Assembly (NCBI GenBank): GCA_944350485.1
Contig: CALVPE010000042.1
Location: 1-39,181 of the forward strand
Direction: 5' to 3'
Length of the DNA: 39,181 nt
Source: an uncultured Bacilli bacterium
Lineage (GTDB): Bacteria; Bacillota_I; Bacilli_A; RF39; UBA660
Notes under the pieces: model-generated
Databases searched by the model: none
Told to the model about the DNA's origin: nothing
The model's input: the letters and a program-made list of their open reading frames with translations, nothing else
Shown: positions 1-39,181 of the stretch, in pieces
Layout of the letters: the number at the start of each line of letters is the position of its first letter
How positions within the stretch are numbered: the first letter of the stretch is position 1
Position numbers and translations under genes: made by a program

Positions 1-30
1 ATATTGATTTAATAAAGTAATTATGATATT
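1..30. repeat. Left arm of 30-bp perfect inverted repeat (copy of rdgB 3' end)
   Basis: The first 30 bases are the exact reverse complement of 561-590. Bases 1-20 therefore spell the last codons and stop of rdgB (N-I-D-L-I-K-stop) on the + strand. The match stops at base 31 and may extend left of the window. It could be a real partial duplication/inversion or a fold-back assembly artefact at a contig end. Confidence 0.9.
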
Positions 31-105
31 TTTATATTAAGTATTTGTTTTATCTACTTGTTTTATATAAGTTATAAGCTTATCTTTATCTTATTTTTTT
101 ATTTC

Positions 106-274
106 TTAGTTATCTTTTTTTATTAAAGTAGGTTTTAAATTGCTAATGATTTTTTTGACCTCTTTTGAATTATTATTTAATTCAAGATACTTTTTATTTG
201 CTTTTTTTAAACTTTCTTGATTATTTTTAAGTTGTTCTTTCAATTTCTTGTTTAATACCTTTAATCATAGACAT
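106..274 (-). pseudogene. Broken small coiled-coil ORF
   Basis: On the minus strand an ATG at 274 has a good ribosome site (AAAGG at about 279-283) and opens MSMIKGIKQEIE before a stop at 227-229. A second frame takes over near 250 and runs as a Lys/Glu/Asn-rich helical stretch (KEQLKNNQESLKKANKKYLE, continuing to end IKKDN) to a stop at 106-108. Joining the frames with one indel in the A/T-rich stretch would give a roughly 55-residue charged helix. It could be a decayed gene, a sequencing indel, or chance in AT-rich DNA. It lies just beyond the terminator of the tRNA pair, so it would need its own promoter, which I do not see. Confidence 0.35.
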
Positions 275-300
275 TAACCTTTCTTATGTTTTTTTCGTAT

Positions 301-328
301 TAAAAAAAATCAATCTTTACGATTGATT
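301..328 (-). terminator. Rho-independent terminator of the rdgB-tRNA unit
   Basis: An 8-bp perfect stem AATCAATC/GATTGATT with a 5-base loop is followed on the minus strand by a run of T residues (A302-A309 on +). It lies downstream of tRNA-Leu, where a minus-strand transcript should end. Confidence 0.8.
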
Positions 329-368
329 ACTATATTAAAAGTTCGAATAATTCGAACAGATTTCTCGA

Positions 369-451
369 TGGTGCGGGTAACAGGAATCGAACCTGCACTC
401 CGAAGAACTAGTTCCTAAGACTAGCGCGTCTGCCAGTTCCGCCATACCCGC
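369..451 (-). tRNA. tRNA-Leu (anticodon TAG)
   Basis: The minus strand folds as a class II tRNA. Acceptor GCGGGTA/TACCCGC is followed by discriminator A and an encoded CCA. The anticodon stem CTAGT/ACTAG encloses loop CTTAGGA, giving anticodon TAG (reads CUN). A short variable arm (TTCTTCGGA region) and the GGTTCGATTCC T-arm are present. It lies 11 bases downstream of the neighbouring CAT tRNA and shares its terminator. Confidence 0.95.
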
Positions 452-462
452 ATAAAACAAAA

Positions 463-539
463 TGGTGGACCCTATAGGACTCGAACCTATGACCGCCCGG
501 TTATGAGCCGGATGCTCTAACCAACTGAGCTAAGGGTCC
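463..539 (-). tRNA. tRNA with CAT anticodon, probably tRNA-Ile2 (lysidine type)
   Basis: Acceptor GGACCCT/AGGGTCC, discriminator A and encoded CCA are visible. The anticodon loop CTCATAA gives CAT. It lacks the three G-C pairs of the anticodon stem expected of an initiator tRNA. The GGACC start, the D-arm AGCTCAGTTGGTTAGAGC and the CCGG anticodon stem resemble, from memory, Firmicute and Mycoplasma tRNA-Ile(CAU), whose C34 is changed to lysidine by TilS. Elongator tRNA-Met is the alternative. It sits 31 bases after the rdgB stop with no obvious promoter between, so it is probably co-transcribed with rdgB. Confidence 0.85.
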
Positions 540-560
540 ATTTCACACTTGCTAATTAAT

Positions 561-590
561 AATATCATAATTACTTTATTAAATCAATAT
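561..590. repeat. Right arm of 30-bp perfect inverted repeat
   Basis: This is identical to the reverse complement of 1-30. It spans the last codons and stop of rdgB plus 10 bases downstream. The two arms enclose both tRNAs, the terminator and the broken small ORF. Confidence 0.9.
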
Positions 591-1152
591 TTTTTTGAAA
601 ATTTGTGTCAACTGCTAATTTTTCTAAAGCTTTTTTTCTAGGACTTATTTTATTTTTTTCTTCTATATTCATACTTGATAAATATTTATTCTTATAAAGA
701 AAAATACTATCAAATCCAAAACCTTGATCAATTTTTTCAACTAAAGCAACTTTACCTTCTAATTTATATTCACTTGTTATTAAATTAAAACCATTATAAT
801 AAGCAAAGCAACAAGTAAAATAGCAAGTTCTGTCTTTAACACCATTCATTTTTTCGAGAATAGCCTGGTTTCTTTCATGATCACTTTTCAAATCACCTAA
901 AAAACGTTTTGTTAAAACACCAGGAAAACCATTTAAAGCTTTAATTTCTAAACCACTATCATCAGCAATAGTAGGTAAATTTGTTATTTCATAAATAGTT
1001 TTAGCCTTGATAATAGCATTTTCTAAAAAAGTCTTACCATTTTCTTCAATTTCAATTTTTTTATTTAAGTCATTTAAACTTAAAATATTCATTTTTAAAA
1101 TACTTCTAACTTCTAAAATTTTACCTTTATTAGAACTTGCAAAAAATAACAT
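571..1152 (-). CDS. rdgB: RdgB/HAM1 non-canonical purine NTP pyrophosphatase
   Basis: A 193-residue protein of the RdgB/HAM1 (ITPase) family, which hydrolyses dITP, XTP and ITP to monophosphates and so keeps deaminated purines out of DNA and RNA. The N-terminal ASSNKGKILEV (residues 5-15) is the substrate-binding loop. TIADDSGLEIKALNGFPGV (about 61-79) carries the acidic metal-binding and catalytic region. The C-terminal DQGFGFDSIF and NKISPRKKAL motifs are the family's usual ones. Length is normal (about 195-205). The start at 1152 follows GGTGG at 1157-1161 and fits the family N-terminus. A consensus promoter lies immediately upstream, and the two tRNAs downstream appear to share the transcript. 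The last residues are duplicated in inverted orientation at the window edge. Confidence 0.95.
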   Translation of the reverse strand: MLFFASSNKGKILEVRSILKMNILSLNDLNKKIEIEENGKTFLENAIIKAKTIYEITNLPTIADDSGLEIKALNGFPGVLTKRFLGDLKSDHERNQAILEKMNGVKDRTCYFTCCFAYYNGFNLITSEYKLEGKVALVEKIDQGFGFDSIFLYKNKYLSSMNIEEKNKISPRKKALEKLAVDTNFQKNIDLIK

Positions 1153-1167
1153 ATAACCACCAAAAAA

Positions 1168-1197
1168 ATTATAAAATAAAGTTCAAATATTTGTCAA
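1168..1197 (-). promoter_or_regulatory. SigA-type promoter of rdgB
   Basis: TTGACA (1192-1197) and TATAAT (1168-1173), both perfect, are separated by 18 bases on the minus strand. Transcription would start near 1161, at the ribosome site, leaving a leader of only about 10 nt. Confidence 0.8.
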
Positions 1198-1229
1198 ATC
1201 ATAAATTTTCCTTTTAACTTGTTAAATAG

Positions 1230-1258
1230 TTTACTTTTTAAATAATAAATAATATAAT
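1230..1258 (+). promoter_or_regulatory. Probable promoter of murD
   Basis: TATAAT at 1253-1258 is preceded by a weak -35 (TTTACT, 1230-1235) with a 17-base spacer. The murD ATG is 15 bases downstream of the -10, so the leader would again be very short. Confidence 0.4.
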
Positions 1259-1273
1259 TATCTCGGTGATAAT

Positions 1274-2629
1274 ATGTTTCAAAATAAAAAAATATTAATT
1301 TTAGGAGCAGCTCGAAGTGGAATTGCTTGTAGTAAGGAATTAATAAAATTAAAAAATGAAGTTATTTTAAATGATAGTAAAGATGAAACCTTAATGGAAA
1401 AAGATAAAATTCAAGAATTAAGAAATTTAGGAGTAACTTGTTTATTTGGTTCACACCCTGATGATTTACTTGATAAAACATTCGACTATCTAATTAAAAA
1501 TCCTGGTATTAGAAATGATCATAAGTATGTTTTAAAAGCCAAAGAGCTAAATATTCCGGTTATAAATGAGGTTGAAGTAGCTTATTATATGTTACCTAAA
1601 AATGTTAAGTTAATTGCTATTACTGGAACTAACGGAAAAACAACGACAACGACGTTAACTTATAATATTTTAAAAGAATATTATGGCAAAAAGGTTCATT
1701 TAGCTGGAAATATTGGTTATCCTTTAACAAGTATTCTACCAAGTATTAAAGAAAATGATATTTTGGTTATGGAAGTATCTTGCCAACAACTTGCTAATTT
1801 AGAAACTTTTAAACCAGATATAGCTTTACTAACTAATTTAAGTCCGGCTCATATTGATTTCTTTGGAGACTATGAAACCTATAAACAAGTAAAAGTTAAA
1901 TTATTTAAAAATCAAACGGAAAAAGATATTGCTATTTTAAATTATGATAATCAAGATAGTTTAGATAGCACTAAAAATATTAAAAGTAAAAAGTTATATT
2001 TTTCTTTAGAGACAAAGAAAGACGCTAGTTATTTAGATAATTATTTATATTATCAAGATAATAAAGTTTTAAACCGAGATTTAATGTTTTTAAAAGGGGA
2101 TCATAATGTTAGTAATGCTTTAGGGGCTTTAATAATTGCTAAATTAATGGAAGTTCCAGATGAAGTAATAGAAAAAGTTTTAATTAATTTTCACGGAGTT
2201 ACTCATCGATTAGAATATGTTGATACTATTAAAGGAAGAAAATTTTATAATGATACAGAAGCTACTAATATCAAATGCACTCAAATTGCATTAAATGCTT
2301 TTAAAGAACCAACAATTATCTTTTTAGGAGGTCTTGAAAGAGGACAAAATTTTCTAGAACTTACTCCTTATATGAAAAATGTTAAGTTAATAGTAGGAAT
2401 TGGAGAGTGTCGCTTAAGAGTTAAAGAATTTGGAGAGAAATTACAAATAAAAACTATTATTTATGAGTATTTAAAAGATGCTTTTAAAGAGACTTATTTA
2501 AATTCAACTGATGGTGATATAATTTTATTAAGTCCGGCATCAGCTTCTTGGGATCAATATAAAGAGTGTGAAGAAAGGGGTGATGAATTTAAAAAATTAG
2601 TTGAGGAATTAAAAAATGAAAGTAATTAA
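1274..2629 (+). CDS. murD: UDP-N-acetylmuramoyl-L-alanine:D-glutamate ligase MurD
   Basis: A cytoplasmic peptidoglycan-precursor enzyme that adds D-Glu to UDP-MurNAc-L-Ala with ATP. It is 451 residues, normal for MurD. The N-terminal Rossmann-like UDP-binding domain opens with [10 protein letters not shown] (7-16). The central ATPase has [10 protein letters not shown] (118-127) as P-loop, and the conserved Mur ligase [20 protein letters not shown] segment (about 188-207) includes the His and Lys region. The C-terminal domain has the [11 protein letters not shown] stretch and the [12 protein letters not shown] motif typical of MurD. The ribosome site is GGTGA just before the ATG. It is separated from the usual division/wall cluster and heads a short unit with the DUF1653 gene (14-base overlap) and enolase. 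Confidence 0.95.
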
Positions 2630-2861
2630 AAATCGTATTTATAAACATTTTAAAGGAGATTGTTATTTAGTTTTAGATATAGCAATTCACTCGGAAACAG
2701 GAGAAAAGTTAGTAATTTATAGATCACTTTATGGAGATGGTACCTTATATGCTAGACCTTATAAGATGTTTATAGAAAAAGTTGATTATGAAAAATATCC
2801 TGATGTTAAACAAGAATATCGATTTGAACTTCAGGAAATTGTAAGTAAAAATAATAAATAG
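2616..2861 (+). CDS. DUF1653 family protein
   Basis: An 81-residue protein matching the DUF1653 pattern: a start like [20 protein letters not shown] (about 4-23), then [20 protein letters not shown] (about 33-52). This is a compact beta-rich fold with no known catalytic role. Its start lies inside the last codons of murD (14-base overlap), which points to translational coupling. The AGTTGAGGAAT sequence in murD could serve as ribosome site. Cytoplasmic; no signal or membrane segment. The function is not established, and its position between a wall ligase and enolase does not define one. Confidence 0.8.
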
Positions 2862-2876
2862 AAAGTGAGATAATTT

Positions 2877-4106
2877 ATGAAAATAGCAAATGTTATAGGA
2901 AGAGAAATATTAGATTCAAGAGGAAATCCTACTGTTGAAGTTGATGTTATTTTGGAAAATGGGATTGTTGGACGAGCTGAGGTTCCGAGTGGAGCTTCAA
3001 CTGGGGAAAGAGAAGCTTTAGAATTAAGAGATGGGGATAAAAAACGTTTTAATGGAAAAGGTGTTTTAAAAGCTGTTAGTCATGTTAATCATGAATTAAA
3101 AGATTTAGTAGTTGGCAAGGATGTTTTTGATCAAAAAGGAATTGATTATGCAATGCTTGAATTAGATGGCACGAAAACTAAATCCAATTTAGGAGCTAAT
3201 GCAATTTTAGGTGTTTCCATGGCTGTTTTAAAAGCGGCTGCTCTTGCTAAAAATATGCCTTTATATAAGTATGTTGGTGATGGAAAAACTTTACCACGAC
3301 CAATGATGAATATTATTAATGGAGGAGCACATGCTGATAATAACTTAGATTTTCAAGAATACATGATTATTCCAAATCGCGATACTATTAAAGAAAGAAT
3401 AAGAGTTGGAGCAGAAGTTTTCCAATCTTTAAAAAGTGTTTTAAAAAGTTATGGATATGTAACAAGTGTTGGTGATGAGGGAGGTTTTGCTCCTAATTTA
3501 AAAACTAATAAAGAAGGTTTTGAACTTATCATTGAAGCTATTAAAAAAGCTGGATACGAACCAGGAGTTGATGTTAATTTAGGAATAGATGTAGCAGCAA
3601 GTGAGTTCTATGAAGATGGAATTTACTATTTAAAAGGCGAAGATAAAAAATTAACAACCGAGCAATTAGTTGATTTTTACCAAGAATTAGTTACAACTTA
3701 TCCAATTATTACAATTGAAGATCCTGTTGCTGAAAATGATTGGAATGGATTTAAATTAATAACTGAAAAATTAGGTGATAAAATTCAATTAGTAGGGGAT
3801 GATTTGTTTGTTACTAACAAAGAATGTTTACAAAAAGGAATTGACATGCAAGCAGGAAATGCTATTTTACTAAAAGTAAATCAAATTGGTACTATTACTG
3901 AAACTTTAGAAACAATTGAACTTGCTAAAAAACATGGCTATAAAACAGTTATTTCTCATCGAAGCGGAGAAACTGAAGATACAACGATAGCTGATCTTGC
4001 TGTTGGACTTGATTTAGGGCAAATAAAAACTGGTTCAATGTCAAGAACTGATCGAATTTGTAAATATAATCAATTAATAAGAATTGAAGAAGAATTAGAA
4101 AAATAA
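2877..4106 (+). CDS. eno: Enolase (phosphopyruvate hydratase)
   Basis: Converts 2-phosphoglycerate to phosphoenolpyruvate in glycolysis; a cytoplasmic, Mg-dependent enzyme. The N-terminal domain has [16 protein letters not shown] (9-24) and the mobile loop [11 protein letters not shown]. The barrel domain carries [10 protein letters not shown] (catalytic Glu), [21 protein letters not shown] and [15 protein letters not shown], the last holding the catalytic Lys. [18 protein letters not shown] completes the active site. At 409 residues it is about 20 shorter than Bacillus enolase, mainly because the C-terminus stops soon after [11 protein letters not shown]. The ribosome site is weak (AAAGTGAGA). 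Pyruvate kinase, which uses its product, lies 3 kb downstream, but the other lower-glycolysis genes are absent here. Confidence 0.97.
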
Positions 4107-4119
4107 ATTTAATTTAAAA

Positions 4120-4160
4120 TTTAAAAGGATTCCTGGTTTTTACCATTGAATCCTTTTAAA
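4120..4160. terminator. Bidirectional-type terminator after eno
   Basis: A 13-bp perfect stem (TTTAAAAGGATTC, 4120-4132, with GAATCCTTTTAAA, 4148-4160) encloses a loop that can itself pair TGGT/ACCA. T residues lie within the stem's 3' arm rather than as a long separate tail. It ends the murD-DUF1653-eno unit; the rest of the 217-base gap holds only the dnaE promoter region. Confidence 0.75.
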
Positions 4161-4257
4161 ATAGGGAAAATAAATAATTTATTTCAAAAAATCAAATTCA
4201 TAAATAATAAAATTACAGATATAATAATTAAAGATTAGAAAATAATAAAAAAATAAA

Positions 4258-4286
4258 TATACAAACGAATAGACATTTGTTATAAT
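4258..4286 (+). promoter_or_regulatory. Probable promoter of dnaE
   Basis: TATAAT at 4281-4286 is preceded after 17 bases by TATACA (4258-4263), a 4/6 match to the -35. AAAGGAG and the dnaE start follow about 30 bases later. Confidence 0.45.
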
Positions 4287-4323
4287 AAACTTGAAAAATT
4301 AAAAATCTTAAAGGAGTTAGTCT

Positions 4324-7191
4324 ATGTATATACCACTTTATAACAAAACAACTTATTCTTTTTTATCCAGTTTACTAGAAGTGGATGATTTAATTCAAAT
4401 TGCTAAAGATAATAATTTAAATAGTATAGCTATTTGTGATAATAACATGTATGGAGTTATGGAATTTATTTTAAAGTGTCAAGCTAATAATTTAAATCCT
4501 TTAGTTGGAGTTGATTTAGAAGATAGACTTTTATTTGCTAAAAATTATCAAGGTTATCAAAATTTATTAAAATTAACAAGTTTAAAAACCGAAAGAACTT
4601 TAACAGAAGAGGATTATGCAACTTATCATGATAATTTAATTTGTATTCCTTTAACAACCATAAATACTGTTTATGAAACAATTTTTTATCCTTTAAATAG
4701 TCATAATCAGCAAGAAGAAAATGTTATTTATATTAATAAATTATTATATAAAAAAGAATATGATTATGAAATATTAAAATATTTAGAACTTTTAAGAGAT
4801 AATTTAACAATTTTAAATGAATATCAAGATAAGAAAAATTGTTATTATAAAAAAATTAAAATTGATAATTTAAGTCTAGAAAATACATTTAAATTAGCTA
4901 GTCTTTGTCATTTAGAATTACCAAAATTTTCTTTAAATTTACCTAAATATTTAACAAATATGAACTCAAAAGATTATTTAATAAGTTTAGCTTATAAAGG
5001 TCTTCAAAAAAGATTAGATCAAAATATACCTTTTAATTATTTAGAAAGATTAAAGTATGAATTAGATGTTATTGTCAAAATGGGTTTTACAGATTATTTT
5101 TTAATAGTTTATGATTTCATTAAATATGCTAAGAAAAATAATATTTTAGTAGGACCAGGAAGAGGGTCAGCAGCAGGATCTTTAGTTAGTTTTTCTTTAG
5201 GAATTACTGATATTGATCCTTTAAAATATGATTTGTTATTTGAAAGATTTTTAAATCCTGAACGAGTTAGTATGCCAGATATTGATACTGATTTTCCAGA
5301 CATTTACCGAGATGAAGTTATTAAATATGTTAATTTGAAATATGGTTTAAAACGAGTTGCAAATATTATAACTTTTTCCCAAATGGGTGCTAAATTATGT
5401 ATTCGTGATATTGGTCGAGTTATGAATATTCCTTTAACAGAAATTGATAATATTACGAAAATTATTGGTTCTAGGAAAGAAAGTTTAAAAGAACTTTTAA
5501 AAACGGATTTAAAACTACAAAGTTATTATCGAAATGATTTAAAAATTAAAAAATTAATGGATGTTTCAGCTCAAGTTGAAGGGATTAAAAGACATACTTC
5601 AATCCATGCAGCGGGGATTATTATCTCAGGTTCTCTTTTGGATAACTTTGTTCCCTTAATATATGATGATGCAACTAAACAATATATATCTGGCTATGAA
5701 GCTACTTATTTAGAAAATTTAGGGCTTTTAAAAATGGATTTTCTAGGAATTAGAAATTTAACAACCATTATGGAAATAATGGATAATGTTTTAAAACAAG
5801 AAAATATTAAAATTGATTTTAATAATATTCCTTTAGATGATGAAGCCACTATTAGCTTATTTAAAAATGGTGATACCAATGGTATTTTTCAATTTGAAAG
5901 TCAAGGTATGAAACAATTTTTAAAAGAATTAAAACCAAATAACTTTGAAGAAATAGCTGCAGCTATTGCTTTGTATCGTCCCGCATCAGCTGCAAGCATC
6001 CCAGATTTTATTAAAAGAAAAGAAGGACTTCAAGAAATTGATTATTTTGATCCTAGTTTAGAATCAATTTTAAAACCTACTTATGGAATAATTATTTATC
6101 AAGAACAAACTATGCAAATTGTAAGAACTATGGCAGGTTTTACTTTAGGAGAAGCTGATATTTTAAGAAGGGCAATTTCTAAAAAGAAAAAAGAAATATT
6201 AGAAAGTTATCAAACTAAATTCTTAGAAGGTGCTTTAAAAAAAGGTTATTCTTTAGAATTAAGTCAAAAAATTTATGATTTAATTTTAAAATTTGCATCT
6301 TATGGTTTTAATAAAAGTCATAGTATTGCCTATACGATGGTTTCTTATAAAATGGCCTATTTAAAGGTTCATTTTGCTAAATATTTTTATACTTCCCTTT
6401 TAAATAGTGTTATTGGTGATATCGATAAAACCAAAGATTACTTATATGAATTAAAAAAGTATAATCTCAAAGTTTTAAAACCTGACCTTAATTTAAGTAC
6501 CTGTTCTTATCAAGTAATAGATGACAATATTTTAAGTCCTTTTAATATTATTAAAGGAATAAGCAAAATAATTTGTACTAAAATAATTCATAATCGGATT
6601 AAGCCATATCAAGATATCTATGACTTTTTTAGTAAAAATAATACTTTAACTAAGAATAATTTAGAAATTTTAATTGAAGCTGGTTGTTTCGATAAATTTG
6701 GTTATAATCGTCATACTTTAATTGCTAATTTAGATAATCTTTTAAATTATGCTATTTTATGTCAAGATTTAGAAACTGAATATGTTTTAAAACCAGAAAT
6801 AATTGAAAAAGAAGAATATAATAATAATTATTTAGTTGAAAAAGAAAAAGAATTATATGGTTTTTATATATCTAATCATCCTGTTTTAAATTATAAAAGT
6901 CAAAATAAAAATATTATTAATTTAAATGAAATAGGTAATTATTTTAATAAATATGTTACTTTAATTGTTTTAGTTGAAAAAACAAGAGTAATTGAAACTA
7001 AGAAAAATGATAAAATGATGTTTTTTGTTGGAAGTGATGAAGAAGTAATAGGGGACTTTACGATGTTTCCAAGAGAATATGAAAAATATTTTGATTTAAA
7101 AAAGGGTGATATAATTAAAGTGGAGGGAAAGATTGAAAAAAGAAATGGTGTTTACCAAATCATTGTTTCGAAATTAGAAAAATTAAATTAA
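4324..7191 (+). CDS. dnaE: DNA polymerase III alpha subunit, DnaE type
   Basis: Replicative C-family DNA polymerase. At 955 residues it is shorter than B. subtilis DnaE (about 1115) and E. coli DnaE (about 1160). The N-terminal PHP domain (about 1-200) is degenerate: the usual HxH region reads PLYNKTTYSFL (residues 4-14) and the usual TDHGNMYG reads CDNNMYG, so metal-binding His residues are missing. The palm is intact: GPGRGSAAGSL, the acidic MPDIDTDFPD (D319, D321) and KMDFLGIRNL (D472). RHTSIHAAGIII, RRAISKKKKE, GFNKSHSIAYTMVSYKMAYL (beta-binding/fingers region) and a C-terminal OB fold (about 865-955) follow. AAAGGAG precedes the ATG. pyk starts 9 bases after its stop, so the two are probably co-transcribed. 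Confidence 0.95.
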   Translation: MYIPLYNKTTYSFLSSLLEVDDLIQIAKDNNLNSIAICDNNMYGVMEFILKCQANNLNPLVGVDLEDRLLFAKNYQGYQNLLKLTSLKTERTLTEEDYATYHDNLICIPLTTINTVYETIFYPLNSHNQQEENVIYINKLLYKKEYDYEILKYLELLRDNLTILNEYQDKKNCYYKKIKIDNLSLENTFKLASLCHLELPKFSLNLPKYLTNMNSKDYLISLAYKGLQKRLDQNIPFNYLERLKYELDVIVKMGFTDYFLIVYDFIKYAKKNNILVGPGRGSAAGSLVSFSLGITDIDPLKYDLLFERFLNPERVSMPDIDTDFPDIYRDEVIKYVNLKYGLKRVANIITFSQMGAKLCIRDIGRVMNIPLTEIDNITKIIGSRKESLKELLKTDLKLQSYYRNDLKIKKLMDVSAQVEGIKRHTSIHAAGIIISGSLLDNFVPLIYDDATKQYISGYEATYLENLGLLKMDFLGIRNLTTIMEIMDNVLKQENIKIDFNNIPLDDEATISLFKNGDTNGIFQFESQGMKQFLKELKPNNFEEIAAAIALYRPASAASIPDFIKRKEGLQEIDYFDPSLESILKPTYGIIIYQEQTMQIVRTMAGFTLGEADILRRAISKKKKEILESYQTKFLEGALKKGYSLELSQKIYDLILKFASYGFNKSHSIAYTMVSYKMAYLKVHFAKYFYTSLLNSVIGDIDKTKDYLYELKKYNLKVLKPDLNLSTCSYQVIDDNILSPFNIIKGISKIICTKIIHNRIKPYQDIYDFFSKNNTLTKNNLEILIEAGCFDKFGYNRHTLIANLDNLLNYAILCQDLETEYVLKPEIIEKEEYNNNYLVEKEKELYGFYISNHPVLNYKSQNKNIINLNEIGNYFNKYVTLIVLVEKTRVIETKKNDKMMFFVGSDEEVIGDFTMFPREYEKYFDLKKGDIIKVEGKIEKRNGVYQIIVSKLEKLN

Positions 7192-7200
7192 AGGAGAGTT

Positions 7201-8619
7201 ATGAAAAAAACGAAAATTGTAGCTACTTTAGGACCTGCTAGTTGCTCAGAGAAAATAATAGAAGAGATGATTTTAAAAGGTGTTGATGTTTTTAAAATTA
7301 ATATAAATCATGCTAGTTTTTTAGAATGTGATAATTTAATTCAAAAAATTAAAAAAGCTTCTTTAAAATTGAAGAAAATAATTGGTATTATGTTAGATAC
7401 GGAAGGACCAAGAATTAAACTTGATAATTTTAAAGAAAAAGAAGTTTTTTTTGAACTTAATAAAGAAATTCGTTTTTATGATTATCATGTTGTTTGTAAT
7501 AATACACAAGTTTCTACTAATTATAATAATTTAACGAATTTAGTTTCAATTGGTGAAGAAATAAAAATAGGGGATGGGAACGTTAAATTAAAAGTAATTG
7601 CTATTCATAAAGATAACTTTATTTGTCAAGTAATCGATGAGGGTTTAGTGAAAAGTAATCAAACAGTTCATATTAAAGATGGGAATTATAAGTTACCATT
7701 TATAAGTTTAAAAGATAAAGAAAATATTTTATATGCAATTAAAAATGAAGTTGATTTTTTAGCTTTATCAAATGTTCGTGATGAACAAGATATTTTAGAA
7801 ATTATTGATTTATTAATTGAAAATGAAAATGAACATACTAATATAATTGCTAAAATTGAAAACGAAAGAGCTTTTGATAATCTTGAAGAAATTTTAAAAA
7901 TAAGTGATGGGGTTATGGTTGCTAGAGGTGATTTAGGTTCCGATATTTCACTTGAAAAATTACCTTTTTATCAAAAAAAAATTTTAGAAAAAGCTAATAG
8001 TTATCAAAAAGTTGGTTTAATAGCAACTGATTTATTAAAAAGTATGGTTGATGATAATAATCCATCAAGAGCAGAAGTGGCAGATATTTATAATGCTGTT
8101 TTTGATAAATGTGATGCTTTAGTTTTGTGTGATGAAACAACTATTGGTATTAATCCGGTTAATTGCATTGAAGTAATTAGTAAAATAATAGTTGAAGCAG
8201 AAAATGATTTTCCTTATAAAGAAAACCTTGATGAAACTTTTAGATTAGTTGAAAGAGATACCACTTCAACAATTGCTTATAGTGTTGTTGATGCTGATTT
8301 AATTTTAAATGCTAGTTCAATTCTCGCTAATACAATTAGTGGTTATACAGCTAGAAAAATAAGTTATTTTCGTCCCAAAAGTATTATTTTAGGATTAAGT
8401 CCTAATCTAACAACTTTAAAAAGTTTAACTTTAAATTATGGAATTTTACCTGTTTTAACTAAAGAATTTAAAGATATTGATCATATTTTATCAGAAAGTA
8501 TTAGTAAATATAAAGAAGTTATTGGTCATCAAAAAGATGATATTGTTATTATTACTGGTGGATTACCTATTAATAATCAAAGTACTAATTTTATGAAAAT
8601 AGAAAAAATAAGTGCTTAA
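7201..8619 (+). CDS. pyk: Pyruvate kinase, divergent cation site
   Basis: Makes pyruvate and ATP from phosphoenolpyruvate and ADP. At 472 residues it has the usual three parts: a barrel starting KKTKIVATLGPAS, a B domain (about 70-160) and a C-terminal domain (about 345-472). Catalytic Lys in AKIEN (K218), the Mg ligands (E220, D244 in MVARGDLG) and PSRAEVADIYNAVFD are present. The usual RLNFSHG is KININHA (32-38) and the usual DTKGPEIRT is DTEGPRIKL (66-74), so the residues equivalent to rabbit K114 and E117 are Glu and Arg. SGETA is CDETT. It retains enough to be called a pyruvate kinase, but its potassium dependence may be altered. AAAGGAGAG gives a strong ribosome site. It lies directly after dnaE. 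Confidence 0.88.
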   Translation: MKKTKIVATLGPASCSEKIIEEMILKGVDVFKININHASFLECDNLIQKIKKASLKLKKIIGIMLDTEGPRIKLDNFKEKEVFFELNKEIRFYDYHVVCNNTQVSTNYNNLTNLVSIGEEIKIGDGNVKLKVIAIHKDNFICQVIDEGLVKSNQTVHIKDGNYKLPFISLKDKENILYAIKNEVDFLALSNVRDEQDILEIIDLLIENENEHTNIIAKIENERAFDNLEEILKISDGVMVARGDLGSDISLEKLPFYQKKILEKANSYQKVGLIATDLLKSMVDDNNPSRAEVADIYNAVFDKCDALVLCDETTIGINPVNCIEVISKIIVEAENDFPYKENLDETFRLVERDTTSTIAYSVVDADLILNASSILANTISGYTARKISYFRPKSIILGLSPNLTTLKSLTLNYGILPVLTKEFKDIDHILSESISKYKEVIGHQKDDIVIITGGLPINNQSTNFMKIEKISA

Positions 8620-8671
8620 AGTTTCTTTTAAATTTAAAAATTTTATGATAAAATTTTAAGTAGGTGTGAAT

Positions 8672-9667
8672 ATGTGTACAAATGTTTTGTTTTTAAAAGT
8701 ATTATATTATGCAATGACAGCTTTACAAATTATTAGATTTTTAGTTCCGCTTGGTTTAATTGCTATGATTAGTATTGATGTTTATAAAGGAATGATGAGT
8801 GCAGATGAACCTAAAGATGTGATAAGAAATAGTTCAAATCGAATAGTAGCTGCTATTGTAATCTTTGTTTTACCAACAATTGTTAATCTACTTGTTTCGA
8901 TTTTAGAAAATACTTTTTCAACATCTTTAGATTATCAAAGTTGTTTAACTAATGCTAGTAATTATAAATACTATGAGGATTTAGAAGTTGCTATTTTAGA
9001 AGAAACAAATGCTACTAAAAGAGAAGAGTTGCTAAAAAAAGCCCAGCAATTAAAGGAAGAAGAAATTGAAAGAATTAATCAAAATAAGAATAATGTAGAT
9101 ATTGGATTAGGAGATGGAACAGTTGTTGGTAGGAAATATGATTTAACGGAAAAACAATTAATAAATATTGCTAAAGTTTGTCAAAGAGAACAAGGAAGTC
9201 CAGTTGGTGCAGCAGCGGAAGCTCAACTTATGGCTAATAAATATGAACTTGAAGTTTTAAAGAAAAGTAAATGGAGTAAATATAGTTTTTATAATTATGT
9301 TATGAATTGTGATTGGTGGGCCCCAGCTAAAAATGGCACATATAGTAGTACTAAATTAAAAGATAGCATTTTGGCATCTGTTCGTGAAGTTTTAATAAAT
9401 GGGCAAAGAACAATACCTTTTTATATCAATGAACATGATTGGACTGGTGACATAATAAGATTAAAAACAAATGGTAAAGTTTATACAAGTAGTTCGGATT
9501 TTAAAAATACTAATAATTATGTCAAGGATGTAACTAGAGTTACAACAAAATATAATAAAACTAGTAGTACACCTTATTGGATATATTATTATCATCCTAC
9601 TCCAAAAAGTGATCCATTTGGTTATACTGTCTCTGCCAAAAAGCAGATTGATAATCTTAGTAAGTAG
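8672..9667 (+). CDS. Two-helix membrane protein with SleB-like cell-wall hydrolase domain
   Basis: A 331-residue protein. The ATG at 8672 is chosen over an in-frame GTG at 8666 because TAGGTG, the likely ribosome site, overlaps that GTG. Two membrane helices (about 14-36 and 57-79), separated by a short polar loop with SADEPKDVIRNSSNRI, resemble the TrbC/VirB2 pilin-like two-helix pattern common in uncharacterised gut Bacilli proteins. A charged helical linker (about 98-140) follows. From about residue 157 the sequence LTEKQLINIAKVCQREQGS, with E173 at the position of the catalytic Glu, and the later SVREVLINGQRTIPFYINEHD, resemble the SleB/CwlJ Hydrolase_2 family of peptidoglycan hydrolases. 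The domain match is by eye only. It is the first of three envelope genes; a weak TATGAT -10 lies at 8644-8649. Confidence 0.6.
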   Translation: MCTNVLFLKVLYYAMTALQIIRFLVPLGLIAMISIDVYKGMMSADEPKDVIRNSSNRIVAAIVIFVLPTIVNLLVSILENTFSTSLDYQSCLTNASNYKYYEDLEVAILEETNATKREELLKKAQQLKEEEIERINQNKNNVDIGLGDGTVVGRKYDLTEKQLINIAKVCQREQGSPVGAAAEAQLMANKYELEVLKKSKWSKYSFYNYVMNCDWWAPAKNGTYSSTKLKDSILASVREVLINGQRTIPFYINEHDWTGDIIRLKTNGKVYTSSSDFKNTNNYVKDVTRVTTKYNKTSSTPYWIYYYHPTPKSDPFGYTVSAKKQIDNLSK

Positions 9668-9674
9668 GTGAAAT

Positions 9675-10247
9675 ATGAAAAAATATTCAAAAATTATTAT
9701 TATTTTTACAATTATCTTAATAGCAATCATAGTATTAAAATTTATAACAAATGTACCAGTTCCTACAAAAATATCCAATTATCTTGTTGAAAATGGTTAT
9801 ATTAAAAATAATGATTTATTTTCAAAACAAATATCAGATCTTAGTTTAAATGAATATCAATATTATGTTTCAAAAAATATACCAGCTACATATTCAATTA
9901 ATTATTTTAGTATAGGTAATTTTCGATTAACAAAAAATCTTGATAACTATCAAGATAAAATAACAACCTCCTTAACTGAAATTTATGATTATAAAGATAA
10001 TTCTTTAACTTATACATATCGTATTACTTCCAATGATGTCAATGCTATTTTTAAAGGAGAATACAAAGAAACCAACAAGGAATTTATCTGTCAAAAAGAA
10101 TTTGCTTATGGTGTTATAACTAACAGTTTTCAAAATACTATTTGTGAAGGTATAGAATTACAAGTAAGTAATTTTAGTTTAGAAGCAAAATTATTATTTA
10201 AAAATGCAACTTTCATAAATTACATGAAAAAACAAAAAGTTGAATAA
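9675..10247 (+). CDS. Small membrane-anchored protein of unknown function
   Basis: 190 residues, not recognised. Residues about 6-24 form one hydrophobic helix after MKKYSK (signal anchor; no lipobox Cys and no clear cleavage site). The rest is predicted to be outside the cell and is rich in Asn, Tyr and Ser, with two Cys (in FICQKEF and TICEGIEL) that could pair. TAGGTGAAAT at the end of the previous gene serves as ribosome site, and only 7 bases separate the two genes, so they are surely co-expressed. A role alongside the SleB-like protein in wall remodelling is a guess from context. After its stop about 100 AT-rich bases without a gene precede the holin-like ORF. Confidence 0.7.
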   Translation: MKKYSKIIIIFTIILIAIIVLKFITNVPVPTKISNYLVENGYIKNNDLFSKQISDLSLNEYQYYVSKNIPATYSINYFSIGNFRLTKNLDNYQDKITTSLTEIYDYKDNSLTYTYRITSNDVNAIFKGEYKETNKEFICQKEFAYGVITNSFQNTICEGIELQVSNFSLEAKLLFKNATFINYMKKQKVE

Positions 10248-10350
10248 AACTAAAAATATATTTTTTGAAATTTAAAATCATTTTTTAACTTCTTAATAAC
10301 TAATAATAATAAATCAAATTTATTAGAATAAATTTAATTGAGGAGTTGAA

Positions 10351-10608
10351 ATGGAAATAGTTGATATTATGACAATTGTAACATTTTTTGTTACTTTGAT
10401 ATTGGGATTTTTTTCTAAGAAAAGTAAATTTATTAAAAATGAAATCATCCCTATTCAAAATATTTTGGTTGGTTTAGTTGTTGCTGTAGTTGAGTGGATT
10501 ATTACTAAAGATTTTCAAGCAGCAATTGTTCTATCAGGTTTAATAGCTGGTGGAACTTATGATATTTTTCATAATTTAAGAAAAATAGTTAAAAGTGAAG
10601 TAGAGTAG
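10351..10608 (+). CDS. Holin-like small membrane protein
   Basis: 85 residues with three hydrophobic stretches (about 6-21, 33-50 and 56-70) and a short charged C-terminus ending KIVKSEVE. The pattern KNEIIPIQNILVGLVVAVVE followed by WIITKDFQAAIVLSGLIAGG and a YDI motif closely resembles small phage holins of the A118 type, from memory. Phage holins make membrane holes that release or activate a lysin. No other phage gene is nearby except the SleB-like hydrolase 0.7 kb upstream, so this looks like a domesticated or relic lysis part. GAGGAG precedes the ATG. Its stop codon lies in the 5' arm of a terminator. Confidence 0.65.
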   Translation: MEIVDIMTIVTFFVTLILGFFSKKSKFIKNEIIPIQNILVGLVVAVVEWIITKDFQAAIVLSGLIAGGTYDIFHNLRKIVKSEVE

Positions 10609-10630
10609 AAGAAATTGCTACTCTTTTTTT
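10602..10630 (+). terminator. Rho-independent terminator of the envelope cluster
   Basis: A 7-bp stem AGAGTAG (10602-10608)/CTACTCT (10618-10624) with a 9-base loop is followed by a T run to 10630. The 5' arm includes the stop codon of the holin-like gene. Confidence 0.85.
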
Positions 10631-10694
10631 GTTTTTCTACACTTTTAAAACACTATCAAATTATTGTAGATTAGTGGATTTTTAACTTAAAATT

Positions 10695-10703
10695 TGATAC
10701 AAT
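10695..10703 (+). promoter_or_regulatory. Extended -10 promoter of fmt
   Basis: TGATACAAT (TG plus TACAAT at 10698-10703) is an extended -10 element. The -35 region (TGGATT, 10675-10680) is poor. The fmt ATG is 22 bases downstream. Confidence 0.5.
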
Positions 10704-10724
10704 TGTCTTGAAACGAGGTAATCT

Positions 10725-11681
10725 ATGTTAAAAAAATTAAATGTTGTTTTTATGGGAACACCTTTATTTAGTGTACCAATTTTAGAAATGCTAATAGAAA
10801 ATACTAATGTTATAGGAGTTGTTACTCAACCTGATAAAGTTGTTGGTCGTAAAAAGGAAATAGTTTTTTCAAAGGTAAAAGAATTAGCATTAAAAAATAA
10901 TATAAAAGTTTTGCAACCTCTTAAAATTCGTCAAGATTATCAAGATATTTTAGATTTAAAACCTGATATTATCATAACAGCTGCTTATGGACAAATTATT
11001 CCAAAAGCTTTACTTGATTATCCAGAATATGGTTGTATTAATGTTCATGCTTCACTTTTGCCAAATTTAAGAGGAGGAGCTCCTATTCATCATGCTATTA
11101 TTGATGGTTATTCTAAAACAGGAATTACTATTATGTATATGGATGTTGGTATGGATACAGGTGATATTATTTCTCAAGAAGAAGTTTTAATTAGTCAAGT
11201 TGATACGTATCAAACTTTACATGATAAATTAAGTTTAATGGGTGCTAGTCTTTTGCTTAAAACTTTACCGATGATTATTAATAAAACTAATTCAAGAATA
11301 AAACAAGATGAAAATAAAGTTACATTTGGTTATAATATTAGAAGAGAAGAAGAAAAGTTAGATTTTTCTTTTGAAAAAGAAAAAATTAATAATAAAATTC
11401 GTGGTTTAAATCCAGATCCTGGAAGTTATTTATTATTAGATAATAAAATTATCAAAGTTTATTTAGCTGAAGTAATTGAAGATAATACTTATCAAGAAAA
11501 AGAAAATGGAGAAATAGTTAAAATCGATAAAAAGAGTTTTTATATTAAAACTAAAAATGGACTACTTAAAATTTTAGAAATAAAGCCTGAAGGTAAAAGT
11601 AAAATGCCAGTTGCTAGTTTTTTAAATGGTAATAAAAATTTAGTTGGAAAGGTTGTTAATAGGTGTTTTGATGAGAAATAA
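10725..11681 (+). CDS. fmt: Methionyl-tRNA formyltransferase
   Basis: Formylates Met-tRNAfMet with 10-formyl-THF for translation initiation. It is 318 residues, normal for the family. The N-terminal formyltransferase domain has VVFMGTPLFSVPIL (7-20), the VTQPDK loop, NVHASLLPNLRGGAPI (106-121) with catalytic N106 and H108, and MDVGMDTGDI with D144. The C-terminal domain (about 205-318) is the OB-like tRNA-binding part. ACGAGGTAA precedes the ATG. The deformylase gene is not next to it. The last codons overlap the following membrane-protein gene, which in turn overlaps polA, so the three form one operon. Confidence 0.95.
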   Translation: MLKKLNVVFMGTPLFSVPILEMLIENTNVIGVVTQPDKVVGRKKEIVFSKVKELALKNNIKVLQPLKIRQDYQDILDLKPDIIITAAYGQIIPKALLDYPEYGCINVHASLLPNLRGGAPIHHAIIDGYSKTGITIMYMDVGMDTGDIISQEEVLISQVDTYQTLHDKLSLMGASLLLKTLPMIINKTNSRIKQDENKVTFGYNIRREEEKLDFSFEKEKINNKIRGLNPDPGSYLLLDNKIIKVYLAEVIEDNTYQEKENGEIVKIDKKSFYIKTKNGLLKILEIKPEGKSKMPVASFLNGNKNLVGKVVNRCFDEK

Positions 11682-12357
11682 AGATGGCAAGATTACAATT
11701 AAATCAATTTGGAAATGGTTAAAATCAGATAAAGGAAAAAGATATTCTTTCTTTATATTTTATCTTTTCTTCTTTTTAATTTTGTTTATTTATTTAACAA
11801 TTATTGATAGTCAAAAAGGTAGTTTTAATAATCAAAATAATCAAGGTGAAATTGAAAGTTTACCATTTAAAATATCTAGTTTAGAAACTAATTATAGTTT
11901 TAAATATAGTTTGATTACAAATAATCAAATTAAAGAATATTTAGGTAAAAAAGATAATTTAAAGATTACTTTACAAGATGATACAGGTATTTATAGTTAT
12001 AATTATGTAAATAATGATTTAATTAAAGATGATTCAAATAATTTAAATTTATATTATGAATTTTTAGATATTTATAATTTTAAAAAATTAGTTAAAAATT
12101 CTAAATATATATCTAAAACGGAATATTCTAATAAAGAAGTATCTTATAATTATGTTGTTACTAATCAAGAGTTAAATGAGTATTTTAATTTAGAAACTCC
12201 AAATCTTGATTTAGAAAATTCTTTAATTATTAAAACTGATTCTTTCAATAATTTAAAAGAATTTGAGTTAGATCTTTTAAATTTTGTTAATGATTTAAAT
12301 GATACGAAAGATACTAGTTATAAAATAGTTATTACTTATGAGGCTAAAAATGAATAA
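11671..12357 (+). CDS. Membrane-anchored protein of unknown function
   Basis: 228 residues, not recognised. The ATG at 11671 is preferred over an in-frame one at 11644 because AGGTG (11661-11665) is well spaced for it. A basic N-terminal segment (MRNKDGKITIKSIWKWLKSD) is followed by one long hydrophobic helix (about 28-46, FFIFYLFFFLILFIYLTII). About 180 residues predicted to be extracellular follow, polar and rich in Asn, Lys, Tyr and Leu, with no Cys. It overlaps fmt by 11 bases and polA by 8, so translation is coupled on both sides. The tyrosine/asparagine-rich exterior suggests a surface or wall-facing role, unrelated to the functions of its neighbours. Confidence 0.75.
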   Translation: MRNKDGKITIKSIWKWLKSDKGKRYSFFIFYLFFFLILFIYLTIIDSQKGSFNNQNNQGEIESLPFKISSLETNYSFKYSLITNNQIKEYLGKKDNLKITLQDDTGIYSYNYVNNDLIKDDSNNLNLYYEFLDIYNFKKLVKNSKYISKTEYSNKEVSYNYVVTNQELNEYFNLETPNLDLENSLIIKTDSFNNLKEFELDLLNFVNDLNDTKDTSYKIVITYEAKNE

Positions 12358-14938
12358 AATAGTTTTAATTGATGGTAATAATTTAATGTTTCGCAGTTAT
12401 TATGCAACAGCTTATAGTGGATCTTTGATGAAAAATTCTAAAGGTTTTCCAACTAATGCTTTATATGGTTATTTAAATATGTTAAATAAAATTATTAATG
12501 AAGAAAATCCTACTCATATTATGGTTGCTTTTGATAAAGGGAAAACGTTTCGTCATGATAAATATTTAACTTATAAAGCTGGTCGCAAAGAAATGCCAGA
12601 TGATTTAAAGATGCAATTTCAAGTTGCTTATCAATTAACAAAAGCTTTAGGAATAGAGTATTATTTAATTGATAATTATGAAGCTGATGACATTATTGGT
12701 ACATTTGCTAAGTTTGTTGATGATAATAAAGGTTATGAAGCTTTAATTGTTTCAAGTGATAAAGATTTATTACAATTAATATCTGATCATGTGAAAGTAA
12801 AACTTTTAAAAACTAATGATTATATTTTAATGGATCGCGATAAATTTTTTGAAATGTATCAAACAGAACCAATTAAAATGATTGATTTAAAAGCTTTAAT
12901 GGGAGATCAAAGTGACAATATTCCTGGTGTAAAGGGAATAGGTGAAAAAGGGGCTATTAATTTAATTCATGAATATGGTTCTTTAGATGGTGTTTATTAT
13001 AATTTAGAAAAAATATCTTTAAAAACTAGAGAAAAATTATTAAATGGTCGAAATGATGCTTATATGAGTTATGATATAGCAACTATTTATAAAGAAGTAC
13101 CACTTCATCTTGATATTCAAGATATTTTATATCGAGGTCCTCAAGAAGAATTAACTGATCTTTTAAAAAATTTAGAATTTTATTCTTTATTAAAAAAATT
13201 AAATATAAAAGCAACTAATAAAGAGTTAAGTTATCAAGTTGTAACTTCTTTAGAAAGATTAAATTTAGCTGGTCCTTATAGTCTTTATTTAGAAGTTTTA
13301 GGTTATAATTATCATGATAGTTTACCACTTGGAGTTAGTATTAAAACTAAAAAAAATCTTTATTATATTCCTTTTGATTTATTAAAAAATACAGATTTTT
13401 TTGTTGATAATCAAGAAAAATACACTTATGATTTGAAGAAATTATTAGTTGTTTTTCAAAAATATCATGTTAAAATTGATAAAAAAGTTAATGATTTAAT
13501 GTTAATTAGTTATTTATTAAATAAAAATATGCGAAATGATATTGCTTATCTTGCTAATACTTTAGAATATGATCTTATTTTTTATGATAAGCTTTACGGA
13601 ACAGAAATAACAATTAAAATGCCAGAAGATGATTATTATATAAAGGAAATTGTTAAAAAAGCTCATTTTATTTATGAAGAGTATGATAATTTTTATCAAG
13701 AATTAGAAGATGAGAAAATGGTATCTTTATATCAAGATATTGAACTTCCTTTAACCTATGTTTTAGAAAAGATGGAAATAAATGGCTTTTTAGTTGATAA
13801 AGATTTCTTAATTAATAAAGGTGAAGAATTAAATAAAACTTTAACAGATTTAGAAAGTAAAATTTATGAATTGGCAGGTTTGGAGTTTAATTTATCTTCA
13901 CCCAAGCAATTAGCGACAATTTTATTTGAAAAGTTAAATATTCCTTATCCTAAAAAAGTTAAAGATAATAATTATTCAACTAGTAAAGAGATTTTAGATA
14001 AATTAACTGATTATGAAATTGTTAATTTGATTTTAGATTATCGAGCAATTTTTAAGATGAAAACTAGTTATATTAATGGTATTATTAATGAAATAAAAGA
14101 GGATGGTAAAATACATACGATTTTTAATCAAACTTTAACAAGAACAGGAAGATTATCAAGTGAAAGACCAAATTTACAAAATGTTCCAATTCGAGATGAA
14201 ATGGGAAGATTAGTTCGAAAAGCTTTTATTCCAAGCTTAGAAAATGCAAAAATTGCATCTTTTGACTATTCACAAATTGAATTAAGAATATTTGCAGATA
14301 TGGCAGAAGCAACAGATATGATTGAAGCTTTTAAAGAAGGTATTGATATTCATGCTAAAACGGCTAGTCAAATTTTCCATGTTCCTCTTAATGAAGTTAC
14401 AAAAGAGATGCGAAGAAAAGCTAAAGCGGTTAATTTTGGAATTATTTATGGTATTTCTAGTTTTGGTTTATCCGAAGATTTAGGAATAAATTTGAAAGAA
14501 GCTAAAACTTTTATTGATGCTTATTTAGAGGCTTTTCCAGGAATTAAAGATTATATGAATTTGGTAATTATGAATGCTTATCGTGATGGTTATGTCAAGA
14601 CTTTAAGTGGTCGAAAAAGAATAATTGATGAAATAACTAATAAAAATTATTTAATTAGACAAAGTGGAGAAAGAATAGCTTTAAACACTCCTGTTCAAGG
14701 AAGTGCAGCTGATATTTTAAAAATGGCTATGATTGAAATCGATAGAGAAATGGAAAGATTAAACTTAAAAAGTAAAATGTTAGTTCAAGTGCATGATGAA
14801 TTAGTTTTTGAAGTTTTAGATGAAGAAGTAGAAATTTTAAAAGACTTAGTTATTCGTATTATGACAACTTGCTATAAGTTAGAAGTTCCTTTAGAAGTTG
14901 ATTTTGAAATTGGTAAAAACTGGTATGATGCAAAGTAG
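12350..14938 (+). CDS. polA: DNA polymerase I
   Basis: Repair polymerase that removes RNA primers and fills gaps. The start at 12350 (MNKIVLIDGNNLMFRSY) follows GAGG at about 12341-12344 and matches family N-termini; an in-frame ATG four codons earlier is less likely. 862 residues. The 5'-3' exonuclease domain (1-300) includes SSDKDLLQL, DLKALMGDQSDNIPGVKGIG and the helix-hairpin-helix. The 3'-5' exonuclease domain (about 300-475) lacks exo I acidic residues (YSLYLEVLGY), so proofreading is probably inactive, as in Bacillus Pol I. Motif A DYSQIELR (from D639), motif B RRKAKAVNFGIIYG (from R688) and motif C QVHDELVFEV (D816) are intact. It overlaps the upstream gene by 8 bases and is followed by two small helical genes. 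Confidence 0.95.
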   Translation: MNKIVLIDGNNLMFRSYYATAYSGSLMKNSKGFPTNALYGYLNMLNKIINEENPTHIMVAFDKGKTFRHDKYLTYKAGRKEMPDDLKMQFQVAYQLTKALGIEYYLIDNYEADDIIGTFAKFVDDNKGYEALIVSSDKDLLQLISDHVKVKLLKTNDYILMDRDKFFEMYQTEPIKMIDLKALMGDQSDNIPGVKGIGEKGAINLIHEYGSLDGVYYNLEKISLKTREKLLNGRNDAYMSYDIATIYKEVPLHLDIQDILYRGPQEELTDLLKNLEFYSLLKKLNIKATNKELSYQVVTSLERLNLAGPYSLYLEVLGYNYHDSLPLGVSIKTKKNLYYIPFDLLKNTDFFVDNQEKYTYDLKKLLVVFQKYHVKIDKKVNDLMLISYLLNKNMRNDIAYLANTLEYDLIFYDKLYGTEITIKMPEDDYYIKEIVKKAHFIYEEYDNFYQELEDEKMVSLYQDIELPLTYVLEKMEINGFLVDKDFLINKGEELNKTLTDLESKIYELAGLEFNLSSPKQLATILFEKLNIPYPKKVKDNNYSTSKEILDKLTDYEIVNLILDYRAIFKMKTSYINGIINEIKEDGKIHTIFNQTLTRTGRLSSERPNLQNVPIRDEMGRLVRKAFIPSLENAKIASFDYSQIELRIFADMAEATDMIEAFKEGIDIHAKTASQIFHVPLNEVTKEMRRKAKAVNFGIIYGISSFGLSEDLGINLKEAKTFIDAYLEAFPGIKDYMNLVIMNAYRDGYVKTLSGRKRIIDEITNKNYLIRQSGERIALNTPVQGSAADILKMAMIEIDREMERLNLKSKMLVQVHDELVFEVLDEEVEILKDLVIRIMTTCYKLEVPLEVDFEIGKNWYDAK

Positions 14939-14949
14939 GAGGTAAAAAA

Positions 14950-15288
14950 ATGCAAAATAACAATTTGAATCTTGGAAATACTATTCAGTATTTTCAAATC
15001 TTGAATTATTTTAAGAATAATTATTTAAAAAATAGTCCAAAGTATGAAAGGCTTATCGAAGAAACAGATAGTTTATATGAAAAGATATATAATGCCGTTA
15101 TGGAGGATGAACAAAAAAATAAAGTAGTAGATTATATTATGAATAATTTTATAATACCGATTATTAAAGAAATCGAAAAATTAAACTTTGATCAATCGGC
15201 TAAACACTATATATTATTTTTAAATACTTTAATGGCTTATTATAATTTAGAAGAATATGACAAGGAAAAGGTGAAAAAATATGAATGA
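14950..15288 (+). CDS. Small helical protein of unknown function
   Basis: 112 residues, soluble, not recognised. It looks all-helical with many aromatic and charged residues (YFQILNYFKNNYLKN early; EEYDKEKVKKYE at the end). There is no membrane segment, Cys or known motif. A strong AGGAGG ribosome site (14937-14942) lies directly after the polA stop, and its last 8 bases overlap the next gene. Position suggests co-expression with polA; an accessory role in DNA repair or replication is possible but is context only. Confidence 0.7.
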   Translation: MQNNNLNLGNTIQYFQILNYFKNNYLKNSPKYERLIEETDSLYEKIYNAVMEDEQKNKVVDYIMNNFIIPIIKEIEKLNFDQSAKHYILFLNTLMAYYNLEEYDKEKVKKYE

Positions 15289-15739
15289 ATTAGATAGATT
15301 ACAAACTAAATCAGAAATTTTAAAAAAAGTTTTACAAAAAGATATATTAGATTTAACAATTGATGAAAAAAGAGCAATTTTAATACTTTTAAAAGATTAT
15401 ATAATAGAACTTAGTCATGATTTAAAACATTTAGAAAATAATATTCAGTTTGGATTAAAACCAGAAGGATTAGAATTTGATCGTATTAATAGTTTAAAAT
15501 CTATTCTTCAAAGTATCATTAATAAAAATTTAGATAATTTAACAAGTGAAGAAAATGAGACATTTAAACAAATTATTTCTAGAATTAATAATATGCTTCA
15601 ATTTGAAATTATGAAAATAAAAAATAATTTAAAACTTTATGATGAAATATTTGCTGATAAAACTGATACAAGTATTAATCCAGAAACAAGTTGTCATTCT
15701 AATATTTTAACTAACAGTGAAGAAAATAAATTAAAATAA
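15281..15739 (+). CDS. Small helical, coiled-coil-like protein of unknown function
   Basis: 152 residues, soluble, not recognised. It is helical with regular Leu/Ile spacing (about 8-60 and 70-120), and the tail (about 125-152) is polar and probably disordered, with one Cys (TSCHSN). AAAAGGTG serves as ribosome site inside the upstream gene, and the 8-base overlap indicates coupling. It is the last gene of the fmt-to-polA unit, ended by the hairpin at 15757-15801. The pair may form a complex given similar size, composition and tight coupling. Confidence 0.7.
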   Translation: MNELDRLQTKSEILKKVLQKDILDLTIDEKRAILILLKDYIIELSHDLKHLENNIQFGLKPEGLEFDRINSLKSILQSIINKNLDNLTSEENETFKQIISRINNMLQFEIMKIKNNLKLYDEIFADKTDTSINPETSCHSNILTNSEENKLK

Positions 15740-15756
15740 GAAAATATGAATGTAAT

Positions 15757-15801
15757 AAAAAACATGTTTAGTAGATTTAGATTCTATTTCAACATGTTTT
15801 T
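15757..15801. terminator. Bidirectional terminator between convergent units
   Basis: An 11-bp stem AAAAACATGTT (15757-15767)/AACATGTTTTT (15791-15801) gives a T-rich tail on the + strand, with A/T symmetry for use from the minus strand. It separates the polA operon from the end of pyrG (stop at 15806), serving both. Confidence 0.75.
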
Positions 15802-15805
15802 AATT

Positions 15806-18008
<2,203 letters not shown>

Positions 18009-18016
18009 ATCAGTTA

Positions 18017-18058
18017 ATTATATAGAAAAAAATAAAAAAAATTACTATTTTTATTATA
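18017..18058 (-). promoter_or_regulatory. Candidate -10 elements for mntP
   Basis: Two perfect TATAAT boxes on the minus strand (18053-18058 and 18017-18022) have only poor -35 candidates. If the proximal one is used, the transcript begins 2-4 bases before the mntP ATG. Which is active cannot be told from sequence. Confidence 0.35.
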
Positions 18059-18065
18059 CATTTTA

Positions 18066-18074
18066 TGTTAAAAT
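18066..18074 (+). promoter_or_regulatory. Candidate extended -10 for the Ig/beta-lactamase-fold gene
   Basis: TGTTAAAAT (TG plus TAAAAT at 18069-18074) lies 26 bases before the ATG at 18100, with TAGGTGG as ribosome site. There is no good -35. It is divergent from mntP. Confidence 0.35.
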
Positions 18075-18099
18075 AACTATATTAGTAGGTGGTTAAATA

Positions 18100-20016
18100 A
18101 TGAATATTTTAGAAATTATTAAGGATTTTGTAAAAGAAAATATAAAACTAATGGTTATTATTTGTATAGTTATACTATTAATCATTATTTGTATTCCTAT
18201 TTTTAAAAACAATTCACTCGATAAAACAAGTCCTAATGATGGGATTATTACAAGTGATAACTTTGAAATAGTTTTGTTTGGCGACGAAGTAATAGAAATA
18301 AATCAAGGAGATACTTATCAAGAACCAGGTTTTTATGGTACTTATAATGGTAAATTAGTAACAGAAGAGGTAGTAGTTAAAGAAAATATTGATACTAATA
18401 AACCAGACACTTATGAAATTATTTATAGTTTAGGCGATGTTACTAAGAAAAGAATTGTTAAGGTTATTGAAATTGAAAAAGAAGATTCCCAAGAATTAAG
18501 TTTAACTTTAATAGGTGATAAAGAGATTAATTTATATGTTGGTGATACTTATATAGATGATGGTGCTAAAGCAACTTATAATAATCAAGATATTTCTAAA
18601 AATATAAAAATTACTAATAATGTTAATACGAGTGTTCCAGGAATTTATGTTGTAACTTATCGCTTAGAATATAATAATTCAGTTAAAGAAGTACAAAGAA
18701 CAGTTATAGTTTTAGAATCTTTAAGAAGTAATTTGGATATTTCTTTAAAAGCGAATACAACAAATCTTACTAATGGTAATGTTTTAATAAATGTTACTGT
18801 TACAGGAGATGGGTATAAATATTTAAAATATCCGAATGGAACAGTTACTAGATCTTTAACTGGAAAATATGAAGTAAATCAGAATGGTACTTATAAATTT
18901 TATGCTTATGATGATAAAGATAATTTTAAATTAAAAAGTATAACCATTAATAATATTGATAAGACTATTCCAACCGGAGTTTGTAAAGCAACTATTTATG
19001 ATGATAAAACGGTTATTAATGTTAATGCATATGATGCTAGTGGTATTTCAAAATATCGCTATAATACAAGTTATAATAGTACAAGTCCTAATTATACAAT
19101 TGCTAGAAAATTAAGTGAAGCTTATGTTGAAATATTTGATAAGGCTGGTAATACTAAAGCTATTAGTTGTCAATTAGACGATCAAACTAGTAAGTTTGGA
19201 TTAGAAATTCATTTTATTACAACAGGAAGTGATGATGATGCTATTTTGATTCGGACAAGTAATAAAACAATCATGATTGATGGAGGAAGGTATGAGGCTG
19301 GAACAAAGGTTGTTTCTTATTTAAAAAAAATAGGTGTTACTAAAATAGATGCTTTAATAGGATCACATGTTCATTGGAATCATGTACAAGCTCAAGCTAC
19401 CATATTAGATAATTTTGAAGTAGCAAATGCTTATTATTCAGTTGATATTTTAAACTGTGTTTCTAAAAAACAATGTGAAAGTAATGATATAAAATATATT
19501 AAGGCTAAATTAATTGAAAAAAATATTGATCCTATTATTTTAAAGCCAAAAGATTTTTTAGAAATTGGAGAGATGAAATTATATTTTATTGGCCCAGTTC
19601 GAGGACTTTATACAACTTATCAAAATGCTAATTCTTTGGTATTTATATTACAATTTTTAAATAATAAATTTATGTTTACTGGAGATACACCTGAAGAATA
19701 TATGACTACTTCAAAGTTTCAAGCTAATGCTAATGTTTTTAATATGAATTTAGATATTGATGTTTTAAAATGGCCTCATCATGGCTATGAAAATTTAAAA
19801 GATGCCTTTTTTAAAGCAACTACCCCTAAATATGCAATTATTCCTAATTGTTGTTGGTGTAGCAGTAAATATCCAAGTAGTACAAATAAAAATTTAATGA
19901 AAAAATACGGAACAACTTATTATCAAATGTGCAATTCTAAAAATATTGTTTTAGTATCAGATGGAAAAAATATTACCATTAATACTAATCAAAATCCTGA
20001 TAATTGGAAAAAATAA
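18100..20016 (+). CDS. Surface-tethered Ig-like plus ComEC-like metallo-beta-lactamase-fold protein
   Basis: 638 residues. One N-terminal membrane helix (about 16-35) puts the rest outside. Two DUF5011-type Ig-like repeats follow: about 61-127 with INQGDTYQEPGFYGTYNGK and about 136-203 with LYVGDTYIDDGAKATYNNQ. A third beta-rich region (about 205-360) leads to a C-terminal metallo-beta-lactamase fold (about 366-635) of the ComEC/Rec2 C-terminal type: IMIDGG, GSHVHWNHV (H423, H425, N427, H428), FTGDTPEE (D529) and WPHHGY (H560, H561). The usual HxHxDH has Asn in place of Asp. Extra cysteines occur, including NCCWCSS. It could be a wall-anchored nuclease, phosphodiesterase or binding protein. 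Divergent from mntP; a TSCPD gene follows. Confidence 0.8.
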   Translation: MNILEIIKDFVKENIKLMVIICIVILLIIICIPIFKNNSLDKTSPNDGIITSDNFEIVLFGDEVIEINQGDTYQEPGFYGTYNGKLVTEEVVVKENIDTNKPDTYEIIYSLGDVTKKRIVKVIEIEKEDSQELSLTLIGDKEINLYVGDTYIDDGAKATYNNQDISKNIKITNNVNTSVPGIYVVTYRLEYNNSVKEVQRTVIVLESLRSNLDISLKANTTNLTNGNVLINVTVTGDGYKYLKYPNGTVTRSLTGKYEVNQNGTYKFYAYDDKDNFKLKSITINNIDKTIPTGVCKATIYDDKTVINVNAYDASGISKYRYNTSYNSTSPNYTIARKLSEAYVEIFDKAGNTKAISCQLDDQTSKFGLEIHFITTGSDDDAILIRTSNKTIMIDGGRYEAGTKVVSYLKKIGVTKIDALIGSHVHWNHVQAQATILDNFEVANAYYSVDILNCVSKKQCESNDIKYIKAKLIEKNIDPIILKPKDFLEIGEMKLYFIGPVRGLYTTYQNANSLVFILQFLNNKFMFTGDTPEEYMTTSKFQANANVFNMNLDIDVLKWPHHGYENLKDAFFKATTPKYAIIPNCCWCSSKYPSSTNKNLMKKYGTTYYQMCNSKNIVLVSDGKNITINTNQNPDNWKK

Positions 20017-20051
20017 AATTAAAAATAAATTATAATTTTAAAGGAGGAATT

Positions 20052-20312
20052 ATGAAAGAATATAATTATAAACCAATTGGAGTTTGTTCTTCTAATATTA
20101 AATTGATAATTAATAATAATATTTTGAAAGACATAGAAGTTACAGGTGGTTGTAGTGGAAATTTACAAGGAATTAGAAATTTAGTTCGTGGTATGAATTT
20201 AATTGATGTAAAAAATAAATTAAAAGGCATTAAATGTGGATTTAAAGCAACATCATGTCCTGATCAAATAGCGAATGCTATTGAAGAATATTTAGGAGAA
20301 TTAGTTAAATGA
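20052..20312 (+). CDS. TSCPD domain protein (TIGR03905-like)
   Basis: 86 residues. The start at 20052 is chosen because AAAGGAGG lies just upstream; an in-frame ATG at 20004 would run back into the preceding gene. The protein matches the small TSCPD family: NYKPIGVCSSNI near the start, VTGGCSGNLQGI in the middle and GIKCGFKATSCPDQIANAI near the end, giving four conserved Cys that could bind a metal. A similar domain appears at the end of some B12-dependent ribonucleotide reductases. The function of the standalone protein is not known. The last four bases overlap the maf start, so the two are coupled. Confidence 0.85.
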   Translation: MKEYNYKPIGVCSSNIKLIINNNILKDIEVTGGCSGNLQGIRNLVRGMNLIDVKNKLKGIKCGFKATSCPDQIANAIEEYLGELVK

Positions 20313-20878
20313 AGATAATTTTAGCTAGTGCTTCAAAAAGAAGACAAGAATTATTAAAAATGATTGATCTTAATTATCAGGTAGTTATAAGTGATGAAGA
20401 AGAAATAGTTGATAAAAATTTAAATAATTTAGAAAATTGTCAAAATATTAGTTATCAAAAAGCTTTAAATGTTTTAAAGAAAACAAAAGGAGATCGAATT
20501 ATTATTGCTTGTGATACTATAGTTGTTAAAGATGAAAAAATATATGGTAAGCCAAAAGATTATCAAGATGCTTTTCAAATGTTAAAAACTTTTAGTGGAA
20601 CTAGTCATGAAGTTATATCTTGTTTAACAGTTTTAAAAGTAGTTAATGATAATACCGAAACTTATAAAGATTATGATATTTGTCGAGTTTATTTTGATAA
20701 TTTAACAGATTTAGAAATCAAAGATTGGATTTTAAATGGTAAACCTTTTGATAAAGCTGGTGGTTATGCAATTCAAGAACAGTTTGGAAAATATGTAACT
20801 AAAATTGAAGGTGATTTCTATACAATTGTTGGACTACCTTTAAATAAGTTGTATAATATTTTAAAAAAAATTAGTTGA
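20309..20878 (+). CDS. maf: Maf-family nucleotide pyrophosphatase
   Basis: 189 residues, normal for Maf/YhdE, house-cleaning enzymes that hydrolyse dTTP, UTP and modified pyrimidine triphosphates; over-production blocks septation in Bacillus. The N-terminal LASASKRRQELL (5-16) is the signature SxSxRR motif. IIACDTIVV carries the catalytic Asp, GKPKDYQDAFQML and LSG-like TFSGTSHEVISCLTV follow, and the C-terminal DKAGGYAIQEQFGKYV and GDFYTIVGLPLNKL are standard. It starts in the ATGA overlap with the TSCPD gene and ends in TGA, one of the stops showing that TGA is not Trp here. The argS T-box promoter begins 11 bases later. Confidence 0.93.
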   Translation: MKIILASASKRRQELLKMIDLNYQVVISDEEEIVDKNLNNLENCQNISYQKALNVLKKTKGDRIIIACDTIVVKDEKIYGKPKDYQDAFQMLKTFSGTSHEVISCLTVLKVVNDNTETYKDYDICRVYFDNLTDLEIKDWILNGKPFDKAGGYAIQEQFGKYVTKIEGDFYTIVGLPLNKLYNILKKIS

Positions 20879-20888
20879 AATAAAACAT

Positions 20889-20917
20889 TTGACATTTTTT
20901 AATTTTTAGTGTATCTT
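20889..20917 (+). promoter_or_regulatory. SigA-type promoter of the argS T-box
   Basis: A perfect TTGACA (20889-20894), 17-base spacer and TATCTT (20912-20917) place the start near 20924, at the base of the T-box leader. Confidence 0.75.
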
Positions 20918-20923
20918 ATTTAT

Positions 20924-21119
20924 CAAGGAACAAAGAAAAGAAGTAGTAGAAGAGTTACTATATTTTAGTGAGAAGATGGTTGGTGAAAATCTTTTTATAG
21001 TTCTTTGAACGTAGCTTTTTAGTTTCATCGTTTATTTACGTTATCAAATAAAGTGCATAGAAATTCTATGAAGTAAGGTGGTACCACCCCAATGGGTCCT
21101 TATTTTATAGAATTTTTTT
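20924..21119 (+). promoter_or_regulatory. T-box riboswitch controlling argS
   Basis: The leader has a long stem I with a distal GGTTGGTGAAAATC segment and GAACGTAGC (21007-21015). In the latter CGT (21010-21012) is a suitable Arg specifier. The conserved T-box core AAGGTGGTACCACC (21075-21088) offers TGGT to pair with an uncharged ACCA end. The competing terminator pairs AAATTCTAT..TAAGG (21061-21078) with CCTTA..ATAGAATTT (21098-21115) followed by T's. Uncharged tRNA-Arg should stabilise the antiterminator and turn argS on. Confidence 0.92.
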
Positions 21120-21135
21120 AAATCTTGGAGGAAAT

Positions 21136-22851
21136 ATGTTAAAAGAGTTAGAAAAATATTTAGAAGAGTTGTTAGAAAATTTAGGTTATAGTAATGAGAG
21201 TGTTATAATTTTACCAAGTAGTAGAAGAGAATTTGGAACATTTCAATTAAATGTTTGTATGGGTTTAGCAAAGAAATATCATCAAAATCCAATTGAAATT
21301 GCTAAGAAAATTATTAGTAATTTAGATAGTCGTTTTGTAGATATTAATATAGCAGGACCTGGTTTTATTAATTTTAATATTGATAGTAAAACTTTATTAA
21401 ATTATTTAAATAAAGGAATATCTAACTTTAAAATTTTTATTCCTAATGTTCCTAAAAAGAAGATAATAATTGACTTTGGAGGTGCTAATGCGGCTAAAGC
21501 TTTACATGTTGGTCATATGAGATCTGCAAATATTGGGGAAGCTTTAAGACGTCTTACTAAGCTCATGGGTTATGACGTTATTAGTGATGTTCATCTAGGT
21601 GATTTAGGACGACAAGCTGGAATGTTACTTTCTGAAATTAAAAAAAGAGGCGAATATTTAGAATATTTTGATTCTAATTTTCAAGGTAAATATCGAAAAG
21701 TTACTTATACGCCTAAAAAATTAGGAGAATTATACGTTGCTGCTAACATTGAAGCTAAAGAAAATGAAGAAAGAATGAATGAAGTTAGAGAAATAACAGC
21801 TGAAATAGATAAAGGTAATCAACAATATTTAGCACTTTGGAAACAATTAGTTGCTATTTCTAGTGTTTCTATTAAGGAAGTTTATAATGAATTAAACTGT
21901 CATTTTGATTTATGGGAAGGGGAATTAGATGCTTTTAAAGATATTCCTTTAATGATAAAAAAAATGCAGTCTTATTTGTACGAGTCAGATGGAGCTATGG
22001 TTATTGATATTAAAGAAGAAACAGATACTAAAGAAATGCCACCTTTAATTGTTATTAAAAAAGATGGTGCAACTATCTATGCTACTCGTGATTTAGCAAC
22101 TATTTATTCAAGAGAGGAAAGGTTTCATCCTGATGAAATATGGTATGTAGTTGATAATCGCCAAGCTTTATATTTTGAACAAGTCTTTAGAGCTGCTCGT
22201 AAAACTAATTTAATAAATGCAAATTGCAATCTTTATCATCTTGGTTTTGGAACTATTAATGGTGAAGATGGTAAACCTTATAAAACAAGAGATGGTGGAG
22301 TTATGGAGCTTGCTTCCTTAATTAACTTAATTAGAAAGCAAATTAATCAAAAAATGAAACCAGATCTTATCGTCAATCGTGAAGATATTCAAGAAAAACT
22401 AACTATTGCTACTTTAAAATATGCTGATTTAATGTCCTATCGAGCAACTGACTACATCTTCGATCCTGATAAATTTTCATCTTTTGATGGAAAAACAGGC
22501 CCTTATATCTTATATACAATTGTTCGTTTAAAATCAATCTTAGAAAAAGTTCAAAAACAAGATTATAAAATTCTTAAAATTGAGAATAAAGAAATGGAAG
22601 ATATTCTTTTAAAAATAATAGAATTACCTACTATTTTAGAAAAATCTTTAAGAGAAAAAAGTTTAAACTTTATAACAGATTTTTTATTTGATTTAAGTAG
22701 TTTATTTAATAAGTTTTATAATACTTACCATATTTTAACTGTGAAAAATAAAGATATTCAAACATCATATTTAGCTATGTTACAATTAGTTTATATTGTT
22801 ATTTCTAATTTATTAAATATTTTAGCAATTGATGAAGTAGATAAAATGTAA
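21136..22851 (+). CDS. argS: Arginyl-tRNA synthetase
   Basis: Class I synthetase charging tRNA-Arg; 571 residues, normal. The N-terminal add-1 domain (1-100) recognises the tRNA D-loop. ALHVGHMRSANIGEALRR holds the HIGH motif (H124, G126, H127), preceded by the substrate loop DFGGANAAK. The KMSKS region is relaxed, as usual in ArgRS: FGTINGEDGKPYKTRDGG. The C-terminal DALR anticodon-binding domain (about 450-571) has the YILYTIVRLKSIL helix. TTGGAGG gives the ribosome site directly after the T-box terminator, so expression responds to tRNA-Arg charging. It opens a 10-kb stretch that also contains an amino-acid importer and the arginine deiminase operon. Confidence 0.96.
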   Translation: MLKELEKYLEELLENLGYSNESVIILPSSRREFGTFQLNVCMGLAKKYHQNPIEIAKKIISNLDSRFVDINIAGPGFINFNIDSKTLLNYLNKGISNFKIFIPNVPKKKIIIDFGGANAAKALHVGHMRSANIGEALRRLTKLMGYDVISDVHLGDLGRQAGMLLSEIKKRGEYLEYFDSNFQGKYRKVTYTPKKLGELYVAANIEAKENEERMNEVREITAEIDKGNQQYLALWKQLVAISSVSIKEVYNELNCHFDLWEGELDAFKDIPLMIKKMQSYLYESDGAMVIDIKEETDTKEMPPLIVIKKDGATIYATRDLATIYSREERFHPDEIWYVVDNRQALYFEQVFRAARKTNLINANCNLYHLGFGTINGEDGKPYKTRDGGVMELASLINLIRKQINQKMKPDLIVNREDIQEKLTIATLKYADLMSYRATDYIFDPDKFSSFDGKTGPYILYTIVRLKSILEKVQKQDYKILKIENKEMEDILLKIIELPTILEKSLREKSLNFITDFLFDLSSLFNKFYNTYHILTVKNKDIQTSYLAMLQLVYIVISNLLNILAIDEVDKM

Positions 22852-22908
22852 TTATTATAATTCGACTAAATAAGACAAATTTATTTTTTAAAATAAAATT
22901 GTGATTTT

Positions 22909-24102
22909 ATGAAAAAAATATTTGTCTTTTTATTTATTTTTTTAATTTTTTTAACTACTAATGCATATCTTGTAACTAAAAAATTTGCTTTTAAAGAAAA
23001 AGAAGAATTAGAAATAAGAGGTGTTTATATTTCTTATTTAGAATATTTAACTTATTTTAAAGACAATTCTTTAACCGTTAATAAAGCTTATATTCAAAAG
23101 ATTTTAGATAACATTAATTCTTTAAATTTTAATACGATTTTTTTGCATGTTTCACCTTTTTCAGATAGTATTTATGATTCTAAAATATTTCCTTATTCAT
23201 ATACTATAAGTGGAGTTGAAGGCAAAAATCCAGGTATGGATTATTTAGAATATTTTATTAAAGAAGCTAAAAAGAGAAATATTAAAGTTCATGCTTGGCT
23301 TAATCCTTATCGGATTAGTTCAAGTTCTGATATTACTTTATTATCAAAAGATAATCCTGCTTATACTTTATTAAATACTAATGCGGTTAAAGTATCAGAG
23401 GAGGGGATTTATTATAATCCAGCTAGCCCAAAAGTAATTGATTTAATTTTAAAACAAGTATATGAATTAATTTCTAATTATGATTTAGCAGGAATTCATT
23501 TTGATGATTATTTTTATGTTAATAGAACTATTGATTTAGAAAATTATGAAAATTATAAAAGTAAATATAATGAAGATATTTCTCTAGAAGAATATCGTTT
23601 TAACATGATTAATACCATGATAAAAAGTGTGTATAAATTAATTAAAGATTATAATAAAGATCTTATTTTTAGTATAGCACCTGACGGCAATATCAATAAT
23701 AATTATATTTATCATTTTGCTGATATTAAAACTTGGCTAAAAGAAGATGGTTACGTTGATATTATTATGCCTCAAGTTTATTATGGTTTTGATAATCAAT
23801 ATAAGCCTTTTATAGAAACTTTAAATGAGTGGAATAACTTAATTTTAAATAATACTAAGATAATACCAGTTTTAGCTTTTTATAAAGTAGGATTAATTGA
23901 TGAAATGGCTGGTACCGGTAAAAACGAGTGGGTAAATCAAAATAATATAATTACAAGACAAGTTAATATTTCAAAAACTTTAAATAATTATCAAGGATTT
24001 ACTTTATTTAGATATGATTATTTATTTAATAATAATTTATTAAATAAGAATTCTTTAACGGAATTAGTTAATCTAAAAAATAATATAGGGAGTGATAGTT
24101 AA
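22909..24102 (+). CDS. Exported GHL10-type glycoside hydrolase-like protein
   Basis: 397 residues. The N-terminus MKKIFVFLFIFLIFLTTNAY is a signal peptide or signal anchor. The rest matches the GHL10 (DUF187, YngK-like) family: EIRGVYISYLEY (about 35-46), the FNTIFLHVSPFSDSIY barrel strand, KRNIKVHAWLNPYRIS, LAGIHFDDYFY with the acidic residues expected at the active site, FSIAPDGN and DIIMPQVYYGFDNQ. Related proteins act on cell-wall or capsule glycans, but the substrate is unknown for most. There is no good ribosome site (TTGTGATTTT before the ATG), so translation may be modest. It lies 57 bases after argS and ends before a strong terminator, so it may share the argS transcript. Confidence 0.85.
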   Translation: MKKIFVFLFIFLIFLTTNAYLVTKKFAFKEKEELEIRGVYISYLEYLTYFKDNSLTVNKAYIQKILDNINSLNFNTIFLHVSPFSDSIYDSKIFPYSYTISGVEGKNPGMDYLEYFIKEAKKRNIKVHAWLNPYRISSSSDITLLSKDNPAYTLLNTNAVKVSEEGIYYNPASPKVIDLILKQVYELISNYDLAGIHFDDYFYVNRTIDLENYENYKSKYNEDISLEEYRFNMINTMIKSVYKLIKDYNKDLIFSIAPDGNINNNYIYHFADIKTWLKEDGYVDIIMPQVYYGFDNQYKPFIETLNEWNNLILNNTKIIPVLAFYKVGLIDEMAGTGKNEWVNQNNIITRQVNISKTLNNYQGFTLFRYDYLFNNNLLNKNSLTELVNLKNNIGSDS

Positions 24103-24176
24103 AAAATATAGATTATGATATAAAATATTTATTAATAAAAAAAATAAGGTTTTAAATGTTTTATTTCTTTAAAACT

Positions 24177-24220
24177 AAAAGAATTAGATAAATTTATAAA
24201 CAAATTTATCTAATTCTTTT
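24177..24220. terminator. Strong bidirectional terminator
   Basis: A 19-bp perfect stem (24177-24195 with 24202-24220) and a 6-base loop, with A's before and T's after. It ends both the rightward argS/GHL10 transcript and the leftward tRNA-Ala transcript. Confidence 0.9.
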
Positions 24221-24245
24221 TATATATATAAAATTAATTTTTAAT

Positions 24246-24321
24246 TGGTGGAGCATAGCGGGATCGAACCGCTGACCTTCACGGTGCAAACGTGACGCTC
24301 TCCCAGCTGAGCTAATGCCCC
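24246..24321 (-). tRNA. tRNA-Ala (anticodon TGC)
   Basis: Minus-strand cloverleaf: acceptor GGGGCAT/ATGCTCC, discriminator A, encoded CCA. The anticodon stem TCACG/CGTGA encloses TTTGCAC, giving TGC. The usual Ala identity pair G3-T70 (GGGG opposite CTCC) is present. It is transcribed opposite to the flanking genes from its own consensus promoter. Confidence 0.95.
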
Positions 24322-24356
24322 AAATATTGTTTGTACAACCACCAACAACATATAAG

Positions 24357-24385
24357 ATTATATTATAAGCTTTCGCTACTGTCAA
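24357..24385 (-). promoter_or_regulatory. Consensus promoter of tRNA-Ala
   Basis: Perfect TTGACA (24380-24385), 17-base spacer and perfect TATAAT (24357-24362) on the minus strand, 36 bases before the tRNA. This is the strongest promoter by consensus in the window. Confidence 0.85.
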
Positions 24386-24468
24386 TACTTTTTACAAAAA
24401 AATGTAAATTTCTAAATTGGCTCAATTTTTGTTTGTTAAAATAAAGTTAAAATTTACTTTCTTGGGCA

Positions 24469-24507
24469 TTTACAACTAACTTTGTACGTGCTATACTTAT
24501 TAGTATA
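24469..24507 (+). promoter_or_regulatory. Promoter with overlapping inverted repeat for the amino-acid ABC operon
   Basis: TTTACA (24469-24474), 17-base spacer and TGC-TATACT (24492-24497) form a promoter with an extended -10. TATACT-TATT-AGTATA (24492-24507) is an inverted repeat with 6-bp arms spanning the -10 to about the start site, a plausible repressor operator. It does not match the TGAAT/ATTCA ArgR box. Confidence 0.6.
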
Positions 24508-24522
24508 ATAGGAGATGTAGAT

Positions 24523-25239
24523 ATGAAATTTAAAAAATTAATCTTTGTAACTTTAATAATATTTCTTTTTACAGGTTGTAGAAACGATGAAAATACTTTA
24601 GTTATGGTAACTGAAGCTGGTTTTGCACCTTACGAATATTATGAAAATGGTGATATTGTTGGAGTTGATATTGATATTGCTAAAGAAATAGCTAAAGAAC
24701 TTGGTAAAGAATTAGTAATTAAAGATGTGGCTTTTGATTCCATAATCAATGAAATTAAAAGTGGTAAAGCTGATTTTGGAGCAGCTGGTATTAGTTATTC
24801 CGAAGAACGAGCCAAAGAAGTTGATTTTACAATTGATTATGCAACTTCTAAACAAGTTATTGTTGCTAAAAAAGGTGTTTCTGAAATAGCTGATTTTGAT
24901 GATAAGAGAATAGCTGTTCAACTAGGAAGCGTAGCTGATTCTTTTGTAACAAAAAATTTCAAGAATGCAACTATTGTTCGACAAAAGAAATTTTTAGCTG
25001 CTATTGAAGATTTAAAAAATGATAAAGTTGATTTAGTTATCATGGATGAATTACCTGCCAAAGAACTTATCAAGCCAAATCCTAGTTTAACCATTTTAGA
25101 TCAAGAAGTTTTTACAGATAAATATGGTATGGTTGTTAAGAAAGGTAATCAAAAACTATTAGATAAAATTAATAATGTCTTAAAACGTTTAATTAAAGAA
25201 GGAAAAATTGATAACTATGTTTTAGAACATACTAAGTAG
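24523..25239 (+). CDS. Amino-acid ABC transporter substrate-binding lipoprotein
   Basis: 238 residues, SBP_bac_3 family. Signal peptide MKFKKLIFVTLIIFLFTG is followed by C19 (lipobox FTGC), so the protein should be lipid-anchored outside the membrane. The mature part has GFAPYEYYENGDIVGVDIDI (about 33-52), where binding-site residues are expected, KADFGAAGISYSEERAKEVD (about 83-102) and the usual hinge and second lobe ending LIKEGKIDNYVLEHTK. The family binds polar amino acids. Arginine is the likely ligand because the arginine deiminase operon follows, but cystine, glutamine or His/Lys cannot be excluded. AGGAGAT precedes the ATG. The permease and ATPase genes follow with no gap. Confidence 0.9.
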   Translation: MKFKKLIFVTLIIFLFTGCRNDENTLVMVTEAGFAPYEYYENGDIVGVDIDIAKEIAKELGKELVIKDVAFDSIINEIKSGKADFGAAGISYSEERAKEVDFTIDYATSKQVIVAKKGVSEIADFDDKRIAVQLGSVADSFVTKNFKNATIVRQKKFLAAIEDLKNDKVDLVIMDELPAKELIKPNPSLTILDQEVFTDKYGMVVKKGNQKLLDKINNVLKRLIKEGKIDNYVLEHTK

Positions 25240-25245
25240 GTGTTT

Positions 25246-25938
25246 ATGCAAAAAATAATTGATAATTTTTATTATACATGTCTTTATGAAGATCGTTATC
25301 TTTATATTTTAGAGGGGTTAAAAAATACCTTAATAATTGCCCTTTTTGCTGTAATTTTAGGAACTGTTATCGGAATTTTAATCGCTATTATTAGAAATTA
25401 CTATGAAAATACTGGAAAATTAAAAATTCTTAATTCATTAGGAAAATTGTATGTAACAGTTATTAGAGGAACTCCTTCAATTTTACAATTAATGATAATT
25501 TATTATGTTATTTTCAAAACTTCTGATATTAATATTATCTTGGTAGGAGTTGTTTCTTTTGGAATTAATTCAGGAGCTTATGTTGCCGAAATAATTAGAG
25601 CTGGATTTGATTCTATTCCCAAAGATCAACGAGAAGCCGGTTATGCTTTAGGTTTAAATTATTCAAAATGTATGCGTTTTATTATTTTGCCACAAGCCAT
25701 TAAAAATATTTTACCAGCTTTAGGAAATGAATTTATTACTTTAGTTAAAGAAACTGCTATTGGATCAACAATAGGAATTGTTGAACTAACTAAAGCTTCA
25801 GATATTATTGCATCACGTACTTATGATTACTTTTTTCCTTTAATAATTGTTGCAATTATATACTTATTAATAACTTTAGGATTATCAAAATTAGTAAAAA
25901 AGATGGAGGTTACACTTGGAAAACATATTAACAGTTAA
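25246..25938 (+). CDS. Amino-acid ABC transporter permease
   Basis: 230 residues, HisM/GlnP type. The ATG at 25246 is chosen over an in-frame GTG at 25240, since that GTG is part of the AAGTAGGTG ribosome site right after the lipoprotein gene's stop. About five membrane helices. The N-terminal GLKNTLIIALFAVILGTVIG (about 22-41) is typical, and the EAA loop QREAGYALGLNYSKCMRFII (about 128-147) contacts the ATPase. It likely works as a homodimer with the lipoprotein and the ATPase in arginine or polar amino-acid uptake. Its 3' end overlaps the ATPase start by 23 bases. Confidence 0.92.
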   Translation: MQKIIDNFYYTCLYEDRYLYILEGLKNTLIIALFAVILGTVIGILIAIIRNYYENTGKLKILNSLGKLYVTVIRGTPSILQLMIIYYVIFKTSDINIILVGVVSFGINSGAYVAEIIRAGFDSIPKDQREAGYALGLNYSKCMRFIILPQAIKNILPALGNEFITLVKETAIGSTIGIVELTKASDIIASRTYDYFFPLIIVAIIYLLITLGLSKLVKKMEVTLGKHINS

Positions 25939-26641
25939 AAATTTAGTTATGAAATTTAAAAACAAAGCTGTTTTAAAAAATATTGATTTAACAGTTAAAA
26001 AAGGAGAAATTATTTTTATAATTGGACCAAGTGGTTGTGGTAAATCAACTTTTCTTCGTTGTTTAAATCGTTTATTAATTCCAACTCGCGGAGAAATAAT
26101 TTTTGAAGGTCAAGATTTAAAAGCTAAAAAAACAAATATTAATTTAATAAGACAAAAAATGGGGATGGTTTTTCAAAGTTATAACTTATTTCCGCATTTA
26201 ACTGTTTTAGAAAATTTAACTTTAGCACCTTTAAAACTTCATTTAATGACCAAAGAAGAAGCTAATACAAAAGCTATCGATTTATTAAAATCAATTGCTT
26301 TAGAAAATAAAAAGAAAGTTTATCCTAATAGTTTATCCGGCGGAGAAAAGCAAAGAATTGCAATTATTAGATCAATGATGATTGAACCAAGTTTACTTTT
26401 ATTTGACGAACCAACCAGTGCTTTAGATCCAGCGATGGTTAAAGAAGTTACCAGTTTAATGGAAAGTCTTGGAGAAAAAGGAATGACAATGATTATTGTC
26501 TCTCATGAGATGAATTTTGTTAAAGAATTTGCTACCCGAGTTTTATTTATGAAAAATGGAAAAATTTTAGAAGAAGGAACACCTAAAGAAATATTTAACA
26601 ATCCTAAATGTGAAGATTTAAAGAATTTTTTAAGTAAATAA
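25916..26641 (+). CDS. Amino-acid ABC transporter ATP-binding protein
   Basis: 241 residues, ArtP/GlnQ/HisP type. The likely start is TTG at 25916, 6 bases after GATGGAGG and inside the permease gene; the sequence (M)ENILTVKNL is the right N-terminus. Walker A GPSGCGKST (37-45), Q-loop VFQSYNLFPHLTVLENL, signature LSGGEKQRIA, Walker B LLLFDEPTSALDP and the H-loop VSHEMNFV are all intact. It powers import with the permease and lipoprotein encoded just upstream. The gene ends at a terminator, so the deiminase operon has its own promoter. The rare start codon may lower ATPase output relative to the lipoprotein. Confidence 0.93.
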   Translation: MENILTVKNLVMKFKNKAVLKNIDLTVKKGEIIFIIGPSGCGKSTFLRCLNRLLIPTRGEIIFEGQDLKAKKTNINLIRQKMGMVFQSYNLFPHLTVLENLTLAPLKLHLMTKEEANTKAIDLLKSIALENKKKVYPNSLSGGEKQRIAIIRSMMIEPSLLLFDEPTSALDPAMVKEVTSLMESLGEKGMTMIIVSHEMNFVKEFATRVLFMKNGKILEEGTPKEIFNNPKCEDLKNFLSK

Positions 26642-26680
26642 AAAAATCTAATTTCAAATTAAAAGTGATAGATTTTTTTT
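26642..26680 (+). terminator. Rho-independent terminator after the ABC importer
   Basis: A 9-bp stem AAAAATCTA (26642-26650)/TAGATTTTT (26669-26677) is followed by T's to 26680. The 18-base loop is long. Confidence 0.7.
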
Positions 26681-26688
26681 AAAAAATT

Positions 26689-26697
26689 TGCTACAAT
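26689..26697 (+). promoter_or_regulatory. Extended -10 promoter of the arc operon
   Basis: TGCTACAAT (TG plus TACAAT at 26692-26697) sits 28 bases before arcA. The only -35 candidate (TAGATT, 26669-26674) is weak and lies in the preceding terminator arm. I see no ArgR or catabolite-repression box by eye. Confidence 0.5.
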
Positions 26698-26724
26698 AAT
26701 TTCATAGTAGAATAAGGAGGAAAA

Positions 26725-27966
26725 ATGAATAAATTAAATGTTACTAGTGAAATTAAACCTTTAAAAGAGGTTTTAGTTCATAGACCAGGAAAGGAACTTT
26801 TAAACTTAACACCTAATACTTTACAAGAATTATTGTTTGATGATATTCCGTTTTTAAAAGATGCTCAAGCAGAACATGATGAATTTGTTCAAATTTTAAG
26901 AGATAATGATATTGAGGTTTATTATCTTGAAGATTTAATGGCTGAAACTTTAGATGCTAATCCAAAATTAAAACCTCGTTTTATTAAAAAATTCATTAAG
27001 GAAGCTGGAATAAATACTCCAAAATATCGGGATTTAGTTTATGATTATTTAATGAGTATTAAAAATAATAAAGCTTTTGTTTTAAAAACAATGGAAGGTA
27101 TTCAAATTAGTGAACTTGATCGAAGTAAACGCGTTTTAGAAAAATCTTTAGTTGATCTTGTAACGGCTGAAAGTGATTTTATTGTTGATCCAATGCCAAA
27201 TTTATATTTTACAAGAGATCCATTTGCAACAATTGGTTCTGGTATTTCTTTAAATAAAATGTATTCAGTTACTAGATCAAGAGAAACCATTTATGCTGAA
27301 TATATTTTTAATCATCATCCTAAATATAAAGGTTATGTCAATAAATATTATGATCGTTATTTTGATTGTCATATTGAAGGTGGAGACATTTTAAATTTAA
27401 GCGAAAAAGTGTTAGCGGTTGGTATAAGTCAAAGAACCGAAGCTGGAGCAATTGATAAATTAGCTAAAGAAATATTTAAAAACAAAAATTGTAAAATTGA
27501 GACTATTTTGGCTTTTAATATTCCTGTTTCAAGAGCGTTTATGCATCTTGATACAGTTTTTACTCAAATTGATTATGACAAATTTACTTATCATCCAGGA
27601 ATTATGGAAACTTTACAAGTTTTTGAAATTAAAGAGGGAAATGATCCAAATAGTGATGAAGATTTAAAAGTAAAAGAAATTGAGGATTCTTTAGAAAATA
27701 TCTTAAAAAAATACTTAAAGAAAGAAATTACTTTAATTCCATGTGCTGGAGGAGATAAAGTGGCTAGTGAAAGAGAACAATGGAATGATGGAACTAACAC
27801 TTTATGTATTAGTCCAGGAGTTGTAGTTGTTTATAATCGGAACAATGTTACAAATGAAATATTAAGAAGCCATGGTATTAAAGTAATTGAAATGCAAAGT
27901 GCAGAATTATCACGTGGACGAGGTGGTCCAAGATGTATGAGCATGCCATTAGTAAGGGAGGATTAA
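26725..27966 (+). CDS. arcA: Arginine deiminase
   Basis: Hydrolyses arginine to citrulline and NH3, the first step of the arginine deiminase pathway. 413 residues, normal. Guanidino-modifying fold: [15 protein letters not shown] with D165, HIEGGDIL with E218 and D221, MHLDTVF with H274 and D276, and the C-terminal [16 protein letters not shown] with nucleophile C404. All catalytic residues are present. AAGGAGG precedes the ATG. It is the first of four genes, with a stop/start overlap (TAATG) into the carbamoyltransferase. Cytoplasmic. Supplies energy and ammonia from arginine, which suits an organism with limited fermentation routes. Confidence 0.97.
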
Positions 27967-28964
27967 TGAACTTAAAAAATCGTGATTTTTTAAAACTTTT
28001 AGATTATACACCTGATGAAATTAGATATTTATTAGATTTGGCTCATGATTTCAAGAAAAAAAAACAAAATGGTGTACGTCATGAGTATTTAAAAGGTAAA
28101 AATATTGCTTTATTATTTGAAAAAACTTCAACTAGAACAAGATGTGCTTTTGAAGTGGCTGCTTATGATTTAGGAATGAATGTTACTTATTTAGATCCTG
28201 TTAGTAGTCAAATGGGAAAAAAAGAAAGTATAGAAGATACTGCTCGTGTTTTATGTCGAATGTATGATGGAATTGAATATCGTGGCTTTTCCCAAGAAAT
28301 AGTTGAAGAATTAGCAAATAACTCTTCTGTTCCAGTTTGGAATGGTTTAACAACAGAGTTTCATCCAACACAAATGTTAGCTGATTTAATGACGATTGAA
28401 GAACATTTTAAAAAATTAAAAGGTTTAAACCTTGTTTTTATGGGAGATGGACATAACAATGTTGCTAATTCCTTAATGGTTGCTTGCTCTAAAATGGGAC
28501 TAAATTTCACTTGTTGTAGTCCTAAAGATCTTTGGCCTGACAAAGAATTAGTTACTAAATGCCGGGAAATTTCTTTAGAAAATGGTTGTTCTATAACTTT
28601 AACAGATAATGTTAAATTAGGTACGATGAATCAAGATATTGTTTATACTGATGTTTGGGTATCTATGGGTGAACCAGCTAATGTTTGGGAAAGTAGAATT
28701 AAATTATTAAAAAAATATCAAGTTAATAAAAAGGTTATTGATAATATGAAACCTAATAGTATTTTCTTACATTGTCTTCCATCTTTTCATGATTTAAAAA
28801 CTAGTATTGGTAAAGAAATTAACGAAAAATTTAAAATTCCAGAAATGGAAGTAACTGATGAAGTTTTTGAATCTAGTTTATCAAAAGTATTTGATGAGGC
28901 TGAAAATAGAATGCATACTATCAAAGCGGTTATCTATGCCACATTAAAGGATCAAAATGAGTAG
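27966..28964 (+). CDS. arcB: Ornithine carbamoyltransferase, catabolic
   Basis: 332 residues. The start at 27966 is fixed by GGAGG (27956-27960) and the usual N-terminus [19 protein letters not shown]; an in-frame ATG at 27933 lies inside arcA and is unlikely. The carbamoyl-phosphate site is [13 protein letters not shown] (S55-T-R-T-R59), with [12 protein letters not shown] (H133) and the ornithine-site HCLPSFHD (H269, C270). The family works in both directions; placement between arcA and arcC shows it here runs as phosphorolysis of citrulline to ornithine and carbamoyl phosphate. The 8-base overlap with arcC implies coupling. Confidence 0.95.
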
Positions 28965-29901
28965 AATAGTTGTTGCTCTTGGCGGAAATGCTTTAGGAAA
29001 TAACCCCGAAGAGCAAAGAAAAATATTAAAAAAAACAGTTATAAGTTTAGTTAATTTAATAAAAGATGGAAACGAAGTTATTTTAACGCATGGAAATGGA
29101 CCCCAAGTTGGGCAAATTTCTCTTGCCATGGAGTATTCCCATTCAAAAATAAATACCTCAAATATGCCATTTGCTGAATGTGGAAGTATGAGTCAAGGTT
29201 ATATTGGTTACCAACTACAACAAACTTTAGAAAGAGAATTAAAACGACAGGGAATAAAAAAAGATTGTGTAACTGTTATAACACAAGTTCTAGTTGATGC
29301 TAACGACAAAGCTTTCAAAAATCCTACCAAACCAATTGGTCTTTTCTATGAAAAAGAAAAAGCAATGCAAATTGCCAAAGAAAAAAAGCAAGTTTTTGTT
29401 AGCGATGCAGAACGTGGTTATCGGAGAGTTGTACCGTCTCCTAAACCAATTGATATAATTGAGAAAAAGGCTATTAAATTATTAATTGAAAACGGAGTTA
29501 TTGCTATCGCTTGTGGTGGTGGTGGGATACCAGTTATTAAAAAAAGACAAGAATTATTAGGAATTGATGCTGTTATTGATAAAGATAAAACAGCAGCTTT
29601 ACTTGCTAAAGAGTTAAAGGCAGATATTTTATTAATATTAACTGCGGTATCTAAAGTTTATTTAAACTTTAATAAAAAAAATCAACAAGAAATAGATCAA
29701 ATGACAACTTTAGAAGCTAAAAAATATATAAAAAACAATGAGTTTGCTAAGGGAAGCATGTTACCTAAAATTGAAGCTTGTCTTGATTTTTTAACAGATA
29801 ATAAGAAAATAGCTATAATTACCTCAATTGAAAATTTAAAAGATTTTCAAAAGAAAAATATTGGTACAAAAATAATTAAAGGAGAAAAAGAAAATGAGTG
29901 A
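28957..29901 (+). CDS. arcC: Carbamate kinase
   Basis: Transfers phosphate from carbamoyl phosphate to ADP, giving the pathway's ATP plus CO2 and NH3. 314 residues, normal. Amino-acid-kinase fold: [11 protein letters not shown] (4-14), [13 protein letters not shown], the [18 protein letters not shown] substrate segment, [25 protein letters not shown] and [18 protein letters not shown]. The ATG overlaps the end of arcB and its own end overlaps the next gene by 8 bases. It stops with TGA. Cytoplasmic; likely a dimer as in the family. Confidence 0.95.
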
Positions 29902-31357
29902 TGCAAAAAAAACAAAAAAGAAAAAGTCTGGGATGGCTTTATCAGCTTTTTCAATAATTTTAATTCTTATTGTTTTGCTAGGTATTCTTTCACATGTATT
30001 ATCTAATGCTGAATTTGTAGGAGAAGAAATTGTTAATGGTAGTGGGACAGTTGGTGCTAAACTATCAGATATTTTGATGGCTCCCATTCTAGGATTTGAA
30101 TCTGCAATTGATGTTAGTATATTTGTTCTTATCTTAGGTGGCTTTTTAGCCATTGTAACAAAAACAGGGGCACTTGAAACAGGTATTCAAGTTTTAGTTC
30201 GAAAACTTAAAGGTAAAGAATTAATTTTAATTCCAATTTTAATGTTTATATTCTCAATTGGAGGAACAACTTATGGAATGCTTGAAGAAACGGTTGGTTT
30301 TTACGTATTATTAGCTGCAACAATGATGGCAGCTGGGATGGATCCTTTAGTAGGAGCAGCCACAATTTTATTAGGAGCAGGATCAGGTGTTCTTGGATCA
30401 ACAATTAACCCTTTTGCAACAGGAGCAGCTATAAGTGCTCTTCCTGCAGGTATTCAAGTTAATCAAGGCTTAGTTATTTTAATTGGAACGCTTCTTTGGA
30501 TAATAACTTTAGCGATTTCCATTATCTTTGTTATGACTTATGCCGCTAAAGTAAAAAGAGATAAAGGTTCAACTTTCTTATCACTAAGAGAGCAAAAAAA
30601 TGCAGAAAGAAAATTTGGCAATTATGCTGAAAAATTTGAAGGGAAAGAAGTTAATTTAAGCAATATGCAAAAAATTACTTTAATCTTGTTTGCTTTAACT
30701 TTTGTTGTTATGATTGTTGGTTTCATCCCTTGGGGAGAATTTAACATTTCTTTCTTTGATAAGTTTACGGGTTGGCTAACAGGTTCTACTTTTGGTAATT
30801 GGTGGTTTTATGAAGCAGCTTTATGGTTTTTGGTTATGGCTATTATTATTGGTATTGTTAATAAAATGGGTGAAAAAGGTATAGTTGATACTTTTGTTGA
30901 TGGTGCTGATGATATGGTTGGGGTTATCTTAATCATAGCTATTGCTAGGGGTGCAAGTGTTTTAATGAGTCAAACCTATTTAGATAACTATATCATTTAT
31001 AATGCTGCTAATTTGTTGAAAAATGTTCCTGAACTATTATTTACTCCACTTAATTATATTTTACATATTGTTTTATCAATTTTAGTACCGTCTTCATCAG
31101 GTCTTGCAACTTTATCTTCCCCAATTATTGGACCACTTGCTAATCAATTAGGTTATAGTGTTGAAACAAGTGTTATGACAACAGTTGCAGCTAATGGATT
31201 AGTTAATTTAATTACTCCAACTTGTGGTGCTATTATGGGTGGTTTAGCTCTTGCTAAAATTGAATATTCAACTTGGTTTAAATGGGCTTTTAAAATAATA
31301 ATTACAATTGCTTTAGCAAATATTATTATTTTATCATTAGCAACTTTAATGTTTTAA
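29894..31357 (+). CDS. YfcC/ArcD-like carrier, probable arginine/ornithine exchanger
   Basis: 487 residues with about 11-12 membrane helices in the YfcC (C4-dicarboxylate anaerobic carrier) superfamily. The short basic N-terminus (KKTKKKKSG) leads into the first helix (about 17-36). The inverted-repeat scaffold carries SIGGTTYGMLEETVGFY (about 116-132), GAGSGVLGSTINPFATGAA and, in the second half, VPSSSGLATLSSPIIGP and NLITPTCGAIMGG, the hairpin motifs of this family. As the last gene of the arc operon, coupled to arcC by an 8-base overlap, it most likely exchanges external arginine for ornithine or takes up arginine. The family also includes members with other substrates. Confidence 0.88.
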   Translation: MSDAKKTKKKKSGMALSAFSIILILIVLLGILSHVLSNAEFVGEEIVNGSGTVGAKLSDILMAPILGFESAIDVSIFVLILGGFLAIVTKTGALETGIQVLVRKLKGKELILIPILMFIFSIGGTTYGMLEETVGFYVLLAATMMAAGMDPLVGAATILLGAGSGVLGSTINPFATGAAISALPAGIQVNQGLVILIGTLLWIITLAISIIFVMTYAAKVKRDKGSTFLSLREQKNAERKFGNYAEKFEGKEVNLSNMQKITLILFALTFVVMIVGFIPWGEFNISFFDKFTGWLTGSTFGNWWFYEAALWFLVMAIIIGIVNKMGEKGIVDTFVDGADDMVGVILIIAIARGASVLMSQTYLDNYIIYNAANLLKNVPELLFTPLNYILHIVLSILVPSSSGLATLSSPIIGPLANQLGYSVETSVMTTVAANGLVNLITPTCGAIMGGLALAKIEYSTWFKWAFKIIITIALANIIILSLATLMF

Positions 31358-31383
31358 TTAATTTTTATGTATTTTATAAAGAT

Positions 31384-31422
31384 ACTGTTAAAAAATGAAT
31401 ATTTTTATAACAGTTCTTTTTT
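31384..31422 (+). terminator. Terminator of the arc operon
   Basis: ACTGTTA-AAAAAT (31384 onward) pairs with ATTTTT-AT-AACAGT (to 31414) with a small bulge, followed by a T-rich tail (TTCTTTTTTG). It stands 27 bases after the carrier stop. Confidence 0.75.
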
Positions 31423-31448
31423 GTTACTAAAATTAAAAGTTTTGACTT

Positions 31449-31466
31449 AATTATTTTAAAATAATT
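31449..31466. repeat. 18-bp perfect palindrome upstream of the HAD gene
   Basis: AATTATTTTAAAATAATT is exactly self-complementary. It lies just downstream of TTGACT (31442-31447) and before TATATAAT (about 31469-31476), about 100 bases before the HAD gene. It could be an operator or chance in AT-only sequence. The rest of this 205-base gap shows only AT-rich sequence and the GGAG ribosome site. Confidence 0.5.
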
Positions 31467-31562
31467 TTTATATAATTAATTAACTTTATATATTTTTTTA
31501 TTATATTATTAAACTTCTAATTTAATTTTATATTTCATATATTTTATCAATTAAGGAGAAAT

Positions 31563-32237
31563 ATGAAATTATTAGCAATTGATTATGATAAAACACTCAA
31601 ATGTAGTAAATTTGATTTAAAAAGAAATATTAAAAGTTTAAAAAAATATATGGTTGATAATCTATTTTTATTAAATACAGGAAGATCATATCCAAGTATA
31701 AAAAAAGAAATAGATAAATATAAAATACCATATCATTATTTAAGTTGTAATGATGGAAATATTTTGTTTGATAATAATAATCAAGTTTTGTATGCAAGTA
31801 ATTTAGATAAAAACATTTTATTTGAATTAGAAAAAATTAAAATTGAAGATAAATTAACAATAAATCCTATCATTTTTTTAGATAATATATTAGAATATGA
31901 AATTATAATTTCAAAGTTAAATCAATTATTTTTGTTAGAACTTAAGAAAATTATGGTAAAATATAATTTGTGTTTGAAAATTTTTAAAGAACATGGTGTT
32001 TTTAAAATTTATATTTATGATTCTTTAATTTCTAAATCAAAACCAATTGAATATATAAGAGAAAAAGAATATCTTTTAAGTAATAATATTTATACAGTTG
32101 GGGATAACATTAATGATTTAGAAATGTTAAGGGATTATCATGGTTATAGCATGATTTGGTCTAAAAAAGAAATAAAAAAAGTTAGTGAAAAAAGTATCAT
32201 TAGTGTTAAGAGATTAATAGATAAACTTAGGAGGTAG
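31563..32237 (+). CDS. HAD-superfamily phosphatase, Cof/IIB type
   Basis: 224 residues. Motif I is AIDYDKTL (D7 nucleophile, D9), with Lys where most Cof members have Gly. Motif II is the LLNTGRS region (about 36-42), and motif IV GDNINDLEML is standard. A cap domain (about 80-170) replaces the longer Cof cap, making the protein shorter than usual (260-280). Such enzymes dephosphorylate sugar phosphates, FMN or PLP-type substrates in the cytoplasm; the substrate cannot be read from sequence. AAGGAG precedes the ATG. obg starts 2 bases after its stop, so the two are co-transcribed. Confidence 0.85.
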   Translation: MKLLAIDYDKTLKCSKFDLKRNIKSLKKYMVDNLFLLNTGRSYPSIKKEIDKYKIPYHYLSCNDGNILFDNNNQVLYASNLDKNILFELEKIKIEDKLTINPIIFLDNILEYEIIISKLNQLFLLELKKIMVKYNLCLKIFKEHGVFKIYIYDSLISKSKPIEYIREKEYLLSNNIYTVGDNINDLEMLRDYHGYSMIWSKKEIKKVSEKSIISVKRLIDKLRR

Positions 32238-32239
32238 TT

Positions 32240-33511
32240 ATGTTTATTGATGAAACAAATATTAAAGTAATAGCAGGATCAGGCGGAGATGGTTGCACGG
32301 CTTTTAGAAGAGAAAAATATATCGAAATGGGAGGTCCTTATGGAGGTAACGGAGGACGTGGTTCAGATATTATTTTTAAAGTTGATACTGGTCTTCATAC
32401 TTTAATTGATTTAAGATATATGAAAACAATTAAAGGTAAAAAAGGTGAAAATGGAACTGGTAAAAATATGGATGGTAAAAATGCAGATAGTATTGTTATT
32501 AAAGTACCACAAGGAACAGTTGTAACCGATTATGATACTAATTTAATTATAGCAGATTTAAAAAATTCAAATGATGAAGTTGTTGTTGCTAAAGGTGGTA
32601 GAGGAGGTCGCGGTAATACAGCATTTAAGACATTAAGTAATCCAGCTCCAAATTTTTCAGAAAATGGAGAACCAGGTGAAGAAAAGATATTAAAAGTTGA
32701 ACTTAAACTATTAGCTGATGTTGGTTTAGTTGGACTTCCAAGTGTCGGCAAAAGTACTTTCTTATCAAAAGTTACAAAAGCAAAACCAAAGATTGCCGAT
32801 TATCATTTTACAACTTTAACACCAAATCTTGGAGTTGTGAAAACAAAAGATAATCGTAGTTTTGTAATAGCTGATTTGCCTGGTTTGATTGAAGGGGCAA
32901 GTCAGGGAGTAGGATTAGGTGATAAATTTTTAAGGCATATTGAAAGAACTAAAGTTATAGCTCATATAATTGATATGGGAAGTCAAGAAGGACGAGATCC
33001 TTATCAAGATTTTTTAACTATTAATAAAGAGTTAGAAAAATTTAGTCCTAAACTTTTACAAAAACCCATGATCATTTTAGCAAATAAAATGGATTTACCA
33101 AATGCTAAAGATAATTTAAAAAAATTTCAAGAAAAAGTTAAACTAGAAATATACCCAATTAGTACAATTACCGCTGAAAATTTAGAACCGGTTTTAATAA
33201 AACTTGCTGATTTAGTTTATGAAGCACCAAATACACCTTTATATGAAGAAACTGAATTTTTATCACATGTTTTATATAAATTTGAAACAGAAAAACCATT
33301 TACAATTGAAAAAATTGGCCAAGATTATATAATATCTGGTAAGCAAGTTGAAAAAATGTTTCGGATGACAAACTTTCAATCCGATGAAGGAATTGAAAGA
33401 TTTATTCGCAAGTTAAGAAAAATAGGAATTGATGATGAATTAGAAAAAATGGGAATTGAAGAAGGGGATATTGTTAAAATTCTTGATTATGAATTTGAAT
33501 ATCGTAAATAA
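32240..33511 (+). CDS. obg: Obg/CgtA ribosome-associated GTPase
   Basis: 423 residues, essential GTPase in 50S ribosome assembly and stress control. The N-terminal glycine-rich Obg fold (1-157) begins MFIDETNIKVIAGSGGDGC and has the GGPYGGNGGRGSDI and GGRGGRGNTAF loops. The G domain has GLPSVGKSTF (G1, from G165), DYHFTTLTPNLG (G2), ADLPGLIEGA (G3) and LANKMDLP (G4). The C-terminal OCT domain (about 340-423) is present, as in Bacillus. AGGAGG lies 6 bases before the ATG. It follows the HAD gene and ends at a terminator, away from the rplU-rpmA genes it often accompanies. Confidence 0.96.
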   Translation: MFIDETNIKVIAGSGGDGCTAFRREKYIEMGGPYGGNGGRGSDIIFKVDTGLHTLIDLRYMKTIKGKKGENGTGKNMDGKNADSIVIKVPQGTVVTDYDTNLIIADLKNSNDEVVVAKGGRGGRGNTAFKTLSNPAPNFSENGEPGEEKILKVELKLLADVGLVGLPSVGKSTFLSKVTKAKPKIADYHFTTLTPNLGVVKTKDNRSFVIADLPGLIEGASQGVGLGDKFLRHIERTKVIAHIIDMGSQEGRDPYQDFLTINKELEKFSPKLLQKPMIILANKMDLPNAKDNLKKFQEKVKLEIYPISTITAENLEPVLIKLADLVYEAPNTPLYEETEFLSHVLYKFETEKPFTIEKIGQDYIISGKQVEKMFRMTNFQSDEGIERFIRKLRKIGIDDELEKMGIEEGDIVKILDYEFEYRK

Positions 33512-33514
33512 AAG

Positions 33515-33551
33515 AAATGCTATAAATCAAAATAAATTTATAGCATTTTTT
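33515..33551 (+). terminator. Rho-independent terminator after obg
   Basis: A 13-bp perfect stem AAATGCTATAAAT (33515-33527)/ATTTATAGCATTT (33536-33548) with an 8-base loop and T tail to 33551. Confidence 0.9.
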
Positions 33552-33571
33552 GAAAATGTTTTGAAATTTTC

Positions 33572-33600
33572 TTGCATATATTTAATAAGTAATTTATAAT
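33572..33600 (+). promoter_or_regulatory. Promoter of the ABC exporter gene
   Basis: TTGCAT (33572-33577), 17-base spacer and perfect TATAAT (33595-33600). Transcription from here would start at about 33607, so an in-frame ATG at 33606 cannot be the start codon of this mRNA. Confidence 0.7.
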
Positions 33601-33632
33601 TAAAAATGTTAAAAGAGAAAAGAAAGGAAAAT

Positions 33633-36074
33633 ATGTTAAAATTAGTAAATATTAAAAAAGTTTATAATCCGAGTAGTCTAGAAAAAGTTGAAGCCTTAAA
33701 AGGTATTTCAATAGATTTTCGAAAATCAGAGTTTGTATCTATTTTAGGTCCAAGTGGTTGTGGAAAAACAACACTTTTAAATATAATTGGAGGTTTAGAT
33801 AATTGTACAGATGGAGATTTATTAATTGATAATAAGTCAACTAAAGATTTTAAAGATCAAGATTTTGACATTTATCGTAATCATCAAGTAGGCTTTGTTT
33901 TTCAAAGTTACAATCTAATTACTCATCAAAGTGTTTTAGCTAATGTGGAACTTGCTTTAACTTTATCAGGAGTTAGTAAAAAAGAAAGACGAAAAAAAGC
34001 CCTTAAAGCTTTAGAAAGTGTTGGTTTAAAAGATCAAGTTAATAAAAAACCTAATCAATTATCAGGTGGTCAAATGCAAAGAGTAGCAATTGCTAGAGCT
34101 TTAGTAAATGATCCTGAAATTATTTTAGCTGATGAACCAACGGGAGCATTGGATTCTAAAACTAGTATTCAAATTATGGATTTATTAAAAAAAATTTCTA
34201 AAGATAAATTAATCATCATGGTAACTCATAATGAAGAATTAGCTAATACTTATTCAAACCGAATTATTAAATTATTAGATGGTAGTGTTTTAAGTGATAC
34301 AAATCCTTATCAAAATAAAATTGAAAAAAAAGAAGTTTTAAAAAGCAAAAAAATTTCGATGAATTTTTTAACTGCTTTATCGTTAAGTTTTAATAATTTA
34401 TTAACCAAAAAAGGAAGAACTATTTTAACAAGTTTTGCCGGTTCCATAGGTATTATAGGAATAGCTTTAATTTTATCACTTTCAAGTGGCATTAATAATT
34501 ATATTAAAAGAGTTGAAGAAGATGCCTTATCAAGTTATCCTTTAATTATCGAAGAAACTTCTTTTGATGCTTCAGAGTTAATTAGTTCTTTAATGGGGCA
34601 AACAGAAAAAAAACAGCATGATAATGATAAAATATATACAAATGATATTATGGTTAATATGCTAACAACATTATCTAAAGGAATACAAAGTAATAATTTA
34701 ACAAAATTTAAAAGCTATTTGGAATCAAATTCTCATATTAAAGATTATACTTTGGATATTGCTTATCGTTATAATTTAAATTTAAATATTTATAAAAATA
34801 CAACTGATCAAATTATCCAAGTAAATCCAAGTACTTTACTACAAGAATTTATGCCACCTCAAAACAATCAAACAATGCAAATGGGTATGTCGGGGAATAA
34901 TGTTTTTAGTGAAATGTTATCAAATCAAGAACTATTAGAAAAACAATATGAATTATTAGCTGGTTCTTGGGCAAAAGAATCAAATGAATTAATGTTAATT
35001 GTAAATAAAGATAATGAAATAAGTGATTATGTTCTTTATACTTTAGGAATAAAAGATCAAAATGAAGTTAAAAACATGATGGATAAAGTTTTAAAAGGAG
35101 AAAAAATACCTGAAAGTGCTGGAACTAGTTATGCATATGAAGATTTATTAAATCTTGAATATAAATTAGTTTTACCAACTAGTTATTATCAAAAAGTAAA
35201 TGGTTTATGGCAACTAATAAATACCGAAAATGAAATAAAAAATTTAATTAAAAACGGAAAAACTTTAAAAATTGTTGGAATAATTAAAGCTAATGAGGAA
35301 GCAACAAGTACTTCCATAAATGGTAGTATTGGCTATAAATCATCTTTAATAACTGATTTAATTGCTGAAATAAATAATACAGATATTGTTAAAGAACAAA
35401 TAAATAATAAAAATATTAATGTCTTTACAGGTAAAGAATTTGATTCTATGTCATCGTATGAAGATAATTTAAAAAAACTAAATGTTTTTGATTACGACAC
35501 TCCATCTAATATATCTTTATATGCGAAAGATTTTGACAGTAAGGAAAAAATAATTGATTTAATTGATGATTATAATGAGAAAGAAAGAGCGTCAGGCCAA
35601 GAAGAAAATGTTATTAAATATACTGATGTTGTTGGAACTATGATTAATTCTGTTTCTTCAATTGTAAATATTATTAGTAGTGTTTTAATCGCTTTTGTAA
35701 CAATTTCTTTAATCGTTTCAAGTATCATGATTGGAATCATAACTTATATTTCTGTTATCGAAAGAACTAAAGAAATAGGTATTTTAAGAGCTATTGGAGC
35801 TAGGAAAAAAGATATTTCCAGAGTTTTCAATGCTGAGACAATTATTGTTGGTTTTACATCAGGAATATTTGGAATTTTAATAACCATGCTTTTAAATATT
35901 CCAATTAATATCATTATTAAAAATTTAACAAATATTAGTAATATAGCTAGTTTACCAATAGTAGGTTCAATTATTTTAATCATTATAAGTATGTTCCTAA
36001 CTTTAATTGCTGGTTTAATCCCATCCAAAGTAGCTAGTAAAAAAGATCCAGTTGAAGCTTTAAGAGTTGAATAA
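33633..36074 (+). CDS. MacB/FtsX-like ABC transporter, fused ATPase and permease
   Basis: 813 residues. The start at 33633 has AAAGGA upstream and lies downstream of the promoter's likely start site. The ATPase (1-220) has Walker A GPSGCGKTT (39-47), VFQSYNLITHQSV, signature LSGGQMQRVAIARAL and Walker B IILADEPTGALDS. A permease follows with one helix near 265-285, a large extracytoplasmic domain (about 290-665) rich in Asn, Ser and Thr with a QPPQ-like disordered patch (MPPQNNQTMQMGMSGN), then three helices (about 672-700, 735-757, 772-795). RTKEIGILRAIGARKKDI is the classic FtsX/MacB loop. Such fusions export peptides or act in peptide-antibiotic resistance or lipoprotein handling. No sensor kinase or peptide gene is adjacent. 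It forms a single-gene unit. Confidence 0.9.
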   Translation: MLKLVNIKKVYNPSSLEKVEALKGISIDFRKSEFVSILGPSGCGKTTLLNIIGGLDNCTDGDLLIDNKSTKDFKDQDFDIYRNHQVGFVFQSYNLITHQSVLANVELALTLSGVSKKERRKKALKALESVGLKDQVNKKPNQLSGGQMQRVAIARALVNDPEIILADEPTGALDSKTSIQIMDLLKKISKDKLIIMVTHNEELANTYSNRIIKLLDGSVLSDTNPYQNKIEKKEVLKSKKISMNFLTALSLSFNNLLTKKGRTILTSFAGSIGIIGIALILSLSSGINNYIKRVEEDALSSYPLIIEETSFDASELISSLMGQTEKKQHDNDKIYTNDIMVNMLTTLSKGIQSNNLTKFKSYLESNSHIKDYTLDIAYRYNLNLNIYKNTTDQIIQVNPSTLLQEFMPPQNNQTMQMGMSGNNVFSEMLSNQELLEKQYELLAGSWAKESNELMLIVNKDNEISDYVLYTLGIKDQNEVKNMMDKVLKGEKIPESAGTSYAYEDLLNLEYKLVLPTSYYQKVNGLWQLINTENEIKNLIKNGKTLKIVGIIKANEEATSTSINGSIGYKSSLITDLIAEINNTDIVKEQINNKNINVFTGKEFDSMSSYEDNLKKLNVFDYDTPSNISLYAKDFDSKEKIIDLIDDYNEKERASGQEENVIKYTDVVGTMINSVSSIVNIISSVLIAFVTISLIVSSIMIGIITYISVIERTKEIGILRAIGARKKDISRVFNAETIIVGFTSGIFGILITMLLNIPINIIIKNLTNISNIASLPIVGSIILIIISMFLTLIAGLIPSKVASKKDPVEALRVE

Positions 36075-36101
36075 ATACTTTAATTAATAATTATAAAAGA
36101 T

Positions 36102-36132
36102 AATAAAAGATTAATTTCTTTTATTTTTTTTT
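36102..36132 (+). terminator. Terminator after the ABC exporter
   Basis: A 9-bp stem AATAAAAGA (36102-36110)/TCTTTTATT (36117-36125) with a 6-base loop, then T's to 36132. Confidence 0.85.
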
Positions 36133-36150
36133 AAATAATCGCTATTTTTA

Positions 36151-36159
36151 TGTTATACT
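36151..36159 (+). promoter_or_regulatory. Extended -10 promoter of the SpoU methylase unit
   Basis: TGTTATACT (TG plus TATACT at 36154-36159) with a weak -35 (TTAAAT, 36131-36136) 17 bases upstream. The ATG follows after about 48 bases. Confidence 0.5.
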
Positions 36160-36207
36160 TTAAGTAGTGAAAAAAATTAATATTTTTATGAATAAAGGGG
36201 TGTTTGA

Positions 36208-36936
36208 ATGTTAATTACTAGTTTAGAAAATCAAAAGATAAAAAAATATTTAAAATTAAAAAATAAAAAATATCGTGATTTAGATAAATTATATTTAATT
36301 GAAGGTTATCATTTAGTAAAAGAAGCATTAGATAGCAACTTATTAATTGATTTATTTATTCTTGAAAATGCAAATATTAATTTTAACTTTCCTTATACTT
36401 TTGTCACTAAAGAAATTATGAAAAAATTATCAAGTTTAGAAACAATTCCTGATATAATTGGGGTTTGTAAAATGAAAGATGAAGAGAAAATAAGGGGAAA
36501 TAAAATTCTTTTATTAGATGATATTCAAGATCCTGGTAATTTAGGAACAATTATTAGAAGTAGTTTAGCTTTTAATATTGATACAATTGTTTTAAGTTTA
36601 AAAACTGTTGATTTATATAATGAAAAAGTAATACGAAGTACCCAAGGAATGTTATTTAAAATTAATATTTTAAGAAAAGATTTAAAAGAAGTAATATCTG
36701 ATTTAAAAAAGAATGATTATCTTATTTTAGGAACTAATGTTATTAATGGGGAAGATGTTAGAAGTATAAAAACAGATAAATTTGCTTTAATAATGGGGAA
36801 TGAAGGAAAAGGAGTTGATTTAGAACTTCAAGAATTATGTGATAAAAATTTATATATTCAAATGAATAAGGATTGTGAAAGTTTAAATGTCAGTGTTGCT
36901 ACAAGTATTCTTTTATATGAATTAAGTAGGAAATAA
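36208..36936 (+). CDS. SpoU/TrmH-family RNA 2'-O-ribose methyltransferase
   Basis: 242 residues. The N-terminal RNA-binding domain (1-90) contains KKYRDLDKLYLIEGYHLVKE. The SPOUT knot domain has motif 1 LDDIQDPGNLGTIIRSSLAF, motif 2 ALIMGNEGKGV and motif 3 IQMNKDCESLNVSVATSILL, the S-adenosylmethionine-binding trefoil knot. The overall shape resembles RlmB/YsgA-type 23S rRNA methylases rather than tRNA TrmH, but the target nucleotide cannot be assigned. AAAGGGGTG precedes the ATG. It lies 42 bases before rimM, in a translation/ribosome-maturation group with rimM and trmD. Confidence 0.9.
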   Translation: MLITSLENQKIKKYLKLKNKKYRDLDKLYLIEGYHLVKEALDSNLLIDLFILENANINFNFPYTFVTKEIMKKLSSLETIPDIIGVCKMKDEEKIRGNKILLLDDIQDPGNLGTIIRSSLAFNIDTIVLSLKTVDLYNEKVIRSTQGMLFKINILRKDLKEVISDLKKNDYLILGTNVINGEDVRSIKTDKFALIMGNEGKGVDLELQELCDKNLYIQMNKDCESLNVSVATSILLYELSRK

Positions 36937-36978
36937 GTTTTAGCAAGGGGTTAAGATATTAGAATAGGAAGTGGTAAA

Positions 36979-37446
36979 ATGCAAATTATAATTGGTAAAT
37001 ATGTAAATACGCATGGTATTTTAGGGGAAATTAGAATTAAATCAAATTTTAAATTTAAAGATAAAGTTTTTAAAATAGGTAATAAGTTAATTATTGCTAA
37101 TAAAGTTTTCATTATTAAATCATATCGAGTTCATAAAGGGTATGATATGGTTAAATTAGTAGGGATTGATAACATTAATCAAATTATTAATCTAAAAGGG
37201 AGTTTAGTTTATTTTGAAAAAGATAATTTAAATTTAAAGAAAGATGAGTATTTAGATGATGATTTAAGAGGTTTTAAAGTTTTTATGGATAAATTAGAAA
37301 TTGGTATTTTAGATCAAATAACTTATTTAACGGATACTAAGAAATTACTAGTTGTTAATAATCGTTTAATTCCCTTTGAATTAGTTGATAAGATTGATTT
37401 TAAAAATAAAAAGATTATTGTTAAGCAGGTTGGTGGTTTAATATGA
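36979..37446 (+). CDS. rimM: Ribosome maturation factor RimM
   Basis: 155 residues, somewhat shorter than the usual 165-175. It helps assemble the 30S head around uS19. The N-terminal domain has IIIGKYVNTHGILGEIRIKS (3-22), the family signature. The C-terminal PRC-barrel-like domain has EYLDDDLRGFKVFMD (about 92-106) and ends VKQVGGLI. The ribosome site is GGAAGTGG. Its last four bases overlap the trmD start, as in most Firmicutes. rpsP, which often precedes rimM, is absent. Confidence 0.93.
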   Translation: MQIIIGKYVNTHGILGEIRIKSNFKFKDKVFKIGNKLIIANKVFIIKSYRVHKGYDMVKLVGIDNINQIINLKGSLVYFEKDNLNLKKDEYLDDDLRGFKVFMDKLEIGILDQITYLTDTKKLLVVNNRLIPFELVDKIDFKNKKIIVKQVGGLI

Positions 37447-38108
37447 AAATAGATATTTTGACACTTTTTCCAATCATGTTTGATGGTTTTTTAAGTGAAT
37501 CTATTATTAAAAGAGCAATTCAAAATAAAAAAGTTGAAGTTAATATACATAACTTTCGTGATTATTCAAAAGATTTACATTCTAAGGTTGATGATACTCC
37601 TTATGGTGGTGGAGCTGGTATGGTTTTAATGTGTCAACCCATAATGGACTGTGTTAAAGCTCTTTTAGATAAAGATAGCTATGTAATTATGCTAACGCCT
37701 GATGGAAAAGTTTATAATCAAGAAATGGCTATTTCTTTAGCTAAAAAGAAACATTTAATTTTAATTTGTGGTCATTATGAAGGATTTGATGAAAGAATAA
37801 AATCAATTTGTAATGCTTTTATAAGTGTAGGAGATTTTATTTTAACAGGTGGAGAACTTCCAAGTATGATAATATGTGATAGTATTATTCGCTTATTAGA
37901 TGGAGTAATTACTAAAGATAGTTTAGAAACGGAATCTTTTACTAATAAATTATTAGATTATCCAACTTATACTAAACCAAGAGTATATGAAGGAATGGCA
38001 GTACCTGATGTTTTACTTTCAGGAGATCATGAAAAAATAAAACAATACAGAAAAGAAGCTCAAATAAAGAAAACAAAAGAATTAAGACCAGACTTATGGG
38101 AGGATTAA
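37443..38108 (+). CDS. trmD: tRNA (guanine-37 N1)-methyltransferase
   Basis: 221 residues (usual 230-250); methylates G37 next to the anticodon of tRNAs reading CCN, CUN and CGG, preventing +1 frameshifts. SPOUT fold: MKIDILTLFPIMFDGFLSES start, DDTPYGGGAGMVLMCQPIMD (the SAM/knot region), ILICGHYEGFDERI and GDFILTGGELPSMI. The C-terminal LDYPTYTKPRVYEGM and PDVLLSGDHEKIKQYR segments bind tRNA. The substrate tRNA-Leu(TAG) is encoded at the other end of this window. Coupled to rimM by a 4-base overlap, and 3 bases from the next gene. Confidence 0.95.
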   Translation: MKIDILTLFPIMFDGFLSESIIKRAIQNKKVEVNIHNFRDYSKDLHSKVDDTPYGGGAGMVLMCQPIMDCVKALLDKDSYVIMLTPDGKVYNQEMAISLAKKKHLILICGHYEGFDERIKSICNAFISVGDFILTGGELPSMIICDSIIRLLDGVITKDSLETESFTNKLLDYPTYTKPRVYEGMAVPDVLLSGDHEKIKQYRKEAQIKKTKELRPDLWED

Positions 38109-38111
38109 CCA

Positions 38112-38564
38112 ATGAATTACCTAATTGTTAAAGAAAAAAACAAAAAAAGTGCTATCTATTTTGAATATAATAAAATAAATGGTTTTAATATGACTCCAAA
38201 AAACAAAAACATTAAATTAAAAAATGCCATTAATGTTAATAAAATGATCATTGTTAATCCATCATTTATAGAAAAAATAGTTGATAAAAAAATTAATAAA
38301 AAATTAATTCAACTAATTAATCTTATAATTAATATTTCAGATAATGATGAAGAAGATCCAGCCAGTTCTTTAATGTACTCTTTAAATGAAGTGGAAAAAT
38401 TTAAAAGAGAAGTTTTAAATAAATATTTAGCATTTTTAAATAAAAAACAACTTGAAAAACTAGATCAAAAAATTAAATATTTAGAACAAGAAGTAACTAT
38501 GAAAGCTTACTATGTTAATGAAAGGTTTTATCAAGATGTATATAAAAATAAAAAATCAAGGTAA
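38112..38564 (+). CDS. Uncharacterised soluble helical protein
   Basis: 150 residues, not recognised. The first third is beta-like (MNYLIVKEKNKKSAIYFEYN), then a helical middle (IEKIVDKKINKKLIQLINLI). An acidic patch (SDNDEEDP) precedes two long helices with EVEKFKREVLNKYLAFLNKK and a coiled-coil-like segment to the end. No membrane helix or Cys. GGGAGGATTAACC gives the ribosome site at the end of trmD, and the gene is 3 bases from trmD, so it is part of the same operon. A role in RNA or ribosome biology is suggested only by position. Its 3' end overlaps the VanZ-like gene by 29 bases. Confidence 0.7.
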   Translation: MNYLIVKEKNKKSAIYFEYNKINGFNMTPKNKNIKLKNAINVNKMIIVNPSFIEKIVDKKINKKLIQLINLIINISDNDEEDPASSLMYSLNEVEKFKREVLNKYLAFLNKKQLEKLDQKIKYLEQEVTMKAYYVNERFYQDVYKNKKSR

Positions 38565-38970
38565 AAAAATTAAAATTATTAAGATAATTTTCTTAATTAT
38601 TTGGTGCATATTAATCTTTTATTTTTCTAATCAAAGTGGTAATATTTCTCAAAGTAAAAGTGATATTTTTGTTGATTTATTTTCTAAAATATTTAATGAT
38701 TTAAGTTATGATTCTTTAAAGAATTTATCTTTTTTAATTCGAAAATTAGCTCATATTTTTTTATATTTTATTTTGTATTTATTAAGTTATAATGTTTTTA
38801 AAAATAAAAAATATAGTTTTTTATTTTGTTTAATTTTTGCTATAACTGATGAAGTTCATCAATATTTTATTCCAGGAAGAAGTTGTGAAATAAGGGATAT
38901 TTTATTTGATACATCAGGAGCTTTTTTAGGGTATTTAACAATATTTTTAAAAAAAGTTTTAAAATATTGA
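38536..38970 (+). CDS. VanZ-like membrane protein
   Basis: 144 residues from the ATG at 38536; in-frame ATGs at 38512 and 38518 are possible but lack a better ribosome site (AAAGG at 38521-38525 serves 38536). About four membrane helices. VanZ-like motifs: FYFSNQSGNISQSKS (about 28-42), LIRKLAHIFLYFILYLL and the signature AITDEVHQYFIPGRSCEIRD followed by ILFDTSGAFLGYL. The VanZ domain is linked to low-level teicoplanin resistance in enterococci, but most chromosomal members are of unknown function. The overlap with the upstream gene indicates operon membership with trmD. It ends with TGA. Confidence 0.88.
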   Translation: MYIKIKNQGKKIKIIKIIFLIIWCILIFYFSNQSGNISQSKSDIFVDLFSKIFNDLSYDSLKNLSFLIRKLAHIFLYFILYLLSYNVFKNKKYSFLFCLIFAITDEVHQYFIPGRSCEIRDILFDTSGAFLGYLTIFLKKVLKY

Positions 38971-38982
38971 AATAAAGATTAC

Positions 38983-39011
38983 TTGTAAAAATTAAAAAAA
39001 TGTTATATTAT
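38983..39011 (+). promoter_or_regulatory. Promoter of the gene at the window end
   Basis: TTGTAA (38983-38988), 17-base spacer and TATTAT (39006-39011). It gives a leader of roughly 70 bases before TTGGAGG, longer than other leaders in this window. No fold I recognise. Confidence 0.55.
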
Positions 39012-39086
39012 TAATACATAGAATAGGAAATATAATTAGCTATTTAATATAGTCATTTTTGATATAGTTTTTTAGTTGGAGGATAT

Positions 39087-39181
39087 ATGAAAAATAGAAG
39101 AATCGGTATAATAATTAGTATATTAGGTATTTTAGTAGTAACAATAGGTATAAGTTATGCAGCATTTAAATTTTTTTCAAA
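39087..39181 (+). CDS. Start of an exported protein, cut by the window end
   Basis: An ORF with a strong TTGGAGG ribosome site begins MKNRRIGIIISILGILVVTI and continues GISYAAFKFFS before the window ends (31 complete codons). The N-terminus is a classic signal peptide or signal anchor: basic start, hydrophobic core, then GISYA. In related bacteria similar starts belong to secreted or surface-displayed repeat proteins, but nothing of the mature part is visible, so no function is assigned. Confidence 0.8.
   Translation, partial: MKNRRIGIIISILGILVVTIGISYAAFKFFS

Follow-up and report, generated by a model that had tools for sequence, protein, structure and literature searches.

A pilin-like membrane hairpin fused to a domain of predicted SleB-like fold, and its conserved partner gene, in uncultured gut Bacilli

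The window analysed here, a stretch of 39,181 nucleotides, is contig C42 of a 1.15 Mb metagenome-assembled genome (MAG) of an uncultured Bacilli bacterium that consists of 75 contigs. All genomes used for comparison are likewise fragmented MAGs, and the named relatives are chiefly uncultured Bacilli from gut samples of rabbit, sheep and goat. The three open reading frames proposed in the initial annotation are all present: gene A (8672-9667, forward strand), which encodes 331 amino acids, gene B (9675-10247, forward strand) with 190 amino acids, and gene C (10351-10608) with 85 amino acids. An in-frame GTG codon is located at position 8666, upstream of the start of A at 8672. The spacing between A and B is 7 nt, C begins 103 nt after B, and the neighbours of the A-B pair in the window are housekeeping genes. 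A terminator had been postulated at the end of the cluster; at 10602-10631, a 7-bp stem followed by a run of T looks plausible by eye, but its fold is no better than that of shuffled sequences (z -0.49) and it was not listed by a scan allowing loops of up to 8.

The general anatomy of A, a fusion of a membrane hairpin, a charged helix and an enzyme-like domain, is well supported by its open reading frame, its homologs and an AlphaFold2 model, and the two-helix segment and charged helix described earlier were both recovered. The pilin-like hairpin, delimited by a hairpin-specific HMM and an alignment, is hydrophobic and comprises residues 2 to about 80 (8675-8911, forward strand). It is flanked by two cysteines: the conserved Cys2 precedes the first transmembrane helix, while Cys91 (8942-8944, forward strand), an invariant column in the alignment of A orthologs, follows the second, and a disulfide bond between the two is possible. 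The charged helical linker spans residues 98-143 (8963-9100, forward strand) according to the secondary structure of the model, which is of low confidence in this part. It leads to the putative catalytic domain of some 175 residues, 155-331 (9134-9664, forward strand), referred to here as the EQG domain, with Glu173 (9188-9190, forward strand) as the proposed catalytic residue. When A was used as a query against 58 relatives, full-length A was found in 12 of 17 genomes of its own genus; apart from the protein encoded in the window there are 13 copies in 11 other genus genomes, sharing 40-55% identity.

The domain was initially taken for a SleB/CwlJ-like hydrolase. In the AlphaFold2 model, which was built on 14 homologs, residues 155-330 reach pLDDT values of mostly 85-97, and the two best structural matches obtained with VIA-align are both catalytic domains of SleB (4fet_A with Z 11.1 over 119 residues at an rmsd of 2.8, and 4f55 with Z 10.8), the highest unrelated PDB entry scoring Z 6.2 on another part of the model. 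Foldseek, run on the whole model, returned nothing under E 1 and did not report the SleB chains at E<=10, so that the fold assignment rests on VIA-align as the second aligner. The Hydrolase_2 profile (PF07486) matched neither A nor its 13 homologs even at E 10, whereas two other loci of the same genome do match it. Searches of A against Pfam, PHROGs and NCBIfam gave nothing useful, and PDB sequence profiles of A, its C-terminal domain and the hairpins yielded either nothing or composition noise from GPCRs. Glu173 and Gln174 are invariant in all 14 A orthologs and are retained in every related EQG domain that was read. In an hhalign comparison of A with Hydrolase_2 proteins of the same genomes, Glu173 was aligned to their glutamate, at a probability of only 10.5%; the catalytic glutamate of SleB is essential (PMC12331253). 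We describe the domain of A as SleB-like by predicted fold and not by sequence profile.

The likeness to SleB and CwlJ, spore cortex lytic transglycosylases of the PF07486 family, comprises the predicted fold (Z about 11) and an N-terminal glutamate that may stand in the same register. It also extends to gene order: YpeB, the partner of SleB, is encoded downstream of sleB, and A, too, is followed by a gene for a membrane-anchored partner. Unlike SleB and CwlJ, A lacks a detectable profile match, carries extra C-terminal strands and has a hairpin anchor in place of a signal peptide and a peptidoglycan-binding domain, and it would act outside a spore context. Among the 58 relatives, the EQG domain was not found outside the genus. 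It recurs in related genera inside hydrolases of 800-1378 amino acids encoded next to VirB4-like and VirD4-like genes (L084, L085, L086, L088 and L092), and further versions are secreted with a signal peptide only (L089 and L090).

Gene B encodes an N-terminal membrane helix followed by an extracellular alpha/beta domain. It is a true partner of A: the two genes are adjacent in 12/12 genus genomes that contain A, and among all open reading frames at hand every relative of B adjoins a hairpin hydrolase, and these hydrolases include an amidase-like fusion as well as products of A-like genes outside the genus. A single additional copy of A, in genome G007, has no B beside it. A duplication in G007 (L044:8411-10985) has resulted in the order A-B-A, with one B between two copies of A. 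The B model (pLDDT 91.4) consists of a helix, an antiparallel sheet and a long helix, and a fold search provided no clear match, the best Z of 7.2 being tied with unrelated entries among which were several p32/MAM33-like sheets. In genome G001, a hairpin fusion that is amidase-like by motif, without a Pfam match, is paired with a B homolog (L117:3056-4162 and 2430-3026).

The holin-like label of gene C is borne out by a match to Phage_holin_5_2 above the cut-off (E=1.9e-7). Of the three-gene order noted originally, however, only the A-B part persists, as C never adjoins A-B outside the window; C is not part of the A-B module. It is present in 14 of the 17 genus genomes, one of these matches being weak, and in several relatives it lies near fmt. 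It is a chromosomal gene in single copy, which the genus has retained near fmt and away from phage genes.

The search of the 58 relatives also gave many matches confined to the first 100 residues of A. An HMM was built from these matches and run on the fetched loci, which retrieved 125 different proteins: in 48 the hairpin is N-terminal to another domain, 36 consist of little else, and in 25 an ectodomain comes first. Cysteines occur on both flanks of the hairpin in 95 of 116 members, the background for either side being 0.14 and 0.23. The loop between the helices contains 0.208 lysine or arginine residues per position compared with 0.044 outside and is richer in these residues in 115 of 116 members, on which basis both ends are placed outside the cell; the predicted topology is thus one of two membrane helices, a charged cytoplasmic loop and both termini out. 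Across 198 sampled genomes of the class and 295 of the phylum, the hairpin is restricted to the family of the window organism; the class sample includes 25 genomes of this family, 23 of which encode it. In the genome under study, a CHAP/NlpC fusion on contig C4 (L034:9915-10934) has lost half of each helix together with the intervening loop; the hairpin is complete in its orthologs from other species.

The initial comparison of the hairpin with VirB2/TrbC proved to be close. A profile of stand-alone hairpins only, which occur in tandem, matches the hairpin of A with E=3.3e-20, and by this measure the two are homologous. The T4SS_pilin family (PF18895) in turn matches 23 of 26 stand-alone hairpins, with a best value of 4.8e-7 and mostly below the cut-off, some stand-alone relatives exceeding it (G011:C28 and G012:C3). 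Of the A orthologs, 6/14 are matched (best 4.9e-4) and none surpasses the cut-off in a genome scan. As membrane composition alone produces GPCR matches of up to 3.5e-5, much of the pilin claim is carried by context and topology, and sequence profiles by themselves are no proof that A belongs to SleB or to VirB2. An N-terminal segment of VirB6-like proteins is likewise matched by the hairpin HMM, with E-values from 1e-10 to 3e-6 (L055:9943-12291, L109:6145-8256 and L110:3583-5685), and VirB6 and pilin hairpins may share a common ancestry.

The fusion to a SleB-like domain is one of dozens, the majority of which involve wall enzymes. The hairpin is also joined to VanY (3.7e-11), CHAP/NlpC, L,D-transpeptidase/YkuD, M23, GDSL, C39 and esterase domains. 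Genome G115 alone contains at least 14 copies of the hairpin, with additional fusions to domains judged by motif and not by profile (two VanY-like, one D-Ala carboxypeptidase-like and four in tandem). The four tandem fusions are encoded in one operon (L196:1755-7436, contig C1) and carry GDSL, CHAP plus C39 and two further C-terminal domains. In genome G008, the hairpins of two fusions, L052 (esterase-like) and L127 (CHAP/NlpC), are almost the same and their C-terminal domains differ, which represents a recent domain swap as read from the sequences; the hairpin tree, poorly resolved with its 103 columns, served for this call only. In a literature search that included Patescibacteria and covered few subscription journals, we found no description of pilin-hydrolase fusions.

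The stand-alone hairpins are encoded last in an operon that also comprises genes for TadA (T2SSE, 7.3e-27), CpaB (RcpC, 1e-6), TadB, TadC and a TadE-like protein. In six other genera (G021, G024, G026, G028, G029 and G033) the hairpin gene lies between those for TadA and VirB4 on one contig, all three being collinear within some 13 kb. Further along this contig, G028 encodes VirB6-like and PrgI-like proteins, VirB4, a wall hydrolase, a lipoprotein and VirD4. In the genus of the window the cluster is split, with Tad and hairpin genes on contig C68 and those for VirB6, PrgI, VirB4, a hydrolase with SpoIID-like and C39 domains and a lipoprotein on C35; in G002, VirD4 is next in the cluster (T4SS-DNA_transf, 8.7e-55). 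The VirB6-like proteins are hardly detected by the Pfam TrbL profile. A close VirB4 is encoded in 17/17 genus genomes, and a relaxase was found neither in the window genome nor in 9 of the 11 other genus genomes searched. The TadE-like protein of the Tad operon on C68 (L053:6092-6643) has a match to DUF5411 (PF17424) at 4.9e-34, suggestive of a role for this domain family. The VirB4 and T4SS_pilin matches on G010:C41 and G038:C5 are near-identical in genomes of different families and probably belong to a shared integrative element.

Three further known systems come close. Gram-positive type IV secretion systems (T4SSs) are reported to lack VirB2 and VirB5, with Patescibacteria as the exception (PMC12857230); in the latter, arrays of T4SS_pilin genes are found close to VirB4 and relaxases are absent (PMC12102498). 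The stand-alone hairpins resemble these PF18895 arrays in that they are short two-helix proteins, some with a signal peptide, whose genes form divergent tandem arrays in the vicinity of VirB4, in a monoderm T4SS that has no relaxase. They differ from them in occurring in Bacillota, in being joined to a Tad operon and in the many copies fused to extracellular enzymes. The Tad/Flp pilus machinery is similar with respect to the TadA, TadB, TadC, CpaB/RcpC and TadE-like genes preceding the stand-alone hairpins, but these hairpins have two helices and are not Flp-type single-helix prepilins. VirB1 homologs of Gram-positive bacteria, finally, are membrane-anchored wall hydrolases (PrgK, TraG of pIP501 and Orf14; PMC12857230) with extracellular peptidoglycan-cutting domains such as that predicted for A from its fold, and the T4SS hydrolase of the window genome with its SpoIID-like and C39 domains is of this VirB1-like kind. 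A differs from them by its location away from the cluster, its pilin hairpin anchor and its SleB-like domain.

A further connection emerges from the genes downstream of the fusions. VanY fusions are accompanied by a separate family of anchored partners that is also found downstream of NlpC fusions in other genera, just as the B family is associated with both SleB-like and amidase-like enzymes. A lipoprotein family pairs with C39, CHAP and VanY fusions and with the T4SS hydrolase itself. Among all open reading frames at hand, a profile of the lipoproteins following T4SS hydrolases picks exactly three lipoproteins downstream of hairpin hydrolases, all in G115 (E 1.5e-20 to 1.5e-16, or 8e-13 to 1.4e-7 when the signal peptide is omitted; next match 0.02); in this one relative the partner lipoproteins are homologous to that of the T4SS cluster.

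The pilin resemblance, in the initial annotation one of several features, is the main point, as it ties A to the family-wide hairpin fusions and to the Tad/T4SS cluster. We lean towards the view that A and B remodel the wall as a VirB1-like satellite pair, held in the membrane by a VirB2-like pilin hairpin and working for the Tad/T4SS machine. A wall-remodelling module was among the original suggestions and agrees with the SleB-like fold, the invariant glutamate, the extracellular orientation indicated by charge and the conserved partner. The hairpin of A, which is related by descent to VirB2-like pilins of the chromosomal Tad-plus-T4SS, would span the membrane twice and have its two termini exposed, the charged helix would space a SleB-like lytic transglycosylase with Glu173 as active residue into the wall, and B, anchored by one helix, might stabilize or restrain A much as YpeB acts on SleB. 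Together they could then open the wall locally for the machine or dock with its pilin pool. Enzyme activity, topology, disulfide, the role of B and physical association with the machine are elements of this scheme that we infer. Its link to the machine is drawn from genomics, and the threads leading to the T4SS are the catalytic domain, which T4SS hydrolases also contain, and a partner lipoprotein that is shared in one other genus. Several observations count against such a link: A-B lies outside the machine cluster, with A on C42, VirB4 on C35 and Tad on C68 of a fragmented assembly; the T4SS_pilin scores of A stay below the cut-off; A is absent from five of the 17 genus genomes, some of which are incomplete MAGs; and an hhalign alignment of B with the T4SS lipoprotein is limited to the membrane helix. 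Nor is the co-occurrence of hairpin and VirB4 independent evidence, because both are lineage-wide.

It is less probable, but a serious alternative, that the hairpin is simply a pilin-derived anchor with both termini out, re-used for housekeeping wall enzymes of the SleB-like, VanY and NlpC/CHAP types that make no contact with a machine. Across the genus, A-B, a VanY pair and the NlpC/CHAP fusion occupy shared chromosomal sites by RNase J, der and truB, their three complementary activities would fit general wall turnover, and the secreted versions of the domain manage with a signal peptide alone. On the other hand, the cysteine pair, a proline and the K/R-rich loop are pilin features kept over 116 members, a degree of conservation that mere anchors would rarely show, and the T4SS cluster possesses the same catalytic domain and partner lipoprotein. 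A bolder extension of the preferred machine-serving reading, which we regard as doubtful, would make the hairpin a general module of a hybrid Tad/T4SS with VirB2-like pilins in Bacillota, with dozens of wall and surface enzymes built as pilins and inserted, displayed or moved by the machine.

Rather improbable is a function of the hairpin as a trafficking tag, by which fusions would be loaded into the Tad/T4SS or displayed on it; they might then be antibacterial effectors that degrade walls, with B conferring immunity. A single conserved N-terminal module in front of many C-terminal enzymes, the domain swap within G008, the copy number in G115, the small membrane-anchored partners that follow many fusions and the lack of a detected relaxase in the window genome would all be compatible with this idea, but the core fusions are syntenic and kept vertically, and partners of any one family accompany several types of enzyme. 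This lack of enzyme specificity makes a shared role of the partners in control or positioning more likely than cognate immunity. A domesticated phage lysis cassette of endolysin A and holin C, which had also been considered, has C's holin match in its favour but is largely refuted and very improbable, as C is found at other sites in every relative that carries it, A has no viral relative among 2.9 million viral contigs, the neighbours are housekeeping genes and three hairpin-hydrolases occur at shared chromosomal sites across the genus.

Returning to the tethered wall-remodelling pair, the findings suggest a SleB-like fold outside sporulation and a machine that carries or places wall enzymes in a way that has not been described. 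Small-genome gut Bacilli would be the second monoderm lineage in which a chromosomal T4SS, free of a relaxase and joined to Tad genes, includes arrays of pilins, and to these the lineage adds a family of pilin-enzyme fusions. The long-standing question of how monoderm secretion machines cross a wall, and whether pilin modules position enzymes, can now be put to the test.
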